Shown here: in pieces, positions 1 through 64,000 of the stretch
How positions within the stretch are numbered: position 1 is the stretch's first letter
How the letters are laid out: each line of letters opens with the position of its first letter
DNA from: Pseudomonas sp. p1(2021b)
Lineage (GTDB): Bacteria; Pseudomonadota; Gammaproteobacteria; Pseudomonadales; Pseudomonadaceae
Length of the DNA stretch: 64,000 nt
Assembly (NCBI RefSeq): GCF_020151015.1
Contig: NZ_CP083746.1
Location: 755,001-819,000, forward strand
Direction of reading: 5' to 3'
Translations under genes and position numbers: made by a program
Notes under the pieces: model-generated
The model's input: the letters and a program-made list of their open reading frames with translations, nothing else
Database searches by the model: none
What the model was told of the DNA's origin: nothing

Positions 1-11
1 GGGATACAGAC

Positions 12-269
12 ATGAGCAAGATCAGCCCAATCCAGGCCACCAGTGCTCCGCAGTTCGACCCTGCCAACACCATCATCCGATTTCCCGAGGTCGAGGCCAT
101 CACCGGCTTGGCCCGCGCCACCGTCTACAAGCGCCTCAAGGATGATCCGACCTTTCCCAAGCCGGTATCGCTGAGCAACAGCAAGTCGCGTGGCTCGCCC
201 GTGGGATTCGTTTTGGCTGAGATTCAGACCTGGGTTCGCCAGCGCATCGCATTGCGCGAGGTGGCGTAA
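12..269 (+). CDS. AlpA-family phage regulator
   Basis: Small (85 aa) winged-helix DNA-binding protein of the AlpA/excisionase-like family found in P4-type satellites, where it controls integrase or early genes. After a 20-residue leader the sequence reads IIRFPEVEAITGLARATVYK, the typical AlpA start in which a helix-turn-helix recognises DNA, followed by a wing containing SRGSPVGF and a last helix with IQTWVRQRI. It is the first complete gene of a rightward operon; the next gene starts directly after its stop. The family assignment is from sequence wording; its target is unknown. Confidence 0.85.
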   Translation: MSKISPIQATSAPQFDPANTIIRFPEVEAITGLARATVYKRLKDDPTFPKPVSLSNSKSRGSPVGFVLAEIQTWVRQRIALREVA

Positions 270-650
270 ATGAAAAAGGCCACGATCCCCGAAGAGAAAC
301 GCAGCCAGTCGCAAGGCGATATTACCACCAGCGCCAGCCCCGCCCAACTGCTGGAAACTGCCCCAACCAAGATCGCCCGCGTCCTGGTGTACGTCCGCCA
401 CTTCGGCACCCTCAACCGGTTCGAGGCGCCGCGCTGGGTAGGTGATACCTGCCTGAACTCGACCATTCCCGTGCTTGAGAGCAGTTACGGCCTGGTGTTC
501 GAGCACATCCCCGAGAAGTCGCCCAACAACTGGGGCGCCCCCTGCGACTGTACCCGTTACCGCCTGCTGGAAAGCTCGCATGAGCACGCGGACAAGGTGC
601 TGGCGCTGATGTTCAACCGTGCGGCAAAACGCCAGAAGGTGGCCGCATGA
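270..650 (+). CDS. hypothetical satellite protein
   Basis: 126-aa protein I cannot name. The first 35 residues are polar and look disordered; residues 36-115 look like a compact alpha/beta fold of winged-helix size (RVLVYVRHFGTLNRFEAPRW then VLESSYGLVFEHIPE). It follows the AlpA gene with no gap and its stop overlaps the next start (ATGA), so the three genes are probably translated together. A DNA-binding role is only a guess from size and position. Confidence 0.7.
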   Translation: MKKATIPEEKRSQSQGDITTSASPAQLLETAPTKIARVLVYVRHFGTLNRFEAPRWVGDTCLNSTIPVLESSYGLVFEHIPEKSPNNWGAPCDCTRYRLLESSHEHADKVLALMFNRAAKRQKVAA

Positions 651-1309
651 GCGCTCGTATCGTTCCACTCGACTACGAAGGCCAGGCCGTGCGGTTCAAC
701 GGTGACGGCTGGCTTCATGCAACCGAGATTGCTGACCGTTTCGGCAAGCGGCCAAACGATTGGCTTAGCCTCCCCTCGACCTTCGAATACCTGGAAGCAC
801 TCAACCGTCGCACCGTTACCGGATCATCTGGTAACGCCTGGTCGATGACCAAGCGCGGCGGTAAAAACCAAGGCACCTGGCTTCACCCGAAATTGGCCGT
901 GGCTTTTGCCCGGTGGCTTTCGGTGGACTTCGCTGTTTGGTGCGATGAGCAGGTAGACGCCCTGCTACGCGGTGACATGAAGTCCTGGGCCAGCGCCCGG
1001 CGTGAGGCCGCCATCGGTCACAAGGCCGTGTGTGACGCCATCGCGCTCAACTGCGAGGCCCAAGGCAAGACTCCTCAGAAACACCACTTCATCAACGAGT
1101 CGCGGCTCATCAATCAGGTTATCACCGGCTCGTTTGCAGGCCGGGACCGTGACCAGTTAAACGCTGCCGAGCTTGAGATTGTCACCCTTGCCGAGCTGCG
1201 CGATTCGGGGCTGATCTGCGCGGGTATGACCTATGCCGAGCGCAAGACCAACCTGCTGGCCTACGTCCGTAAATTGCAGGACAAGCACCAGCGGAGGATT
1301 GCCGCATGA
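647..1309 (+). CDS. KilA-N domain protein
   Basis: 220-aa phage-type protein with an N-terminal KilA-N domain (about residues 5-110): it opens IVPLDYEGQAVRFNGDGWLH, contains GRPNDWL-like and WLHPKLAVAFARWLSVDFAVW stretches, the hallmark of this DNA-binding domain found in P1 KilA and antirepressors. The C-terminal half (about 115-220) is helical and may be an ORF6N/antirepressor-like partner-binding region. Start overlaps the previous stop. Probably a regulator of the satellite; the exact role is not shown by the sequence. Confidence 0.8.
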   Translation: MSARIVPLDYEGQAVRFNGDGWLHATEIADRFGKRPNDWLSLPSTFEYLEALNRRTVTGSSGNAWSMTKRGGKNQGTWLHPKLAVAFARWLSVDFAVWCDEQVDALLRGDMKSWASARREAAIGHKAVCDAIALNCEAQGKTPQKHHFINESRLINQVITGSFAGRDRDQLNAAELEIVTLAELRDSGLICAGMTYAERKTNLLAYVRKLQDKHQRRIAA

Positions 1310-1436
1310 ATTCCGCGATCCGCGAAGCAGAGCCATTGTCCAATCTGAAACAGGGGGTTGCATCCACTTCCACCCGCATGTATTGTCGGCCCGTCGCTGC
1401 AAATTCAGCGACCGGGTTTGGCGACCCGAGCAACTT

Positions 1437-1601
1437 GGCGCACAAGCGCCCCATCACGACTGTAGGCGTTTTTTTGTGCCCGCAGTTCCGTGTTATGGCG
1501 GCTGTGCGTGGGAGACCTTCGGGTCTGCCGGGTTCCAAGTTCCCGGTTCGCCAACCTGCGCACAGCTGCCACCATTCGTTTGGCGACGATTCGTGGCAGC
1601 T
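1437..1601 (+). ncRNA. C4-like antisense RNA with upstream attenuator
   Basis: Structured RNA candidate of the phage P1/P4 C4 type. A 12-bp stem pairs 1497-1508 (GGCGGCTGTGCG) with 1559-1570 (CGCACAGCTGCC). It encloses a 5-bp hairpin with a TTCG tetraloop (1513-1526) and a 5-bp CCGGG/CCCGG hairpin (1528-1546). AGCTGCCAC at 1564-1572 is perfectly complementary to GTGGCAGCT at 1593-1601, just ahead of the next start codon, as expected of an antisense/target pair. Upstream, GGCGC (1437-1441) can pair with GCGCC (1446-1450), which can instead pair with GGCG at 1465-1468 followed by seven T, a terminator/antiterminator switch. The same layout recurs at 13.39-13.56 kb with compensating changes. Confidence 0.75.
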
Positions 1602-1626
1602 CCATACCAAACTTGGAGTTGTACCC

Positions 1627-1794
1627 GTGCAAGACGCTATCGCTGTATCCGTAATCCGTATCCGCGCCGCTGCCCACCGTGCTATGGCCATCGCCGCACT
1701 CCATGCCGACAGCTCGCTGAGCGTTCGCCTCAAGCGCTACAACGCCGCTATGGCGAAAGCCCGCGCCCTGGAAGCGCAAGGTGGTGCCCAATGA
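1627..1794 (+). CDS. small protein downstream of C4-like RNA
   Basis: 55-aa protein starting at GTG 1627, preceded by GGAG at the right distance and 26 bases after the putative C4 target. A longer frame from 1306 runs through the RNA and is what databases often call Ash or Icd-like protein; I prefer the short form because the conserved wording upstream (MAAVRGRPSGLPG) is explained by RNA structure. The peptide is basic and alanine-rich (RIRAAAHRAMAIAAL, LKRYNAAMAKARALEA) and likely helical. In P1/P4 the gene in this place (icd/kil type) inhibits cell division; that function is not proven here. The stop overlaps the next start. Confidence 0.55.
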   Translation: MQDAIAVSVIRIRAAAHRAMAIAALHADSSLSVRLKRYNAAMAKARALEAQGGAQ

Positions 1795-2084
1795 ACCACT
1801 TCCCAAGCGTTGCGCCCCTTGAAGGCGAGGTGCTGTCTGAGGCGGTGCTCGACGCCCGCGCCATGTGCTCGATGAACTTTGCCAGGGATGAATTCAACAA
1901 GCTTTACGAGCTGCTCTACCCCATGTGTTCGAGCCATACGGAAGGGCCGATGTGCGACATTGCACGGCACCTGGAGCAGGTCCGAATTTTCAGCCGTAAT
2001 TTCTGCTGGGCTCATCGCCACCTGGGAGCCTCGTATGGCGTTGTAGGCGAGCGTGCCGGAATGGATGATGAGGTGATCGTATGA
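1791..2084 (+). CDS. hypothetical satellite protein
   Basis: 97-aa protein, start overlapping the previous stop as ATGA and stop overlapping the next start, so clearly part of the operon. It is acidic and contains four cysteines (CSMNF, PMCSSH, PMCDIARH, NFCWAH), which could bind metal, but no standard zinc-finger spacing is visible. Not recognised. Confidence 0.65.
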   Translation: MNHFPSVAPLEGEVLSEAVLDARAMCSMNFARDEFNKLYELLYPMCSSHTEGPMCDIARHLEQVRIFSRNFCWAHRHLGASYGVVGERAGMDDEVIV

Positions 2085-2296
2085 CCTCCATCATCCACAT
2101 GGCTGACGACACCCAAGACGACCTGCGCGACGTACAAGGCGTGCTAGTTCTGCTGAGCATGGCGCTCGCTGTGATCGCCTCACCGGCTACGCCAATCATC
2201 GTCGCCCGCGTCACCGCCGTAATGGCGCAGCACACCGCCATTGCCTGGGCTGAGATGCTGGACGGCGTGATTGCTGAGCAAGGGGGTGAGCTGTGA
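2081..2296 (+). CDS. hypothetical satellite small protein
   Basis: 71-aa protein, translationally coupled at both ends (overlaps of four bases). The middle (LVLLSMALAVIASPATPIIVARVTAVMA, about residues 22-49) is hydrophobic enough for one membrane helix, although the small Ala/Val/Pro-rich wording also fits a buried soluble helix. Not recognised. Confidence 0.6.
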   Translation: MTSIIHMADDTQDDLRDVQGVLVLLSMALAVIASPATPIIVARVTAVMAQHTAIAWAEMLDGVIAEQGGEL

Positions 2297-2577
2297 GCGC
2301 CGCTAACGATTGCCTAGTCCGGCTTGATCCTGCTCAACGTGAAGCCATTGCGGCTTTGCTCGACGCAGAACGGAAACACGTATCGAGCTGGTGGGCGTGC
2401 CTCAACGAATTGCGCCTTCACAAGGAATTGCCGGAATGGGCCAGTTCCGGGCCATTCGGTAAGCACGCTGATTACGACGCCTGGGCGGAGGATCGAAAGG
2501 CACTGAATCGAGCCTTGTTCGGTCGGGACCTCATCCAGGGCCAACAGCCCGCGCCTATCGACTTCGACGGGGAGTAA
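2293..2577 (+). CDS. hypothetical satellite protein
   Basis: 94-aa acidic, mostly helical protein starting at GTG 2293, which overlaps the previous stop. Contains a tryptophan-rich stretch (SSWWACLNELRLHKELPEW) but no motif I recognise. Three bases separate it from the next gene. Confidence 0.6.
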   Translation: MSAANDCLVRLDPAQREAIAALLDAERKHVSSWWACLNELRLHKELPEWASSGPFGKHADYDAWAEDRKALNRALFGRDLIQGQQPAPIDFDGE

Positions 2578-2580
2578 CCC

Positions 2581-2868
2581 ATGGAAAATCAAAACAGTGC
2601 GCAAGCGCTGACGGGATCGGCTTGCCCGAAGAAAGCCACCGAGCTGTTTTACGTGAGCCATCCGAAGGCCGAGCGGGCCTTGCTGGGGCCGTTCTTGAGC
2701 CAGGCCGATGCCGAGTGTGGGCGTGTAGTTTTGCGTAGTGCTGAGGCCGTAGTGACGGCCTGCCTCGTCGAATCGCTGGACGATCTGACCTACTGGCACG
2801 CGGTGAACAATGGCCATGTCTGCCGGGCCTTCGCTGGTGCTGATCGCCAAGGGGGTGGCCATGAGTAA
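2581..2868 (+). CDS. hypothetical satellite protein
   Basis: 95-aa protein with one compact alpha/beta-looking segment (ELFYVSHPKAERALLGPFLS). No family recognised. Its stop overlaps the start of the next gene by eight bases. Confidence 0.6.
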   Translation: MENQNSAQALTGSACPKKATELFYVSHPKAERALLGPFLSQADAECGRVVLRSAEAVVTACLVESLDDLTYWHAVNNGHVCRAFAGADRQGGGHE

Positions 2869-3088
2869 GGTCACGCCCATTCGTCGCAAGGGTGCCGGTG
2901 GCCCACCGACCGCTGGTGCCTACATCGACAGCGCCAGCTATGCCCTGCTGGTGGAAACCCTGGTGGGCTTCCTCGAACTGCGCATTGCCGAGGGTGACGC
3001 TGGTCGTCACTGCCCTGAGCTGGAGCGCCTGACCAACCAACTGGACCGGCTGGCCAAGCGCTTCACGCCGCCGCTGGGGGCCGCATGA
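2861..3088 (+). CDS. hypothetical satellite protein before primase
   Basis: 75-aa protein; ATG 2861 chosen because it sits in the stop region of the previous gene and gives a compact helical protein (YALLVETLVGFLELRIAE, ELERLTNQLDRLAKR). The stop overlaps the primase start (ATGA), so it is made with the replication proteins. Possibly a small replication accessory factor; that is inference from position only. Confidence 0.6.
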   Translation: MSKVTPIRRKGAGGPPTAGAYIDSASYALLVETLVGFLELRIAEGDAGRHCPELERLTNQLDRLAKRFTPPLGAA

Positions 3089-3975
3089 CCGACGCGACGA
3101 TCCTTTTCCATGACGTGCTCCAGTCGGCCTATGGGCCGCTCGACTGGCTGCCCTTGGACGATGGCGACATTCACCGCTTCCACGTCCCCGGCGACAAGCC
3201 CGGCACGCTCAATGGCTGGTACTGCCTATTTTCCGATGGCATCGCCTCGGGTGCGTTCGGGAGCTGGAAGACGGGCGGCACCAGCACCTGGTGTAGCCGT
3301 GAGCCGGTAGACGCCCGCGAATCTGAGCAGGTGCGCCAGCGCATCGAGCAGGCCCGGCGCCAGCGCGAAGCCGAACGGCAACGGCGCCAGCTCAAAGCGG
3401 CTGGCCAGGCTCAACGCTGGTGGCGTGACGCTCGCCGTGCTGACCCGGCCCACCCTTACCTGGCCGCCAAGGGCATTCGTGCCCACGGCCTGCGCCAGCG
3501 TGGTGACGATCTGCTGGTGCCGCTGTATGCCGGGAGCGTGCTGGTCAACCTGCAACGGATCGCCCCGGACGGTGACAAGCGCTTTCTGTATGGCGGGCGG
3601 ATCAATGGCGTCTACTCGCCGCTGGGGCGCATCACGCCGGGCAAGCCACTGTGCATTTGTGAGGGGTGGGCCACGGGCGCCACGCTTCACGAGAGCGGCT
3701 ATACCGTCGCCTGCGCGATGAATGCCGGAAACCTGAAACCGGTGGCGCTGGCGCTACGGGCCGACTACCCCGACACCGAAATCATCGTCGCGGGTGATGA
3801 CGACCGCCAGACCGAAGCCGAAGGCAAGGGCAATCCGGGGCGTACCGCTGCCCATGACGCCGCTGTCGCGTGTGGTGGCCTTGTGACCTTCCCCGAGTGG
3901 CCCGCCGATGCGCCGCTGACCCTTTCCGACTTCAACGACCTAGCCGCCTGGAGGTGCCACCATGCGCCCGCCTGA
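3085..3975 (+). CDS. TOPRIM-domain primase
   Basis: 296-aa DNA primase-like protein for satellite replication. Residues 1-75 form the small N-terminal domain common to phage primase/helicase proteins (PLDDGDIHRFHVPGDKPGT, GWYCLFSDG) without the CHC2 zinc cysteines. A charged helical linker (about 80-115) follows. The TOPRIM catalytic domain is at about 185-270: LCICEGWATGATL supplies the catalytic Glu and IIVAGDDDR the metal-binding Asp cluster. Stop overlaps the ATPase gene, so primase and helicase are split here, unlike the fused alpha protein of P4. Confidence 0.88.
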   Translation: MTDATILFHDVLQSAYGPLDWLPLDDGDIHRFHVPGDKPGTLNGWYCLFSDGIASGAFGSWKTGGTSTWCSREPVDARESEQVRQRIEQARRQREAERQRRQLKAAGQAQRWWRDARRADPAHPYLAAKGIRAHGLRQRGDDLLVPLYAGSVLVNLQRIAPDGDKRFLYGGRINGVYSPLGRITPGKPLCICEGWATGATLHESGYTVACAMNAGNLKPVALALRADYPDTEIIVAGDDDRQTEAEGKGNPGRTAAHDAAVACGGLVTFPEWPADAPLTLSDFNDLAAWRCHHAPA

Positions 3976-5758
3976 AACCAACGTCATCAATCTGCGCCCC
4001 GAGGCGCCCAGGGTTGAGCCTGACCGCCCGTGCTGGGGTGTGTATGAGCACTGGGTAACGAATGAGAAGGGCCGCAGGCTCAAGCCCGGCGTGTACTGGC
4101 ACGGCTTCAAGCGCAGCGCTGGCGACGATGACAGCGACGACGACAAGGCCGACCGCCCGATCACTGACGAATGGATCGCCACCCCCGTGACCGTGGCCGC
4201 TCGCACCACCAACAGCGACGATGGCAGCGAAGGCCGGTATCTGCGCCTGCTCACCGACAGCGGCCCCAAGGACTGGATTATCCCCATGGAGGTGTTCGGC
4301 GGGAGTGGTGAAGACGCCAGGCGGACGCTGTTCGGGATGGGCGTCATCATCGCCTTGAAGAAGCGCGGCCAGTTCATGGAGTACCTGCTGGACCAGCGCC
4401 CCGCCGAAGTGTTCGCCACCACCTGCCGCCCCGGCTGGCATGAGTCGGGCGCGTTTGTGCTGCCTGGCCGCACCATTGGCAGTGACAAGGTGCGGTATCA
4501 GGCCAGCGGCAAGGGGCAGAACCTGTTCAGCGTGCGCGGGAGCCTGGACGGCTGGAAGGCCGAAGTTGCGGCCAAGTGCGAGGGCAATCCGGTACTCACC
4601 CTTGCCATTGGCTGCGCCCTTGCTGGCCCGTTGCTGAGCCTGGTGGGCGTGCTGGGTGGCGGTGTTCACCTGGTGGGCGACAGCTCCAGCGGCAAGTCAC
4701 TGGCGCAATTGATCGGCTCATCCGTATGGGGCGACCCCGGCATATTCGCCGCATCGTGGGATATGACCAAGGGCGGTCTGGAAATCGAGGCATCGAGCCG
4801 CAACGACACCATGCTGCCCCTGGACGAAATCAAACGGGCTGACCCCAAGCGCGTACAGGAAATGGCCTATTCGCTCGCCAACGGCCAGGGCAAGGGCACC
4901 ATGACCCGTGACCGGGAGGCACGCGGCAAACTGAGCTGGCGCTTGCTGGCACTCTCCAGCGGTGAGCGTTCCCTGTCTGAACACGCGGCCATCAGCGGCA
5001 ACGCCGCCCACGCTGGCGCTGAGCTGCGCATGGTGGACGTGAACGCCGGTACGCGTACACACCGCGCCTTCGACGAATTGCACGGCCTGGAGGGAGCCGA
5101 CTTCCACCGCCAGCTCACCGTGGCTGTGGGAGCGAACCACGGGCACATCGGCCCGGCATTCGTGGAGAAGCTGCTGGCCAGCGACGACCGCCCCGGCCTG
5201 CTAGAAGACTTCGCCGGTATCCGCGCCCAGTTTGTTGAAGACAACGCCCAAGCCGGACGGGTGGCGGATCGCTTCGCAGTGATCGCGCTGGCGGGGGAAA
5301 TGGCCATCGCCTATGACTTGCTGCCCTGGACGCCGGGTAGCGCTCTGGCCGATTGCCAGTTGCTGTATGGCGAATGGCTGAGCCGGGTGGGCGGTGGCAA
5401 TGCCGAGGATCGCCAGATACTGGCGGGCATCCTCGATTTCATCGACAAGCACGGCAGTAGCCGGTTTTCGGACGTGAATGACCAGACGCCTGACGCCAAG
5501 GTGTTCAACCGGGCCGGGTACTGGAAAGTCTCAGGCGGCAAGCAACTGTACCTGTTCAACAAGTCGGCATTGATCGAGGCAGCGCATGGGTACGGGCTGA
5601 GCCGCATCGTGAAAGCGCTGGATGGCGCCAGCGCGATTGCTGAGCGTGGAGCGGATCGGAAGCGGCACGCCAAGAAGTACCGCGTACCGGGTGGCGGTTC
5701 ACCTTGGCTGTATGTGATCGACCCCGAAGCCCTGGACAGTGAAGGTGGTGCTGTATGA
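3962..5758 (+). CDS. DUF927 helicase-like ATPase
   Basis: 598-aa replication ATPase of the DUF927 family, the helicase half of P4-like replication modules. Walker A is GDSSSGKS at about residues 239-246 and the Walker B-like acid pair lies in MLPLDEIKRA shortly after. A N-terminal domain of about 200 residues precedes the ATPase and a winged-helix-like tail (SSRFSDVNDQTPDAKVFNRA, about 500-530) follows and could bind DNA. It overlaps the primase by 14 bases and ends 52 bases before the GTGGGAACA iteron array, which it or a partner probably recognises. Confidence 0.88.
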   Translation: MRPPETNVINLRPEAPRVEPDRPCWGVYEHWVTNEKGRRLKPGVYWHGFKRSAGDDDSDDDKADRPITDEWIATPVTVAARTTNSDDGSEGRYLRLLTDSGPKDWIIPMEVFGGSGEDARRTLFGMGVIIALKKRGQFMEYLLDQRPAEVFATTCRPGWHESGAFVLPGRTIGSDKVRYQASGKGQNLFSVRGSLDGWKAEVAAKCEGNPVLTLAIGCALAGPLLSLVGVLGGGVHLVGDSSSGKSLAQLIGSSVWGDPGIFAASWDMTKGGLEIEASSRNDTMLPLDEIKRADPKRVQEMAYSLANGQGKGTMTRDREARGKLSWRLLALSSGERSLSEHAAISGNAAHAGAELRMVDVNAGTRTHRAFDELHGLEGADFHRQLTVAVGANHGHIGPAFVEKLLASDDRPGLLEDFAGIRAQFVEDNAQAGRVADRFAVIALAGEMAIAYDLLPWTPGSALADCQLLYGEWLSRVGGGNAEDRQILAGILDFIDKHGSSRFSDVNDQTPDAKVFNRAGYWKVSGGKQLYLFNKSALIEAAHGYGLSRIVKALDGASAIAERGADRKRHAKKYRVPGGGSPWLYVIDPEALDSEGGAV

Positions 5759-5788
5759 CCACCAACGCCACTAGCCGAGATTGCCCAT

Positions 5789-6076
5789 ATTCACAGGAAC
5801 CTAGATTCGGTGGGAACAGTGGGAACAGTGGGAACAGCCTTGAAATCCGGGGCTTCCAGCCGTTCCCACCTAATAAAAAGAGTGGGAACAAGTGGGAACA
5901 CACAATCGCTTTCCAATATAAGGGCGCGGCCAGTCTGCCTTGTTTGGTTATCACAGTTCCCACTAAAAACGGGGTGGGAACAAACTGGGAACAGAAAAAC
6001 ACCCCTGGAGGCCTCGAATTTACTGGGGCGTTCCCACTGTTCCCACTGTTCCCACACTTTTTGAATTCACAGGAAC
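5789..6076. repeat. GTGGGAACA iteron array, putative replication origin
   Basis: Dense array of a 9-bp iteron. Exact forward copies start at 5810, 5819, 5828 (tandem), 5882, 5892 and 5974, with a one-mismatch copy at 5985. Exact reverse copies (TGTTCCCAC) start at 6038 and 6047, with one-mismatch reverse copies at about 5861, 5955 and 6029. So three tandem forward copies on the left face three tandem reverse copies on the right, with AT-rich DNA between. The whole is bracketed by direct repeats of ATTCACAGGAAC at 5789-5800 and 6065-6076. P4 uses repeats of the form GGTGAACAGT in ori and crr; the shared GAACAGT core supports an initiator-binding origin. A weak reading frame crosses it but its peptide merely spells the repeat. 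Confidence 0.8.
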
Positions 6077-6110
6077 ATTTGATTAGCAGCTATCAGGGCA
6101 TGGTGACGCC

Positions 6111-6413
6111 ATGAGCCTCCTTTCCGACCTGCTCAATCACATGCCGCCGAACGGTGCTGGCGCTGGCAAACCATCCATGGCGAAACGCATCCCGGATCGC
6201 CCTCGCCTGGTGCTGGTCGAGCCTGCGCCATTGCCGCCCAGCCCGTACACCAACGCTGCCAATGCCACCCCTGAATGGCGCCAGGCCCGCGACCAGTACA
6301 TCAGCCATGTAATGACCTGCCGGGGCTGCTATGCGCCTGGTGGCCGCTATTGCCCGATTGGTGCCGAGCTGCGCACCACCTACGACAACACGCCCATGGA
6401 GGCCAACCCATGA
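6111..6413 (+). CDS. hypothetical satellite protein with Cys cluster
   Basis: 100-aa protein immediately right of the iteron array. Proline-rich first half, then TPEWRQARDQYISHVMTC followed by three cysteines in CRGCYAPGGRYCPIG that may hold a metal. The stop overlaps the next start (ATGA). Small proteins of this kind follow the primase genes in many Pseudomonas prophages and may be host-interaction or replication accessory factors; function unknown. Confidence 0.65.
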   Translation: MSLLSDLLNHMPPNGAGAGKPSMAKRIPDRPRLVLVEPAPLPPSPYTNAANATPEWRQARDQYISHVMTCRGCYAPGGRYCPIGAELRTTYDNTPMEANP

Positions 6414-7009
6414 CGCCCACTCCGACCATGCGCCTGTGCGATATCGCCTCAAAGCCCGGTATCAGCGCCAGCACGCAACTCATCACCACCCGGCGCATCT
6501 GCCGCAACATCAGCCGCAACCTCGATACGGTCCACTCTGAGCGACGTGCCATGCGCCGCCAGGCGGGCAAGCTGAAAGCGTTCTTGCCGTTCACCCGCCA
6601 GGCCATTGCCGATCTGGAGCAACAGGCACAGGCGCACCGAGAGGATGAGCGCAGCAAGGCTGTGGCCGCGCTGGCCGGATTCGGCCAATCACTGCTGTTC
6701 GACCATAACGGGTTGGCTGCTGCTCTGGGGTTCGAGCGCATGTGCGATCTGCTGAGCGTGAACACCGTTGAGCGCGAGCAGGCCAGGCGGGAGGGCGTCA
6801 CTAGCCTGGAAGACCTGGTGTTCGCTCATGCGCTGGAGGACAGCGCAGAACGCCGGGGGCAAGAGTGGAATGACGCGCCGCTGTTCAACGCCTGCCATGC
6901 GGCGATGGCGGACTTCATCAGGGATTGCCCCGATGGAGTGTTGCCTGACCCGTTCGCCCCTGGGGCGCCACTCGGGCCGAAGCTGCCACCGAAACTGAGG
7001 GTGGTGTAA
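6410..7009 (+). CDS. hypothetical satellite protein
   Basis: 199-aa largely helical protein; ATG 6410 is preferred over the open frame that begins at 6275 because it overlaps the previous stop. Residues 25-85 are charged and coiled-coil-like (RRICRNISRNLDTVHSERR, IADLEQQAQAHREDERSKA). The C-terminus is Pro/Gly-rich. No family recognised. Confidence 0.65.
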   Translation: MTPTPTMRLCDIASKPGISASTQLITTRRICRNISRNLDTVHSERRAMRRQAGKLKAFLPFTRQAIADLEQQAQAHREDERSKAVAALAGFGQSLLFDHNGLAAALGFERMCDLLSVNTVEREQARREGVTSLEDLVFAHALEDSAERRGQEWNDAPLFNACHAAMADFIRDCPDGVLPDPFAPGAPLGPKLPPKLRVV

Positions 7010-7012
7010 GCC

Positions 7013-7951
7013 ATGGTCATGCTGAAACAGGCTGATTCAGCCGAAAAAATGAGACACCGGGTTTCAGATGAGCAGCGCCAGCAGGTACTGGACCTGCGCC
7101 GCCGTCACTCGCTGCGTGAGGTGGCCGAGATTACCGGCCTGCCACTGGGGACGGTGAAGACCCTGGTTTCACGCTCAGGGGCGTTCCGCGACAACGAGCA
7201 GCATCGCGCCATGTTCACCCTGCCGCCGATCAGCGCCAGCACCGAGACCCTGCCGAGCGTGCCTGAGCTGCCGCCGCAGAAGGTGGTCACCGGGGATAAG
7301 GAGGTGGATGCGGTGCTGTGGCTGCGCTCGATCATCAGCACCGGTCAGGTCGCCCTGATTGAGCGGGCCATGGAGGGCGCCAAGAAGATCAGGACGCCGC
7401 TCGATGTGCTGGAGAAGCGGTACCGGGATTACCTGGTGGCCACCAACCCCGGCCACCCATTCGCCGCCATGTCGTCGTTCGGCTTCGCTGACCTGGAGGC
7501 GCTGGCCACTCGGGCCATTGAGCAGCACCGGCTGAGGCTGGAAGGTGCCGCTCGCTTCGGTGATGCCCTGCTGGCCGACACCGAGGCGGAATCGTTCTGT
7601 ATCGAGGCGCTGAGGGGCCTGGAGCAAAGCGGCCCCCTGCTCGACTTCGACAAGGGCCAGGTAGCCGCCCGGTTCAACGCCCACCCTGAGCTGCTGCCGC
7701 ACACCCTGGCGGATTGCCTGTACGAGCTGGGGTATTGGGATCAGCTTTACCGCCTTCGCAACGCCGCAGACCGTGACGCCAGCGACGGACCGCCCGAAGC
7801 CACGGCGCGGGATTGGTTTGTGTTCGGCCTGCTGGCGCAGATACGACCCCGTGACAAGGCCGAAGCGCTGGCGGTGTTCCGCTACCTGGTCGCCAGCCAA
7901 CGCGACGACATGGCGGAGTCAGAGGCAATTCTTTGCAACTTGATCGGTTGA
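7013..7951 (+). CDS. helix-turn-helix protein of the satellite
   Basis: 312-aa protein with a homeodomain-like helix-turn-helix at about residues 17-50 (VSDEQRQQVLDLRRRHSLRE then VAEITGLPLGTVKTLVSRSG), similar to resolvase-type and small terminase DNA-binding heads. The rest is a helical domain without recognised motifs. Could be a regulator or a small-terminase-like packaging adaptor; no large terminase gene is present in the window. Starts three bases after the previous stop. Confidence 0.65.
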   Translation: MVMLKQADSAEKMRHRVSDEQRQQVLDLRRRHSLREVAEITGLPLGTVKTLVSRSGAFRDNEQHRAMFTLPPISASTETLPSVPELPPQKVVTGDKEVDAVLWLRSIISTGQVALIERAMEGAKKIRTPLDVLEKRYRDYLVATNPGHPFAAMSSFGFADLEALATRAIEQHRLRLEGAARFGDALLADTEAESFCIEALRGLEQSGPLLDFDKGQVAARFNAHPELLPHTLADCLYELGYWDQLYRLRNAADRDASDGPPEATARDWFVFGLLAQIRPRDKAEALAVFRYLVASQRDDMAESEAILCNLIG

Positions 7952-8022
7952 CCAGCCCGATCAATCGCACCACTGGGCAGTTGCCCACAACAAGCGCCAG
8001 CGGCGCATCAAGGAGTTTACTC

Positions 8023-8622
8023 ATGGCAGCTACAGCAGCTCACTACACCCCAAGGACCAAAATCCGCTTACTTGGCTTCCTTCGGAAAAAATACTTCAAG
8101 GAGCAGAGTTTTCTGCTGGACCGGGGCGACACAAGGGAGGCGGTAAAAGCAATCGATGTGAACTATCCGGGCTTCGCCCAAGACGTGGCCGATGCTGAAA
8201 GTCGAGGGCTGCGGTTCGCGATTTTCAAAAATGGCAAAAACATCGGACAGGATGAACTAGACCTGGGTGGCGCTCGGGAGCTTTGGTTCGTGCCAGTGAT
8301 CCAGGGCAGCAAGCGGGCAGGAGTTCTGCAAACCATCATCGGGGTAGCGCTGATCGTCGCGTCGTTTTTTGTCGCGCCAGGGTCTCAGCCGGCCTTCCTT
8401 GCCGCAGGTATTGGATCAACAGCGGGTGGCGTAATCCAAATGCTTAGCCCGCAGGCTGGTGGCCTCTCTCAGAGCGGAGCACCGGAAAACCTTCCTAGTT
8501 ACGCGTTCGGCAGCGCCAAGAATACTGTGGCGAGTGGAAACCCCGTGCCAATCTGCATCGGCCATCGACGTTGGGGCGGAGCGATCATTTCTGCCTCAAT
8601 CGTTGCGGAGGACAAGGTATGA
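8023..8622 (+). CDS. lambda gpI-like tail assembly protein
   Basis: 199-aa protein of the phage lambda tail assembly protein I family. ATG 8023 is chosen because AAGGAG precedes it by nine bases; the frame is open further upstream. The N-terminal beta-grasp-like part contains RIRLLGFLRKKY-type wording and ELWFVPVIQGSKRAG; the middle is hydrophobic and Gly-rich (VALIVASFFVAPG, AAGIGSTAGGVIQML) and the end NPVPICIGHRRWGGAIISAS is typical of the family. In tailed phages gpI acts at the tail tip with gpK/gpJ. Here it stands alone without any other tail gene, so it may act on a helper or an incoming phage. Stop overlaps the next start. Confidence 0.75.
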   Translation: MAATAAHYTPRTKIRLLGFLRKKYFKEQSFLLDRGDTREAVKAIDVNYPGFAQDVADAESRGLRFAIFKNGKNIGQDELDLGGARELWFVPVIQGSKRAGVLQTIIGVALIVASFFVAPGSQPAFLAAGIGSTAGGVIQMLSPQAGGLSQSGAPENLPSYAFGSAKNTVASGNPVPICIGHRRWGGAIISASIVAEDKV

Positions 8623-9074
8623 ACGTACCTGAAAGGATCAGCCTCACAATCAAAGCTATCGCTCAAAAAGATTACGTCCAGGTCCGACAGTTGATAGACA
8701 GCTGCCCCACAGAGCATGTGGAAGTCACAAGCCTGGAGTTCCTCAATACGACGAGAATGCTATGTCGTGTGGCTCAGCTATTCGAGTGCGAGATGCGCGG
8801 CCTAGCATTGAACTTCACTAGTTCAGCTACGGATGGCGCCGCTAAGCTGGAGTGTCTCGATCAGATCGCCGCAGCGAACCAAGCTTTTGCAGATTTCTGC
8901 AACGACCATGGCGTGGATACGCAAGATCTGATTAGCACCGTGGGTGGTCATCATCCCGCGGTCGTCTATCTGACAGGGTTGTCTCCAACGGCCAAGGGCG
9001 GCCTTGTGGAGTACTGGCGGCATTCGTTCGCTGTTGCGGCTGGCGCAGAGATGCTCGGAGAGCGTAGCCACTGA
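8619..9074 (+). CDS. hypothetical protein coupled to gpI-like gene
   Basis: 151-aa soluble protein; ATG 8619 overlaps the stop of the tail-assembly gene. Mostly helical (LTIKAIAQKDYVQVRQLIDS, RMLCRVAQLFECEMRGLAL). I do not recognise it. Tight coupling to the gpI-like gene suggests a joint function, for instance a partner or an immunity factor; that is inference. Confidence 0.65.
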   Translation: MNVPERISLTIKAIAQKDYVQVRQLIDSCPTEHVEVTSLEFLNTTRMLCRVAQLFECEMRGLALNFTSSATDGAAKLECLDQIAAANQAFADFCNDHGVDTQDLISTVGGHHPAVVYLTGLSPTAKGGLVEYWRHSFAVAAGAEMLGERSH

Positions 9075-9134
9075 TTGGGCTTTAGTCGGTCGCATGTTAG
9101 CTTTTCCGTTTCCTGAGTAACGGATGACTGAACC

Positions 9135-9488
9135 ATGCGCTCTACCGGCCTAGCCATAATCGCAACTCTTGCCCTCAGTGTCGCGGGCTGCTACTCACCC
9201 GGTGAACTGATCCAGAAGGGCCCGACCTATTCTGCTCAGACAGCCAAGCAGCCCAAGGCATACGCTCTGTGCGTCTTCCCTCAGTGGCAGGAGAGTCGCC
9301 CAGGGGCTACGTTGACTGAAACCGAAAGCGGTTACCGCCTGCTCAGTGGTGACGATATGGGCACCAACGAGATTTTGCAGATCACCAAATCGGCCAGTGG
9401 CAGCGATGTTAAGTTCTATCAGCGCTGGTACATGGATTTTGGGGCTGGCAGGGCGAAGGCGCTGGAATCGACAAAGAACTGCCTGTGA
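9135..9488 (+). CDS. small lipoprotein
   Basis: 117-aa protein with a classical lipoprotein signal: positively charged start, hydrophobic core and lipobox LSVAGC, so the mature protein begins at Cys19 and is tethered to a membrane. The mature part is unrecognised. Phage-encoded lipoproteins often block superinfection at the receptor or at DNA entry, which would fit a satellite cargo gene, but nothing here proves it. It is followed by a cluster of inverted repeats before the next lipoprotein gene. Confidence 0.75.
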   Translation: MRSTGLAIIATLALSVAGCYSPGELIQKGPTYSAQTAKQPKAYALCVFPQWQESRPGATLTETESGYRLLSGDDMGTNEILQITKSASGSDVKFYQRWYMDFGAGRAKALESTKNCL

Positions 9489-9496
9489 CTGTTGCC

Positions 9497-9594
9497 GCGC
9501 CACGAAATGCGATCTCACGAAATCGTGGCGCGAGACAGACCAAACCGTCTCACTGGGACCATATCGTCTGTCTCGCCGACCTGGCGCGCGCCAG
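9497..9594. promoter_or_regulatory. three stacked inverted repeats between lipoprotein genes
   Basis: GCGCCACGA (9497-9505) is the inverse of TCGTGGCGC (9523-9531), and this pair also contains a direct repeat CACGAAAT (9501, 9516). GCGAGACAGAC (9530-9540) is the inverse of GTCTGTCTCGC (9566-9576). A perfect 14-bp palindrome CTGGCGCGCGCCAG follows at 9581-9594. The arms suggest protein-binding operators or RNA hairpins in the leader of the 9656 gene; none is followed by a T-run. Confidence 0.5.
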
Positions 9595-9655
9595 GCAGTT
9601 GCCTGTTATATTGCCCGCTGGCAATTGGCCGCACACCCTGCTCTGAACAAGGAAC

Positions 9656-10276
9656 GTGAAATTGAAAGCACCTGCCATTTTGCTGCTCGCGCTTGCGTTG
9701 AGCGGTTGCGCAACTGGTCAACGGCCATCAGTCGAGTGGATTACAGTCCGTGACACCGACCAGTTCACCGACAAATCTACCTGTGGCGTTACCGTGGGCA
9801 GCTTCTACACCGGCGGAGGCGTGTATACCGTTTCCAACCACTACTACCCATACATCGAATCGGCGAATGGAGAGTTGCGAGTAGGAATTCGGAGCGGTGG
9901 ACGCTTCAAGATTCCAGTAGGGGATGTGCAAATCAGGATCGACCAAAATCCAGCTTGGACCATCGCAACAGGTGAAACGCCAGTCGACTATGTTCCCGAG
10001 GGGCAGTTGAAAGCCATGCAGGCCTATGGTGGGGACGCGAAGCAGCAAGAAATGCTGGAGAAGACCTACAAGACTGCCTTGCAGGCTTCGGCTCAAGCTA
10101 TGTCACCCTTCACTGCCGCCACCGGGGAGAAGGCCCAGCAGATCCTGTCGCAGATGAAGACCGGGAAAGTGCTGATCTATCGGACACTGGGCCTGAACCA
10201 GGCTGCCAGCACCACCGGTGAATACGCCCTCGACCAGTCGCTCAACAAGGCGCTAGCTGAATGCGGTATCAAATGA
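9656..10276 (+). CDS. lipoprotein, satellite cargo
   Basis: 206-aa predicted lipoprotein. GTG 9656 is used because AAGGA lies five bases upstream. Signal peptide ends in the lipobox LALSGC, giving Cys19 of a mature protein of about 188 residues. The N-terminal half looks like a small beta domain (TCGVTVGSFYTGGGVYTV); the C-terminal half is helical (QQEMLEKTYKTALQASAQAM). Not recognised. Last gene before the long repeat-filled region. Confidence 0.75.
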   Translation: MKLKAPAILLLALALSGCATGQRPSVEWITVRDTDQFTDKSTCGVTVGSFYTGGGVYTVSNHYYPYIESANGELRVGIRSGGRFKIPVGDVQIRIDQNPAWTIATGETPVDYVPEGQLKAMQAYGGDAKQQEMLEKTYKTALQASAQAMSPFTAATGEKAQQILSQMKTGKVLIYRTLGLNQAASTTGEYALDQSLNKALAECGIK

Positions 10277-10327
10277 AGGATTGATCGTTAGCCAGTCGCA
10301 TCGAGGACTGGCCAGCCCCGTCAGGCA

Positions 10328-11899
10328 CTAACATTTGCTAACAGGGCAGGCGCTCGGATGGCGGCGCCGGGCCGTTCTGATGTCAACATTTGTCAACGTC
10401 TGGCCGGGGCGCTGGCGCGGAACCGATCACTCGGTATCCACCCTGGTATCCACGAAATAGCAGCTCCAGCAGGCAGTGCCCTGGCCTGGTTCGCGCAGCG
10501 CTTCACGCTCGATCGTCACGCAGTCGGAGTGCGCAACCCTGCGACGGTGCGCAGCCAGGTACGCACTGTTAGTACGCATTCTGGCGCTGGCGCTGCGCCA
10601 GTTCGCACCGGTGGTTCGCACACAGGTTCGCAACCCCCATAGCGCGAACCTTCCGTGCGAACCTGGGCGACCTGCCTGTTATCAAAAGTTATGGTTTCCA
10701 GGTGGAGGTTTCCACTGTGGTTTCCACGGTATTGCGGCTTCCGGTGACCACCATGCCGCAGTGAATGACCACATGAAAACCACAATGCTCGCTGCCCAGC
10801 GCCAGCCGATCCGATCTCAGGTTTTCTCAGGTTCCACCGTGTAGGAGACGACACACTGTGTTGGAATCAACACGGCAGGCTGGCCGCTTAGATTTACCGG
10901 GCCTTTACCGAATGTGAGACAGGCATGAGACGGAACCCGCACCGGGTGGGCGTTAGAGGCCCGGCCTATGCGGGAGGTCGTCAAAGTCGAGGCTCTGGCC
11001 GTCTCATACCCCTGACAGACCCCTGACGGATTTTGGACCGCTTTGGACGGATCGGCGCAGGCTTTGCGTGGTGGTGCTGGCGCTATGGCGCGTAATGGCC
11101 GGGCTGCCAGGCTGGTGGTGGTCTGCTCAGGCCATACGCTCCTCCAGAATCGCCGGAGGGAACTAGACCGGCACTAGACGGCAATAGACGGTGGCCTGTG
11201 GCCCCATTCGCTGGCTCACCTGCCGGGCCTGGCCTGGGCCAATGCGTGATGGGCTGGCGCGGACAGTCCCGTCTAATGCCGAAGCCCGAATTCTGGACAG
11301 GCTCTGGACGGATCAGCGCCAGCACCAGCAGGTGGAATGCCGTAGGAGCGGTGAATTTCCTGATGCGCGGGAGGCTGTCCACCATCGACCGGCGTCTACT
11401 CGTCCAGAATGGCCAGGGGCGGCGAAATTCTTGACAGGCCTTGACGGAATCCTTGACAGGGCCTTGACGGATTCAGCCGCTGGCGCTTGAGCAGGATTGG
11501 CTGTAAGCCTTGCTGTGCAAGGTCTGGCGCTGTATCCGATTGACCTGTGGGAGCGGAAACCGTCAAGAATTTCCAAGTGTGCCCGTCAAGAGAAATCGGG
11601 CGGTTCAGAACCTGACAAAACCTGACATGCCGGGCCTGTGAAGGGGGCGACCAAAGTGATGTACCCCTGATATCAGCCTGGGGCAAACCAGCGGCCAAGG
11701 ATGCGGAAAACCAGCAGGCTTGCATGGGGAAACCCCGCAGGCAAATCAGGGAAACCCTGAGCGCCGAAATTACCAATTCCGGCAGTCTCGACTGATATTG
11801 GTAGGCTCGTGGCACCATGGCGGGTAACGCCAGCAGCGTTACCTACATATACGGATGACATGCGCGAAAATTTAAAACCCTGACAGCAGGCCGTGACAG
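10328..11899. repeat. array of about 20 different short direct-repeat doublets
   Basis: No convincing gene lies between 10277 and 11980. Instead the stretch holds a series of short words each repeated once or more at a period of about one helical turn: CTAACA (10328, 10338), TGTCAAC (10381, 10391), GGTATCCAC (10433, 10445), GTGCGCA (10529, 10547), GTACGCA (10559, 10572), GTTCGCA (10601, 10614, 10626), GCGAACC (10644, 10657), GGTTTCCA (10693, 10707, 10719), ACCACA (10768, 10779), CTCAGGTT (10816, 10826), TTTACCG (10893, 10904), TGAGAC (10915, 10926), CCCCTGAC (11009, 11020), TTTGGAC (11032, 11042), CTAGAC (11163, 11174, near copy 11184), TCTGGAC (11292, 11303), CTTGAC (11430, 11440, 11452, 11463), CCGTCAAGA (11570, 11583), CCTGACA (11611, 11621), TGACAG (11881, 11894). 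Each word differs from its neighbours. Confidence 0.8.
11823..11843. repeat. inverted repeat GGTAACGC/GCGTTACC
   Basis: Perfect 8-bp arms at 11823-11830 and 11836-11843 with a five-base loop. No T-run follows on either strand, so an operator is more likely than a terminator. Confidence 0.5.
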
Positions 11900-11920
11900 G
11901 TGGCCGGTAGCCGTGGGCAA

Positions 11921-11941
11921 ACTACCCGGATGCTGGGTAGT
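11921..11941. promoter_or_regulatory. inverted repeat ACTACCC/GGGTAGT
   Basis: Seven-base arms at 11921-11927 and 11935-11941 separated by seven bases, lying 40 bases upstream of the small gene at 11981. Geometry fits a dimeric repressor operator for that gene. Confidence 0.45.
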
Positions 11942-11980
11942 TATCAGATAATCAGGCGCCACCATATCGAGGGCCGCACC

Positions 11981-12184
11981 ATGTCCGTTATCGACTGCGA
12001 CTACCTACCCGACCCGGAGCCGATCACCTTCCCGCCTGAGCTGGCGCTACTGATCGTAAGAAAGGCCGCCGCCATGGCCGAGGCATTCGAGAGCAAGGCG
12101 CTCGACCAGATGACCATGGACGCCAGCCGGGCGCTTCGCAATGGAATGGAACCGCGCAGGATCATCAGGCAGATGGGGCTGTAA
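11981..12184 (+). CDS. small hypothetical protein at right end of satellite
   Basis: 67-aa acidic-then-basic helical protein. ATG 11981 is preferred to the longer open frame from 11900, which would run through the operator-like inverted repeat. Contains PPELALLIVRKAAAMAEAFE and ends RRIIRQMGL. Not recognised; could be a small regulator or excisionase-like factor because it sits beside the probable attachment region, but no such motif is visible. Confidence 0.5.
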   Translation: MSVIDCDYLPDPEPITFPPELALLIVRKAAAMAEAFESKALDQMTMDASRALRNGMEPRRIIRQMGL

Positions 12185-12409
12185 TTACGGGGCTTCCCGT
12201 AAATGCATGGGCAAGGGGCTGCTGTCATAGCAACGCCCGGCATCCCGATCTTGGACAACGTGTGCGTCTGGCTGGGTGAACGATCCGTTCACCCGGCAGC
12301 CTTGCTATGACCTTGATGCGAACTTGACGTGATTGGTGCCGCCCACTACCCCGGAGCGGGGTGGTGGATGGAGTCGCATACCAAGGGCGGAAGTGGAGGT
12401 ACTTTTCGT

Positions 12410-12514
12410 TTTAGGTATATGTTTAGGTATACAGTGGTGGCTTGAGGCTATCTATAAGCCCTATTTTATTGGGCCAAAGGTGCCTGATTCGATTCCTGTC
12501 TCCGCACCATACAG
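12410..12514. other. possible right attachment region of the satellite
   Basis: A 10-bp direct repeat TTTAGGTATA at 12410-12419 and 12422-12431 (period 12) resembles paired arm-type sites of tyrosine integrases. About 60 bases further, ATTCGATTCC followed by TCTCCGCACCA (ending near 12514) reads like the T-loop and acceptor end of a tRNA, with terminal CCA, which integrating elements leave at one junction. The T-stem does not pair perfectly, so the identification is tentative. The remaining 12185-12611 sequence shows no convincing gene. Genes right of this point look chromosomal. Confidence 0.35.
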
Positions 12515-12611
12515 GTTGGCCAGTGACAACTTTTGCTATCTGGCGCCAAGAAAGAAACCCGCCTGGTGCATGCACGTTTGGGCAACCTCCCTATTTTCAT
12601 GACAGCGAGGA

Positions 12612-12902
12612 TTAATCGCATAATCGCTCAGCCGCCTTGCGGTAAACTTGCTCTCGCTCGCGTTTATTCACAGCGACGACAAATACTACGACCTCCCTCT
12701 CAATGACCTGATAAACCAGTCGGAAGCCACTGCTACGTAATTTAATCTTGTAGCAGTCCGGCAGACTGTGCAGCCGATTTGCCTCAACCCGAGGGTTGAG
12801 CAAAACCGAAGCTAGCTTTTTCTTGAATTGTTGGCGAACGGTGTCGCCTAGTTTTTGCCATTCTTTCAGTGCCCGAGCATCGAATTCGAGGTTATAGGTC
12901 AT
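12612..12902 (-). CDS. relE: RelE/ParE-family toxin
   Basis: 96-aa type II toxin, an mRNA interferase-like RelE protein. The sequence reads YNLEFDARALKEWQKLGDTV at the start and LPDCYKIKLRSSGFRLVYQV then VVFVVAVNKRER in the second half, the standard RelE pattern with conserved basic residues of the active face. It is downstream of and overlaps the antitoxin gene by 11 bases, the usual antitoxin-first order. Located next to the presumed satellite junction, where such modules often accumulate. Confidence 0.9.
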   Translation of the reverse strand: MTYNLEFDARALKEWQKLGDTVRQQFKKKLASVLLNPRVEANRLHSLPDCYKIKLRSSGFRLVYQVIEREVVVFVVAVNKREREQVYRKAAERLCD

Positions 12903-13131
12903 CCAGCGAAACCTTTACCCGTTGAGGGGCGGCGATGCGTTCGCGAACCGTGGCGAGCAGGGCTTCATCCTCTTCAGTCAGGAGTACCGGTTTGAAAGGT
13001 AGTTGCCCGCGCTCTGCCACATATTGCAACGCTTGCCGCATCAGCTCAGATGGCGTTACGCCCAATTTTTCGAGCTCGCGATAGGCGCGGATTTTGAGAT
13101 CGTCGTCGATACGAACATTGATGGACGCCAT
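12892..13131 (-). CDS. relB: RelB/DinJ-family antitoxin
   Basis: 79-aa antitoxin: ribbon-helix-helix N-terminus (ASINVRIDDDLKIRAYRELEKLGVTPSELMRQALQYVAERG, in segments) for DNA binding and dimerisation, and a toxin-binding tail (TVRERIAAPQRVKVSLDDL). It neutralises the overlapping RelE-like toxin and should repress its own promoter through the repeats just upstream at 13145-13172. Confidence 0.88.
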   Translation of the reverse strand: MASINVRIDDDLKIRAYRELEKLGVTPSELMRQALQYVAERGQLPFKPVLLTEEDEALLATVRERIAAPQRVKVSLDDL

Positions 13132-13144
13132 GATATCGGCCTCT

Positions 13145-13172
13145 TTGTAATGACATTGGTCTTTACAATGAC
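13145..13172 (-). promoter_or_regulatory. operator of the relBE-like operon
   Basis: Inverted arms TTGTAA (13145-13150) and TTACAA (13163-13168), overlapped by a direct repeat AATGAC (13149, 13167; period 18). It lies 14-40 bases upstream of the antitoxin start, where ribbon-helix-helix antitoxins bind to autorepress. Confidence 0.5.
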
Positions 13173-13387
13173 CTGAAATGGCTTACCGAGCAAGCCGGTA
13201 CATGATTTTGCCGACGGATGCCGCTTTGATGTGTCTTAAGAGAGGCGATTCGTTCTGCACGCCCCTTTCCTACAAAAGGAAGCGCCATATTGAAGGCGTG
13301 CGAGTCTTGCGCTGGACAGTGCACAGGGATAAATTGCCCATGTCGTCGACACATCGGCGACGCGACCTTGGCCGGTCGGAATCGAAA

Positions 13388-13555
13388 GGCGCAACAGCGC
13401 CCAGTCTTCATCGCAGGCGCTTTTTTTGTGCTCGCGATGTTGCGTCATGGCGGTGGTGCGCGGGACACCTTCGGGTGTGCCGGGCCCCTTTCGTCCCGGT
13501 CGGCCAACCTGCGTACTGCTGCCACCTCAACTTGCTTGGCCGCGAGCGGTGGCAG
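13388..13555 (+). ncRNA. second C4-like antisense RNA with attenuator
   Basis: Same architecture as at 1.4-1.6 kb. GGCGC (13388) / GCGCC (13397) / GGCGC plus seven T (13416-13427) form mutually exclusive hairpins, with the same 14-base spacer as in copy one. The main stem pairs 13449-13460 (GGCGGTGGTGCG) with 13512-13523 (CGTACTGCTGCC) using G-T wobbles where copy one has Watson-Crick pairs. The inner TTCG hairpin is ACACC/GGTGT instead of AGACC/GGTCT, a compensatory change. CTGCCACC (13519-13526) is complementary to GGTGGCAG (13548-13555), 25 bases before a start codon. Confidence 0.72.
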
Positions 13556-13579
13556 TTCTACAACGAAAGGAACTCATGC

Positions 13580-13720
13580 ATGACCACTGGAAGTCCATTA
13601 AGGATCCTCGCATCCGCTCTCCGCCGCCTAACCTCGCCAGCGCCTGAACCCCACCGTTTCTACCCCATCCATACCCAGGGCAACCCAACGCCTGCGCGAA
13701 GGCAGGTGCCCCATGACTGA
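13580..13720 (+). CDS. small protein controlled by C4-like RNA
   Basis: 46-aa basic peptide starting at ATG 13580, preceded by AAAGGA. An alternative ATG at 13576 in another frame gives a shorter 23-aa peptide. I prefer 13580 because its stop overlaps the next gene by eight bases, the same coupling seen after the first C4-like RNA. It is arginine-rich with a helical start (PLRILASALRRLTS). Function unknown. Confidence 0.45.
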   Translation: MTTGSPLRILASALRRLTSPAPEPHRFYPIHTQGNPTPARRQVPHD

Positions 13721-13940
13721 TCACGAACGCATTGCCACCCTCCAGAGCTATGTCTGGACCCTCGAACTGCTCGGCGAATCGCTGGTGCATCACGACGAGC
13801 GATTGGAGTGTGATCACCAGCCGCAACTGAGTTTCCGCGCCACGGCGGGGATTCATCAGGCGATCAAGATCATTAGCCGTTTGGCGGGTGAGCAGTGCGG
13901 GAAGCTGCTGGGTGAGGAGCAGGTAGGGGGCGGGGTGTAG
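13713..13940 (+). CDS. small hypothetical Pseudomonas protein
   Basis: 75-aa helical protein (IATLQSYVWTLELLGESLVH, AGIHQAIKIISRLAGEQCGK), coupled to the preceding 46-aa gene. Size and style resemble small regulatory proteins (DUF3077-like) common in Pseudomonas but I cannot assign it firmly. Confidence 0.55.
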   Translation: MTDHERIATLQSYVWTLELLGESLVHHDERLECDHQPQLSFRATAGIHQAIKIISRLAGEQCGKLLGEEQVGGGV

Positions 13941-13982
13941 GTGTTGGCGCTGAAATAGTGGGTTTGGCGGAGATGGGGCCGC

Positions 13983-14018
13983 TGTGCGGCCCATCGCGGG
14001 ACAAGCCCGCTCCTACAG
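13983..14018. repeat. REP element
   Basis: Copy of the P. putida-type REP with GCGGG/CCCGC stem and the CTCCTACAG tail. It contains the stop codon of the leftward methylenetetrahydrofolate-reductase-like gene. A decayed copy lies at about 14120-14140 within the same gene. Confidence 0.8.
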
Positions 14019-15587
14019 GGGGCAGCGGTGTTTTTGGGGAGGGGTTGGTGCTCCAGCTCGGTCGCTGGGGTGGCTGGCTGGGTTGGCGATTTGGGTTCGG
14101 CCTGAGGGCCTGATCGGGGGGGCAGCCCGCTCCTGCATGGGGGCGGCAGCGGCCGGAGCTTCGAACCAGGTTGGCCAGGAGCTGCGATGGCGGGTGCCTT
14201 CTTCGATGCAGGGGATGAGGCGTTCGGTGAGCACGGCGGTTTGTTGCACGGCTTTGGCGGTGCGGTATTTCACGCTGTGCACGCACTCGCGGTCGCCGAA
14301 CTCGCAGCGGTTGAGCGTGGTTCCGCCGCAGGGGCCGTTGGCCAGGCCTTTGGGGCAGCTTTCGGGGCAGATGTAGAGGGTGTCTTCCAGGCGGCAGCGG
14401 CCGCAGGTGTCGCAACCCAGCAATGGCCTTTTCACGCTGCGTTCCAGGCGATGGAGCACGCGGGCGCCGGTGGGCGTGCCCCAGAAGGGGCGTTGCACGG
14501 CCCAGCCGAAGGCTTGACTCAGCCAGTTGGTGCGGCTGAACAGCAGTGAATGCGCGCCGTGCAACAGGTGGTAACGCGCTGTTTCCTTGGGCGAGGCGGT
14601 GACCTGGGACTCACCCAGGCGCCAGTTGGCGCCGGGTGGGTGGAAGGTGACGGCGGGCAGGCCGGGCATTTGCCAGCAGGCATGCCAGGCGGGGGCCCAT
14701 TGTTCGAGTGAATGGAGGCGGGTCTGCCAGTCGTTGATGGCGTTTTCCAGGGCCTGTAGTTGCTCCAGGTCGTGGATGCCGGAAAGGTGGATGCCGGCAT
14801 AGCCCATCAGGCGCAGGCCGATGATCTGCAGGGCCAGGCGCTCGAGGCTGCGGGCCTGGGCGTGGGCCTTGGAGACGGCGGCTTCGGCGGCGAGCAGGTC
14901 GTGCATGGAGGGGGTGACGACGATGCCGGCGACGTGCTCGAAGATCTTCGCGCGGCCCAGGGTCAGGCCCATCACGCAGGCCATCAGGGGCTTGGGGTTG
15001 GGCTGGCGCTGCATCCACTGGAGGGCTTCGAGGTGCTTGCTGGCGTCGAAGCCTAGCTGCAGGGCGAGGAAGTCCGCACCGGCAGCGAGTTTCTTTTCGG
15101 CCTTGAAGTACTGGGCGCCGCCTTCTTCCTCGCGGTACTTGAACGGGTGCATGCCGGCACCCAGCAGCCAGTCGGGGCGAGCCTGGCGGACGATCTGCAG
15201 GGCGGAGACGGACTCGAGATAGCGCACCGGGCGCTGGCCGGGGACGTGCCCGGGCAGGCGGTCGCCGGTGAGCAGCAGGAGCTGGTCGAGGCCGGCGGCA
15301 TCCATTTGTTGCAACTGGTCGAGCAGGTGATGGCGTTCGCGGTCCTTGCCGGAGAAGTGCAGCAGGGTGGGGTGGGGCTGCTGGAAGCTGCTGTAGGCGT
15401 CCAGCGGCGACATTTCGAAGGGGCTGCCGACGCGGTCGGCGATGGCCACGGTCATGGGCCAGCCGCACAGGTGCTTGCGCGCCATGAGGGCCTCGATGCT
15501 GGCGAAACGCTCGCTGGAGGATTTGGGGACGAACTCCATGACGCAGACGAAGGTTTTGTCGTGCAGCGCCGTTTTCAGCTGGCTCAT
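14013..15587 (-). CDS. methylenetetrahydrofolate reductase-like protein
   Basis: 524-aa protein with an N-terminal MetF-like TIM barrel (residues about 1-300: VCVMEFVPKSSSERF, LLLLTGDRLPG, ALQLGFDAS, CVMGLTLGRAKIF) and a C-terminal cysteine-rich MTHFR_C domain (CDTCGRCRLEDTLYICPE, CPKGLANGPCGGT) that probably holds an Fe-S cluster. It likely supplies or handles methyl-folate for methionine synthesis and is divergent from metE. ATG 15587 (MSQLKTALHD) is chosen; the frame is open to 15749. The last 55 residues are Pro/Ala/Arg-rich and read through REP-derived DNA, so the natural stop seems lost or displaced. Confidence 0.82.
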   Translation of the reverse strand: MSQLKTALHDKTFVCVMEFVPKSSSERFASIEALMARKHLCGWPMTVAIADRVGSPFEMSPLDAYSSFQQPHPTLLHFSGKDRERHHLLDQLQQMDAAGLDQLLLLTGDRLPGHVPGQRPVRYLESVSALQIVRQARPDWLLGAGMHPFKYREEEGGAQYFKAEKKLAAGADFLALQLGFDASKHLEALQWMQRQPNPKPLMACVMGLTLGRAKIFEHVAGIVVTPSMHDLLAAEAAVSKAHAQARSLERLALQIIGLRLMGYAGIHLSGIHDLEQLQALENAINDWQTRLHSLEQWAPAWHACWQMPGLPAVTFHPPGANWRLGESQVTASPKETARYHLLHGAHSLLFSRTNWLSQAFGWAVQRPFWGTPTGARVLHRLERSVKRPLLGCDTCGRCRLEDTLYICPESCPKGLANGPCGGTTLNRCEFGDRECVHSVKYRTAKAVQQTAVLTERLIPCIEEGTRHRSSWPTWFEAPAAAAPMQERAAPPIRPSGRTQIANPASHPSDRAGAPTPPQKHRCPL

Positions 15588-15735
15588 GGGCGGTCGGGTA
15601 TCTGGTTTGGGCACCGTGGCATTGTGGGGCAGGGCGGAGGTTGAAGGATGTCCGGATGCGTAGGGAATTGCTTTGAATGAGACATGGGGGCCTTGAGGGC
15701 CCATCGAGGGTTTGGTCGACATCATGAGGAAATCT

Positions 15736-15768
15736 TGAGTTGCTCTCAAATGAAATGAGTTTGTCTCA
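15736..15768. promoter_or_regulatory. twin TGAG-N5-CTCA operator between MTHFR-like gene and metE
   Basis: Two 13-bp dyads, TGAGTTGCTCTCA (15736-15748) and TGAGTTTGTCTCA (15756-15768), exactly 20 bp apart, so on the same helix face. The 4-5-4 geometry matches the MetR consensus TGAA-N5-TTCA. Position between divergent methionine genes fits MetR activation by homocysteine. Confidence 0.6.
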
Positions 15769-15825
15769 CGCTGATGTACCTAGGAAAATTCCCTCATTCA
15801 TTTTCACGTTTCTGAGGGGCAAGAC

Positions 15826-18132
15826 ATGGCACTGGCGCACAACCTGGGCTTTCCGCGTATCGGTCGCGACCGCGAGCTGAAGAAGGCCCTGGAGGCCTTC
15901 TGGAAGGGCGAGCTGGACGAAGCCGGCCTGCGCGCGGTGGGCCGCGAGCTGCGCGCCGCGCACTGGCAGGTGCAGAAGGACGCGGGTATCGAGCTGCTGC
16001 CGGTCGGCGACTTTGCCTGGTACGACCAGGTGCTCACCCATTCGCTGACTTTCGGCGTGATCCCGGCACGTTTTCGCGCAGAACAGGATGCCAAGCCCAC
16101 CCTGCACACCCTCTTCGCCATGGCCCGGGGTGTCAGCGATACTTGCTGCGGTGCTCATGCCCAGGAAATGACCAAGTGGTTTGATACCAACTACCACTAC
16201 CTGGTCCCGGAATTCACCGCTGACCAGGCCTTCACCCTGGGCTGGGAACAGTTGTTCGAAGAGGTGGACGAGGCCAAGGCCCTGGGTCATGCGGTCAAGC
16301 CGGTGGTGATCGGCCCACTGACCTACCTGTGGCTGGGCAAGGCCAAGGGCGCCGAGTTCGACAAGCTGGAGCTGGTCGATCGCCTGCTGCCGCTGTACGA
16401 CACCATCTTCAACCGCTTGGCCGTCCAAGGCGTGGAGTGGGTGCAGATCGATGAGCCGATCCTGGCGCTGGACCTGCCTCAGGACTGGAAGAATGCCTAC
16501 GAGCGCGTCTACAACATTCTGCAGCGCGCGCCGCTGAAGAAGCTGGTCGCCACCTATTTCGGCGGCCTGGAAGACAACCTAGGTCTGGCCGCCAACCTGC
16601 CGGTCGATGGCTTGCACATCGACCTGGTGCGCGCGCCGGAGCAGTTCCCGACAATTCTCGATCGCCTGCCGGCCTACAAGGTCCTGTCCCTGGGTGTGGT
16701 CAATGGCCGCAACGTGTGGCGCTGCGACCTGGAAAAGGCCCTGGACGTGCTGCGTCATGCGGCTGAGCGTCTGGGCGACAGACTGTGGGTCGCGCCGTCC
16801 TGCTCGCTGCTGCACAGCCCGGTGGATGTGGCCCGTGAAGACCAGCTCGACGCCGAGCTGCAAAGCTGGCTGGCCTTCGCCGTGCAGAAGTGCCAGGAAG
16901 TGGCCGTGCTGGCCAAGGCCATCGATGCGCCGCAGGCCCCCGAGGTGCTCGTCGCCCTGGCGCAAAGCCGCGCCGTGCAGGCCAGCCGCGCTGCCTCGCC
17001 ACGTATCCACAAGCCGGCCGTGCAGGCCCGGGTGGCGGCGATCCAGCCGGCGGACAGCCAGCGCCAGTCACCCTTCGCCCTGCGTATCGTCAAGCAGCGT
17101 GCTGGGCTGAATTTGCCCGCGTTTCCGACCACGACGATCGGCTCCTTCCCACAAACCTCGGCGATCCGCCTGGCGCGGCAGGCGTTCAAGCAAGGCACGC
17201 TGGCCGAGGCTGACTACATCGAGGCGATGCAGAACGAAATCCGCCAGGCGGTGCAGATCCAGGAGCAGCTGGGCCTGGATGTGCTGGTGCATGGCGAGGC
17301 CGAGCGCAACGACATGGTCGAATACTTCGCCGAGCAGCTCGACGGCTATGCCTTCACGCGTTTCGGTTGGGTGCAGAGCTACGGTTCGCGCTGCGTGAAG
17401 CCGGCGGTGATCGTCGGTGACCTGAGCCGCCCGAAGGCCATGACCGTGGGCTGGAGCACCTATGCCCAGGGCCTGACCGACAAGCCGATGAAGGGCATGC
17501 TGACAGGCCCGGTGACCATGCTGATGTGGTCCTTCCCGCGTGAGGACGTGAGCCGCGAGACCCAGGCCCGGCAACTGGCGTTGGCCATTCGTGACGAAGT
17601 GCTGGACCTCGAGGCGGCGGGCATCCGCATCGTGCAGATCGACGAAGCCGCCTTCCGCGAAGGCCTGCCCCTGCGGCGCAGCGGCTGGCCGCACTACCTG
17701 GACTGGGCCACCGAGGCCTTCCGCCTGTGCGCCTCGGGTGTGCGCGATGAAACCCAGGTGCACACCCATATGTGCTACAGCGAGTTCAACGATGTGATCG
17801 AGTCGATCGCGGCGATGGACGCCGATGTGATCACTATCGAGACTTCACGCTCGGACATGGAACTGTTGGCGGCCTTCGAGCGTTTCAACTACCCCAACGA
17901 GATCGGCCCTGGGGTGTACGACATCCACTCGCCACGGGTGCCGGGCAAGGCGGCGATGGTGGGGTTGTTGCGCAAGGCGGCCCTGCGTATTCCGGCCGAG
18001 CGGCTGTGGGTCAACCCGGATTGCGGGTTGAAGACCCGCGGCTGGCCGGAGACCGAAGCGGCGTTGGTGAACATGGTGGCTGCGGCTCGGGAGCTGCGTG
18101 GTGCTGGCTTGGTTGAGGGGGCGAAGGGGTAA
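15826..18132 (+). CDS. metE: cobalamin-independent methionine synthase
   Basis: 768-aa MetE, transferring the methyl group of 5-methyltetrahydropteroyl-triglutamate to homocysteine in the cytoplasm. Two barrels: the N-terminal one opens with [20 protein letters not shown]; the C-terminal catalytic one carries [14 protein letters not shown], the zinc ligands in HTHMCYSEF (His, Cys), a Glu further on, and [12 protein letters not shown] with the last Cys. Full family length. An AGGGGCAAG ribosome site precedes ATG 15826. Probably MetR-controlled through the twin dyad upstream. Confidence 0.97.
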
Positions 18133-18154
18133 GGCGGGCGGAGTTGCCTGTTCT

Positions 18155-18187
18155 GGCCCAATCGCGGGCTTGTCCCGCGATTGGGCC
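18155..18187. terminator. REP-like palindrome between convergent genes
   Basis: Perfect 14-bp arms GGCCCAATCGCGGG (18155-18168) and its inverse (18174-18187) with a five-base loop, just between the ends of metE and the thiolase gene. REP-derived; may stop transcription from both sides although no T-run is present. Confidence 0.6.
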
Positions 18188-18193
18188 TTGAGA

Positions 18194-19372
18194 TCAGCGC
18201 TCGATCGCCAGCGCTACACCCTGCCCACCACCAATGCACAGCGTCGCCAGCCCTTTCTTGGCATCACGCTTGATCATCTCGTGCAACAAGGTCACCAGCA
18301 CGCGGCATCCGGAGGCGCCGATGGGATGGCCAAGGGCGATGGCGCCGCCGTTGACGTTGACGCGCGCGGCGTCCCATTCCAGCGCCTTGCCCACCGCCAG
18401 GGCCTGGGCGGCGAAGGCTTCGTTGGCTTCGATCAGGTCCACATCCGCCAGTTGCCAGCCGGCCTTGTCCAGGCAGCGCTGAGTGGCGGACACTGGGCCG
18501 ATGCCCATGATCGCCGGGTCCACGCCCGCGCTGGCATAGGACGCGATCTTCGCCAGTACCGGCAAGCCCAGGGCCTTGGCCTTGCTGGCGCTCATCAGCA
18601 GCACGGCGGCGGCGCCGTCGTTCAGGCTCGAGGCGTTGCCGGCGGTGACGCTGCCATCTTTCTTGAAGGCTGCGCGCAGCTTGCCCAGGGCCTCGGCGGT
18701 GGTGCCGGGGCGTGGCTGTTCGTCGGTGTCGAACACCAGCGGCTCGCCTTTTTTCTGCGGCATCACGATCGGGGTGATTTCATCCTTGAAGCGGCCGGCC
18801 TCGATAGCGGCCACGGCCTTGCGCTGGGATTCGGCGGCGAAGGCATCCTGCTGTTCGCGGGTGAGGGCGTACTTTTCCACCAGGTTTTCGGCGGTGATGC
18901 CCATGTGGTAGTCGTTGAAGGCGTCCCACAGGCCGTCGCTGATCATGGTGTCGACCATCTGGCCATGGCCCATGCGCTGGCCGGTGCGGGCCGAGGGCAG
19001 CACGTAGGGGGCCAGGCTCATGTTCTCCTGGCCGCCGGCGATCACCACCTCGGCGTCGCCGCAGCGGATGGCCTGGGCCGCCAGGTGCAGGGCCTTCAGG
19101 CCCGAGCCGCAGACCTTGTTCAGGGTCAGGGCAGGCACGCTGTAGGGCAGGCCGGCCTTGATCGCGGCCTGGCGCGCCGGGTTCTGGCCGGCACCTGCGG
19201 TCAGCACCTGGCCGAGGATCACTTCGTCGACCTGGGCCGGGTCCAGCTGGGTCTGCTCCAGCAGGCGCTTGATGACCGCAGCGCCCAGGTCCACGGCCGG
19301 CACATTGGCCAGGGCCCCCTGGAAGCTGCCGATGGCGGTACGGGTTGCGGCGACGATGACCACGTCGTTCAT
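18194..19372 (-). CDS. atoB: acetyl-CoA acetyltransferase (thiolase)
   Basis: 392-aa biosynthetic-type thiolase condensing two acetyl-CoA to acetoacetyl-CoA or doing the reverse. Start at 19372 ([15 protein letters not shown]) gives the standard length. The acylated cysteine is in [11 protein letters not shown] (about residue 89); the C-terminal [17 protein letters not shown] and [13 protein letters not shown] carry the catalytic His and Cys. Could serve ketone-body/amino-acid degradation or butanoate metabolism; a monocistronic leftward gene. Confidence 0.93.
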
Positions 19373-19586
19373 CTTGTTGTTCTCCGTGCAAGGGGTGGGC
19401 GCCAGGTCGGCGGATTGCACCAGCATCGGCGGGTTGGGTTCATTTGTTAAGTTTGTTTTTCTTTGCGATTGATCCGAAAAGCAAATGAATGGCCGGTGGG
19501 CGTGGAGAATGCCAAGGCCCTCGGGCAAATGCACCGCGGCTGGCTAAGCTTGTTCTGTTCATTTCTTTCCACGGGAGCCAACCACC

Positions 19587-19853
19587 ATGCGGACCCTGAT
19601 CGCCGTCGGCCTGCTGCTCGCAAGCAGCGCCGCCTTCGCCACCACCGAATGCACCACGGCCGACAAAAGCACCTGGCAAGACCAGGAGAAATTCCAGGCC
19701 CAGCTCAAGGAGCAGGGCTATCGCATCAACAAGTTCAAGGTCACCAAGGGCAACTGCTACGAGATCTACGGCTTCGACAAGGACGGCCGCAAGGTCGAGA
19801 TCTACCACGACCCGGTGACTGGCAAGGCGGTCAAGACCGAGATCCATGACTGA
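19587..19853 (+). CDS. secreted PepSY-domain small protein
   Basis: 88-aa exported protein: signal peptide of about 19 residues ending SSAAFA, then a short PepSY-like domain (QLKEQGYRINKFKVTKGNCY, IYGFDKDGRKVEIYHDPVTG). PepSY proteins sit in the periplasm beside redox or sensor proteins. Its stop overlaps the next start by one base, coupling it to a membrane cytochrome b, so it probably is a periplasmic partner of that protein. Confidence 0.85.
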   Translation: MRTLIAVGLLLASSAAFATTECTTADKSTWQDQEKFQAQLKEQGYRINKFKVTKGNCYEIYGFDKDGRKVEIYHDPVTGKAVKTEIHD

Positions 19854-20386
19854 TGGCCAGCGTGCGGCTCTGGGACCCGTTGCTCAGGTGCTGCCACTGG
19901 TCCCTGGCCTTGGTGTTCTTCGCCAATTCCTTCTTCAACGAAGAGGGTGACGACTGGCATCAGTGGCTGGGCTACTACGCCCTGGGCTGCGTGGCCGTGC
20001 GCCTGGTCTGGGGCTTCGTCGGGCCGCCCAGCGCGCGCTGGGCGGACTTCTGGCCGACGCCGTCGCGCCTGGCGGCCCATGCCAAGGCGCTGGTGACGGG
20101 CGAGCCTTATCATCGTCTCGGCCATTCGCCGATCGGCGCGCTGGTGATGCTGTTGATGCTTGCCTGCGTCGTCGGGTTGGGCGTGACCGGTTGGCTGTCC
20201 CAGGAGGTCGATGCCCTGTGGGGCGTCGACTGGCCCACGGACCTGCACAGTGTTCTGGCCAACACTTTGCTGGCGTTGGTCTGCGTGCACCTGTTGGCCG
20301 CGGTGGTGGAGAGCGTGCGCCTGCGGGAGAACCTGCCACTATCGATGCTCACGGGCCGTCGCCGCCTGCCGGACGACCAGCGCTGA
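19853..20386 (+). CDS. cytochrome b561-type membrane protein
   Basis: 177-aa inner-membrane dihaem cytochrome b of the CybB-like family. It opens VRLWDPLLRCCHWSLALVFF with the first haem His in helix 1; further His ligands occur in DWHQW and late helices (HSVLANTLLALVCVHLLAAVVE). Four membrane helices. Such proteins pass electrons between quinol and periplasmic acceptors. Coupled to the PepSY gene through a TGATG junction. Confidence 0.85.
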   Translation: MASVRLWDPLLRCCHWSLALVFFANSFFNEEGDDWHQWLGYYALGCVAVRLVWGFVGPPSARWADFWPTPSRLAAHAKALVTGEPYHRLGHSPIGALVMLLMLACVVGLGVTGWLSQEVDALWGVDWPTDLHSVLANTLLALVCVHLLAAVVESVRLRENLPLSMLTGRRRLPDDQR

Positions 20387-20525
20387 CCCCCAGCTTGTTT
20401 TGAATCGCGCCAATCACCTCCGTAATATGTGTCGGATAACCTGCGGGGGTAGTCTCACCCTCTGATCAAACGGAATCGTCCCCAGCGGCGCGCTTCCTCG
20501 GCACAAACCTGAAGAGGTACAGACA

Positions 20526-21737
20526 TTGGCCATCATTCATCCCAAGGTTCGCGGTTTCATCTGCACCACGACTCACCCGAAGGGCTGCGAGCTCAACGTC
20601 CGTGACCAGATCGAAGCCACCCGCAAGCAGGGTGTGCGCGAAGATGGTCCGAAGAAAGTCCTGGTGATCGGTGCTTCCAGCGGCTACGGCCTGGCGGCGC
20701 GCATCACCGCAGCCTTCGGCTTCAAGGCCGACACCCTGGGCGTGTTCTTCGAAAAGCCGGGCACCGAGACCAAGGCCGGTACCGCCGGCTGGTACAACGC
20801 TGCTGCCTTCGACAAGTTCGCCAAGGAAGCCGGCCTGTACAGCAAGTCGATCAACGGTGACGCCTTCTCCGACGAAGCCCGCGCCAAGGTCATCGAGCTG
20901 ATCAAGAACGAAATGGGCGGCAAGGTCGACCTGGTGGTCTACTCCCTGGCCTCGCCGGTGCGCAAGCTGCCGCAGACTGGCGAACTGGTGCGCTCGGCGC
21001 TCAAGCCGATCGGCCAGCCGTACAAGTCGACCGCTATCGACACCAACAAGGACACCATCATCGAGGCCAGCATCGAGCCGGCCACCGAGCAGGAAATCAA
21101 AGATACCGTCACCGTCATGGGCGGCCAGGACTGGCAGCTGTGGATCGACGCCCTGGCCGGCGCCGGTGTGCTGGCCGAAGGCGCGCGTACCGTGGCCTTC
21201 AGCTACATCGGCACGGAAATCACCTGGCCGATCTACTGGCACGGTGCCCTGGGCCAGGCCAAGCAAGACCTGGACGAAACCGCCCTGCGCCTGGACAAGA
21301 AACTGGCCGCCGAGGTCAAGGGTGGCGCCAACGTGGCGGTGCTCAAGTCTGTGGTCACCCAGGCCAGCTCGGCCATCCCGGTGATGCCGCTGTACCTGTC
21401 GATGGTCTTCAAGATCATGCAGGAGAAGGGCGTGCACGAAGGCACCCAGGACCAGCTGGACCGCATGTTCCGCGACCGCATGTACCGCGCCGATGGCGCT
21501 GCCATGCCGGTGGACGAGAAGGCCCGCCTGCGCCTGGACGACTGGGAACTGCGCGATGACGTACAGGACGCCTGCAAGGCCCTGTGGCCGCAGGTGACCA
21601 CCGAGAACCTGTTCCAGCTGACCGACTATGCCGGTTACAAGAAGCAGTTCCTCAACCTGTTCGGCTTCGAGCGCGCTGACGTCAACTACGACGAAGACGT
21701 GGCCACCGACGTGAAGTTCGACTGCATCGAGCTGTGA
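20526..21737 (+). CDS. fabV: enoyl-ACP reductase FabV
   Basis: 403-aa NADH-dependent trans-2-enoyl-ACP/CoA reductase, last step of the fatty acid elongation cycle; FabV confers triclosan tolerance in pseudomonads. The NADH loop is [11 protein letters not shown] near residue 48, and the catalytic Tyr-X8-Lys occurs in [11 protein letters not shown]. The start is TTG 20526 with GAGG upstream; the protein then begins with the family wording [16 protein letters not shown]. Full length. Single-gene unit. Confidence 0.96.
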
Positions 21738-21753
21738 CGCCGGCCGCACTGTC

Positions 21754-21854
21754 CCTGTAGGAGCGGGCTTGTCCCGCGATTGGGCCGCCCCTGCCCACGC
21801 GATTGCATGGCAAGGGCTTCGCCCTTGATCGCGGGGCAAGCCCGCTCCCACAGG
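21754..21854. repeat. REP pair
   Basis: Two inverted REP copies (21754-21789 and 21815-21854) facing each other, with the GCTTCGCCC hairpin between them. Located downstream of fabV. Confidence 0.85.
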
Positions 21855-21955
21855 TGAAGTGCAGCCGTACCCTTGATCGTGTGGGGCGGCCCGAAAAGCC
21901 CCACACGAGCCGCTTGTTTTTGCTAGCGTTGGCGCACCAGCACAGGAAGCGCGCC

Positions 21956-22864
21956 ATGAGCAGCCTCATCCAACCCGCCACCGCTTTTCACCACACCGCT
22001 GCCGACGGCTACACCCTCGGCGGTTTCTGCTGGCGCCATGCCGAACCCGACGCCCAGCGCCCGCTGGTGATCATCAACGCCGCCACCTCGGTGCGCTGCC
22101 GCTACTACGCGCGCTTTGCCGACTACCTCTTCGCCCAGGGCTTCGATGTGCTGACCTACGACTACCGGGGCATCGGCGAATCACGCCCGGCGTCGCTGCG
22201 CGGCTTCCAGGCGTCCTGGAGCGACTGGGGGCGGCTGGACTTCGAAGCCATGCTGCACCTGGCCGCTGAAACCTTCCCCGGCCAGCCGGTGGATGTGGTA
22301 GGCCACAGTTTCGGCGGCTGTGCGGTGGGCCTGGCGCCGTCCGGCAGCCGGCTGCGGCGGGTGGTGATGGTGGGCGCGCAGTTCGCCTATTGGCGCGACT
22401 ACGCAGCCGACCAGCGTTGGCGCCTGCTCGGCAAATGGCACTTGGTGATGCCGCTGCTGACTCGCTTGTGCGGCTACTTCCCCGGCAAGCGCCTGGGCTG
22501 GATGGAAGACACCCCGGCTGGGGTGGTGCACGACTGGACCACCCGCACGCCGCGCTACGAGCATCGCCCCAGTGGCCGGGCGTTGGCCGAGCTGCCGTTC
22601 GCCAGAGTGCGCGCGGCGACCCTGGCGATCAGCCTGACCGACGACCCGTTCGGCACCGTGGCCGCCACCGAGCGTCTGTTGGGGTACCTGCAAGGTGCTG
22701 AGCGTCGGCACCTGCGCCTGGCGCCCGGGGATATCTCGGCGGGTGAGATCGGCCATTTCGCATTCTTCCACGACCGTTTCCGCGAAAGCCTGTGGCCGAT
22801 TGCCTTGGCCTGGTTGCAGCAGGGTGGGCTGCCCGATCAGGTGCCGGGACGAGTCATCGGTTGA
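21956..22864 (+). CDS. alpha/beta hydrolase
   Basis: 302-aa serine hydrolase. The nucleophile elbow is VGHSFGG (about residue 119), the oxyanion region LVIINAATSVRCRYY, and the catalytic His lies in IGHFAFFHD. Start ATG 21956 has AGGAAG upstream. The YheT-like DYRGIGESRP motif suggests a hydrolase of esters or thioesters; substrate unknown. Flanked by REP pairs on both sides, so it is transcribed alone. Confidence 0.85.
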   Translation: MSSLIQPATAFHHTAADGYTLGGFCWRHAEPDAQRPLVIINAATSVRCRYYARFADYLFAQGFDVLTYDYRGIGESRPASLRGFQASWSDWGRLDFEAMLHLAAETFPGQPVDVVGHSFGGCAVGLAPSGSRLRRVVMVGAQFAYWRDYAADQRWRLLGKWHLVMPLLTRLCGYFPGKRLGWMEDTPAGVVHDWTTRTPRYEHRPSGRALAELPFARVRAATLAISLTDDPFGTVAATERLLGYLQGAERRHLRLAPGDISAGEIGHFAFFHDRFRESLWPIALAWLQQGGLPDQVPGRVIG

Positions 22865-22876
22865 GGTTGCCTGATC

Positions 22877-22985
22877 CGGCCCAATCGCGGGATAAGCCCG
22901 CTCCCACGAGGCCCGTGGTTGCTTGCGGCATTTTCGGCGTTGCTGCGGCCCCTGTGGGAGCGGGCTTGTCCCGCGATTGGGCCGG
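22877..22985. repeat. REP pair
   Basis: Inverted REP copies at about 22877-22911 and 22951-22985 between the convergent hydrolase and chromate transporter genes. Confidence 0.85.
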
Positions 22986-22996
22986 CCCTGCTGACT

Positions 22997-24316
22997 TCAA
23001 ACGTGATACCCATACAGCGTCGCCAGCAACCCCGCCAGCGCACAAGCGATCAACACCTCCAGCACCCCGCGGCGGAACAGCAGCAACCCCACCGCCGCCA
23101 GCACCGCAATCAGCAACGCCAGCCAATCGACCCCCGCGCCGAACCCATGGGGCCAGAACACGTGGTAGCCGAAGAACAGCGCCAGGTTGACGATCACCCC
23201 CACCACCGCCGCGCTGATCGCCGTCAGCGGCGCGGTGAAACGCAGCTGCCGCCGTGTGCTTTCCACCAGTGGCGCGCCGATCAGGATGAACAGGAACGAA
23301 GGCAGGAAGGTGAACCAGGTCACCAGGCACGCCGCCAGGGCGCCGGCGAGGAACGCCTGGTCGGCGCCGAACTGCGCCTGCACGTAGCCGCCCACGAAGC
23401 CGACGAAGGCCACCAGCATGATCAAAGGCCCCGGCGTGCTTTCGCCCAAGGCCAGCCCATCGATCATCTGCGTCGGCGTCAGCCAGCCGTAGTAGGTCAC
23501 CGCCCCCTGATACACATACGGCAACACCGCATAGGCGCCACCAAAGGTCAGCAAGGCGGCCTTGGTGAAGAACCAGGCCATCTGCGTGAAGGTACCCTCC
23601 CAGCCGAACAGCAACGTCAGCGCGGCCATCGGTAGGCACCACAGCGCGGCGCCACAGGCCACCAGCCACAGCAGGCGTGGCCAGCGGAAGCGGGTGTGCT
23701 CCGGCTGCTGCGAAGGTTCTTCGGCCACCGATTGCTGCCCGGCGCTGGTGCGCACGGTCTGGAACAGCTGGGGTTGCCAGCGCCCACCCAGGTAGCCGAG
23801 CACCCCGGCACCGATGACGATCACCGGGAACGGCAGGCCCACGCCGAACAAGGCCACGAACGCCGCCAGGGCGATGGCCCACAGCGCGGCGTTGTGCAGC
23901 ACACGCGAGCCGATGCGCCACGCGGCCTGCAGCACGATGGCGGTGATCGCGGGCTTGAGCCCGTAGAACAGGCCGGCCACCACCGGCTGCTGGCCGTGGA
24001 CGACATAGATCCACGACAGGCCGATGAGGATGAACAGCGACGGCAGGACGAACAACCCGCCAGCGACGATGCCGCCCCAGGTGCGGTGCATCAGCCAGCC
24101 GAGGTACGTGGCCAACTGCTGGGCTTCGGGGCCGGGCAGCAACATGCAGTAGTTGAGGGCGTGGAGGAAGCGCGACTCGCTGAGCCAGCGGCGTCGCTCG
24201 ACGATCTCGCGGTGCATCAGGGCGATCTGCCCGGCGGGGCCACCGAAGCCGATGAAGCCCAGCTTGAGCCAGAACAGCATGGCCTGGCGGAAGGGGATAG
24301 GGTGCTCGGTCTGCAT
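22997..24316 (-). CDS. chrA: chromate transporter ChrA
   Basis: 439-aa inner-membrane CHR-family efflux protein with two homologous halves. Each half has the signature glycine motif: KLGFIGFGGPAGQIALMHRE near the N-terminus and FTKAALLTFGGAYAVLPYV after the centre, followed by LPGPEAQQLATYLGW and STPGPLIMLVAF. About ten membrane helices; a hydrophilic loop (QQSVAEEPSQQPEHTR) joins the halves. Exports chromate or sulfate-like anions. Single gene, no ChrB regulator nearby. Confidence 0.93.
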   Translation of the reverse strand: MQTEHPIPFRQAMLFWLKLGFIGFGGPAGQIALMHREIVERRRWLSESRFLHALNYCMLLPGPEAQQLATYLGWLMHRTWGGIVAGGLFVLPSLFILIGLSWIYVVHGQQPVVAGLFYGLKPAITAIVLQAAWRIGSRVLHNAALWAIALAAFVALFGVGLPFPVIVIGAGVLGYLGGRWQPQLFQTVRTSAGQQSVAEEPSQQPEHTRFRWPRLLWLVACGAALWCLPMAALTLLFGWEGTFTQMAWFFTKAALLTFGGAYAVLPYVYQGAVTYYGWLTPTQMIDGLALGESTPGPLIMLVAFVGFVGGYVQAQFGADQAFLAGALAACLVTWFTFLPSFLFILIGAPLVESTRRQLRFTAPLTAISAAVVGVIVNLALFFGYHVFWPHGFGAGVDWLALLIAVLAAVGLLLFRRGVLEVLIACALAGLLATLYGYHV

Positions 24317-24352
24317 GCAGGTCTATCCAGGGGCAGGGGAGGGCTGTGCCCT

Positions 24353-24415
24353 CCCGATCGCCGGCAAGCCGGCTCCCTCACGGCCAGTGGGAGCCGGCTT
24401 GCCGGCCATCGGGCG
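24353..24415. repeat. REP-like palindrome pair
   Basis: GCCGGCAAGCCGGC-type palindromes repeated head to head upstream of chrA; a different REP subtype (GCCGGC stem) from the others here. Confidence 0.75.
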
Positions 24416-24421
24416 GTGATG

Positions 24422-24763
24422 TCAGGCGTTACGGGTCAGTGGCTGCGCCGCGAACTTCACCCCGGCCAGCCCATGCTTGATCAGCGCACGGATATTGGCA
24501 TGGTCGCTCCCTTCAGGGGTGGCCAGCACACTGCGGTAGTGCTCGCCAAACGCCAGCAACGCTTCCTGGTCGCTCAACCCTTCGAGCAAGGCCAGGCCCA
24601 GGGTCTTGCACGACCCTTCGTTCTGCCCGGCGGCGTTGGCCACGCCGCCATTGTCGAAGGCCTGTGGCTGGTAGCTGTAGTGGGCGGCGACGAACGCCAG
24701 GGTATCGGCAAATACATGCTCGCCGCTGGCGAGGCTGGCGCGCAGGGTGGTCAGATCAGTCAC
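24422..24763 (-). CDS. HopJ-type protein
   Basis: 113-aa protein of the HopJ family, named from a P. syringae type III effector but found widely in non-pathogens. Family wording: SGEHVFADTLAFVAAHYSYQPQAFDNG, then EGSCKTLGLALLEGLSDQEAL and FGEHYR. GTG 24763 is the start, overlapping the end of the DUF1244 gene by eight bases, with AAGGAAAG ahead of it. Here it is probably a house-keeping protein of the folM operon, not an effector. Confidence 0.88.
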   Translation of the reverse strand: MTDLTTLRASLASGEHVFADTLAFVAAHYSYQPQAFDNGGVANAAGQNEGSCKTLGLALLEGLSDQEALLAFGEHYRSVLATPEGSDHANIRALIKHGLAGVKFAAQPLTRNA

Positions 24764-25052
24764 GGGGCTTTCCTTTTTCGAACGTAGCTTGTTGCTCGGC
24801 GCTGGCTTCTTTCTGGTACTGGGCCTTCCAGTCGGCGTAGGGCATGCCGTACACGCGCTCGCGGGCGTCATCCAGGCTCACCTCGATCTGACGTTCGTCG
24901 GCGGCGGCCTTGTACCACTTGGACAAGCAGTTGCGGCAGAAACCTGAGAGGTTCATCAGGTCGATGTTTTGCACATCGGTGCGTTTTTGCAGGTGTTCGA
25001 CCAGGCGCCGGAACGCGGCGGCTTCGAGTTCGAGCTGTTGTTGCGGGGTCAT
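24756..25052 (-). CDS. DUF1244 family protein
   Basis: 98-aa small protein of the DUF1244 family: FRRLVEHLQKRTDVQNIDLM then NLSGFCRNCLSKWYKAAA with the conserved FCRNCL cysteines, and VYGMPYADWKAQYQ. Function unknown; cysteines might bind metal. Lies 10 bases after folM and overlaps hopJ, forming a three-gene operon seen across pseudomonads. Confidence 0.9.
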   Translation of the reverse strand: MTPQQQLELEAAAFRRLVEHLQKRTDVQNIDLMNLSGFCRNCLSKWYKAAADERQIEVSLDDARERVYGMPYADWKAQYQKEASAEQQATFEKGKPRD

Positions 25053-25062
25053 GGGGCTTCCC

Positions 25063-25770
25063 TCAGGTCATGCGGTTCTTCAGGTGGCGGCCACCGTTGA
25101 TGACCACCTGGCTGCCGGTGCTGTACTGGCTTTCGAGCAGGAACATCACCGCCTCGATCAGCGGGCGGGCGCCGGGCTCGAATTCCAGCAGGGCTTTCTT
25201 CAGGGTCTGCTGGCGATAGGCGTCGTCGCCGCCTTCCTTGAGGATCAGCAGGCCAGGAAGGATACCGTTGACGCGCACCTTCGGCGCGTATTTTTCAGCG
25301 AACGACAGCACCATGTTCTGCAGTGCGGCCTTGGTCGCGGCGTAGCCGATATGGCTCTTGCTGCCTCGCGAGGAGGTTTCGTCGCAAATGTGGATGATAT
25401 CGGCCTTTTCCACCTTGGCCAGCAGCTCGCCGAGGGCCAGGTTGAGGTGGTAAGGCGCCTCGACGTGCAGGCGGAACATGGTCTGCAGGTTGTCCAGGCC
25501 ATCGTCGAGCCACAGCGATGCGTTGTGGATGATCGCCCGCAGGCCGTCGTGGTTGGCCTGCAGGTAGTCGATCAGGGCCTGGCGGTCGGCCTCCTGGCAA
25601 AGGTCGGCCCGGAACTGGACGATGTTCGGGTGTGGTGTGTGCGAGTGGATGCTGCGGCTGGCACTGACCACCGTGTGGCCGGCCTGTGCCAGTTCGAGGG
25701 CCAGGGCCAGCCCGACGCGCTGGCTGGCGCCGGTAACGAGGATTGGGCTGTTCATGTTCGAGGCAGTCAA
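25063..25770 (-). CDS. folM: dihydromonapterin reductase FolM
   Basis: 235-aa short-chain dehydrogenase making tetrahydromonapterin from dihydromonapterin with NADPH, the pterin cofactor of phenylalanine hydroxylase in Pseudomonas. N-terminal ILVTGASQRVGLALALELA binds NADPH; ASLW replaces the usual NAG motif (IIHNASLW); the catalytic Tyr-X3-Lys is GYAATKAAL. Ends with INGGRHLKN typical of FolM. A start inside at MNSPILVTG (25755) is an alternative. Confidence 0.9.
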   Translation of the reverse strand: MTASNMNSPILVTGASQRVGLALALELAQAGHTVVSASRSIHSHTPHPNIVQFRADLCQEADRQALIDYLQANHDGLRAIIHNASLWLDDGLDNLQTMFRLHVEAPYHLNLALGELLAKVEKADIIHICDETSSRGSKSHIGYAATKAALQNMVLSFAEKYAPKVRVNGILPGLLILKEGGDDAYRQQTLKKALLEFEPGARPLIEAVMFLLESQYSTGSQVVINGGRHLKNRMT

Positions 25771-25993
25771 CTTGTCTGTCCGTGCATTGATGGCCCCAGC
25801 ATACCCGAACTGTTTCCCTCTTGTGCGCTCGCGCCCGGAACCAGGGCGGCCGCATCACGTGCGCGCAACTTTTATGAACGAATCAGGCAGCGCTTGCCTC
25901 TGAGCGTGGTCCGCTGACCGTCCACCGGCGGGCGGGCTGTGCTGGACCTCGACCCAAGCCATCGTAGAATGCGTTCAATCATCAGGATACAGG

Positions 25994-26947
25994 GTGCCCG
26001 TGCACATGATCAGTCAGCTTCAAACGCCCCTGGGCGTCGCGGGCCTGGAGCACCAGGAGCTGTTTCCAATTCGCGAGGTGGCCCGCCTGACGGGCGTCAA
26101 TCCCGTGACCTTGCGAGCATGGGAGCGTCGCTACGGCCTGATCCAGCCGACGCGCACCGACAGCGGCCATCGGCTGTATTCCCAGGCCGACATCGACAAT
26201 ATCCGCAGCATCCTTGGCTGGTTGGAGCGCGGCGTGGCGGTGAGCAAGGTCGGCAGCATCCTGGCGCGCGACCAGGCGCTGGCGCAGGAGGCCCAGGGCT
26301 CCGGTAGTGAACATGAGCGGGCGCGCTGGCGCATGCAGGTGCAGGAGGCCGCCCAGCGCTTCGATGGCGCAGCGCTGGAGCGATTGTTCGACCAGGTGTT
26401 CGCCAATTACGCCCTGGACCAGGTGTTCGGTGAGGTGTTCATGCCGGCCTGGCAGGCCTTGCGCGCGGGGCAGAACGGTTTCGGGCGCGCCAGCCAATGG
26501 CTGTTCCTCGACCAGTTCCTGCGGGCCCGGGTGCTGTTGCGCCTGCAACTGGCCCGGGAACCCTGGAGTCGACGCGTGGTGCTGGCGCCCTTGTCAGGCC
26601 AATGCCAGGAACTGGAGCTGTTGGTGGCGGGGCTGCTGCTGGGCAGCGAGGAAGTGGGCGTCACGGTGTTGCCGGCCGGGCAGCCCTTGGAGGAGCTGGC
26701 GTTGGTCTGCGAGCGCCTGGCGCCCCACGCCCTGGTGGTGTTTTCCAACCAGCAGCCCACGGCGCAAGTGGGCAAGTGCCTGGCAAAGCTGAACCAGGGC
26801 GTTGGGTGCCCGGTGATGTTGGCGGGGGAGGCGGCGGAACTGGCCCAGGACAGCCTGGTGGGCAGCCCGGTGGCCTGCCTGGGGGCGGAGGGTAGCCTGA
26901 TGCGCAGGCGCCTGCGACAGTACCTGGCCGGTCAGTTGGATACGTGA
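25994..26947 (+). CDS. MerR/LitR-like transcriptional regulator (PplR type)
   Basis: 317-aa regulator with an N-terminal MerR helix-turn-helix (FPIREVARLTGVNPVTLRAW followed by ERRYGLIQPTRTDSGHRLYS) and a C-terminal cobalamin-domain-like fold. The His that binds B12 in CarH/LitR is missing (APLSGQCQELELL in its place) and the W-x9-EH motif is absent, which fits class II LitR proteins that do not bind B12. In P. putida KT2440 class II LitR proteins (PplR) work with the LOV protein encoded beside them. Starts at GTG 25994 or ATG 26006. Convergent with the PilZ gene, overlapping 16 bases. Confidence 0.83.
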   Translation: MPVHMISQLQTPLGVAGLEHQELFPIREVARLTGVNPVTLRAWERRYGLIQPTRTDSGHRLYSQADIDNIRSILGWLERGVAVSKVGSILARDQALAQEAQGSGSEHERARWRMQVQEAAQRFDGAALERLFDQVFANYALDQVFGEVFMPAWQALRAGQNGFGRASQWLFLDQFLRARVLLRLQLAREPWSRRVVLAPLSGQCQELELLVAGLLLGSEEVGVTVLPAGQPLEELALVCERLAPHALVVFSNQQPTAQVGKCLAKLNQGVGCPVMLAGEAAELAQDSLVGSPVACLGAEGSLMRRRLRQYLAGQLDT

Positions 26948-27549
26948 ACGTGCAGTTCCGGGTGCGCCTGGCGGTGTGCCTGGAGAATGTATTCGCGCAG
27001 GCGTTCGATCTCTTCCTGCGGGCTGTTGCCCAGGTCGTAGGCGGCCAGATCCGGGCCGATGCGCCGGCGCAACGTGCCGTGCAGATGGATGGCCGGGATG
27101 CCCTCGGGGGCGAAGCGCAGGTCGAAGTCAGCGGGAGTCGTGGGCAGGTCGCGGATCTGCACCAGCACGCCCTTGGAAGAAATTTCCCGCACCCACAGGC
27201 CGCTGGCTTGGTCGTGTGCATCCAGAAGGGCTGCCGGTTGTTCCAGGGTCATGCGCCATGGGCGTGGCTTGGGGCCGTTCTCGTAGATTTCCGGTGAGCC
27301 CAGCTGCAGGTGCAGGGCATGGAATTCATCTTCGACCAATTGCAGCGGGAAGCTGATCTGCTGGTTGTTGAATTGCGCCTGGAGCTGGACCTGCTCGTTG
27401 GCCACCAGGCGGGTCAGCAATGCCTGGATTCGACGGTCGCCATTGACCAGCAGGCTCGACATGGGGTCGGCCAGGTTCAACTGGGGCGAATACTGCATGT
27501 CCTGGATGAAGTCCAGTTCGTCCTGGGTCAGGAGGGCGTCGGCTTGCAT
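26932..27549 (-). CDS. PilZ-domain c-di-GMP-binding-like protein
   Basis: 205-aa protein. The first half resembles a YcgR-type N-terminal beta domain (LLTRLVANEQVQLQAQFNNQ); the second half a PilZ domain: PRPWRMTLEQPA, LWVREISSKGVLVQIRDLP and GTLRRRIGPDLAAYDLGN. The usual RxxxR...DxSxxG c-di-GMP signature is degenerate (REISSKG keeps S and G), so ligand binding is uncertain. ATG 27549 chosen; TTG 27579 is possible. It follows the LOV gene by 60 bases in the same direction, hinting at light input to c-di-GMP output. Confidence 0.75.
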   Translation of the reverse strand: MQADALLTQDELDFIQDMQYSPQLNLADPMSSLLVNGDRRIQALLTRLVANEQVQLQAQFNNQQISFPLQLVEDEFHALHLQLGSPEIYENGPKPRPWRMTLEQPAALLDAHDQASGLWVREISSKGVLVQIRDLPTTPADFDLRFAPEGIPAIHLHGTLRRRIGPDLAAYDLGNSPQEEIERLREYILQAHRQAHPELHVHVSN

Positions 27550-27608
27550 GATCGGGCTCGAAGGTGATGATTTCTTCAAGGTGATGGACAGCGTCCAAGG
27601 CGCTTCGT

Positions 27609-28046
27609 TCAGCTACGTTCGTCGGGTTCCTGCCGGCCCAGTCGCGCCCGGGCCTCGGCCAGTTCCCGTTCCAGCTCGACCTGGCGGCTGACGTCCTTCT
27701 GGATCCCGATGAAATAGGTGCGTTGGTCGGCGGCGTTGTAGACCGGGGTGATCGACAGCTCGTTCCAGAACGCGCTGCCATCCTTGCGGTAGTTGCGCAG
27801 CACTTCCCGGCACGGCAGGCCTTCGGCAAGTGCCCGGCGGATCCGGGCGCGGCCGAGCTGGTCGCGGTCGTCGCCCTGGAGGAAGCGGCAGTCCTGGTAG
27901 AGGATGTCGTCGCGGGTGTAGCCGGTGAGCCGTTCGAAGGCTGCGTTCACGTAGATCAGGATGGTGTCGTCGCCTTCCCGTTCGGTGACCACGATACCGT
28001 CGTTCGAGGCATCGACCATCGATTGCAGCAGTTGCGCGTTGATCAT
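27609..28046 (-). CDS. short LOV blue-light photoreceptor (PpSB-LOV type)
   Basis: 145-aa protein consisting of a single LOV (PAS) domain plus terminal helices and no effector domain. The flavin-adduct cysteine is in YQDCRFLQGDDRDQ (about residue 53), with RIRRALAEGLPCREVLRNYR and FWNELSITPV completing the LOV core. A C-terminal coiled helix (VSRQVELERELAEARAR) dimerises. Wording matches P. putida PpSB1/PpSB2-LOV as I remember them. It senses blue light by FMN-Cys adduct and needs the neighbouring PplR-type regulator to act. ATG 28046 gives the known short form. Confidence 0.93.
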   Translation of the reverse strand: MINAQLLQSMVDASNDGIVVTEREGDDTILIYVNAAFERLTGYTRDDILYQDCRFLQGDDRDQLGRARIRRALAEGLPCREVLRNYRKDGSAFWNELSITPVYNAADQRTYFIGIQKDVSRQVELERELAEARARLGRQEPDERS

Positions 28047-28149
28047 GTCCGGGCCATTGGCGTGAGGGGACTTTGGTGGAAGGCGGCCTTTTGCCACTGG
28101 TGAATGCTAGTATCCTACGTTTTCACTCAGTTTCGGAATCCTCTGCCCG

Positions 28150-28605
28150 ATGAAAGTCGCCATTATTTCCGGCTCCGTGTACGGCACCGCTGAAGAAGTC
28201 GCCCGTCACGCCGAGTCGCTGCTCAAGGCTGCCGGTTTCCAAGCCTGGCACGCTGCCCGCGCCACCTTGCAGGATCTGCAGGGCTTCGCCCCGGAGGCAT
28301 TGTTGGCCGTGACCTCGACCACCGGCATGGGCGAGCTGCCCGACAACCTGATGCCGCTGTACAGCAGCCTTCGCGATACCCTGCCGGCCGCCTGGCGTGG
28401 CTTGCCGGGGGCGGTGATCGGGCTGGGCGATTCCAGCTATGGCGACACCTTCTGCGGCGGCGGCGAGCAGATGCGCGAGCTGTTCGCTGAGCTGGGCGTG
28501 CGGGAAGTGCAGCCGATGCTGCGCCTGGATGCCAGCGAGACCGTGACGCCCGAGGCCGATGCCGAGCCTTGGCTGGCAGACTTCATGGCTGCACTCAAAG
28601 CCTGA
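28150..28605 (+). CDS. flavodoxin (MioC-like)
   Basis: 151-aa FMN-binding flavodoxin-fold electron carrier. The phosphate loop is SGSVYGTAEEVA at residues 7-18; STTGMGELPDN and LGDSSYGDTFCGGG supply the loops around the isoalloxazine ring. Size and lack of the long insertion fit short-chain flavodoxin/MioC. Single gene, divergent from the LOV gene, downstream followed by a REP pair. Confidence 0.9.
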   Translation: MKVAIISGSVYGTAEEVARHAESLLKAAGFQAWHAARATLQDLQGFAPEALLAVTSTTGMGELPDNLMPLYSSLRDTLPAAWRGLPGAVIGLGDSSYGDTFCGGGEQMRELFAELGVREVQPMLRLDASETVTPEADAEPWLADFMAALKA

Positions 28606-28640
28606 CCCCAGCCATCGCACGCCTGGCCTACACCGCCTTC

Positions 28641-28763
28641 CCTGTAGGAGCGGCCTCGTGCCGCGATCGGCTGCGCAGCAGCCGTAGAACCTGCCATCTT
28701 GATGAGTCAGGTAAATCTCCGGTTTGCGGCTGCTGAGCAGCCGATCGCGGCACGAGGCCGCTC
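28641..28763. repeat. REP pair
   Basis: Inverted REP variants (GCGGC stem, reading AGGAGCGGCCTCGTGCCGCG) at 28641-28687 and 28726-28763, each joined to a GCTGC/GCAGC hairpin. Sits between convergent flavodoxin and LysR genes. Confidence 0.8.
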
Positions 28764-28792
28764 AAGGGGGCGGCGATGTTCCAGCGCCTAGG

Positions 28793-29683
28793 CTAGTCAC
28801 TGATCGCCGGATGCTCGCGCACCAACTGCAACCACGCCTGCGCCGCACGCGACAGGTACGCGCCACGCCGCCAGATGAACGCAATATCCCAGCGCAAATG
28901 GCTCGGCTCGCCCAGCGCTACCCGTACCACCCCGGGCCGCTCCAGGCCCCGGGCCACCACCCTGGGCAACAGCACCACCCCTTGCCCGGCGGCCACCAGC
29001 GCCGCCAGGAAATCCGCCTGCCCACTACGCCCCCCTTCCTTCGGGGTGAACCCCAACTGCTGGCACGCGCTCAGCAGCCGATCATTGAGCACGAAGCTGC
29101 GCTGGTACAGCAGAAACGGCGTATCGGCCAGTTGCTGCAGCTCGACCTGCGCAGCCCCTGCCAAGGCATGCCCCTGGGGCAGCAGCGCATCCAGCGGCTC
29201 GTTGCAGAACGGCTGGTAGTCGAACGCCGTGTCGCTGGGCGTCAGGCTGCCGCCCAGCTCCAGTTCGCCGCTTTTCACCGCCTGCTCCACGGTACGGCTG
29301 CCGCCTTCGAGTAGCTGGATCGCAATATTCGGGTGCCGGCGGCGGTACTCGGCGAACAGCCCTGCGAACAACGCATCGCTGCCCAGCAAGGGCAGGCCCA
29401 GGCGCAGCTCGCCGCGGGCCATGTGGCTGAGGTCGTCGAGTTCGCTCTGCAGTTCCTGACGCTGGCGCAACAAGGCTTCCCCTCGCTCCAGGACGATGCG
29501 CCCGGCCGCGGTCAGGTGCAATTGCGAGCCCTGGCGCTCCAACAAGGGCTGGCCGATGTCCTGTTCGAGCTGGGCGACCTGCTTGCTCACGGCAGACTGG
29601 CTGATGTGCAGGGTCGTTGCCGCCTGGGTGAAGCCGCCGCGGTGGACCACTTCGATGAAACTGCGCAGCTGTTTGAATTCCAT
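28793..29683 (-). CDS. LysR-family regulator, divergent from cidAB
   Basis: 296-aa LysR regulator: N-terminal winged HTH (MEFKQLRSFIEVVHRGGFTQ, AATTLHISQSAVSKQVAQLE) and a periplasmic-binding-like effector domain. Start at 29683. In Pseudomonas and Staphylococcus the regulator beside cidAB/lrgAB (CidR) responds to acetate or overflow metabolism; the divergent layout with a 96-bp gap makes it the likely controller of the two membrane genes. Confidence 0.88.
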   Translation of the reverse strand: MEFKQLRSFIEVVHRGGFTQAATTLHISQSAVSKQVAQLEQDIGQPLLERQGSQLHLTAAGRIVLERGEALLRQRQELQSELDDLSHMARGELRLGLPLLGSDALFAGLFAEYRRRHPNIAIQLLEGGSRTVEQAVKSGELELGGSLTPSDTAFDYQPFCNEPLDALLPQGHALAGAAQVELQQLADTPFLLYQRSFVLNDRLLSACQQLGFTPKEGGRSGQADFLAALVAAGQGVVLLPRVVARGLERPGVVRVALGEPSHLRWDIAFIWRRGAYLSRAAQAWLQLVREHPAISD

Positions 29684-29779
29684 GATCGAATTCCATTTTG
29701 GAATGGATGCAAGTCTAACAATTCGCTTCTGGCCTGGACAGCGCAAATCTAGAATAGGAGCCTCTCGAGGACCTGCCTG

Positions 29780-30166
29780 ATGAACCCTGCGTTACTGAAA
29801 AAAAGCCTGCGCCTGTTCGCCGAACTGGCGGTGTTGCTGGCCTTGTTCCTGCTCGGCGGCCAGCTGTCCACCTGGCTCGGCTGGCCCATTCCCGGTGGGG
29901 TGATGGGGCTGGCGCTGCTGTTGCTGTTGTTCGCCTTCGGCGTGCTCAAGCCGTCCATGCTCCAGCTGGGTGCCGGCTGGCTGATGGCGGAGATGCTGTT
30001 GTTCTTCATTCCCGCCCTGATGAGCCTGCTCGACTACGGCAGCCTGCTGCGCAGCGAGGGCTGGCGCATCCTGCTGGTGATCGCCATGAGCACCGTGCTG
30101 GTGATGGTGGTCACGGCCGTCACGGTGGAGCTGGTATGCCGCTGGAGGTTGCGTCATGAGCCTTGA
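29780..30166 (+). CDS. cidA: CidA/LrgA family membrane protein
   Basis: 128-aa holin-like inner-membrane protein with four hydrophobic helices and the family motif GWPIPGGVMGLALLLLLFAFG and MLLFFIPALMSLLDYG. CidA-type proteins modulate murein hydrolase activity, export of small metabolites or cell lysis. It overlaps cidB by 11 bases. Confidence 0.9.
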   Translation: MNPALLKKSLRLFAELAVLLALFLLGGQLSTWLGWPIPGGVMGLALLLLLFAFGVLKPSMLQLGAGWLMAEMLLFFIPALMSLLDYGSLLRSEGWRILLVIAMSTVLVMVVTAVTVELVCRWRLRHEP

Positions 30167-30842
30167 ACCCATGCCGCTGTTCTGGCTCGCCCTGACACTG
30201 CTTGCCTACCTCGGCAGCCGTTGGTTGTATCGCCGCAGCGGGCGCTACGTATTGTCACCGCTGATCTTGGTGCCGGCTGTGCTGTTGGCCGTCGCTGTGC
30301 CGTTGCACACCGCCTACGCCGAGTACGCCCGTAACACCCACTGGCTGATGGGGGTGCTAGGCCCGGCGACCGTGGCCTTCGCCGTGCCGATCTGGCAGCA
30401 ACGGGCAATGCTGGCGCGCCATTGGCCGGCGTTGCTGGTCGGTATGCTCGCCGGCAGCCTGGCCTCTATCGGCAGCTCCTGGAGCCTGGCGCACCTATTG
30501 GCGCTGGACGATGCGGTCAGCCTGTCGTTGGTGCCGCGCTCGATCACCACGCCTTTCGCCATGCCGTTGGCCCAGGACTTAGGCGGTGTACCTGAGCTGA
30601 CGGCCGTGTTCGTCATGTTCACCGGTGTGCTGGGTGCGATGTTCGGCGGCATCCTGCTGCGTGTGCTGCCGCTGCGCACGCCCCTGGCCCGGGGGGCGCT
30701 GTTTGGCGTGGGGGCCCATGGCGCAGGCGTCAGCCGGGCCCAGGAGGTAGGGCGCGAGGAAGGCTCGGTCGCCGGCCTGGTCATGGTCCTGACCGGCCTG
30801 CTCAACCTGTTCGCCGCCCCATTGCTGGCCATGCTGCTCTGA
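30156..30842 (+). CDS. cidB: CidB/LrgB family membrane protein
   Basis: 228-aa polytopic membrane protein partnering CidA. Family stretches: LGPATVAFAVPIWQQ, VPRSITTPFAMPLAQDLGG (the strongly conserved S-[IV]-T-x-P motif) and GAHGAGVSRAQEVGREEGSVAGL near the end. About seven helices. Co-translated with cidA. Confidence 0.92.
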   Translation: MSLEPMPLFWLALTLLAYLGSRWLYRRSGRYVLSPLILVPAVLLAVAVPLHTAYAEYARNTHWLMGVLGPATVAFAVPIWQQRAMLARHWPALLVGMLAGSLASIGSSWSLAHLLALDDAVSLSLVPRSITTPFAMPLAQDLGGVPELTAVFVMFTGVLGAMFGGILLRVLPLRTPLARGALFGVGAHGAGVSRAQEVGREEGSVAGLVMVLTGLLNLFAAPLLAMLL

Positions 30843-31014
30843 CCGTTCGTACCCCTGACCCGCAAAGCCAGCAAGCTGGCTGCCAACGCAAGTTCCGCCA
30901 CCCGGTGGTCTGACTAGACTGAGCCTCTACATAGAGCGCACATCCAAGTGCCCAAGGGCGGGCCGCGAACGCCGCCCGCCTTTTCGCCAACACGTAACCA
31001 CCGGGACAATTCTG

Positions 31015-31920
31015 ATGCCACTGGCAGAGATACCTTTGTGCGTCTGGCGTACCCGAGCCCAGAATTTTGCCTTTCGGGGCCAGACCATCCGCTATTGGAC
31101 TGCAGGGCAAGGAGAGCCACTGCTGCTACTACACGGTTTCCCCACGGCCAGCTGGGATTGGCACTACCTGTGGACGCCCTTGACCCAACGTTTTCGCGTG
31201 ATCGCCTGCGACATGCTCGGCTTCGGCGATTCCGCCAAGCCCCTGGACCATGACTACAGCCTCATGGAGCAGGCCGACCTGCAACAGGCACTGCTCGCCT
31301 ACTTGGACGTCGACCAGCCCGTGCACCTGCTGGCCCACGATTATGGCGGCAGCGTCGCCCAGGAGCTGCTGGCGCGGCACTGCGAGCTGCGCATCGAAAT
31401 CGCCAGTTGCGCGTTCCTCAACAGCGGCCTGTTCCCGGAGTGCTACCAGGTGCTGCTGGTGCAGAAACTGCTGCTCAGCCCGTTGGGCTGGCTGGTGGGC
31501 CGCAGCTTCGGGCGCGACGACCTGGTGCGCAATGTCAGCCATATCTATGGCCCCTGCACCCACCCCAGCGAAAGCGCCTTGGACGATTACTGGAGCCTGA
31601 TCGTCGCCAACCAGGGCACGCGCATCCTGCACAAGCTGATCGGCTATCTGCCCGAGCGCAGGCAGCACCGCGAGCGTTGGGTCGGCGCGTTGCTGCGCCG
31701 CTGTGTGCCGCTGCGCTTCATCAACGGTGTGGCCGACCCGATCTCCGGCGCGCGCATGCTCGAGCGCTACCGGCAACTGGTGCCGGCGGCAGACACCGTA
31801 GCATTGCCGGGTATCGGGCATTACCCGCATACCGAGGCACCACACCAGGTGTTGCGGCACTACCTGGCGTTTCGCGAGCAGCCTGTGAGCTATGCCCCGC
31901 AGAAGGTCGCCTGGTCGTAG
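31015..31920 (+). CDS. alpha/beta hydrolase, epoxide hydrolase/haloalkane dehalogenase type
   Basis: 301-aa hydrolase whose nucleophile elbow is LAHDYGGSVA, so the nucleophile is Asp rather than Ser, as in epoxide hydrolases and haloalkane dehalogenases. HGFPTASWDWHYLW provides the HG-F/W oxyanion part, and GIGHYPHTEAP the catalytic His; a late Asp lies in NGVADPISG. Substrate not predictable. Transcribed alone. Confidence 0.85.
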   Translation: MPLAEIPLCVWRTRAQNFAFRGQTIRYWTAGQGEPLLLLHGFPTASWDWHYLWTPLTQRFRVIACDMLGFGDSAKPLDHDYSLMEQADLQQALLAYLDVDQPVHLLAHDYGGSVAQELLARHCELRIEIASCAFLNSGLFPECYQVLLVQKLLLSPLGWLVGRSFGRDDLVRNVSHIYGPCTHPSESALDDYWSLIVANQGTRILHKLIGYLPERRQHRERWVGALLRRCVPLRFINGVADPISGARMLERYRQLVPAADTVALPGIGHYPHTEAPHQVLRHYLAFREQPVSYAPQKVAWS

Positions 31921-31941
31921 CGGGGTGATTCTTGCAGGCAT

Positions 31942-31970
31942 AAAAAAAGGCCGCTGCAGATGCAGCGGCC
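31942..31970 (-). terminator. intrinsic terminator, leftward
   Basis: Perfect 10-bp stem GGCCGCTGCA (31949-31958) and inverse (31961-31970); on the minus strand it is followed by seven T (31948-31942). It would end hmgR transcripts and also lies just past the hydrolase gene. Confidence 0.75.
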
Positions 31971-32140
31971 AATCGAGACGTTAGATCAAGGAGCTTCAAA
32001 ATCAACGTCGGTGAACCTTGCAGGCGCGAAAGGCAGGGGGTAGAGCCCTTCGTGCCAGCCAGTGAGATCAGAATAAGCGCTTGATGGCGTAGGAAAAATA
32101 GCCGCTTCCGACATTCACCTTTACGTTTTGAGTAAAAGTG

Positions 32141-32278
32141 CCCCTGTAGGAGCGGGCTTGCCCCGCGATCGGCTGCGTAGCAGCCGCAAACGCCGCCGCC
32201 TCGGTCTGCCTGTTGTATCGGGGGGGCTGATTTTACGGCTGCTACGCAGCCGATCGCGGGGCAAGCCCGCTCCTACAA
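32141..32278. repeat. REP pair
   Basis: Inverted REPs (32141-32187 and 32236-32278) with GCTGCGTAGCAGC extensions. The 31921-32299 gap holds only this pair and the leftward terminator. Confidence 0.85.
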
Positions 32279-32299
32279 GGGGCAGTGTCGGCCGACTTT

Positions 32300-33076
32300 C
32301 TAGGGCGCATAGCCCATCCGCCAGCTGGTGGCCTGGGTCGCCGCCAGCAGCCGCTTGGCCGCTGGGCCGTGTTCATCGGCATGGAAGATCGAGGTCGGGC
32401 CGACCACGGTCATCACCGCTGCAATTTGCCCCATGGCGTTGAACACCGGCGCCGACAAGGCATCCACGCCCGGCATCAGCAGGCCATGCACGTGGTGCAG
32501 GCCGCGCTCGCGAATCTGCGCCAGCAACGGCGCGTAGTCGCCATACACCTGGTTCATCGCCGCCAATTCCTGCTCGCGCAGCTCCACCGTCTCCCGCTCC
32601 GGCAAGTGGGCCGCGAATACCAGGCCGGTGGACGAGCTCAGCAACGGCAGCACCGAGCCGATCTGGGTCACCACCGTCACCGCCCGCACCGCCGGCTCGA
32701 TGGTCACGACCGTTGCTCCCTGGTTGCCCCACACAGCGATGAAGCAGCTTTCGTTGAGCTCGTCGCGCAGTTGCGACAGCGGCAGTGCCGCTACCTTCAG
32801 TACGTCGATGCTGCCCAGTGCGGCCATGCCCACCCGCAGCGCCTCACGGCCCAGGCCGTAGTGATTGGTGGCCGGGTCCTGCTCGGCGAAGCCGCTGGCG
32901 ATCAAGGCCTGTAAATAGCGGTGCACCTTGCTCGCCGGCATCCCCACATGTTCGGCCAGGCGTGACAGCGAGGTGGACGGGGAGAGCTCGGCAAGCGCCT
33001 TGAGTATGTCGGTGCCGACTTCCGCCGAGCGAACCTTCTGCTTGCCGTTGTCGGCAGGGGAGCTGGCTTTGGCCAT
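32300..33076 (-). CDS. hmgR: IclR-family repressor HmgR
   Basis: 258-aa IclR-type regulator: winged HTH (ILKALAELSPSTSLSRLAEH, VGMPASKVHRYLQALIASGF) and a C-terminal ligand domain (CFIAVWGNQGATVVTIEPAV). Divergent from hmgABC with a perfect palindrome between, so it is the homogentisate-responsive repressor HmgR described in P. putida U. Leftward transcription ends at the hairpin near 31.95 kb. Confidence 0.93.
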   Translation of the reverse strand: MAKASSPADNGKQKVRSAEVGTDILKALAELSPSTSLSRLAEHVGMPASKVHRYLQALIASGFAEQDPATNHYGLGREALRVGMAALGSIDVLKVAALPLSQLRDELNESCFIAVWGNQGATVVTIEPAVRAVTVVTQIGSVLPLLSSSTGLVFAAHLPERETVELREQELAAMNQVYGDYAPLLAQIRERGLHHVHGLLMPGVDALSAPVFNAMGQIAAVMTVVGPTSIFHADEHGPAAKRLLAATQATSWRMGYAP

Positions 33077-33148
33077 GGTGCGGGTATCCAGGGAGACAGG
33101 TGGGCGTCTTTATAGCTTGACGCCTTTCGGCAATCAAATTACGTTATT

Positions 33149-33163
33149 CGTAATCTGATTACG
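33149..33163. promoter_or_regulatory. HmgR operator
   Basis: Perfect 15-bp palindrome CGTAATCTGATTACG in the hmgR-hmgA gap, with an extra half-site AATTACG at 33137-33143. HmgR of P. putida is known to bind a palindrome in this promoter. Confidence 0.8.
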
Positions 33164-33272
33164 ATAAAAACAATGCAGACGCGCTGCCATGCCTGGATCG
33201 CTCGCTCGAATGCGCAGCAGCAGGCCCACAGCCAGCTGCCCACAACGGCTCCCATCGAGCCCGGAGGCACCG

Positions 33273-34574
33273 ATGACCCGCGACTCTTCCCCAGACCTTC
33301 AGTACCTGAGCGGCTTCGGCAACGAATTCGCCAGTGAGGCGCTGCCCGGCGCGCTGCCGGTCGGGCAGAATTCCCCGCAAAAAGCGCCCTACGGCCTGTA
33401 CGCCGAACTGCTTTCGGGCACCGCGTTCACCATGGCCCGCAGCGAACAGCGTCGTACCTGGCTGTACCGCATCCGCCCCTCTGCGCTGCACCCGCGCTTC
33501 GAGCGCCTCGAGCGCCAGCCACTGGCCGGCCCGCTGGGCGCCTCCACGCCCAACCGCCTGCGCTGGAGCCCGCAGCCGATTCCGACCGAGCCCACCGATT
33601 TCATCGACGGCTGGCTGCCCATGGTGGCCAACTCGGCCGCCGATAAGCCGGCCGGCGTGAGCATTTACATCTATCGCGCCAACCGCTCCATGGAGCGGGT
33701 GTTCTTCAACGCTGACGGCGAGCTGCTGCTGGTGCCGGAACACGGCCGCCTGCGCATCGCCACCGAGCTTGGCGTGATGCAGGTCGAGCCGCTGGAGATC
33801 GCAGTGATCCCGCGTGGCATGAAGTTCCGGGTCGAGCTGCTCGACAGCCAGGCCCGCGGCTACATCGCCGAGAACCATGGCGCACCGCTGCGCCTCCCGG
33901 ACCTGGGCCCGATCGGCAGCAACGGCCTGGCCAACCCGCGCGACTTCCTCACCCCGGCAGCGCATTACGAAGAGGCCACAGGGCCCGTGCAGCTGGTGCA
34001 GAAGTTCCTTGGCGAGCACTGGGCTTGTGAGCTGCAGCATTCGCCGCTGGACGTGGTCGCCTGGCATGGCAACAACGTGCCCTACAAGTACGACCTGCGC
34101 CGCTTCAACACCATCGGCACGGTCAGCTTCGACCACCCGGACCCGTCCATCTTCACCGTGCTGACCTCGCCGACCAGCGTCCACGGCCTGGCCAACATGG
34201 ACTTCGTGATCTTCCCGCCACGCTGGATGGTGGCCGAGAACACTTTCCGTCCACCGTGGTTCCACCGCAACCTGATGAACGAGTTCATGGGCCTGATCCA
34301 GGGTGCCTACGATGCCAAGGCAGAAGGTTTCCTGCCCGGTGGTGCCTCGCTGCACGGCGTGATGAGCGCCCACGGGCCGGATGCGGAAACCTGTGAGAAG
34401 GCCATCGCCGCCGACCTGGCGCCGCACAAGATCGACAACACCATGGCCTTCATGTTCGAGACCAGCCAGGTGCTGCGTCCGAGCCTGCACGCCCTCGAGT
34501 GCCCGCAGTTGCAGGCCGACTACGATAGTTGCTGGGCCACCTTGCCGAGCACCTTCAACCCGAATCGGAGATAA
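33273..34574 (+). CDS. hmgA: homogentisate 1,2-dioxygenase
   Basis: 433-aa non-haem Fe(II) enzyme opening the ring of homogentisate to maleylacetoacetate. ATG 33273 has GGAGG upstream and gives the family length. Iron ligands lie in the C-terminal cupin part: [14 protein letters not shown] (His, Glu) and [12 protein letters not shown] (His). First gene of the hmgABC operon for phenylalanine/tyrosine breakdown. Confidence 0.98.
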
Positions 34575-34577
34575 CCC

Positions 34578-35870
34578 ATGAACCAGACCGCCATCGCCCG
34601 TAGCTGGGTCGAGCACGCCAATGGGCACAGCGACTTCCCGCTGCAGAACCTGCCCCTGGGCATCTTCAGCCGCCCGGGCCAGGCACCGCGTTGCGGTGTG
34701 GCCATCGGCGACGCCATCCTCGACCTGGAAGCGGTGCTGGCTGCCGGCCTGTTCGACGGCCAGGCCAAGGCTGCCGTGGAGGCCACCCGTGGCGGCGCGC
34801 TGAACGCCTTCTTCGCCCTCGGCCGCCCAGCCCGTGTGGCCTTGCGCGAACGCCTGCTGGCCCTGCTCGGCGAGCACAGCGAACACCAGGACGCGCTGAA
34901 GGCTGCGCTGCATCCGGCCAGCGAATGCCAGTTGCACCTGCCGGCGAAGATCGGCGACTACACCGACTTCTACGTGGGCATCGAGCACGCCAAGAACGTC
35001 GGCAAGCTGTTCCGCCCCGACAACCCGTTGCTGCCGAACTACAAGTACGTGCCTATCGGCTACCACGGCCGCGCCTCGACCATCCGCCCCAGCGGCGCCG
35101 ACGTGCGTCGCCCCAAGGGCCAGACCCTGCCGGCCGGGCAGGCCGAGCCGAACTTCGGCCCGTGCGCGCGTCTGGACTACGAACTGGAGCTGGGTATCTG
35201 GATCGGCCAGGGCAACGACATGGGCCAGTCCATCCCGGTAGGCGACGCCGCCGAGCACGTGGCTGGCTACTGCCTGCTCAACGACTGGTCGGCGCGCGAC
35301 ATCCAGGCCTGGGAATACCAGCCGCTGGGCCCGTTCCTGTCCAAGAGCTTCATCACCACTATCTCGCCCTGGGTGGTTACCGCCGAGGCCTTGGAGCCGT
35401 TCCGCTGTGCCCAGGCCCAGCGCCCGGAAGGCGACCCCCAACCGCTGCCTTACCTGCTGGATGAGCGTGACCAGGCCGCTGGCGCCTTCGACATCGAACT
35501 GGAAGTGCTGCTGCTCACCGAGCGCATGCGCGAGCAGGGCCTGCCGGCCCATCGCCTGACCCTGAGCAACACCCGCAGCATGTACTGGACCGTGGCGCAG
35601 ATGGTCGCCCACCACAGCGTCAACGGCTGCCAGCTGCAGCCAGGCGACCTGTTCGGCTCGGGCACCTTGTCCGGCGCGGCGCCGGGTTCGTTCGGCAGCC
35701 TGCTGGAGATCACCGAGGGCGGCAAGCACCCGGTGGAGCTGGCCAGCGGCGAGGTGCGCAAGTTCCTCGAAGACGGCGACGAAGTCATCCTGCGCGCTCG
35801 CTGCACCCGTGACGGTGTGGCGAGCATCGGCTTCGGCGAGTGCCGCGGCAAAGTCATCTCGGCCAATTGA
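34578..35870 (+). CDS. hmgB: fumarylacetoacetase
   Basis: 430-aa hydrolase splitting fumarylacetoacetate into fumarate and acetoacetate. Metal and substrate motifs: DYTDFYVGIEHAKNVG (catalytic region with Asp and His), YKYVPIGYHGRASTI, LDYELELGIWIGQGN (metal Glu residues), LLNDWSARDIQAWEY. Three bases after hmgA. Confidence 0.97.
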   Translation: MNQTAIARSWVEHANGHSDFPLQNLPLGIFSRPGQAPRCGVAIGDAILDLEAVLAAGLFDGQAKAAVEATRGGALNAFFALGRPARVALRERLLALLGEHSEHQDALKAALHPASECQLHLPAKIGDYTDFYVGIEHAKNVGKLFRPDNPLLPNYKYVPIGYHGRASTIRPSGADVRRPKGQTLPAGQAEPNFGPCARLDYELELGIWIGQGNDMGQSIPVGDAAEHVAGYCLLNDWSARDIQAWEYQPLGPFLSKSFITTISPWVVTAEALEPFRCAQAQRPEGDPQPLPYLLDERDQAAGAFDIELEVLLLTERMREQGLPAHRLTLSNTRSMYWTVAQMVAHHSVNGCQLQPGDLFGSGTLSGAAPGSFGSLLEITEGGKHPVELASGEVRKFLEDGDEVILRARCTRDGVASIGFGECRGKVISAN

Positions 35871-35882
35871 GGGGCAGGGCGT

Positions 35883-36515
35883 ATGGAGCTGTTCACCTAT
35901 TTCCGTTCCACGTCGTCGTACCGGGTACGCATCGCCCTGGCGCTCAAAGGCCTGGACTACCAGGCCCTGCCAGTCAACCTGCTCAAGGGCGAACAGCGCG
36001 GCGCAGGCTACCTGGCACTCAACCCGCAAGGGCGCGTGCCGGCCCTGCGCACCGACGAGGGCGCGCTGCTGGTGCAGTCGCCGGCGATCATCGAGTACCT
36101 GGAGGAGGCCTATCCACAGGTGCCATTGTTGCCCACGACGGCCGAGGCGCGGGCCAAGGTACGTGGCGTGGCAGCGATCATCGGTTGCGATGTCCACCCG
36201 CTGCACAACGTCAGCGTGCTCAACCAGCTACGCCAGCTGGGGCATGACGAAACCCAGGTCAACCAATGGATCGCCCATTGGGTCGGCCAGGGCCTTGCCG
36301 CAGTGGAGCAACTGATCGGTGACGAGGGCTTCTGCTTCGGCGACCAGCCGGGCCTGGCGGATGTGTACCTGATCCCGCAGCTATACGCCGCCGAGCGCTT
36401 CAACGTCGACCTCGCGGGCTACCCGCGGATTCGTCGCGTGAAGGCCTTGGCCGAGGCGCACCCGGCCTTTGCCAAGGCGCACCCTTCCCGCCAGCCGGAC
36501 ACGCCGGCTCAGTGA
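35883..36515 (+). CDS. hmgC: maleylacetoacetate isomerase
   Basis: 210-aa zeta-class glutathione transferase converting maleylacetoacetate to fumarylacetoacetate. N-terminal thioredoxin fold FTYFRSTSSYRVRIALALKG carries the SSxxxxRVR glutathione-site motif; PQGRVPALRTDEG supplies the cis-Pro. Last gene of the operon; its end overlaps the convergent SirB1-like gene by seven bases. Confidence 0.96.
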   Translation: MELFTYFRSTSSYRVRIALALKGLDYQALPVNLLKGEQRGAGYLALNPQGRVPALRTDEGALLVQSPAIIEYLEEAYPQVPLLPTTAEARAKVRGVAAIIGCDVHPLHNVSVLNQLRQLGHDETQVNQWIAHWVGQGLAAVEQLIGDEGFCFGDQPGLADVYLIPQLYAAERFNVDLAGYPRIRRVKALAEAHPAFAKAHPSRQPDTPAQ

Positions 36516-37315
36516 ATCGAACGCTTGGCCGATGGCAGTTGGCCAAGGCGTTCGCTCAGTTTCAGGCGCTGTACCGGGTCGTCGGTCAGTAGCAGGGCAT
36601 GCTCCAGGTCGTAGCGTTCGGCCTGGGGGCAGTCCAGTTGCTGATAGAGCGTGGCCCGGGCCAAATAGTCGCTGACCAGCACAGGGCCCAGCTGCATCAC
36701 CCGTTCGGCGTCGACCAGCGCGGCCAGGGCATTGTCGTTGCTACCGTGCAGGTGGCGCAGGTTGCGCGACAGGCGTTGGAGCATCTGCGCCGGGGTGGCG
36801 CTGCGCATGTGTTCGGCGGTCAGCGGCATGTGCGGGCCGAACTGGCGGGCCAGCAGCTGGCGGCAGTCCGCCGGATACAGGCGCCGGCCGCCGCAGGGGT
36901 CGAGCAGGTGGTCGGCACCGGGCACCCGGAGCAGGAAATGGCCCGGGAAGTTCACCCCTTCCAAGGGTATCGAAAGGCGTCGCGCCAGCTCCAGGGCGAG
37001 GATGGCCAGGGTCAGCGGCTGGCCGCGACGACGTTGCAGGACCTTGTCCATCAACGCCACCTGAGGTCGCAAGGGGTGGTACTCGTCCTGTTGGAAGCCC
37101 AGGGCGCTGAGTTGACGCAGCAGCGGCTGGGCCAGCTCGTGCAGGGGCAGGAGCGGCAATTGCGTGCTGATCTCCCGTTGCAGGTCCTGCAGCTGGGCGA
37201 GGCTCGCCGCCGGGTCCAGCGTCCGGTCGTGTTCGGCGGCTATCCACAGCGTGGCTTCCAGCAGGGCGACAGGTTCGCGATCCAGGCAGGCCAGGCAGGC
37301 TTGGCGTGGGTTCAT
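36509..37315 (-). CDS. SirB1/transglutaminase-like family protein
   Basis: 268-aa protein of the SirB1 (transglutaminase-like plus tetratricopeptide) family. Core wording: LMDKVLQRRRGQPLTLAILA, LARRLSIPLEGVNFPGHFLL and LLDPCGGRRL. The usual catalytic triad positions are only partly evident, as in most SirB1 proteins. The C-terminal third is TPR-like helices (ALAALVDAERVMQLGP). ATG 37315 is chosen for its GGAG eight bases upstream. Role unknown. Confidence 0.85.
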   Translation of the reverse strand: MNPRQACLACLDREPVALLEATLWIAAEHDRTLDPAASLAQLQDLQREISTQLPLLPLHELAQPLLRQLSALGFQQDEYHPLRPQVALMDKVLQRRRGQPLTLAILALELARRLSIPLEGVNFPGHFLLRVPGADHLLDPCGGRRLYPADCRQLLARQFGPHMPLTAEHMRSATPAQMLQRLSRNLRHLHGSNDNALAALVDAERVMQLGPVLVSDYLARATLYQQLDCPQAERYDLEHALLLTDDPVQRLKLSERLGQLPSAKRSIH

Positions 37316-37438
37316 GGGCATCTCCACATACGCTTATCTTTTAGCCCTGGCGGGTGCTTTCGTCCAGTGGTCCGCCGGGGGATCGGGCCTTGGCGGGCTG
37401 CCTATACTGGTAGGAGCACCTCTCTGGGGAGCCCGTTG

Positions 37439-38458
37439 ATGTTCGCGCTCATGCAAAGCACCCGTACCCAGTCGCTGCACCTGTGCATCGACCCGCCCAC
37501 GGGCCTGAAGGCCGTGGTGGTGATTCACAGTGAGCAACTGGGGCCTGCCATGGGCGGCTGCCGCTACTTGCCTTACGCTGATGACGAAAGTGCCATGACC
37601 GATGCCATCCGCCTGGCCCAGGGCATGAGCTACAAGGCGGCATTGGCCGGCCTGCCGTTGGGCGGCGGCAAGGCGGTGATCGTGCGCAACCCCCATGTGG
37701 AAAACCGTGCGGCGCTGTTCGAGGCGTTCGGTCGTTTCGTCGACAGCCTGCAAGGGCGTTTCATCACGGCCGTGGACAGCGGCACCTCGACCCTGGACAT
37801 GGACTGCATCGCCCAGAGCACCCCGCACGTCACCAGCACCACCGCCTCGGGCGACCCTTCACCGCACGCGGCCATGGGCGTATTCGCTGGCATCCGCGCC
37901 ACATCCATGGCGCGTCTGGGCAGCGACAACCTCGAAGGTTTACGGATAGCGGTGCAGGGACTGGGCAATGTCGGCTATGCCCTGGCCGAACAACTGCATG
38001 CGGCGGGTGCGGAGTTGCTGGTCAGCGACCTGGACCCAGGGCGCGTGCGCCTGGCCGTGGAACAATTGGGGGCCCACCCGGTCGCCAGCGAAGCGCTGGT
38101 CAATACCCCTTGCGATATCTTCGCGCCGTGCGGCGTGGGGCCGGTGCTCAATGGCCAGAGCGTGATGCAGTTGCGCTGTGCGGCGGTGGCCGGGGCAGCG
38201 AACAACCAGCTGACCACGCTGCAGGTGGCCGACCAACTGGAAAAACGTGGCATCCTCTATGCACCGGACTATGTGATCAATGCCGGAGGCCTGATCTACG
38301 TGGCGCTGACTCACCGAGGCGAGAACCTGGGCACGATCACCTCGCACCTGGCGCGCATTCCCACGCGGCTGACCGAAGTGTTCGCCCATGCCCAGGCGGA
38401 AAAACGCTCGCCGGCCAGGGTGGCGCAGATGCTGGCGGAGCGGTTGCTGTATGGGTGA
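37439..38458 (+). CDS. Leu/Phe/Val dehydrogenase
   Basis: 339-aa NAD-dependent amino-acid dehydrogenase. Catalytic Lys lies in GLPLGGGKAVIV; substrate region LGPAMGGCRYLPY; Rossmann motif VQGLGNVGYALAEQL; INAGGLIYVAL near the end. Oxidatively deaminates branched-chain or aromatic amino acids, consistent with lying next to the phenylalanine/tyrosine cluster, but separate transcription is likely. Confidence 0.9.
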   Translation: MFALMQSTRTQSLHLCIDPPTGLKAVVVIHSEQLGPAMGGCRYLPYADDESAMTDAIRLAQGMSYKAALAGLPLGGGKAVIVRNPHVENRAALFEAFGRFVDSLQGRFITAVDSGTSTLDMDCIAQSTPHVTSTTASGDPSPHAAMGVFAGIRATSMARLGSDNLEGLRIAVQGLGNVGYALAEQLHAAGAELLVSDLDPGRVRLAVEQLGAHPVASEALVNTPCDIFAPCGVGPVLNGQSVMQLRCAAVAGAANNQLTTLQVADQLEKRGILYAPDYVINAGGLIYVALTHRGENLGTITSHLARIPTRLTEVFAHAQAEKRSPARVAQMLAERLLYG

Positions 38459-38479
38459 GCCGGTGTTGCCTGCAAGGGC

Positions 38480-38580
38480 TCAATCGCGGGGCAAGCCCGC
38501 TCCCACAGGAGCTGAGCTGGATACAAACCAGGCGTTGCAGGGCCATCATGTGGGAGTGGGCTTGCCCGCGATTGCGGTGG
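38480..38580. repeat. REP pair
   Basis: Inverted REPs at about 38480-38510 and 38549-38580 between the convergent dehydrogenase and yebG genes. Confidence 0.85.
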
Positions 38581-38600
38581 CCGACCGCACACTCCAGTAA

Positions 38601-38861
38601 CTACTCCGTACCGCCCTCAAGCAGTTCCGCCAGCGCATCCGGCTGGTTCTTGAACGCCCGGGCGAATACATCGCGGTTCTTGGCCATGTAGATACCGGCC
38701 TCCTCGACCTGCTGCTCGGTCAGCGACGGCACCGCCTTGTGCAACACGTCGGCCAGGCGCTCGGCCAGTTCGAGCATTTTATCGTGACGGTCTGCCTCGG
38801 CCTTATCCATGAACAAGCGCTCCGGGTCGCGGCTGCTGCGGTACACCACTTCGACGGCCAT
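38601..38861 (-). CDS. yebG: YebG family SOS protein
   Basis: 86-aa DNA-damage-inducible protein of the YebG family: MAVEVVYRSSRDPERLFMDK start, then KAEADRHDKMLELAERLADV and EEAGIYMAKNRDVFARAF. Function not settled. A LexA box lies 31 bases upstream, matching its SOS control in E. coli. Confidence 0.93.
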   Translation of the reverse strand: MAVEVVYRSSRDPERLFMDKAEADRHDKMLELAERLADVLHKAVPSLTEQQVEEAGIYMAKNRDVFARAFKNQPDALAELLEGGTE

Positions 38862-38891
38862 TCATCACCTCTGTGCCTTTTTGCTGGGTTG

Positions 38892-38907
38892 CTGTATGCA
38901 TATACAG
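38892..38907 (-). promoter_or_regulatory. LexA (SOS) box
   Basis: CTGTATGCATATACAG, a 16-bp near-perfect LexA box (CTGT-N8-ACAG), upstream of yebG. Confidence 0.92.
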
Positions 38908-39089
38908 TATCCGGTCAGGCCATGCAGATGCAACCACGGTGATGGCCTTTTTTCCACTGAGCCTAGCCCACAGGTGCCTTGCGGCAATCGGTCGCCTTCC
39001 AAGCCAAGGGCCTGGCCCTTTAACTGCATGCACAAAGCGTCACAGGCGTGGCGCATCATCCTTCAGCTCGTATCGGGGAATCGAACATC

Positions 39090-39404
39090 GTGAACATCAA
39101 ATGGGCAGAAAAACTGCGCAAGGGCCTGCATGGCTCCGCCGACTCGCTGGGCAACCTGTGTGTCGAGGGTTTCCATTACCTGGCGTTGTTCGGCATCGGC
39201 GCCATCACGGCCTACGCGGCGGTGATGACCTTCCTGGACATGGGCAAGGGCGGGGTCAGCGTCGATGACATCCTGCTGCTGTTCATCTACCTGGAGCTGG
39301 GGGCGATGGTCGGGATCTACTTCAAGACCAACCGCACGATACTAACACTTCCTCAAACCCCGGCTTTCTTGAAGTTTCAGAAAAATTATTTTGTTATAGC
39401 GTAG
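39090..39404 (+). pseudogene. psiE: psiE, 5' part, interrupted by insertion
   Basis: Truncated N-terminal part of the resident phosphate-starvation-inducible PsiE membrane protein. GTG 39090 begins NIKWAEKLRKGLHGSADSLG; two membrane helices follow (FHYLALFGIGAITAYAAVM, DDILLLFIYLELGAMVGIYF). The native reading ends at KTN (39332), after which 23 foreign residues are added before a stop at 39404. The missing C-terminal part lies at 42151-42386. A functional product is unlikely. Confidence 0.9.
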
Positions 39405-39478
39405 CTTGTGGTGTTCGCGGCTTGGATTTGCTGCTCAAATATTTTTGTCGATTTGACGTGTAAAGGAGGGGGATAGAT

Positions 39479-39916
39479 ATGAAATGGGCAGATCGAATGC
39501 GGGTGAGGCTACATTCGGGAGCGAACAGTCTAGGTAATCTCAGTGTTGAACTGTTCCACTATCTTGCTCTATTTGGGATCGGTGCGATTACTGTTTATGC
39601 AGGTATTACGACATTCATCGACATGCTTCATCAAGACAAAATCAGCGTCGATGACATTCTACTGCTATTCATCTATCTCGAATTACTGGCGATGAGCGGA
39701 ATTTACTTTCGCACAAATCATATGCCGCTCAGGTTTTTGCTTTACATAGGGGTTACAGCCTTGATTCGGCTACTGATTAGCGATGTGTCGCATCATAAGT
39801 CACCGGATGAAGGGATTCTCTATCTGACTGGGGGAGTGGTTCTGCTTTCCGTTTCGATTCTCGTCGTGCGGTATGCTTCTGCTAGGTTTCCATCAGTAAA
39901 AGAGAAGACGGATTGA
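39479..39916 (+). CDS. psiE: PsiE-family protein carried by the insertion
   Basis: 145-aa complete PsiE homolog, clearly related along its whole length to the split resident protein (ALFGIGAIT-Y-G, SVDDILLLFIYLELLAMSGI, MPLRFLLYIGVTALIRLLIS) but with many substitutions and lower GC codon use, so it is a xenolog not a local duplicate. Four membrane helices. A strong AAGGAGG precedes ATG 39479 and a terminator follows. It may replace the function lost by disruption of the resident gene. Confidence 0.9.
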   Translation: MKWADRMRVRLHSGANSLGNLSVELFHYLALFGIGAITVYAGITTFIDMLHQDKISVDDILLLFIYLELLAMSGIYFRTNHMPLRFLLYIGVTALIRLLISDVSHHKSPDEGILYLTGGVVLLSVSILVVRYASARFPSVKEKTD

Positions 39917-39923
39917 CGATGTG

Positions 39924-39952
39924 AGCCGCTTGCGGGCGGCTTTTCCTTTTTT
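39924..39952 (+). terminator. intrinsic terminator after psiE copy
   Basis: AGCCGC (39924-39929) pairs with GCGGCT (39936-39941), then TTTTCCTTTTTT. Confidence 0.8.
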
Positions 39953-40396
39953 AAGCTTATGCTGCGGAGGTAAGGGATCTTAAATTTAGTCCAAGGAAGC
40001 GATCGAGAAGAGTATTCGTGCTGACGATGGGGGAGAAAGCTAGGGCTTCAATGGTTTTCGTAAAAATGAAATGATCAGTCAAATTTATCCGCAGATAAAT
40101 AGTTGCAGTCACCCCTATCTGGATCATGGAGTAATCGTGGATATATATTTCTTAAATATAGTTGGTTTTTGATTTGTATTTTAAGTGTGTAGCAATTACT
40201 GCCTTGGGGCGAGACTGATTGGTGATGTTTACACGATGAAGTCCATGATTCGGATTGTGTTTGTGTAGGGGATGCCTCTATTTTTATCTATTCTGGCTAT
40301 GATATTATTCATTAAATAAATCTACATCAAGTATGTCGTTGATACGATAAAGAGGTCGTCGATGATGCTTGGGATTGCAGGGAAGCTTTTCGGGGA
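39953..40396. other. AT-rich spacer inside insertion
   Basis: About 440 bases between the psiE-copy terminator and the end of the convergent ATPase gene. I see no reading frame above about 15 codons with a ribosome site, no reverse transcriptase and no clear repeat; it could encode an RNA but nothing structural stands out by eye. Confidence 0.5.
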
Positions 40397-40415
40397 GGGG
40401 CATTAAAAATGCCCC
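40397..40415 (-). terminator. hairpin after ATPase gene
   Basis: GGGGCATT (40397-40404) pairs with AATGCCCC (40408-40415), seven bases beyond the stop of the leftward ATPase gene. No long T-run follows on the minus strand, so termination is probable but not certain. Confidence 0.5.
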
Positions 40416-40421
40416 TGGGTT

Positions 40422-42020
40422 TTAGCTGAAAATACAAGCTTCTAATTCTTTGTAAGATGCGGATTCAGAAGGAAAGACCTTGGCAATGTTCAATTTTAGT
40501 TTGTCAGCGTTTATGCTTGTAGATAATCCGCAAATATTTCTTATTCTTGATACTTCGTCCTTTATGCTCTGGTTTTCTATGTCCGTCGCTAAGTTGTCGT
40601 AAGCTACCTCGTCAAAGGTGGTGCTTTGGCTGCTGCAATATGCTTTTAACGCTTCTTTACTGAAAAGATAATTTTCGATTTCCCAGCGTTTGAGCATGCG
40701 ATGGTTGTCAGGGTTGTTCTCTAAGTAACGATCTCGATCCTGTTGGGTGATAGGTTTTCCAGAACCAGAATCTCTGTCTTTTAGTACAAGTACCTCTACC
40801 GATGGTAATGCCTTCGAAAGAATAGCTATTGCTATTTCGCTTCTCTGGTCTAACTCTGTATTTCCACCGCTGGATATGAAAAGAGTATCAGGGTGCTTTT
40901 CGTTAAAGATACTGTTGAATGCTTGAGCGTCCATGCCTCGCTCTCTTCCTCCAGAACCAGGACTGTCACGGCCTTCGCAATAGACTATCCTTTTGGGACT
41001 GAGTAGATGTGTTAGATCATCTAAGGCTATAGAAAATATCTTACGCCATATCGTTAAGGTTTTTTCTGATGGCTTGAGAGTAACCGACTCTGTTGAGTAC
41101 TTGTTGTTTGGGTCGAAGTATATGATTTGGCAGTTTTCTTTGAAATTCTCCTGAAGTGCTCGCATGAACCCTATGCTGTGTGTTGTTATCCAAATTTGAC
41201 AATTTTTTCCTATTAGTTTGTCTATTTCTATTAGTAGGTTTTTTTGTATTGATGTGTTTATGTGTAGTTCTGGTTCGTCGAGTAGAAAAACTGTATCATT
41301 GAAGTCGTCTTGCCTGAGATAAAGGTCGAGTAGTAAGTCTACAACTTCTTTCTCTCCAGATGAAAGGACGTTGAAAGAGAAGGTGGTGCGTTGACCTGTT
41401 TTTCGAAAGTATAAGGTTCCTTGAGAGCTTTCTATATTTCCTATGTTGTCGATTTCGATGTCTAAGCAGTTTCTTAAGGATTTATTTAGGTCTTCAATGA
41501 TTTTTTCTTTTGCTTCGCTTGGTCGGCAGTCGTTTTCGTTCATGTATTTGTTAAATTTTATGTTGAGTCGTCTATAGCTTTCCTCCATCTTATCGTCTAA
41601 ATCTGAAGCAGTCGTAGCTCCGTAGTTATTTAGTATTATGTCGCTTACGGCTTTGGAATCTTTTACGTCAAGGTGGCTGTTGTAGCGATAGGGGCTTCGG
41701 AATGAAAACATTGTGTTTTCTTTTCCTGCCCTTTCAGTTCTGTTCTGATAATAGTCCCCATTGTCAAAGTCTAGCTTTATGCTTTGGTAGTCTAATGACC
41801 TATCTCCTGTCATAGAGTGATATGTATAGTCCTTCCCTTGTTTATTTCCTATTTGTCCGTATGCATTGCTGTGGAAAAGAATTCCGTCTAATACGCTGCT
41901 TTTCCCGCAGCCATTAGGGCCAACCAACGCAATTAGTCTTGCTGGTTCTTCACCTAAGTCGATAGTGAGGTCGTGGAATCTTTTGTATCCATTAAATAAG
42001 CGAACTTTTTTAAGTCTCAT
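40422..42020 (-). CDS. SMC/OLD-like ATPase fused to TOPRIM/DUF4435-like domain
   Basis: 532-aa protein. N-terminal ABC-type ATPase: Walker A GPNGCGKSS (34-42), signature LSSGEKE (219-225), Walker B VFLLDEP (244-250), H-loop TTHS (279-282). The long insert between (about 55-200) is helical. The C-terminal part carries a TOPRIM-like acid set: YCEG (347-350) and KDRD (414-417), then RWEIENYLF (445-453) as in DUF4435 proteins. This pairing recalls OLD nucleases and the AriA-AriB pair of PARIS, but the protein is shorter than a plain AriA-AriB fusion. A phage-sensing ATPase with nuclease is the best guess. AAGG precedes ATG 42020. Confidence 0.8.
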   Translation of the reverse strand: MRLKKVRLFNGYKRFHDLTIDLGEEPARLIALVGPNGCGKSSVLDGILFHSNAYGQIGNKQGKDYTYHSMTGDRSLDYQSIKLDFDNGDYYQNRTERAGKENTMFSFRSPYRYNSHLDVKDSKAVSDIILNNYGATTASDLDDKMEESYRRLNIKFNKYMNENDCRPSEAKEKIIEDLNKSLRNCLDIEIDNIGNIESSQGTLYFRKTGQRTTFSFNVLSSGEKEVVDLLLDLYLRQDDFNDTVFLLDEPELHINTSIQKNLLIEIDKLIGKNCQIWITTHSIGFMRALQENFKENCQIIYFDPNNKYSTESVTLKPSEKTLTIWRKIFSIALDDLTHLLSPKRIVYCEGRDSPGSGGRERGMDAQAFNSIFNEKHPDTLFISSGGNTELDQRSEIAIAILSKALPSVEVLVLKDRDSGSGKPITQQDRDRYLENNPDNHRMLKRWEIENYLFSKEALKAYCSSQSTTFDEVAYDNLATDIENQSIKDEVSRIRNICGLSTSINADKLKLNIAKVFPSESASYKELEACIFS

Positions 42021-42150
42021 AAAAACCTTCTATTAGGCATGGGTATGTAAGAAGGTATCATACCCACTCTAATAGTAGCTAGTTGCCCTTAAAAGCCGAA
42101 TGTATAAGGATTTCGTGTGACAGGGCCCGGGCAGTGTTAGGACCCGTTGC

Positions 42151-42386
42151 TCAAGACCAACCACATGCCGATCCGCTTCCTGCTGTACGTGGCGATCACC
42201 GCCTTGACCCGCCTGCTGATCGGCGACGTCTCGCATCACAAGGCGCCCGACGTTGGGCTGCTGTACCTGTGCGGCGGCGTCCTGTTGCTGGCGTTTTCCA
42301 TCCTGGTGGTGCGCTACGCCTCGTATCGCTACCCCTCCACCAAGGTGCTCGATGCCAACGGCAAGGAAGTGGAAGACGGCAAGTAA
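42151..42386 (+). pseudogene. psiE: psiE, 3' part, cut off by insertion
   Basis: C-terminal fragment of the resident PsiE: KTNHMPIRFLLYVAITALTR through LLYLCGGVLLLAFSILVVRY, ending DANGKEVEDGK. Joining 39090-39333 to 42163-42386 restores one continuous frame of normal length, which proves that the gene was split in place. GC-rich like the chromosome. Confidence 0.9.
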
Positions 42387-42503
42387 GGGTGGTATGCCGC
42401 TAATGCCGGTCGGGGCGGGCAGGGCTGTGAAATCCGGGGCGTGGCCGCGGCCTGGGATCACGCCAAGGGGGCGTGAGGTTTGCGCGCCGCCCTGGATATC
42501 AAC

Positions 42504-42818
42504 ATGAGCTTTGACGACTACGTGCTGACCGAAGAGATCCGCCAATACCTGAGCGCGTTCTTTCTCCCCCTGGGCATTGATCCGGACGCCACCTACGTCA
42601 ACGAAATCGCCGATGTCATCGACGAAGAAGTGGTGAGTGTCCGCACCTTGGTGGAGGAGGCCGAATACTGGGTCGAGCGCGAGGAGATCCCGACCTACGA
42701 CCAAGGGCTGGTCGGCGTGTTCCACGCACCGGCCACCTTCGACCCGGCATCGCGTGTAGGTGGCTTGCGCTTGTCCGACTTCGAGCGAGCCATAGACAAC
42801 CTGTTGCTATCGCGCTGA
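42504..42818 (+). CDS. hypothetical Pseudomonas protein
   Basis: 104-aa acidic soluble protein (EEIRQYLSAFFLPLGIDPDA, IADVIDEEVVSVRTLVEEAE). ATG 42504 chosen. Not recognised as a named family. Its end overlaps the convergent DUF3509 gene by 12 bases. Confidence 0.7.
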   Translation: MSFDDYVLTEEIRQYLSAFFLPLGIDPDATYVNEIADVIDEEVVSVRTLVEEAEYWVEREEIPTYDQGLVGVFHAPATFDPASRVGGLRLSDFERAIDNLLLSR

Positions 42819-43094
42819 ATGCGAGATAGCCGGCGGCTTCGCGCGCGGCAGGCTGGCCAGGACCTCCACGGCGGTGCCGTGTTGGTCCGCGGCCAGGCCC
42901 AGGCGGATGCTGTCGATGACACGCTGCAGGCGTTGTGGATCGTTGCGCTGGGCGGCGGTGATCAACCGCTTGGCCGCTATCCCATCGTCGTCCGAGAGCG
43001 TGAGCATGATGCTGCCATCCAGGCTTTCGATACTCAGGTTGACCCGATAGTCGGGGGCGAAGGCATCGCTGATCTGGTCGAATGGATTGTGCAT
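42807..43094 (-). CDS. DUF3509 family protein
   Basis: 95-aa protein of a Pseudomonas-specific family: MHNPFDQISDAFAPDYRVNL start and LDGSIMLTLSDDDG in the middle, with IDSIRLGLAADQH later. Function unknown. The start-region wording is diagnostic of DUF3509. Confidence 0.82.
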   Translation of the reverse strand: MHNPFDQISDAFAPDYRVNLSIESLDGSIMLTLSDDDGIAAKRLITAAQRNDPQRLQRVIDSIRLGLAADQHGTAVEVLASLPRAKPPAISHSAR

Positions 43095-43178
43095 GGTCGT
43101 TTGTCTGCGAAGAATGACTGCAGGGGTTGACCGGGTGAACGCCAGGTTGGTTCAGGAAGGCTGACCAGCGGAAACGAA

Positions 43179-43203
43179 AACGCCCGGCATGTAGCCGGGC
43201 GTT
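43179..43203 (-). terminator. intrinsic terminator of hibernation-factor gene
   Basis: Ten-base arms AACGCCCGGC (43179-43188) and GCCGGGCGTT (43194-43203); on the minus strand followed by TTTTCGTTT. Confidence 0.8.
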
Positions 43204-43221
43204 GCCGTGCCCTACAGTGGG

Positions 43222-43569
43222 TCAGGCTTCGGGGTCACTCAGCTGCAGCACGCCACGTTTGCTGCGCAACTTGCCGTAGAAGTGTTCCAGCGCATTGTTC
43301 AGCTTGCTGGCGGCGCCATCGACCGCCTGGTCCAGAGAAGTGGCGGTGTGGGTCACGGAAATCGGTTGATGGCCTTTCGGGCGAGCCTCCATCTGGCAGC
43401 GTTTGTCATGCGGGCCGGGCTTGGTGCCGTTCTCGTCGCGCAGGTGGACCTCGATGCGGGTGAGGTCGTCCTCGTAACGTTCGAGGCTGCTTTCCAGCGT
43501 GCTGCGGACCCACTCATTGAGCCGGATGTTGCTTTCGATGTGATTGCTGCTGTTGACCTGGATTTGCAT
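43222..43569 (-). CDS. short ribosome hibernation factor (HPF/RaiA family)
   Basis: 115-aa protein with the beta-alpha-beta-beta-beta-alpha fold of HPF/YfiA: MQIQVNSSNHIESNIRLNEW, then LTRIEVHLRDENG, PISVTHTATSLDQAVDGAAS and KLNNALEHFYGKL. It lacks the long C-terminal extension, so is short-type. Binds the 30S decoding region in resting cells. A different paralogue from the rpoN-linked hpf. Confidence 0.9.
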   Translation of the reverse strand: MQIQVNSSNHIESNIRLNEWVRSTLESSLERYEDDLTRIEVHLRDENGTKPGPHDKRCQMEARPKGHQPISVTHTATSLDQAVDGAASKLNNALEHFYGKLRSKRGVLQLSDPEA

Positions 43570-43742
43570 GATTCAATCCTTATTCAGCTTGCTCGCAAGA
43601 GGCGCGCCTAGGCCACTGAGGCCCTTGGAATTTCTTCGCCTCTTGACTCTAAAGTCAGGCAACGGCGAAGCGAAATCAACCCCCTTCGTAAAATAAATTT
43701 CCTGTTGCAAATCCAGCCAGCGAGCCGGTGGTACGCATCCCT

Positions 43743-44618
43743 TCAGCGATTGAACGCCGCCCTGTATTCGCCTGGCGTCGCCCCCAACGCCTGGCGAAAC
43801 CGGTTGCTGAAATGACTGGCACTGGCGAACCCACACAGCAGCGCCACTTCGCCCAGCGGCAACGGGCCCAGGCGCAGCAGCCCGCAGGCCCGGTGCAGGC
43901 GCCGCGCCAGCAGGTACTGGTGCGGCGGCAGGCCGAAGCTTGCGCGGAACATGCGGGCGAAATGGTATTCGGACAGGTTGCAGCGCAGGGCCAGCTCCCC
44001 CAGGGTGATGGGCTGCTCCAGGTGCGCTTCGATGTAGTCGACCAGTTGCCGGCGTTGATGCGGGGCCAGCCCACCTTTCAAGCGCAGCCCGTGGCGCAGC
44101 GCGGCCTGGCAGAGCACGGCATGGTCGATGATTTCATGGGCCAGGCTGCTGGCCAGCAGGCGCTCGCCAGGTTCGTCCCAGTCCATGGCTACCAGTTGGC
44201 GGAAGCGTCGAGCCTGTAGCGGGTCGTCGAGGAATGTCGCCTCCTGCAACTGCATCTCCCGGGGTTCGCGGTCGAGCAGGCGAATGCAGCCGAGGGCGAA
44301 CTGTTCCTCGCTGACGTACAGGTGAGCCAGGCGGACCGCACCGTTGACTACCCAGTTGGATTCGTGGCCGGCGGGCATGATGCACAGCTTGTCCGGTGCG
44401 CCTTTGTCCGCCGGGCGCTGGCGACGGAAGATTCCAGTGCCGTCGGCGATGTAGCAGGACAGGGTATGGTGGCTGGGCGACTGGTAGTCGCGGGCGTCGT
44501 TGCGGTTGCTCCACAAGGCTGCGGCCAGGCCGTCACCCAGCTGCGCGCTCAGTTCCAGGCGGGCATGGGGCGAGGCGTGCATGGCATTGAAGACGTGCAG
44601 CTGGGTCAGTGGCGTCAT
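43743..44618 (-). CDS. AraC-family transcriptional regulator
   Basis: 291-aa regulator. C-terminal AraC/XylS double HTH (about 190-290): VDYIEAHLEQPITLGELALR, CNLSEYHFARMFRASFGLPP and ALLCGFASASHFSNRFRQAL. The N-terminal cupin-like domain is unnamed. Start at 44618. Divergent from the EamA exporter gene (164-bp gap), which it may control. Confidence 0.88.
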   Translation of the reverse strand: MTPLTQLHVFNAMHASPHARLELSAQLGDGLAAALWSNRNDARDYQSPSHHTLSCYIADGTGIFRRQRPADKGAPDKLCIMPAGHESNWVVNGAVRLAHLYVSEEQFALGCIRLLDREPREMQLQEATFLDDPLQARRFRQLVAMDWDEPGERLLASSLAHEIIDHAVLCQAALRHGLRLKGGLAPHQRRQLVDYIEAHLEQPITLGELALRCNLSEYHFARMFRASFGLPPHQYLLARRLHRACGLLRLGPLPLGEVALLCGFASASHFSNRFRQALGATPGEYRAAFNR

Positions 44619-44782
44619 GGGCGATTCCTCTCGATGCCATCCTACTGCGGCGCTGGGTGGCTGGCAGCCCCCGTGGCGGGAAAAGCGCAAGTTTGTGCAA
44701 GCGGGGCACTCGAAGGCGAGCGGAGACTGGTACCCGGCGAGGGCTGCACCGCGGCCCCGTTCAGGTAGCCTGGAGAAACCTC

Positions 44783-45685
44783 ATGAACCTGTCGCTGTAT
44801 TTGCTCACCGTCCTGATCTGGGGCACCACCTGGATCGCCCTGAAACTGCAACTGGGCGTGGTCGCCATCCCGGTGTCGATCGTCTACCGCTTCGCCCTGG
44901 CCGGCCTGATCCTGTTCGCCATCCTCCTGCTCACCCGCCGCCTGCAGCCGATGGACAGACGTGGTCACCTGGTCTGCCTGGCCCAGGGGCTGTGCCTGTT
45001 CTGTGTCAACTTCATGTGCTTTCTCAGCGCCAGCCAGTGGATCGCCAGCGGGCTGATCGCCGTGGTGTTCTCCACCGCCACCTTATGGAATGCCCTGAAT
45101 GCGCGAATTTTCTTCGGCCAGCGCATCGCCGCCAATGTGCTGGGCGGTGGCGCCCTGGGGCTGCTGGGCCTGGGCCTGCTCTTCTGGCCGGAGCTGTCCA
45201 GCCATGGCGCCAGCGGCCAGACGCTCTATGGCCTGGGCTTGGCGTTGCTTGGCACCTTGTGCTTCTCGGCCGGCAATATGTTGTCCAGCCTGCAGCAGAA
45301 GGCCGGCCTCAGGCCGATGACCACCAATGCCTGGGGCATGGTATACGGCGCATCGATGCTGGCGGTCTATTGCCTGTCGAGCGGCATTCCCTTCGACATG
45401 GAATGGAACATGCGCTATATCGGCTCGCTGCTGTACCTGGTGATCCCAGGCTCGGTGATCGGCTTTACCGCCTACCTGACATTGGTGGGACGTATGGGGC
45501 CGGAACGGGCGGCGTATTGCACGGTGCTGTTCCCGCTGGTGGCGTTGAACGTGTCGGCGGTGGCCGAAGGGTACCAGTGGACGGCGCCGGCGCTGTTGGG
45601 GCTGGTGGCGGTGATGGCGGGGAATGTGCTGGTGTTTCGCAAGCCCAGGGCAAGCAAAGTGGGCGATGCGGTTGCTGTCAGGTGA
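44783..45685 (+). CDS. EamA/DMT-superfamily exporter
   Basis: 300-aa inner-membrane carrier with ten helices in two EamA repeats (LLTVLIWGTTWIALKLQLGV and the second from about residue 150, GLALLGTLCFSAGNMLSSLQ). Family wording YLTLVGRMGPERAAYCTVLF before the last helices. Exports amino acids or metabolites; substrate unknown. ATG 44783. Confidence 0.88.
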   Translation: MNLSLYLLTVLIWGTTWIALKLQLGVVAIPVSIVYRFALAGLILFAILLLTRRLQPMDRRGHLVCLAQGLCLFCVNFMCFLSASQWIASGLIAVVFSTATLWNALNARIFFGQRIAANVLGGGALGLLGLGLLFWPELSSHGASGQTLYGLGLALLGTLCFSAGNMLSSLQQKAGLRPMTTNAWGMVYGASMLAVYCLSSGIPFDMEWNMRYIGSLLYLVIPGSVIGFTAYLTLVGRMGPERAAYCTVLFPLVALNVSAVAEGYQWTAPALLGLVAVMAGNVLVFRKPRASKVGDAVAVR

Positions 45686-45719
45686 GGGCAGGGTACATAA
45701 CGGGTCGATTCAGCGGGAG

Positions 45720-45815
45720 CCTGTGGGAGCGGGCTTGTCCCGCGATTGGGGCGGTCCTGCCATCGCGGTGGCATGGCAAGGGCTTCGCCCTTGATCGCGG
45801 GACAAGCCCCACAGG
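45720..45815. repeat. REP pair
   Basis: Inverted REP copies at 45720-45753 and 45780-45815; the right one is missing part of its tail. Between convergent exporter and dehydrogenase genes. Confidence 0.8.
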
Positions 45816-45827
45816 ATCTGCGAGGCC

Positions 45828-46802
45828 TCAGCCCTTCCAGACCTGCGGGTTCACCAGGTCTCGCGGCCGATCCCCCAGCAGCGCCGCCCGCAGGTTATCG
45901 ATCGCCCGGTTGGCCATGGCCTCGCGGGTTTCGGCGGTGGCCGAGCCTACGTGAGGCAGGGTCAGGGCGTTTGGCAGTTCGAACAGCGGCGAGTCTGCCA
46001 GTGGCTCCTTCTCGTACACGTCCAGCCCGGCGCCGCGAATCGTACCGGCTTGCAGGGCCTCGACCAACGCCGCTTCGTCCACCACCGGCCCACGGGACAC
46101 GTTGACCAGGAACGCGCTGGGCTTCATCAGCTTCAGCTCACGGGCCCCGATCAACTTGCGCGTGGCCTGCGACAGCGGCACCACCAGGCAGACGAAGTCG
46201 GCTTCGGCCAGTAACTGGTCCAGGCTGCGGTACTGTGCGCCCAATTCCTGCTCCAGCGCCGGCTTGCGGTTGTTGCCGCTGTACAGCACCTGCATGTTGA
46301 AGCCGAAGCGGCCGCGACGGGCGATGGCCGCACCAATGTTGCCCAGGCCGACGATGCCCAGGGTCTTGCCGTGCACATCGCTGCCGAACTGGGCGGGGCC
46401 GACGGTGGCCTGCCACTGGCCGGCCTTGGTCCAGGCGTCCAGCTCGGCGACCCGGCGAGCACAGCCCATGACCAGGGCGAAGGCAAGGTCCGCGGTGCTC
46501 TCGGTGAGCACGTCCGGGGTGTTGGTCAGGGCGATGCCGCGTTCGTTGAAGTAGTCCAGGTCGTAGTTGTCGTAGCCCACCGAGACACTGGACACCACCT
46601 CCAGTTTGGCCGCGCCCTCAAGTTGCGCGCGGCCGAGCTTGCGACCGACGCCGATCAGGCCGTGGGCTTCGGGCAGGGCTTCGTTGAACTGGGCGGCAAC
46701 GTCACCGAGCTTGGGGTTGGGCACGATCACGTTGAAGTCTTGCTGCAGGCGTTCGGCCATGGCCGGGGTGATGCGGCTGAAGGCCAGGACGGTCTTTTTC
46801 AT
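45828..46802 (-). CDS. 2-hydroxyacid (glyoxylate/2-ketogluconate) dehydrogenase
   Basis: 324-aa D-isomer 2-hydroxyacid dehydrogenase. NAD(P) site LGIVGLGNIGAAIARRG; arginine in VNVSRGPVVDE; Glu in GAGLDVYEKEPL; catalytic His in LPHVGSATAETREAM. The late HVGSAT pattern fits the GhrB/2-ketogluconate reductase branch that reduces glyoxylate, hydroxypyruvate or 2-ketogluconate. ATG 46802 gives the usual length. Confidence 0.9.
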   Translation of the reverse strand: MKKTVLAFSRITPAMAERLQQDFNVIVPNPKLGDVAAQFNEALPEAHGLIGVGRKLGRAQLEGAAKLEVVSSVSVGYDNYDLDYFNERGIALTNTPDVLTESTADLAFALVMGCARRVAELDAWTKAGQWQATVGPAQFGSDVHGKTLGIVGLGNIGAAIARRGRFGFNMQVLYSGNNRKPALEQELGAQYRSLDQLLAEADFVCLVVPLSQATRKLIGARELKLMKPSAFLVNVSRGPVVDEAALVEALQAGTIRGAGLDVYEKEPLADSPLFELPNALTLPHVGSATAETREAMANRAIDNLRAALLGDRPRDLVNPQVWKG

Positions 46803-46856
46803 CGGCAACTTCTCTGCAAGGCAGGGGAACGGAGTCAGGCAGGAAGACGGGGCCGC

Positions 46857-46936
46857 ATTGCGGCCCTTTCGCGGCACAAGGCCGCTCCTACAGGGGGGCG
46901 CTGTACCTGTGGGAGCGGCCTTGTGCCGCGATGGAG
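46857..46936. repeat. REP pair
   Basis: Inverted REPs of the GCGGCACAAGGCCGC subtype at 46857-46892 and 46906-46936 upstream of the dehydrogenase. Confidence 0.8.
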
Positions 46937-47018
46937 GGCAAAGCCCTCCCAGACTCAACTGCCTGGAACGAGTGACCAGCAACCTACCATTGTCTCGGGT
47001 CCACGTGCAGCCGCTTTC

Positions 47019-47966
47019 TCAGTTGGCGATCAACAGCTCGTGGGTCTTGAGGTCCGCCTCGTGCGCCGCGAGGATCTCCGGCAACGAGTTGCGCAGGTAC
47101 TCGACCCAGGTCTTGATCTTTGCATCCAGGTACTGGCGCGACGGGTAGATCGCATACAGGTTCAGTTCCTGCAGGCGGTAGTCGGGCATGATCCGTACGA
47201 TGCTGCCGTCACGCAGGCCGTCGATGGCCGAATAGATCGGCAGCACACCCACGCCCATGCCACTGCGGATGGCGGTCTTCATGGCATCGGCCGAGTTCAC
47301 CTGGAACGGCGAGCTGGTGATGTTGACCACTTCCTGGCCTTCCGGGCCGTCGAACAGCCATTTTTCCAGCGGGATCACCGGGCTGACCATGCGCAGGCAC
47401 GAATGCTTGAGCAGGTCGGCGGGCTTGTGCGCGGTGCCATGCTTGGCCACGTAGTCGGGCGATGCGCAGACGATGCTGTAGGTAATGCCCAGGCGCTGGG
47501 AGACGAAGCCGGAGTCCGGCAGTTCGCTGGCCAGTACGATGGACACGTCATAGCCTTCGTCGAGCAGGTCCGGCACGCGGTTGGCCATGGTCAGGTCGAA
47601 GGTCACGTCCGGGTGCGAGTCGCGGTAGCGGGCGATGGCATCGACCACGAAGTGCTGGCCCACGCCGGTCATCGAGTGCACTTTCAACTGGCCGGCGGGG
47701 CGGGCATGGGCGTCGCTGGCCTCGGCCTCGGCTTCCTCGACGTAGGTCAGGATCTGTTCGCAGCGCATCAGGTAGCGCTTGCCGGCCTCGGTCAGGGCGA
47801 TACGCCGGGTGGTGCGGTTGAGCAGCCGGGTTTGCAGATGGGCTTCCAGGTTGGAGACCGCCCGCGAGACGTTCGCAGTGGTCGTATCCAGTTGCGCCGC
47901 GGCGGCCGTGAAGCTGCCGAGCTGGGCCACGCAACTGAAAGCACGCATGTTTTGCAGGGTGTCCAT
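47019..47966 (-). CDS. LysR-family regulator of the AaeAB-like operon
   Basis: 315-aa LysR protein of the CrgA-like subgroup: MDTLQNMRAFSCVAQLGSFT, AAAAQLDTTTANVSRAVSNL in the HTH, and LPIYSAIDGLRDG in the effector domain. Divergent from the efflux genes starting at 48148, so probably controls them in response to an aromatic acid. Confidence 0.88.
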   Translation of the reverse strand: MDTLQNMRAFSCVAQLGSFTAAAAQLDTTTANVSRAVSNLEAHLQTRLLNRTTRRIALTEAGKRYLMRCEQILTYVEEAEAEASDAHARPAGQLKVHSMTGVGQHFVVDAIARYRDSHPDVTFDLTMANRVPDLLDEGYDVSIVLASELPDSGFVSQRLGITYSIVCASPDYVAKHGTAHKPADLLKHSCLRMVSPVIPLEKWLFDGPEGQEVVNITSSPFQVNSADAMKTAIRSGMGVGVLPIYSAIDGLRDGSIVRIMPDYRLQELNLYAIYPSRQYLDAKIKTWVEYLRNSLPEILAAHEADLKTHELLIAN

Positions 47967-48147
47967 GGGTCACTCTCAAGGTAGAGGACAAAATTGTGAC
48001 ATGAAGTAACCGAAGCGGTCTTCAGACTAAAGCCGGATTATCGCTGTTTTGGTAACAAAGATTCGCAGGAATATACGCTTATCGCCAGTGCGACCGCCCC
48101 CTAGAATTGCCCGGCCTCATCCACCTCTTCCTCGGGAAATCGCAGCT

Positions 48148-49674
48148 GTGCCGCGTCGCATCATCAGAGCGCTGAATGCGCTCAGTGCCTGTGCCCTTAG
48201 CCTCACCTTGAGCGGCTGTATCGGAACCTGGGGCATCGCCCCGCAAAGCAAGACGCTGCAAGCCAACACCCTGACCACCGACGATGCGATCCGCGAAGCG
48301 GCCACCGACGCCCATTGGCCGGCCCAGCAGTGGTGGCGCGCCTATGGCGACCCGCAGCTGGACCGCTGGGTCACGCTGGCTCTGGCCGGCAGCCCGAGCC
48401 TGGCCATGGCCGCGGCGCGGGTGCGCGAGGCCAAGGCCATGGCGGGTGTGGTGGAATCGGCGGAAAAGCTCCAAGCCAACGGCCAGGCCATCCTCAAGCG
48501 CCACAACTGGCCGGAAGATCAGTTCTACGGCCCTGGCGCGCTGTCCGGTGCCAACACCTGGGACAACAACGCCGCCATCGGCTTCAGCTACGCCCTGGAT
48601 CTCTGGGGCCGCGAGCGCAATGCCAGCGAACAGGCCGTGGACCAGGCGCACATGAGCGTCGCCGAGGCCCGCCAGGCCCAGCTCGAACTGGTGAACAACG
48701 TGGTGCGCGCCTACATCCAGCTGAGCCTGCACTTCGCCCAGCGCGATATCGTCCAGGCCGAGCTGGAGCAGCAGGAGCAGATCCTCGCCCTGGCCAAGCG
48801 TCGCCTGGACAGCGGCCTGGGCACCCATTTCGAGGTCAGCCAGGCCGAGGCGCCGCTGCCCGAGACCCATCGCCAGCTCGACAGCCTCAACGAAGAAATC
48901 GCCCTGACCCGCAACCAGTTGGCCGCCTTGGCCGGCAAGGGGCCAGGGGAGGGCGCCCAGCTCCAGCGCCCGACCTTGACCCTGGGCGCACCGCTGAAGC
49001 TGCCCTCGAACCTGCCCGCCGAACTGGTCGGCCAGCGCCCCGACGTGGTCGCCAGCCGCTGGCAGGTGGCCGCGCAGGCCCGTGGCATCGATGTCGCCCA
49101 TGCCGGTTTCTTCCCCAACGTCGACCTGGTCGGCAGCCTGGGCTTCATGGCCACCGGTGGCGGCCCGCTGGAGTTTCTCACCGGGCGCAAGTTCAACTAC
49201 AACGTAGGCCCGGCGATCAGCTTGCCGATCTTCGATGGCGGCCGCCTGCGCTCGCAATTGGGCGTGGCTTCGGCGGGCTATGACGTCGCCGTGGCTCGTT
49301 ACAACCAGACGGTGATCGGTGCGCTGAAGACCATCTCCGACCAGCTGATCCGCCGCGAGTCGATGAAGGAGCAGGCACATTTCGCCGCCGAGTCCGTGGC
49401 CGCCGCGCAGAAGACCTACGACATCGCCATGGTCGCCTTCCAGCGTGGCCTGACCGACTACCTCAACGTGCTCAATGCCCAGACCTTGCTGTTCCGCCAG
49501 CAGCAGATCGAGCAGCAGGTCCAGGCCGCACAGTTGGCCGCCCACGCCGAGCTGGTCACTGCCTTGGGCGGGGGGCTGGAGGCCGGCCGGGACGTGCCCG
49601 ACGAACAGCGCCAGGCGGCCCCGAAAACGCCTGCCACGCTGGCCATCTTCGACACGCCAGGCCACGCCGAATGA
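48148..49674 (+). CDS. outer-membrane efflux lipoprotein (NodT/OprM family)
   Basis: 508-aa TolC-like channel lipoprotein. GTG 48148 places a signal peptide with lipobox LTLSGC at residues 16-21; a longer frame upstream would bury it. Two OEP repeats with helical barrels (ALAGSPSLAMAAARVREAKA; QRPDVVASRWQVAAQARGID; LPIFDGGRLRSQLGVA). First gene of an operon with FUSC, DUF1656 and HlyD proteins; overlaps the next by four bases. Confidence 0.9.
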   Translation: MPRRIIRALNALSACALSLTLSGCIGTWGIAPQSKTLQANTLTTDDAIREAATDAHWPAQQWWRAYGDPQLDRWVTLALAGSPSLAMAAARVREAKAMAGVVESAEKLQANGQAILKRHNWPEDQFYGPGALSGANTWDNNAAIGFSYALDLWGRERNASEQAVDQAHMSVAEARQAQLELVNNVVRAYIQLSLHFAQRDIVQAELEQQEQILALAKRRLDSGLGTHFEVSQAEAPLPETHRQLDSLNEEIALTRNQLAALAGKGPGEGAQLQRPTLTLGAPLKLPSNLPAELVGQRPDVVASRWQVAAQARGIDVAHAGFFPNVDLVGSLGFMATGGGPLEFLTGRKFNYNVGPAISLPIFDGGRLRSQLGVASAGYDVAVARYNQTVIGALKTISDQLIRRESMKEQAHFAAESVAAAQKTYDIAMVAFQRGLTDYLNVLNAQTLLFRQQQIEQQVQAAQLAAHAELVTALGGGLEAGRDVPDEQRQAAPKTPATLAIFDTPGHAE

Positions 49675-51848
49675 GTACCACGAGCCTACCCCTGCGCTGG
49701 CTGCAAAGCCTGGAGTGGCGCCGGGGCTTCTTCGCCTGGGCGCGCACTGACGGCGTGACCTGGGTCTATATCTTCAAGATCCTGGTCGCCGCCTTCGTCA
49801 CCTTGTGGCTGGCCATGCGCCTGGAGCTGCCGCAGCCGCGTACGGCGATGATCACCGTGTTCATCGTCATGCAGCCGCAGAGCGGGCATGTGTTCGCCAA
49901 GAGTTTCTACCGGGTGCTCGGCACCCTGGCCGGCTCGGCGATGATGGTCGCGCTGATCGCGATCTTCCCGCAGAACACCGAGCTGTTCCTGCCCAGCCTG
50001 GCCCTGTGGGTCGGCCTGTGTTCGGCCGGTGCCATGCGCTATCGCACCTTCCGCGCCTATGGCTTCGTGCTGGCCGGCTACACCGCGGCGATGATCGGCC
50101 TGCCGGTGCTCGAGCACCCGGACCAGGCGTTCATGGCGGCGGTATGGCGGGTGCTGGAGATCTCCCTGGGGATTCTGGTGTCGACCGCTGTCAGTGCCGC
50201 GATCCTGCCGCAGTCGGCCAGCGCCGCCATGCGCAACGCCCTGTACCAGCGCTTTGGCGTGTTCGCCGGGGTGGTGGTCGAAGCGCTGCGCGGCGACAGC
50301 CAGCGCGATCGCTTCGAGACCAGCAACGTACGCTTCATCGCCGAGGCCGTGGGCCTTGAAAGCCTGCGTAACGTCACCGCGTTCGAAGACCCGCACATGC
50401 GCAGGCGTTCGGGCCGGCTGGTGCGCATGAACAGCGAGTTCATGGCCATCACCACGCGTTTCAACGCCTTGCACCGCCTGCTCGAGCGCCTGCGCGCCCG
50501 CGGCCCGCTGCAGATCGTTGGCGCCATCGAGCCGGGCCTGGCGACGCTCGCCGAACTGCTCGAACCCTACGTTGGCCGGGCGCTGACCGATGCCGATGCG
50601 CTGCGCCTGACCCTGGAACTGGCCGCCTACAAGGAGGGCCTGCAAGCCCAGGTGCGTACGCTGCGCGCCGAGTATGTCCAGACCGACCCCAGCGAGGCCG
50701 ACCTGCTCGACTTCCACACCGCCTTCGAGCTGCTGTACCGCTTCGTCGACGAGATGTACAGCTACGCCCAGACCCACGCCTCGCTGTCTGCGCACAACCA
50801 TGAGCGCGAACACTGGGACGAACCCTATGTGGCCCAGACCAACTGGCTGGTGTCCCTGGCTGCCGGTGTGCGGGCCTCGGCGGTGCTGTTGCTGCTGGGC
50901 AGCTACTGGTTGCTCAGCGACTGGCCCAGCGGCGCCATGATGACCCTGATCGCCACGGTGACCGTGGGCCTGTCGGCCGCCTCGCCGAATCCCAAGCGCA
51001 TGTCGTTCCAGATGGCCTGCGGGACGATGATCGGTGCCTTCATCGGCTTTTTCGAAACCTTCTTCGTGTTTCCCTGGATCGACGGCTTCCCGCTGCTGTG
51101 CGCCGTGCTGGCGCCGGTGTTCGTGTTCGGCGCGTTCCTGTCCTCACGCCCGGCCTACGCAGGCTATGGCATCGGCCTGCTGGTGTTCTTCGCCATCGGC
51201 TCGGTGCCCAACAACTTGACGATCTACAACCCGTACACCTTCATCAACGACTACATCGGCATGGTCATCGGCATGCTGGTCTGCGCCGCCGCCGGGGCGA
51301 TCATCCTGCCGCCCAACAGCCGCTGGCTCTGGAGCCGCCTGGAGCAGGACCTGCGCGAGCAGGTGCTGTTCGCCATCACCGGGCGCCTGCGCGGGCTCGG
51401 CTCGGCCTTCGAAAGCCGCACCCGGGACCTGCTGCACCAAGCCTATGGCCTGGCCGCCGGCAAGCCTCAGGTACAGAGCGAGCTGATGCGCTGGATGTTC
51501 ACCGTGCTGGAGATCGGCCACGCGATCATCGAGTTGCGCAAGGAACAGGTACGCGCGCCGGTGCACCCGGCCTATGCCGAGTCGCAGCCCTGGCGCCAGG
51601 CCATCCGTGTCATGGGCCGGGCCCTGGCGCGGTTGTTCCTGCAGCCCAACGCCAGCAACCACGAACGCGCCCTGGTGGCCGTGGACCACGCCATCAGCCG
51701 CGTGCAAGCCACCGATGAACCCTTCGCCCGGCACTTCGACACCTCGGTGTTGCGCCGGGTGCAGAGCTACCTGCATTTCATCCGTACCTCCCTGCTCGAC
51801 CCACAGTCGCCGTTGGCCCCGGCGAAAGGACTGCACCGTGCTCCGTGA
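49671..51848 (+). CDS. FUSC-family aromatic acid exporter (AaeB-like)
   Basis: 725-aa inner-membrane pump with two sets of membrane helices: residues about 25-180 (VTLWLAMRLELPQPRTAMIT) and 390-540 (VLLLLGSYWLLSDWPSGAMM), separated by cytoplasmic domains. FUSC proteins such as AaeB export hydroxylated aromatic acids or fusaric acid. Works with the downstream membrane-fusion protein and the upstream channel. Confidence 0.9.
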   Translation: MSTTSLPLRWLQSLEWRRGFFAWARTDGVTWVYIFKILVAAFVTLWLAMRLELPQPRTAMITVFIVMQPQSGHVFAKSFYRVLGTLAGSAMMVALIAIFPQNTELFLPSLALWVGLCSAGAMRYRTFRAYGFVLAGYTAAMIGLPVLEHPDQAFMAAVWRVLEISLGILVSTAVSAAILPQSASAAMRNALYQRFGVFAGVVVEALRGDSQRDRFETSNVRFIAEAVGLESLRNVTAFEDPHMRRRSGRLVRMNSEFMAITTRFNALHRLLERLRARGPLQIVGAIEPGLATLAELLEPYVGRALTDADALRLTLELAAYKEGLQAQVRTLRAEYVQTDPSEADLLDFHTAFELLYRFVDEMYSYAQTHASLSAHNHEREHWDEPYVAQTNWLVSLAAGVRASAVLLLLGSYWLLSDWPSGAMMTLIATVTVGLSAASPNPKRMSFQMACGTMIGAFIGFFETFFVFPWIDGFPLLCAVLAPVFVFGAFLSSRPAYAGYGIGLLVFFAIGSVPNNLTIYNPYTFINDYIGMVIGMLVCAAAGAIILPPNSRWLWSRLEQDLREQVLFAITGRLRGLGSAFESRTRDLLHQAYGLAAGKPQVQSELMRWMFTVLEIGHAIIELRKEQVRAPVHPAYAESQPWRQAIRVMGRALARLFLQPNASNHERALVAVDHAISRVQATDEPFARHFDTSVLRRVQSYLHFIRTSLLDPQSPLAPAKGLHRAP

Positions 51849-52053
51849 AATCATGCCCCGTGAAATCGCCTTCCATGGCGTGTACATGCCCTCCATGACC
51901 TTGATGTTCCTGTTCGCCGCGGGCCTGGCCTGGGGCCTGGACCGATTCATCGCCAGCATGGACGGCTACCGCTTCTTCTGGCACCCGGCGTTGCTGCGCC
52001 TGTGCCTGTTCATCTGCCTCTTTGGCGCCATGGCGCTGTCCTTGTATTGGTGA
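51838..52053 (+). CDS. DUF1656 small membrane protein
   Basis: 71-aa two-helix inner-membrane protein of the DUF1656 (AaeX-like) family: PREIAFHGVYMPSMTLMFLF and PALLRLCLFICLFGAMALSL. GTG 51838 has AAAGGA eight bases upstream and overlaps the pump stop; ATG 51853 lacks such a site. Always found between FUSC pump and HlyD adaptor genes. Confidence 0.9.
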   Translation: MLREIMPREIAFHGVYMPSMTLMFLFAAGLAWGLDRFIASMDGYRFFWHPALLRLCLFICLFGAMALSLYW

Positions 52054-52063
52054 GAAACCTTCG

Positions 52064-52924
52064 ATGAAAAAGTTCTTCAGCCTGATCGCCACCTTGCTGG
52101 TGCTGGCGGGCGCCGTGGTGATCGGCCGGCAGTTGTGGCTGCATTACATGACCACGCCCTGGACCCGCGACGGTCGGGTGCGCGCTGACATCATCAACGT
52201 CGCCGCCGATGTGCCGGGCTATGTGGTGGACGTGCCGGTACGGGACAACCAGCGGGTGAAGAAAGGTGACCTGCTGATCCAGATCGACCCCGAGCATTAC
52301 CAGCTGGCGGTGAACCAGGCCAAGGCCCTGGTCGCCTCGCGCAAGGCCACCTGGGAAATGCGCAAGGTCAACGCCAAGCGCCGCGCCGACCTGGACAACC
52401 TGGTGATCTCCAAGGAAAACCGCGACGACGCCAGCAACATCGCCAGCGCCGCCCTGGCCGACTACCAGCAGGCCCAGGCCCAGCTGGCTGCCGCCGAGCT
52501 GAACCTCGAGCGCACGCGGATCATCGCCACGGTCGATGGCTACGTCACCAACCTGAACGTTCACAAAGGGGACTACGCCCGCACCGGCGAGGCGGTGATG
52601 GCGGTGGTCGACGAGCACTCGTTCTGGGTGTACGGCTTCTTCGAGGAGACCAAGCTGCCCCATGTGAAGGTGGGCGACCAGGCCGAACTGCAGATGATGA
52701 GCGGCGAGCGCATCAAGGGCCATGTGGAGAGTATCGCCCGGGGCATCTACGACCGCGACAACCCGCAGAGCCGCGAGCTGATCGCCGATGTGAACCCGAC
52801 CTTCAACTGGGTGCGCTTGGCCCAGCGGGTGCCGGTGCGGATTCACATCGACGAAGTGCCCGACGGCTTCCTGCTGGCTGCGGGCACGACCTGCACGGTA
52901 GTGGTCAAGCCGAGCGAGGGCTAA
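52064..52924 (+). CDS. membrane-fusion protein (AaeA-like)
   Basis: 286-aa HlyD-family periplasmic adaptor with one N-terminal anchor helix. Lipoyl halves ADVPGYVVDVPVRDNQRVKK and ATVDGYVTNLNVHKGDYART flank a short helical hairpin; the beta-barrel part is SFWVYGFFEETKLPHVKVGD. Links the FUSC pump to the outer-membrane channel. Confidence 0.92.
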   Translation: MKKFFSLIATLLVLAGAVVIGRQLWLHYMTTPWTRDGRVRADIINVAADVPGYVVDVPVRDNQRVKKGDLLIQIDPEHYQLAVNQAKALVASRKATWEMRKVNAKRRADLDNLVISKENRDDASNIASAALADYQQAQAQLAAAELNLERTRIIATVDGYVTNLNVHKGDYARTGEAVMAVVDEHSFWVYGFFEETKLPHVKVGDQAELQMMSGERIKGHVESIARGIYDRDNPQSRELIADVNPTFNWVRLAQRVPVRIHIDEVPDGFLLAAGTTCTVVVKPSEG

Positions 52925-52946
52925 GCGCAGCGCTCTAAAGGGGAGC

Positions 52947-53393
52947 CTAGGCCACCCCCACCAACACCGGCACTTGCACCCGATCGATCACCTTCGTGCT
53001 GACCGAAGGGTCCAGCAACCGTCCCAGCCGGGACAGGTGCCGGTGCCCCATGACGATCAACTCGCACGCCAGCGCCTGGGCTTTTTCGACGATGGCATCG
53101 ACCGGCTCCGCGGCGACCACGCTGCCATGGCAATCGAAGCCTGCCTCGCGCAAGGTGCGCACGGCACCGGCCACGGCCTGCTCGGCCAGGCGCTGCTCCT
53201 CGCAGGCGGCGGGGTATTCCTCTTGTTCCTGCTCGGTGTAGGTCGCCGGGCGCTCGTGCACGGCGAAGGTCGTGTCGATGGCCAGCAGCACATGCAGTTC
53301 ATGCTCGCCGGGGCGGCAGTAGCGATGGGCGAGGTCGAGCAGGGTGTGGCTGGCGGGGGAGGCGTCGATGGCGATCAGGACCGGGCGGGGCAT
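52947..53393 (-). CDS. universal stress protein UspA family
   Basis: 148-aa cytoplasmic UspA protein: VLIAIDASPASHTLLDLAHR start and CELIVMGHRHLSRLGRLLDP, VIDRVQVPVLV end. The ATP-binding glycine motif is altered (GHRHLSRL), so nucleotide binding is uncertain. Convergent with the efflux operon; a lone REP lies upstream. Confidence 0.88.
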   Translation of the reverse strand: MPRPVLIAIDASPASHTLLDLAHRYCRPGEHELHVLLAIDTTFAVHERPATYTEQEQEEYPAACEEQRLAEQAVAGAVRTLREAGFDCHGSVVAAEPVDAIVEKAQALACELIVMGHRHLSRLGRLLDPSVSTKVIDRVQVPVLVGVA

Positions 53394-53460
53394 GGGGGTT
53401 CCTTGGCTGTCAGTCGAGACCCCATCGCGGGACAACGCGGCCCTCGAGCTCGGTGCACAA

Positions 53461-53490
53461 CCTGTGGGAGCGGGCTTGTCCGGCGATGGG
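53461..53490. repeat. single REP element
   Basis: One REP copy upstream of the UspA gene, without a partner. Confidence 0.7.
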
Positions 53491-53626
53491 GCAATGCAGG
53501 TATATCGGTATTCTTGGCCGAATCGTGCAGGGAATAAATGGCCTGTTACGCACGGCGTCGTTGCGCCAGACGCAATCCACCAACCTGCTAACATCGCATT
53601 TCCTACAGCTGTCACGGAAAACGGCC

Positions 53627-54535
53627 ATGCAACTGCCAGACATGAACCTGCTCGTCGCCCTCGATGCGCTGCTCGACGAGGGCAGCGTGGTCGGTGCGGC
53701 CCGGCGCATGAACCTGAGCCCGGCGGCGATGAGCCGTACCCTGGGCCGGATCCGCGATGCCCTGGGCGACCCGATCCTGGTCCGTGCCGGCCGCGGCCTG
53801 GTACCGACGCCCCGGGCACTGGCCCTGCGCGAGCAGGTCTCGGCCCTGGTGGAGCAGGCCGGGCAGGTGTTTCGCAGTGGCGACGATGTGGACCTGCCGA
53901 ACCTGGAACGGGCCTTCAATATCCGCACCAACGACCTGTTCATCGCCCTCTACGGCGCGCAGTTGCTGCGCATGATGCACGAGCAGGCGCCGCGTACCGT
54001 GCTCAGGTTCGTCCCGGAGAGCCCAGGCGGGGATGACGACAGCGTACTGCGGGATGGGCGCACCGACCTGATCATCAGCTCGACCATCGACCTGGGGCCG
54101 GAGATCAAGGTGCAGAGCTTGTTCCAGACCGTCTATATCGGCCTGGCCCGGCGCGACCACCCGATCTTCGACGCCGAAATCACCCCGGAACGCTTCGCCG
54201 CCTACCCGCAGATCAGCGTCTCGCGACGTGGCCGGGCCAACGGGCCGATCGATATGGAGCTTGCCAACCACAAGGTGCAGCGGCGCGTGGCGTTGATCAC
54301 CCCGAGCTTTCACTCGGCGATGTTCTCGCTGCCCGATTCGGACCTGCTCCTGCCGATGCCGGCCAACATTCTCAACAGCGTGAACAAGCTGGGGTTGCCG
54401 CTGCGCTCGTTCCAGATCCCGTTGCCGTTGGAGCAGGTGACCGTCATGCAGGCATGGCACCCGCGCTTTCAGAACGACCCGGCGCATCGTTGGTTGCGCC
54501 AGACGTTGAAGGCCTGTTGCAGCGTCGATCCGTGA
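53627..54535 (+). CDS. LysR-family regulator of the EmrAB-like operon
   Basis: 302-aa LysR protein of the NodD/LinR-like subgroup: MQLPDMNLLVALDALLDEGS, AARRMNLSPAAMSRTLGRIR, VRAGRGLVPTPRA. ATG 53627. It precedes, in the same direction, the efflux genes at 54.8-58.8 kb but a REP pair separates them; control of those genes is likely but not shown. Confidence 0.87.
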   Translation: MQLPDMNLLVALDALLDEGSVVGAARRMNLSPAAMSRTLGRIRDALGDPILVRAGRGLVPTPRALALREQVSALVEQAGQVFRSGDDVDLPNLERAFNIRTNDLFIALYGAQLLRMMHEQAPRTVLRFVPESPGGDDDSVLRDGRTDLIISSTIDLGPEIKVQSLFQTVYIGLARRDHPIFDAEITPERFAAYPQISVSRRGRANGPIDMELANHKVQRRVALITPSFHSAMFSLPDSDLLLPMPANILNSVNKLGLPLRSFQIPLPLEQVTVMQAWHPRFQNDPAHRWLRQTLKACCSVDP

Positions 54536-54549
54536 AGAGGGGCGCTGTG

Positions 54550-54640
54550 CGCCCATCGCGGGACAAGCCCGCTCCTACAGGTTCTCTACGGCTTTCTAAA
54601 ACGGCGCGGTACCTGTGGGCGGGCTTGTCCCGCGATGGGG
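54550..54640. repeat. REP pair
   Basis: Inverted REPs at 54550-54580 and 54611-54640 between the LysR gene and the efflux operon. Confidence 0.8.
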
Positions 54641-54765
54641 GCGGTAAGCGCTTGGCATGGATTGCGCCTGACGCAACTTAAAACTGCCAATAAGTCAGTT
54701 TTCGTCAGCATTCGACCTTTTTAGACTTCTCCTCTGCCTTAAATTGTTGCTGGAGATGTCTGTCC

Positions 54766-56304
54766 ATGAGTTCCCTGTCCGCGCCTTCCGCCGTGCTCGC
54801 CGCCCCAGCGCCGGCCGCCCCGGCGCAAACGGCGTTCGGCCTGCGGGTGGTGGTCGGGCTGTTCGGCGTGCTGCTGGCGGTGCTCTGTGCCGGCCTCAAC
54901 GAGGCGGTGACGAAGATTTCCCTGGCCGATATCCGTGGCGCCATGGGCATCGGTGCCGACGAGGGCGCCTGGCTGCTGGCGGTGTACTCAGCGGCCTCGG
55001 TGTCGGCCATGGCCTTCGCCCCATGGATGGCGGGCACCTTTTCCCTGCGTCGCTTCACGATGTGCACCATCGGCGTGTTCGCCGTGCTTGGCCTGGTACA
55101 ACCGTTCGCTCCCAACCTGCACAGCCTGATGCTGCTGCGTGTCGTCCAAGGCCTGGCCTCTGGTGCCCTGCCGCCGATGCTGATGACCGTGGCGCTGCGT
55201 TTTCTGCCGCCGGGCATCAAAGTCTACGGCCTGGCCTGCTACGCCCTGACCGCCACCTTCGGCCCCAACCTGGGCACGCCCTTGGCGGGCCTGTGGACCG
55301 AGTACGTCGGTTGGCAGTGGGCCTTCTGGCAGATCATCCTGCCGTCGGGCCTGGCCATGTTCTGCGTCGGCTGGGGCCTTCCCCAGGACCCTCTGCGCCT
55401 GGAGCGCTTCAAGCAGTTCGACTGGCGTGGCGTGGTGCTGGGCCTGCCGGCCATCAGTTGCATCGTCCTGGGCCTGTCGCTGGGTGACCGCTGGGGCTGG
55501 TTCGACTCGCCACTGATCTGCTGGCTGCTGGGCGGTGGCCTGCTGTTGCTGGTGCTGTTCATGTACAACGAATGGTCCGAACCGCTGCCGTTCTTCCAGC
55601 TGCGCCTGTTGTCGCGCCGCAACCTGAGCTTTGCCTTGGTCACGTTGGCCGGCGTGTTGATCGTGCTGTCGGGCGTAGGCAGCCTCCCTTCGGCGTACCT
55701 GGCGCAGATCCAGGGTTACCGCCCGGCGCAGACCAGCCCATTGATGCTGCTGGTGGCCATGCCGCAGTTGATCGCCCTGCCGCTGGCGGCCGCGCTGTGC
55801 AACATCCGCGCGGTGGACTGCCGCTGGGTACTGGCCGTGGGCCTGGGCATGCTGGCGCTGAGCTGCGTGGGCAGCAGCCTTTTGACCTCGCAGTGGATCC
55901 GGAGCGACTTCTATCCGTTCTACCTCTTGCAGGTGTTCGGCCAGCCGATGGCCGTGCTGCCGCTGCTGATGCTGTCCACCAACGGCATGACTCCGCAGGA
56001 AGGTCCGTTCGCCTCGAGCTGGTTCAACACCGTCAAGGGCCTGGCCTCGGTGGTCGCAGCCGGCCTGCTGGACGCCCTGGGCACCCTGCGCCGGCATTTC
56101 CATTCCAACCACCTGGTGGACAGCCTGGGCAACGCCCCGCTGGTCGACGACAACGCTGCCGGCCTGGCCAAACGCATCCATGAACAAGCCCTGGTGCTGA
56201 CCTCGGCCGACCTGTACCTGGTCCTGGCCGGCATCGCCGTGGCCCTGATCTGCCTGATTCCTTTCGTGCCTACCCGGGTCTATCCACCGCGTGCGGTGGC
56301 CTGA
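54766..56304 (+). CDS. DHA2-family multidrug transporter (EmrB-like)
   Basis: 512-aa MFS drug:proton antiporter with 14 predicted helices. Motifs: AVYSAASVSAMAFAPWMAGT (motif D/A region), RVVQGLASGALPPMLMTVAL (motif B, conserved Arg) and FGPNLGTPLAGLWTEYVGWQ (motif C). N-terminal 25 residues are Ala/Pro-rich. First gene of a tripartite efflux operon with an EmrA-like adaptor and an OprM-like channel. Confidence 0.92.
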   Translation: MSSLSAPSAVLAAPAPAAPAQTAFGLRVVVGLFGVLLAVLCAGLNEAVTKISLADIRGAMGIGADEGAWLLAVYSAASVSAMAFAPWMAGTFSLRRFTMCTIGVFAVLGLVQPFAPNLHSLMLLRVVQGLASGALPPMLMTVALRFLPPGIKVYGLACYALTATFGPNLGTPLAGLWTEYVGWQWAFWQIILPSGLAMFCVGWGLPQDPLRLERFKQFDWRGVVLGLPAISCIVLGLSLGDRWGWFDSPLICWLLGGGLLLLVLFMYNEWSEPLPFFQLRLLSRRNLSFALVTLAGVLIVLSGVGSLPSAYLAQIQGYRPAQTSPLMLLVAMPQLIALPLAAALCNIRAVDCRWVLAVGLGMLALSCVGSSLLTSQWIRSDFYPFYLLQVFGQPMAVLPLLMLSTNGMTPQEGPFASSWFNTVKGLASVVAAGLLDALGTLRRHFHSNHLVDSLGNAPLVDDNAAGLAKRIHEQALVLTSADLYLVLAGIAVALICLIPFVPTRVYPPRAVA

Positions 56305-56311
56305 GCCCTGG

Positions 56312-57394
56312 ATGAAATTCGAGACTGTTGAAATGACGAACAACCGCAAGACCCTCGTGATCGGCTCGGCACTGGCCGTGGCCGTGCTCGCTGCTCTGGT
56401 GATGCCCTGGATGCTGGGCAGCGACCACGAGCAGCGCACCAACGACGCCTACGTGACCGCCGACTACACCGTGGTCGCGCCCAAGGTCGCCGGTTTCATC
56501 AAGCAAGTGCTGGTCGAGGACAACCAGCAGGTCAAGGCCGGGCAGTTGCTGGCGACCATCGATGCCCGTGACTACCAGGCCGCCCTGGATGCCGCCCAGG
56601 CCCAACTGCTGGTGGCCAAGGCGCAGAGTGCCGATGCTCGCGCCACCCTGGAGCGTCAGGGCTCGCTGATCGCCCAGGCCGAGGCTGCGGTGAAGGCGGC
56701 GCAGGCCGAGATGGCCTTCGCCGAACATGAGGTCAAGCGCTACAGCCGCCTGGCCGAGCAGGGCGCCGGCACCGTGCAGAACGCCCAGCAGGCACGTAGC
56801 CGGGTCGACCAGGCCCGTGCACGCCTGGCCGACGCCCAGGCGGCGCTGGTGGCCACGCGCAAGCAGGTGGATATCCTCAGCGCCCAGGTGGCCAGCGCCG
56901 ACGGCCAGCTCAAGCGTGCCGAGGCAGGGCTGGAGAAAGCCCAGCTGGACCTTTCCTACACCCAGATCACCGCCCCGGTGGACGGCATGGTCGGCGAGCG
57001 CGCCCTACGCGTGGGTGCCTACGTCAACCCGGGTGCGCGCCTGCTGTCGGTGGTGCCGCTGCAACAGGCCTATGTGGTCGGCAACTTCCAGGAAACCCAG
57101 CTGACCCACGTGCAACCCGGCCAGCCGGTGAGCATCAGTGTCGATACCTTCTCCGGCGAAACACTGCATGGTCATGTCCAGAGCATTGCCCCAGCCACCG
57201 GCGTGACCTTCGCCGCGGTGAAGCCGGACAACGCCACCGGCAACTTCACCAAGGTGGTCCAGCGCATCCCGGTGAAGATCGTCTTCGATGACGGCCAGCC
57301 GCTGCTCGAACGCCTGCGGGTGGGCATGTCGGTGGTCGCGACCATCGACACCCACGGCGACACGCTCGAAGGCAAAGAGGTGAGCGCGCGATGA
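56312..57394 (+). CDS. EmrA-like membrane-fusion protein
   Basis: 360-aa HlyD/EmrA adaptor: anchor helix at about 14-35, then lipoyl part YTVVAPKVAGFIKQVLVEDN, a long helical hairpin (about 85-205, AQAEAAVKAAQAEMAFAEHE) and VDGMVGERALRVGAYVNPGA. ATG 56312 is used; ATG 56333 is equally possible. Stop overlaps the channel gene start (ATGA). Confidence 0.92.
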   Translation: MKFETVEMTNNRKTLVIGSALAVAVLAALVMPWMLGSDHEQRTNDAYVTADYTVVAPKVAGFIKQVLVEDNQQVKAGQLLATIDARDYQAALDAAQAQLLVAKAQSADARATLERQGSLIAQAEAAVKAAQAEMAFAEHEVKRYSRLAEQGAGTVQNAQQARSRVDQARARLADAQAALVATRKQVDILSAQVASADGQLKRAEAGLEKAQLDLSYTQITAPVDGMVGERALRVGAYVNPGARLLSVVPLQQAYVVGNFQETQLTHVQPGQPVSISVDTFSGETLHGHVQSIAPATGVTFAAVKPDNATGNFTKVVQRIPVKIVFDDGQPLLERLRVGMSVVATIDTHGDTLEGKEVSAR

Positions 57395-58830
57395 AGCCTG
57401 CATTCCGCTTGAGCCCCTTGTTGCTGGCGGTGCTGTTGGCCGGCTGCACCCTGGGCCCGGACTTCCAGCGCCCCGCCAGCCAGGCGCCACAGGTATGGTC
57501 TCCGGTACAGGGCGAGGCCGCCGCCAGCCAGCCCACTGCCGACCCTCTGGAGCTGCGCTGGTGGGACAGCTTCCACGATGCCGCGCTGAGCGCGCTGATC
57601 CAGCGCGTAGCCGAGCGCAATCTCGACCTGCAGATGGCCAGCGCGCGCCTGCTGCAGAGCCGCGCCTTGCGCAGTTCCGTGGCCGCCGACGAGGTGCCCT
57701 CGGTGGACATGAATGCTGGCTACAGCCGTGCGCGCAATAGTGCCGAAGGCCTGAACGACCCGTCCGGCAAGGCGGGCAAGTCGGCCTTCAATCTGTGGCA
57801 GGGCGACCTGGTGGCAGGCTGGGAGCTGGACCTCTGGGGACGGGTGCGCCGGCAGGTGGAGGCCGCCGATGCCACGGTGGAAGTGGCGGAGAACGATCGT
57901 CGTGGCGTGCTGCTGGCGTTGCTGGCCGAAACGGCTGGTGACTATATCCAGCTGCGTGCGGTGCAACACACCTTGCAGATCACCCACGACAACCTCAAGG
58001 TCGCCCGGCATAGCCTCGAGCTTTCCCAGGACCGACAGGCCGAAGGCGTCGCCACGCGTCTGGACGTGGCACAGGCCAGCGCCCAAGTGGCGTCGATCGA
58101 GGCCCGCCTGCCCACGCTCGAAGCCCGGCGCGACGACCTGATCAACGCCCTGAGCCTGCTCGCTGCCGAGCCGCCGCGCAGCCTGCAAGGCCAGTTGCTG
58201 GCCGCTGGCGAGCTGCCCGCGCCGCGCCAGTCGTTCGCCATAGGCTTGCCTTCGGAGCTGGCCGAGCGTCGCCCGGACATCCGCCAGGCCGAGGCGCGCC
58301 TGCATGCGGCCACCGCCAGCATCGGCGTGGCCAAGGCCGATTTCTACCCCAGCATCCGGTTGTCGGGCAGTGTCGGCTTCCAGGCCATGCAGCTGTCCGA
58401 TTTCGGCGCCTGGGATGCGCGGCGTTTCGCCTTCGGGCCGCAGCTGTCGTTACCGATCTTCGAAGGTGGGCGCTTGAAGGGCACGCTCGAACTGCGCGAG
58501 GCCCAGCAACAGGAGGCGGCGTTGAACTACCGCAAGGTGGTGCTGGGGGCGTGGCACGAGATCGACGATGTGCTGCGCTTGTACAACGCCAGCCAGTTGC
58601 GTCGCGACCATTTGGCCGAGGCGGTGAAGCAGAACCGCATCGCCCTGGAGACCGCGCAGCGCCAGTACGTGGAAGGGGCAGTGGATTTCCTCAACGTATT
58701 GAGCGTGCAGGGGGCGTTGCTGGCCAGCGAAGAACAGTGGATCGACAGTTCGGCGGCCGTGTCCCAGGCATTGGTGGGGCTGTACAAGGCGTTGGGCGGT
58801 GGGTGGCAGGCGTTCGACGAGCCGGTGTAG
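57391..58830 (+). CDS. outer-membrane efflux lipoprotein (OprM/NodT family)
   Basis: 479-aa channel lipoprotein: signal peptide with lipobox LLAGC (Cys20) then TLGPDFQRPA typical of OprM-like proteins. Helical repeats RLDVAQASAQVASIEARLPT and ERRPDIRQAEARLHAATASI; LPIFEGGRLKGTLELREAQQ near the end. Third component of the EmrAB-type efflux system. Confidence 0.92.
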   Translation: MKPAFRLSPLLLAVLLAGCTLGPDFQRPASQAPQVWSPVQGEAAASQPTADPLELRWWDSFHDAALSALIQRVAERNLDLQMASARLLQSRALRSSVAADEVPSVDMNAGYSRARNSAEGLNDPSGKAGKSAFNLWQGDLVAGWELDLWGRVRRQVEAADATVEVAENDRRGVLLALLAETAGDYIQLRAVQHTLQITHDNLKVARHSLELSQDRQAEGVATRLDVAQASAQVASIEARLPTLEARRDDLINALSLLAAEPPRSLQGQLLAAGELPAPRQSFAIGLPSELAERRPDIRQAEARLHAATASIGVAKADFYPSIRLSGSVGFQAMQLSDFGAWDARRFAFGPQLSLPIFEGGRLKGTLELREAQQQEAALNYRKVVLGAWHEIDDVLRLYNASQLRRDHLAEAVKQNRIALETAQRQYVEGAVDFLNVLSVQGALLASEEQWIDSSAAVSQALVGLYKALGGGWQAFDEPV

Positions 58831-58847
58831 GGGGCCGCTGCGCGGCC

Positions 58848-58875
58848 CTATCGCGGGACAAGCCCGCTCCTACAG
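58848..58875. repeat. REP element
   Basis: One REP copy directly after the efflux operon, followed by a GGGGCGC/GCGCCCC hairpin at about 58899-58917 that can act as a terminator between convergent genes. Confidence 0.7.
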
Positions 58876-58924
58876 GTTCGCGTGGGAGCTGCCGCGAAAG
58901 GGGCGCAAAGCGCCCCTGAAAATA

Positions 58925-59749
58925 TCACAGAGGGCGCAGCAATCCGAACCGCTTGCGCAACACCTTGTCCAGCAACCGCCGCGGCACCAGCCGGGCCAGC
59001 AGCGGCAGCGCCGTGCTGCCATTGCCCAGGCGCACCAGCGCGGGCGTCGGCGTCTTGCCGGTCGCCGCCAGCACCCCTTGGGCGAACACCGCAGCGGGTG
59101 TCGGCCTGTCCTGCGAAGCCCGCGCCCGAGCCTGGACATGTTCGCGCAACGGCCACCACGGGGAATCCGCGGCCAGCACTTCATCCGCCTGGCGCTGGGC
59201 ATTGCTGGCGAATTGCGACGCGATGGCGCCTGGCTGCACCTCCATCACTCGGATGCCGAACGGCGCCAGCTCCAGGCGCAGGGCATCGCTGAGCGCGTTC
59301 ACGGCTGCCTTGGAGGCGCAATAGGCACCGGCGAACGGAGTGACCAGCACGCCCGAAACGCTCCCGATGTTCACCACCAGGCCCCGGGCGCGGCGTAACA
59401 GCGGGAACAGCGCGCCGGTCACGCCGACCACGGCGAAGACGTTGGTTTCGAACTGCTGGCGCATGGCTTCGACACCACCGTCGAGCAAAGGGCCCATGGC
59501 GCCATAGCCGGCATTGTTGACCAGGATATCCAGGCTGCCGTGGCGATCTTCCAGCTCCTCAGCCAGGCGTGCCAGGGCCTCGGCGTCGTTCACGTCCAGC
59601 TGCCGGGCCGCGAAGCCGGCGGCGGCCAGTTGTTCGACATCTTCGGGTTTGCGGGCGGTGGCCCAGACTTCGTGGCCGGCGTCGCGGAAGGCTTCGGCCA
59701 GTGCGCGGCCGATGCCGCTGGAACAACCGGTGATCAGAACGGTGGGCAT
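58925..59749 (-). CDS. short-chain dehydrogenase/reductase
   Basis: 274-aa classical SDR: cofactor loop LITGCSSGIGRALAEAF, LVNNAGYGAMGP, catalytic Ser in IGSVSGVLVTPF and Tyr-X3-Lys in AYCASKAAV. PGAIASQFASNA follows. Similar to retinol-dehydrogenase-like oxidoreductases; substrate unknown. Confidence 0.9.
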   Translation of the reverse strand: MPTVLITGCSSGIGRALAEAFRDAGHEVWATARKPEDVEQLAAAGFAARQLDVNDAEALARLAEELEDRHGSLDILVNNAGYGAMGPLLDGGVEAMRQQFETNVFAVVGVTGALFPLLRRARGLVVNIGSVSGVLVTPFAGAYCASKAAVNALSDALRLELAPFGIRVMEVQPGAIASQFASNAQRQADEVLAADSPWWPLREHVQARARASQDRPTPAAVFAQGVLAATGKTPTPALVRLGNGSTALPLLARLVPRRLLDKVLRKRFGLLRPL

Positions 59750-59778
59750 GGGGAAGGCCTGTCATCAATGGCGGCGGA

Positions 59779-60243
59779 TCAATTGGCGAACGTACCTTGC
59801 AGATGCTCGGCCCGGAACTCCAGCGTCTGCGGGCGATACCCGGAGCGCAGCGGTGGCAGGGGCAGGCAGTCGGTCCAGGTGGCACCGGGCTGCAGCTCGC
59901 CAGGGCCACGATAACGTGGGGCGTTGTAGGTATTCTCGGCCAGGTTGACGGTATCGCCTGGGGTATAGGCGGCGACGCGCCAGCGTAGTTCGGTCAGGGG
60001 AACATCGTTGCCGTTCTTCATGCGCACCTGCAAGGCTCGGTCGGCGGGGCACTGGTCGGGGGCGTAGGTCAGGCGCAGGTCCAGGCGAGCCAGTTGCGAG
60101 GCTTCGCGGGTGTCTTGCCAGACCACCCACAGCGCCACCAGCCCCAGACCGAGCACGGCAGCCAGGGAAATTGGCAGGGCCTTGGCCGGGTAGCGCAGCA
60201 GCAATACCAGCCAGGTGAGGATGAGCAGGGCGCCGATGAGCAT
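59779..60243 (-). CDS. membrane-anchored hypothetical protein
   Basis: 154-aa protein with two N-terminal membrane helices (LIGALLILTWLVLLLRYPAK and ISLAAVLGLGLVALWVVWQD) and a periplasmic beta domain (LQVRMKNGNDVPLTELRWRV, RYRGPGELQPGATWTDCLPL) containing a possible disulfide. Common hypothetical protein in Pseudomonas; function unknown. Lies 29 bases from the SDR gene in the same direction. Confidence 0.8.
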   Translation of the reverse strand: MLIGALLILTWLVLLLRYPAKALPISLAAVLGLGLVALWVVWQDTREASQLARLDLRLTYAPDQCPADRALQVRMKNGNDVPLTELRWRVAAYTPGDTVNLAENTYNAPRYRGPGELQPGATWTDCLPLPPLRSGYRPQTLEFRAEHLQGTFAN

Positions 60244-60325
60244 CGCGAGGTAGACCTTGTTGCAGCGGGTCAGGTCATCCTAGCTGGAAAACGGGGAGGG
60301 CTCAAAAGCGGGAGGGCTTTGCCCT

Positions 60326-60393
60326 CCTTTCGCGGCACAAGGCCGCTCCTACATCTTCCGCATTCCGTAGGAGCGGCCTTGTGCCGCGAAAGG
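60326..60393. repeat. REP pair
   Basis: Inverted REPs of the GCGGCACAAGGCCGC subtype at 60326-60352 and 60366-60393, downstream of algA, at the end of the alginate operon. Confidence 0.85.
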
Positions 60394-60420
60394 GCCGCAG
60401 TGCGGCCCCAGGGTCTTGCT

Positions 60421-61875
60421 TCACTGCGCGATGGTCTTCACCGAAACCCCGCGTTCCATGGGCGTGGAAGTACGCCCGTAGACATCTTCGAAGCGCTCGA
60501 TGTCGTCCTCGCCCAGGTAGCTGCCGGACTGCACTTCGATGATCTCCAGCGGGATCTTGCCTGGGTTGCGCAGGCGGTGGATCGACGCGATGGGGATGTA
60601 GGTCGACTGGTTCTCGGTGAGCAGGAACACGTTCTCGTCGCAGGTCACCTCGGCCGTACCCGATACCACGATCCAGTGCTCGGCGCGGTGGTGGTGCATC
60701 TGCAGCGACAGGCTCGCGCCCGGCTTGACGGTGATGTGCTTGACCTGGAAGCGGCCGCCCATGTCCACCGAGTCGTACGAGCCCCACGGGCGGTACACTT
60801 CCAGGTGATTCTGGGTTTCGCTGCGGCCCTGCTGGTCGAGGGTGTTGACCAGCTGCTTGACGCCTTGGACCTTGTCCTTGTGGGCGATCATCATGGCGTC
60901 CTTGGTCTCGACCACGACGATGTTCTCCAGGCCGATCACCGACACCAGCTTGCCATTGCCATGGATCATGCAGTTGCGGCTGTCCTGCACCACCACGTCG
61001 CCCTTGGTGACGTTGCCGTCGGCGTCCTTGTCGTGCACTTCCCACAGCGACGACCAGCAACCCACGTCGCTCCAGCCGGCCGACAGCGGCACCACGCAGG
61101 CACGCTGGGTCTTCTCCATCACCGCGTAGTCGATGGAATTGTCCGGGCAGCAGGCGAAAGTGGCGGCATCGATGCTCAGGGCGTCGCCGTCTTCCTCGCT
61201 GCGCTCCAGGGCCAGCAGGCAGGTGTCATAGATGTCCGGGTCATGCTTCTTCAGCTCTTCGAGGAAGCGGCTGGCGCGGAACAGGAACATGCCGCTGTTC
61301 CAGAAGTAGCCACCGGCACGGACGAACTCGTTGGCACGCTTCTCGTCGGGCTTCTCGACGAACTGCGCCACGCGCGCCACGCCTTCGGGCAGCAGCGCGT
61401 CCTGGCTGGAGCGGATGTAGCCATAGCCGGTCTCGGGCTTGGTCGCCGGCACGCCGAACAGCACCATCTCGCCGCGCTCGGCGGCCACGGTGGCCAGGGC
61501 CAGGGCCCGCTGCAGGGCCTTCTGGTCCTCGATCACATGGTCGGCCGGCAGTACCAGCATCAGCTCGTCACGGCCTTCGTTGACCAGCTTCATCGCGGTC
61601 ATGGCCACCGCCGGGGCGGTGTTGCGGCCGAAGGGTTCCATCAGCAGGCCCTGGGTCTGGAGGTTCAGGCCGGCCAACTGCTCCTGGACGATGAACTTGT
61701 GGTCCTTGTTGCAGACCACGATGGGTGCATCCATGCCTTCGAACACCAGGCGCTGGAGGGTCTGCTGGAACAGGGTGTGTTCACCGGTCAGGGCCAGGAA
61801 CTGCTTGGGGAACTGCTTGCGCGACAGAGGCCACAGACGCGAACCGCTACCACCAGAAAGAATTACCGGAATCAT
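60421..61875 (-). CDS. algA: AlgA: mannose-6-P isomerase / GDP-mannose pyrophosphorylase
   Basis: 484-aa bifunctional cytoplasmic enzyme making GDP-mannose for alginate. N-terminal nucleotidyltransferase: VILSGGSGSRLWPLSRKQFP and LPADHVIED; C-terminal isomerase cupin: QMHHHRAEHWIVVSGTAEVT (zinc His residues) and YIPIASIHRLRNPG. ATG 61875. Last gene of the alginate operon, 34 bases after algF. Confidence 0.96.
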   Translation of the reverse strand: MIPVILSGGSGSRLWPLSRKQFPKQFLALTGEHTLFQQTLQRLVFEGMDAPIVVCNKDHKFIVQEQLAGLNLQTQGLLMEPFGRNTAPAVAMTAMKLVNEGRDELMLVLPADHVIEDQKALQRALALATVAAERGEMVLFGVPATKPETGYGYIRSSQDALLPEGVARVAQFVEKPDEKRANEFVRAGGYFWNSGMFLFRASRFLEELKKHDPDIYDTCLLALERSEEDGDALSIDAATFACCPDNSIDYAVMEKTQRACVVPLSAGWSDVGCWSSLWEVHDKDADGNVTKGDVVVQDSRNCMIHGNGKLVSVIGLENIVVVETKDAMMIAHKDKVQGVKQLVNTLDQQGRSETQNHLEVYRPWGSYDSVDMGGRFQVKHITVKPGASLSLQMHHHRAEHWIVVSGTAEVTCDENVFLLTENQSTYIPIASIHRLRNPGKIPLEIIEVQSGSYLGEDDIERFEDVYGRTSTPMERGVSVKTIAQ

Positions 61876-61909
61876 GATGTTTTCTCCAAAAGGTCGATAG
61901 GGGCTTGGA

Positions 61910-62557
61910 TCAGTTGCTGGCAACTGGGCGGGTGACCCAGACCGGCGACAGGCTGCTGCCGGAACCGGTGACATAGAGCACCGCCGCTTCGCCGCGCTCG
62001 AGGGCGACAGGCTTGAGGTCGCTCACCTTCTTGTCGCCTTCGTACAGGGCCAGGTTGACTTTGACCGGGTTGATCTCGCGCTCGCCGCGGCCGTTGGCGG
62101 CGACCGTCTTGACCACTTCGGTCTTGCCGTCGGCAGTCTTGAGGGTCAGCGACTGGTCGGTGAGGTTCTGTACCCGCACCAGGGCCTTCTGCTTGTTCTT
62201 GAACGGTGGCTCCTCGATCAGCTGCGGGGTGCCGCTGGCGTTGTTGACCAGGGTGTAGTACTTGTCCGCGGCCAGCTTGACCGGGACGCTCTTGCCGCCG
62301 ACCTGGGCGGTGTAGTCACCGCCTGGCAGGAAGCTGAAGTCGCTGCTGGCCTGGGCGCCGACCTGCTTGATCTGGGTGTTGCCAACCGATGCGGCGGTCG
62401 GGGCGCTGGAAGCGTTGTACAGGCGAACGAAGGTCGAGCCCTTCGGCGCGCTCGGGCCATACAGCGCGGCATCGGCGCCGGCGAGGGCCTGCAGGGAGAG
62501 CAGGGACAGGCCTGCCGCGAGGGTGAACGCTTTGGCGAAGGAAGGTTTGTTGGTCAT
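61910..62557 (-). CDS. algF: alginate O-acetylation protein AlgF
   Basis: 215-aa periplasmic protein with signal peptide ending LQALA-G and the AlgF wording AALYGPSAPKGSTFVRLYNA and FLPGGDYTAQVGGK. Needed with AlgI, AlgJ and AlgX to acetylate alginate in the periplasm. Start ATG 62557 (MTNKPSF) has GAGG eight bases upstream; 62563 is possible. Confidence 0.95.
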   Translation of the reverse strand: MTNKPSFAKAFTLAAGLSLLSLQALAGADAALYGPSAPKGSTFVRLYNASSAPTAASVGNTQIKQVGAQASSDFSFLPGGDYTAQVGGKSVPVKLAADKYYTLVNNASGTPQLIEEPPFKNKQKALVRVQNLTDQSLTLKTADGKTEVVKTVAANGRGEREINPVKVNLALYEGDKKVSDLKPVALERGEAAVLYVTGSGSSLSPVWVTRPVASN

Positions 62558-62570
62558 GTGCATGTCCTCT

Positions 62571-63728
62571 TCAGTGAACCGTCCGATTGGACGACAGGGC
62601 CAGGTTTTCTTCGGTCTTGCGGGTGTTCTTCAGCTGCGCGATCCACTGCGGATCGAATGCGCTGAGGTCGTTCTTCATTGGCAGATAACGTTCCGGGAAT
62701 TCCCACACCACCACTTGCGGGGCGTTGTCCTTGAAGGCGTCGCTCTGCAGGTACTTGAGCATCGGCAGCAGCGGGCCATGGCCGTCTTCGGCGTAGTTGG
62801 CCACGTCGCTGCGCAATGCCTGCTGCAGGGCGCCAAGGAAGTTCCAGTGCGGGTTGGCGCTGTAGCTGGTGCCCACCAGCGCCACCGGGATCTGGGTGTC
62901 GGCGAACAGGGCATCGCCTGATTCACCCGCAGCTTCGGCCGGCCGGGTGGTGCGTTGCTGCAGGTTGTCCGGGCTCGGCAACAGGTTGCTGAACAGCGGG
63001 TCGAGCGGCAGGAAGTTGGTCAGGTCGCCTTTGTACGGGCTGGTGCCACCGGCCTCGGTGATGAACGGCTGCGGGTCGCCATTGAGCAGGTTCTGGCGCG
63101 ATACCGCCTCGGCCAGGGCCTGGGCCGCGACTTCGGCGCCCAGGGGCGTCCAGTGGGTGTCGGTGCGCAGGAATACCTGGCCACGGGCCTTGGCCTGCTC
63201 CAGCGGGGCCATCAGGTCCGGGGCGAACACACCGGCCTGGCGGGCCTGGGCGTGGAACTGGTTGTACAGGTCGCTGTGCAGGCTGGCCGGCAGGGCCTTG
63301 CCCAGGTACTCCGAATACACCCGTGCCTTGGCCGGGACGATCGCCAGTACCAACTGGGTGCCGTGGCGCTGCAGGGTGTCGCGCACGCCGCGGATCAGTG
63401 CCAGGTTCTCCTGCATCAGTTGCTCGGCGCCGGCGGTGGGCTTGAACTCCTCGTCGGTGAACAGCCACTGGTCGCGCCCCAGCACCACGCCCGGGCGGCC
63501 TTCGTTGAACAACTTGAAGTCCAGGGCTGCCCACAGGTTGGTGCCGATGCGCTTGATCGGGAACTGCTCGTCGTAGTGGGTCTCGGCGGCCTTGGCCAGC
63601 TTGCCGTTGAGCAGGGTCATCTGCTCGGTACGGTTGAAGCTCTCCAGGCCACCCACCGACCAGGCACCGAGCCCGGTCAGCAAGCCCAGGAACGACAGCG
63701 AATAGGTGATGCGTAGTGTCCGGTTCAT
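62571..63728 (-). CDS. algJ: alginate O-acetyltransferase AlgJ
   Basis: 385-aa SGNH-like acetyltransferase, membrane-anchored by an N-terminal helix (ITYSLSFLGLLTGLGAWSV) and acting in the periplasm. Catalytic residues visible: Asp-x-His in RTDTHWTPLG and the Ser of GTSYSANPHW. Receives acetyl groups from AlgI. Lies 10 bases from algI and 14 bases before algF. Confidence 0.95.
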   Translation of the reverse strand: MNRTLRITYSLSFLGLLTGLGAWSVGGLESFNRTEQMTLLNGKLAKAAETHYDEQFPIKRIGTNLWAALDFKLFNEGRPGVVLGRDQWLFTDEEFKPTAGAEQLMQENLALIRGVRDTLQRHGTQLVLAIVPAKARVYSEYLGKALPASLHSDLYNQFHAQARQAGVFAPDLMAPLEQAKARGQVFLRTDTHWTPLGAEVAAQALAEAVSRQNLLNGDPQPFITEAGGTSPYKGDLTNFLPLDPLFSNLLPSPDNLQQRTTRPAEAAGESGDALFADTQIPVALVGTSYSANPHWNFLGALQQALRSDVANYAEDGHGPLLPMLKYLQSDAFKDNAPQVVVWEFPERYLPMKNDLSAFDPQWIAQLKNTRKTEENLALSSNRTVH

Positions 63729-63738
63729 GATTTAGGCC

Positions 63739-64000
63739 TCAGAACTGGAAGTAGAGGAACGGTGAGTAGCTCTGTGCCGAGAGCTTGAGCACCGAGGCGA
63801 CGAACAGCAGCAGGACCAGGGCGCGGGTCATGACGCGAGTCCAGTCCAGGCCGATGGAGCCGTCGGCGTTGATCTGCACCGGGGTCGCCTTGGGCGTGGG
63901 CTTGGCGTTGCGGTAGAAGTCGCGCAGGCCGAACACCGCCAGGGTGATGTAGGCCACCACCAGGGTCGCGACTTGAAGGCCGGTGAGCTGGGCGCGGTTG
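63739..64000 (-). CDS. algI: AlgI acetyl transferase, C-terminal part
   Basis: Only the last 86 residues of AlgI, a membrane-bound O-acyltransferase (MBOAT) that moves acetyl groups across the inner membrane, are in the window; the gene continues past the right edge. Visible: a membrane helix (VATLVVAYITLAVFGLRDFY), a short cytoplasmic loop and the final helix with LKLSAQSYSPFLYFQF, typical AlgI ending. The catalytic His lies outside. Identification also rests on the gene order algI-J-F-A. Confidence 0.92.
   Translation of the reverse strand, partial: NRAQLTGLQVATLVVAYITLAVFGLRDFYRNAKPTPKATPVQINADGSIGLDWTRVMTRALVLLLFVASVLKLSAQSYSPFLYFQF

Follow-up and report, generated by a model that had tools for sequence, protein, structure and literature searches.

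Doublets of a Pseudomonas satellite match sites at phage terminase small subunit genes and probably form a library of packaging sites

We analysed a stretch of 64,000 nucleotides of Pseudomonas sp. p1(2021b) (contig NZ_CP083746.1, positions 755,001 to 819,000 of the forward strand), which is called the window below. The window contains a satellite, and an array of short direct-repeat doublets lies between the last lipoprotein-type gene of this satellite and its right end (10326-11899). Most of the words in the array match sites at phage terminase small subunit (TerS) genes, and these sites are of three classes. Judging from the identity, spacing and gene position of the words, from their covariation with a helix of TerS, and from their recurrence and lower divergence in related satellites, we think, with a probability of roughly 0.8, that its doublets make up a library of pac-like sites, at which packaging would be initiated and which would let one satellite use many helpers. 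The binding of TerS, the initiation of packaging and the benefit of the words to the satellite are what we infer from these data.

The satellite and its doublet array

The features that characterize the satellite are as follows.

12..269, + strand: AlpA regulator gene (PF05930, E 1.4e-13)
3085..3975, + strand: Toprim primase-type gene (PF13362, E 2.5e-9)
3962..5758, + strand: DUF927 helicase-type gene (PF06048, E 7e-64), 84% identical to phiAH14b
5810..6055, + strand: origin-like iterons GTGGGAACA, direct then inverted, period 9-10 (sequence repeats)
12488..12504, + strand: candidate attR, a 17-bp repeat common to the tRNA-Thr on the left (sequence match)

An integrase match was found left of the window, beside tRNA-Thr (ORF G000:C1:752312-753625), and the phiAH14b-like gene set of integrase, AlpA, Toprim primase and DUF927 helicase is present in this satellite, which also encodes a KilA-N protein. 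No capsid or terminase families were found among 10 proteins scanned in one search and 3 in another. The motifs of the three TerS families treated below were not found in the window either; that is, the satellite does not have the own-TerS trait of SaPIs and PICIs. The GTGGGAACA iterons lie downstream of the DUF927 gene and differ among relatives, most of the stretches of 27 relatives having variants of them. A tail assembly protein is encoded at 7933-8622 (phrog_32, E 2.9e-57), and phiAH14b likewise has a 'tail assembly protein I'. Near attR, a TTTAGGTATA doublet of period 12 (12410-12431) offers candidate integrase arm sites. About 40 bp at the right end of the satellite (11920-11960) match, at 88-95%, the Pseudomonas genomes G065 and G170, which have no DUF927 match, and two small minus-strand genes at 12612-13131 resemble a toxin-antitoxin pair.

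The first-pass annotation had described dense short doublets and had proposed that their density be compared with that of shuffled sequence. We counted exact repeats with a period of 8-20 in positions 10278-11960. There were 27 repeats of at least 6 bp (mean 5.0 and maximum 13 in 500 shuffles), 19 of at least 7 bp (mean 1.35 and maximum 6 in 500 dinucleotide shuffles) and 9 of at least 8 bp (mean 0.37 and maximum 3 in 500 shuffles), so that the array was far above the shuffles at all three lengths and the density claim was borne out. When the repeats of at least 7 bp were counted per 1.6-kb step, the two steps over most of the array gave 16 and 18, and the rest of the window gave 0-8.

The bounds given previously (10328..11899) were also good, as were the periods of 10-14 with one of 18. 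That is, the period is 10 for TGTCAAC, TCTCAGGTT and AACCTGACA, and otherwise 10-12 for the GAC types and 12-14 for the GTT/CAC types, with a single 18. Inverted words, which had likewise been reported, are present as two copies of GCGAACCT at 10644-10664 and as CCGTCAAGA at 11560-11568 and 11583-11591, 23 bp apart. Within the array region, a 23-bp unit occurs three times at 11675-11744 (70% matches), and terS sites do not explain it.

Matches to sites at phage terS genes

The words of class 1 (GGTATCCA, GGTTTCCA, GTTCGCA, GTACGCA) match sites within phrog_1206 terS genes, those of class 2 (TCTGGACAGG..TCTGGACGG and others) match sites just upstream of DUF2280 genes, adjoining the large terminase, and those of class 3 (AACCTGACAAAACCTGACA and others) match sites within Terminase_2 terS genes. 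Most of the library words have their counterparts in or adjoining a phage terS gene, which is the position that we took to mark a pac/TerS site. The sites of the array are listed below.

10326..10344, - strand: class 3 site CTGTTAGCAAATGTTAGTG, 19/19 identical to codons within the Terminase_2 terS gene of L327
10381..10399, - strand: class 3 site ACGTTGACAAATGTTGACA, 17/19 with the terS gene of L328
10433..10453, + strand: class 1 site GGTATCCAC twice, period 12, 19/20 with L294 terS
10490..10521, + strand: class 1-like TTCGCGCA/TTCACGC/TCACGCA, words degenerate, 16/20 with terS of L317 and of L319
10529..10578, + strand: class 1, GTGCGCA twice and GTACGCA twice, 18/20 with L300 terS and 17/20 with L314 terS
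10601..10632, + strand: class 1, GTTCGCA three times, periods 13 and 12, the word of 11/30 phrog_1206 terS loci, 17/20 with L304 and L316
10644..10664, - strand: class 1, GTTCGC inverted (GCGAACCT twice, period 13), from the repeat scan
10693..10727, + strand: class 1, GGTTTCCA three times, periods 14 and 12, the word of 5/30 phrog_1206 terS loci, 16/20 with L295
10815..10833, - strand: class 3-type site AACCTGAGAAAACCTGAGA, 15/19 with L324 terS
10893..10910, + strand: TTTACCG twice, period 11, class 2-like layout, from the repeat scan
10914..10933, + strand: class 2 site GTGAGACAGGCATGAGACGG, 20/20 with 4/30 examined DUF2280 loci; 42/47 viral-contig matches at a DUF2280 start
11010..11029, + strand: class 2 site CCCTGACAGACCCCTGACGG, 19/20 with L385 and L387
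11032..11050, + strand: class 2 site TTTGGACCGCTTTGGACGG, 17/19 with L374 and L389
11162..11191, + strand: class 2-type site, ACTAGAC twice and ATAGACGG, 17/20 with L400
11292..11311, + strand: class 2 site TCTGGACAGGCTCTGGACGG, 20/20 with 4/30 examined DUF2280 loci; 79/88 viral-contig matches at a DUF2280 start
11429..11470, + strand: class 2 sites TCTTGACAGGCCTTGACGG and CCTTGACAGGGCCTTGACGG, the second 19/20 with L379, L398 and L402; 33/34 CCTTGACAGGNCCTTGACGG matches at a DUF2280 start
11560..11591, - strand: CCGTCAAGA twice, inverted, 23 bp apart, half-site like, read from the sequence
11609..11627, + strand: class 3 site AACCTGACAAAACCTGACA, among the matches listed 87/121 in a Terminase_2-type terS frame, codons NLTKPDI
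11881..11899, + strand: TGACAG twice, period 13, from the repeat scan

For the TTTACCG, ACCACA, GTGCGCA and TGACAG doublets of the window, no terS match was seen.

In order to judge these matches, we aligned each phage site to the array without gaps and took the identity at its best placement. The mean for class 2 (16 distinct sites from 30 loci and phiAH14a) was 0.864, compared with 0.630 in 100 shuffles (maximum 0.668) and 0.628 in 30 other pieces of the window (maximum 0.670); all 16 best matches were on the + strand, and two sites were exact over 20 bases. For class 1 (12 sites) it was 0.800, compared with 0.636 in 60 shuffles (maximum 0.671) and 0.648 in other window pieces (maximum 0.675). 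For class 3 (5 sites), where the protein motif may in part account for the repeat, it was 0.832, compared with 0.612 in 60 shuffles (maximum 0.674) and 0.589 in 30 window pieces (maximum 0.674).

Among 199 Pseudomonas genomes, 28 contained the phrog_1206 terS gene, with 31 matches in all, and 30 loci were examined. A word was repeated at one place of the gene (about nt 163-210) in 28 of them, and ten kinds of word were seen: GGTATCCA, GGTTTCCA, GGTTGCCA, GGTTCGC, GGTACGCA, GGTGACCA, GGTAACCA, TTCACGCA, TTCGCGCA and GTGTTCCA. The exceptions were L318, with no repeated word, and L320, whose one repeat is probably due to chance. All but one of the ten words are doubled in at least one satellite. 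GTGTTCCA was not found as a library doublet in the satellites, because its single satellite locus (L033) is a terS gene. In several terS genes the copies stand at a 15/12 spacing, and in the window at 12-14. A scan of viral contigs for three copies of GTTCGCA led, among others, to terS genes with the library spacing (PHROGs 1206, 57 and 51). The genome to which the window belongs has itself a terS gene with the word GGTACGCA (L314), and the GTACGCA doublet of the library matches 17/20 over its site.

DUF2280 gave 41 matches in 41 of the 199 genomes. In all of the 30 loci examined, one GAC doublet, NNNNGACAGG..NNNNGACGG, exact or near, lies directly upstream of the start codon (ATG). A large-terminase gene follows DUF2280 in phiAH14a and JBD44 according to their annotation, and in L354-L356 by the look of the sequence. 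PHROGs lists DUF2280 under 'unknown function' (phrog_546; L404:28369-28845). Its place before the large terminase (TerL), its site, the covariation described below and the suggestion made for AH14a_p60 in the text of PMC4936722 together suggest that DUF2280/phrog_546 is a TerS. For class 3, the motif was taken from five distinct Terminase_2 genes among 30 loci, the others being weak or of different subfamilies; in these five, the stretch that encodes the motif (NL.KP.I or RLL.NV.I) contains a repeat with a period of 10 bp, and that of L327 is identical to window 10326-10344 (19/19). No solved structure was found for two of the TerS types, and no NCBIfam name for the three.

We then looked at the problem from the side of the phages. 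Bare 7-mers were given up for whole 20-bp sites, because TCTGGAC triples in viral contigs (74 matches) were by eye largely coding repeats such as collagen-like GPSGPS. Under a permissive DUF2280 signature, 154 of the 169 exact viral-contig matches of three class 2 sites had a DUF2280 start at most 70 bp downstream, and the remainder comprised 10 in libraries, 2 unclassified and 3 at contig edges. By site, TCTGGACAGGCTCTGGACGG had 88 matches, of which 79 stood at a DUF2280 start, 6 belonged to libraries, 2 were unclassified and 1 was at an edge; the corresponding numbers were 42, 4, 0 and 1 of 47 for GTGAGACAGGCATGAGACGG and 33, 0, 0 and 1 of 34 for CCTTGACAGGNCCTTGACGG. For AACCTGACAAAACCTGACA, 87 of 121 among the matches listed were in a terS frame and 34 of 121 outside the terS signature. 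Among seven named phage records, a library word is doubled in the terS of three (PS-1, PseuP_222 and Cruim01), and no exact 7-mer library doublet was found in the terS zone of the other four (phiAH14a, JBD44, Aurca01 and Orimi01); elsewhere in the records there were 13 library-word doublets, across six of the seven. JBD44 and Aurca01 show by eye an inexact class 2 site just upstream of DUF2280.

The relation between word and protein was examined in 24 distinct phrog_1206 TerS proteins. The second HTH helix tracks the word: it has D or E where the word is of the CGC type and H where it is of the CCA type. The middle bases are tracked by the next helix residue (T, G, N, A or S) and by the one that follows I/V (R, N, G, Q, M or L). 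That is, DTAIRK goes with GGTTCGC, [DE]GA[IV]RK with GGTACGCA, HTAI[NG][KR] with GGTTTCCA, HGAINK with GGTATCCA, HTAIQK with GGTTGCCA, HNTIMK with GGTGACCA, HATILK with GGTAACCA, E[AG]TIRS with TCACGCA and ESTIRS with TCGCGCA. The recognition helix lies outside the codons bearing the word. When columns are ranked by their association with the word, D33, R37 and T34 fall within the first 16, and the two highest, V62 and R67, overlap the word codons. Some columns that belong neither to the helix nor to the word (E87, T131 and T116) score too, and phylogeny therefore contributes to the association. L318 has the helix of L323, yet only diverged words, and the row of L320 carries no weight because the frame read there is not TerS-like. 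In DUF2280, the N-terminal part tends by eye to track the site, and the C-terminal half is, also by eye, common to phages with different sites, such as L398 and L400. This pattern is covariation on few lineages and not a proof of binding.

Libraries in related satellites

Relatives of the DUF927 gene were found in 69 loci, which make 71 with phiAH14b (L090) and the window. At least 6 kb, counted from 600 bp past the gene, follow the DUF927 gene in 66 of the 71. The controls were upstream stretches of similar length at most; for the window, 20001-26242 was taken instead. At least 3 of 27 word types occurred as doublets in 41/66 loci and in 0/66 controls (maximum 1). The first-pass annotation would have been contradicted by related satellites without doublets at this place; instead the arrays recur. 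All three classes were present in 21/66 loci and none of the 27 words in 18/66, and a doublet array towards the right end is a trait which the window satellite has and which not every member shares.

The phrog_1206 words were doubled in 1 to 30 of the 71 satellites, where one count of 1 is a terS gene itself and where the terS genes of L062 and L081 may have been counted for GGTTTCCA and TTCACGCA; permuted words averaged 0-0.35 (highest single 8), and the upstream control gave 0-1. Among the 256 NNNNGAC words, 233 were never doubled in the 71 satellites. The commonest were CCTTGAC (24), CTTTGAC (24), TCTGGAC (18), ACCTGAC (17) and TCTTGAC (13), followed by CCCTGAC (8), TGTTGAC (6), TTTGGAC (5), ACTAGAC (4) and ATTAGAC (2, with which three other words tie). 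The DUF2280 sites gave 21 four-letter words, to which seven of the ten just named belong, and ACCTGAC and TGTTGAC belong to class 3; 12 of the 21 were doubled in none of the 71 satellites.

In alignments of relatives to the window, the words diverged by 6.9% (n=3916 positions) and the spacers by 17.7% (n=8997), a 2.6-fold difference to be read knowing that certain elements are represented by two loci and that BLAST seeding may favour words. L021, apparently the same element as L002, is shorter than the window by some 230-260 bp between the TTTGGAC unit and the TCTGGAC unit and has one fused doublet at the junction, with blocks 90% and 97% identical to the window; such a junction is of the kind expected from recombination between doublets. 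A terS motif was seen in 6 of 70 relatives. Two of these, L033 and L062, lack the array and have a TerS gene, beside which no TerL was seen. Short terS-like frames occur in L023 (97 aa), L046 (147 aa) and L081 (104 aa), and L040 has the motif only; one or more library words lie near each of the four. It is possible that new words come from a captured terS gene which decayed to its site.

Loci with a DUF927 protein of about 970 aa (most of L091-L120) have by eye few library words in their short flanks, and L094, with a 593-aa protein, has some. A distant search gave no match in plasmids and one phage record, phiAH14b. Long frames that look tape-measure-like (L023:14645-18013 and L526:8754-12800) lie in or beside elements bearing library words. 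L454, L459 and L478 are viral contigs of 36-41% GC with a similar mixture of terS-type words, which suggests that libraries may exist in other host genera.

phiAH14b carries a library, in which the helper site ATTCTTGACAGGCTCTAGACGGAT, upstream of AH14a_p60, has a 22/24 match. The satellite of the window is of the same family and has the same kind of library. According to the text of PMC4936722, phiAH14b is induced together with phiAH14a and packaged in phiAH14a capsids, has no recognisable terminase, and is packaged, by the authors' inference, by a headful mechanism as at least trimers. Unlike the present analysis, the passages cited from that paper name no packaging site or repeat array, and 'direct repeat' occurs 0 times in its main text.

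Possible mechanism, alternatives and significance

In the mechanism that we propose, each doublet would be the recognition site for a different phage TerS, and the sites would cover at least three TerS families, which differ in spacing and each comprise several specificities. Once a prophage or an infecting phage with a fitting TerS is active, that TerS would bind its doublet on satellite DNA that has been replicated, headful packaging by TerL would begin there, and the satellite would exit in the capsid of that phage. The helper range would in this way be widened in cis, with no need for the satellite to encode a terminase. We also consider it probable that the array resembles a keyring, with one site per specificity for at least three TerS families and with units gained and lost, which would set the helper range and provide a readable TerS-DNA code.

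Part of the first-pass annotation agrees with this mechanism, namely paired half sites about one turn apart, forming in a satellite a library that addresses the proteins of other phages. The class of protein has to be changed, since it had named replication initiators, repressors or integrases as targets and the matches are instead at terminase small subunit genes, that is, genes of DNA packaging. Its idea of a decoy is retained with TerS as the target: the doublets might titrate the TerS of infecting phages, lower phage packaging and defend both host and satellite, packaging of the satellite being secondary or absent. The evidence for recognition is identical in both cases, and extra sites on multicopy satellite DNA would be expected to compete for TerS. 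However, one doublet per specificity seems few for titration, and phiAH14b, in which no terminase gene was found according to the text of PMC4936722, is reported to be packaged in helper capsids and therefore needs some packaging signal. We think the decoy function unlikely.

Diverged incompatibility iterons had also been proposed, and the doublets might in that case be initiator or incompatibility sites or borrowed origins. GTTCGCA does occur at period 9 in viral genes resembling replication genes, which are presumably of the DUF1376 type, and the satellite has iterons. These iterons (GTGGGAACA, 5810-6055) are of another form, however, and the spacing differs: words with the library spacing (GTTCGCA 12/13) fall in or at terS genes. 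We give this explanation almost no credence, and P4-type iterons were rejected since spacings and positions fit terS. The doublets could finally be debris, that is, remnants of terS or packaging regions caught by recombination and without present use, and the terS-like frames beside or near the array in L023, L040, L046 and L081 are a possible source of words. Against this stand the 2.6-fold lower divergence of the words, their recurrence across many loci and the window being free of terS motifs of the three families, and the chance that debris explains the array seems very small.

The pac-like library may be compared with known satellites. P4, which uses the cos site type of its helper P2, is known with a single site type and a single helper group. 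Like P4, the satellite would carry the packaging signal of the helper in cis and use the helper terminase in trans; unlike P4, it has many sites, for at least three TerS families, in a pac-like form. SaPIs and PICIs have their own TerS, or helper cos/pac sites. Here as there, helper packaging would be redirected through TerS specificity, and the relatives L033 and L062 encode a TerS; SaPIs, however, change the terminase, whereas this satellite collects sites. Satellites are already known to mimic packaging sites. In the literature searched, no title or start of an abstract described an element with a library of many sites that serve three or more terminase families. Nor did any assay of binding or packaging with these words come to light.

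According to passages of PMC11389934, packaging sites are often small, degenerate or unknown, which hinders the pairing of satellites with helpers. Candidate sites can now be read directly for three TerS families, together with a recognition code, and 'who packages whom' thereby becomes predictable. DUF2280/phrog_546 is given a likely function, that of TerS. If our reading is true, the code obtained from the library and from phage terS genes would predict which phage packages which satellite, and the library shows how a satellite could stay mobile as the prophages of its host change.
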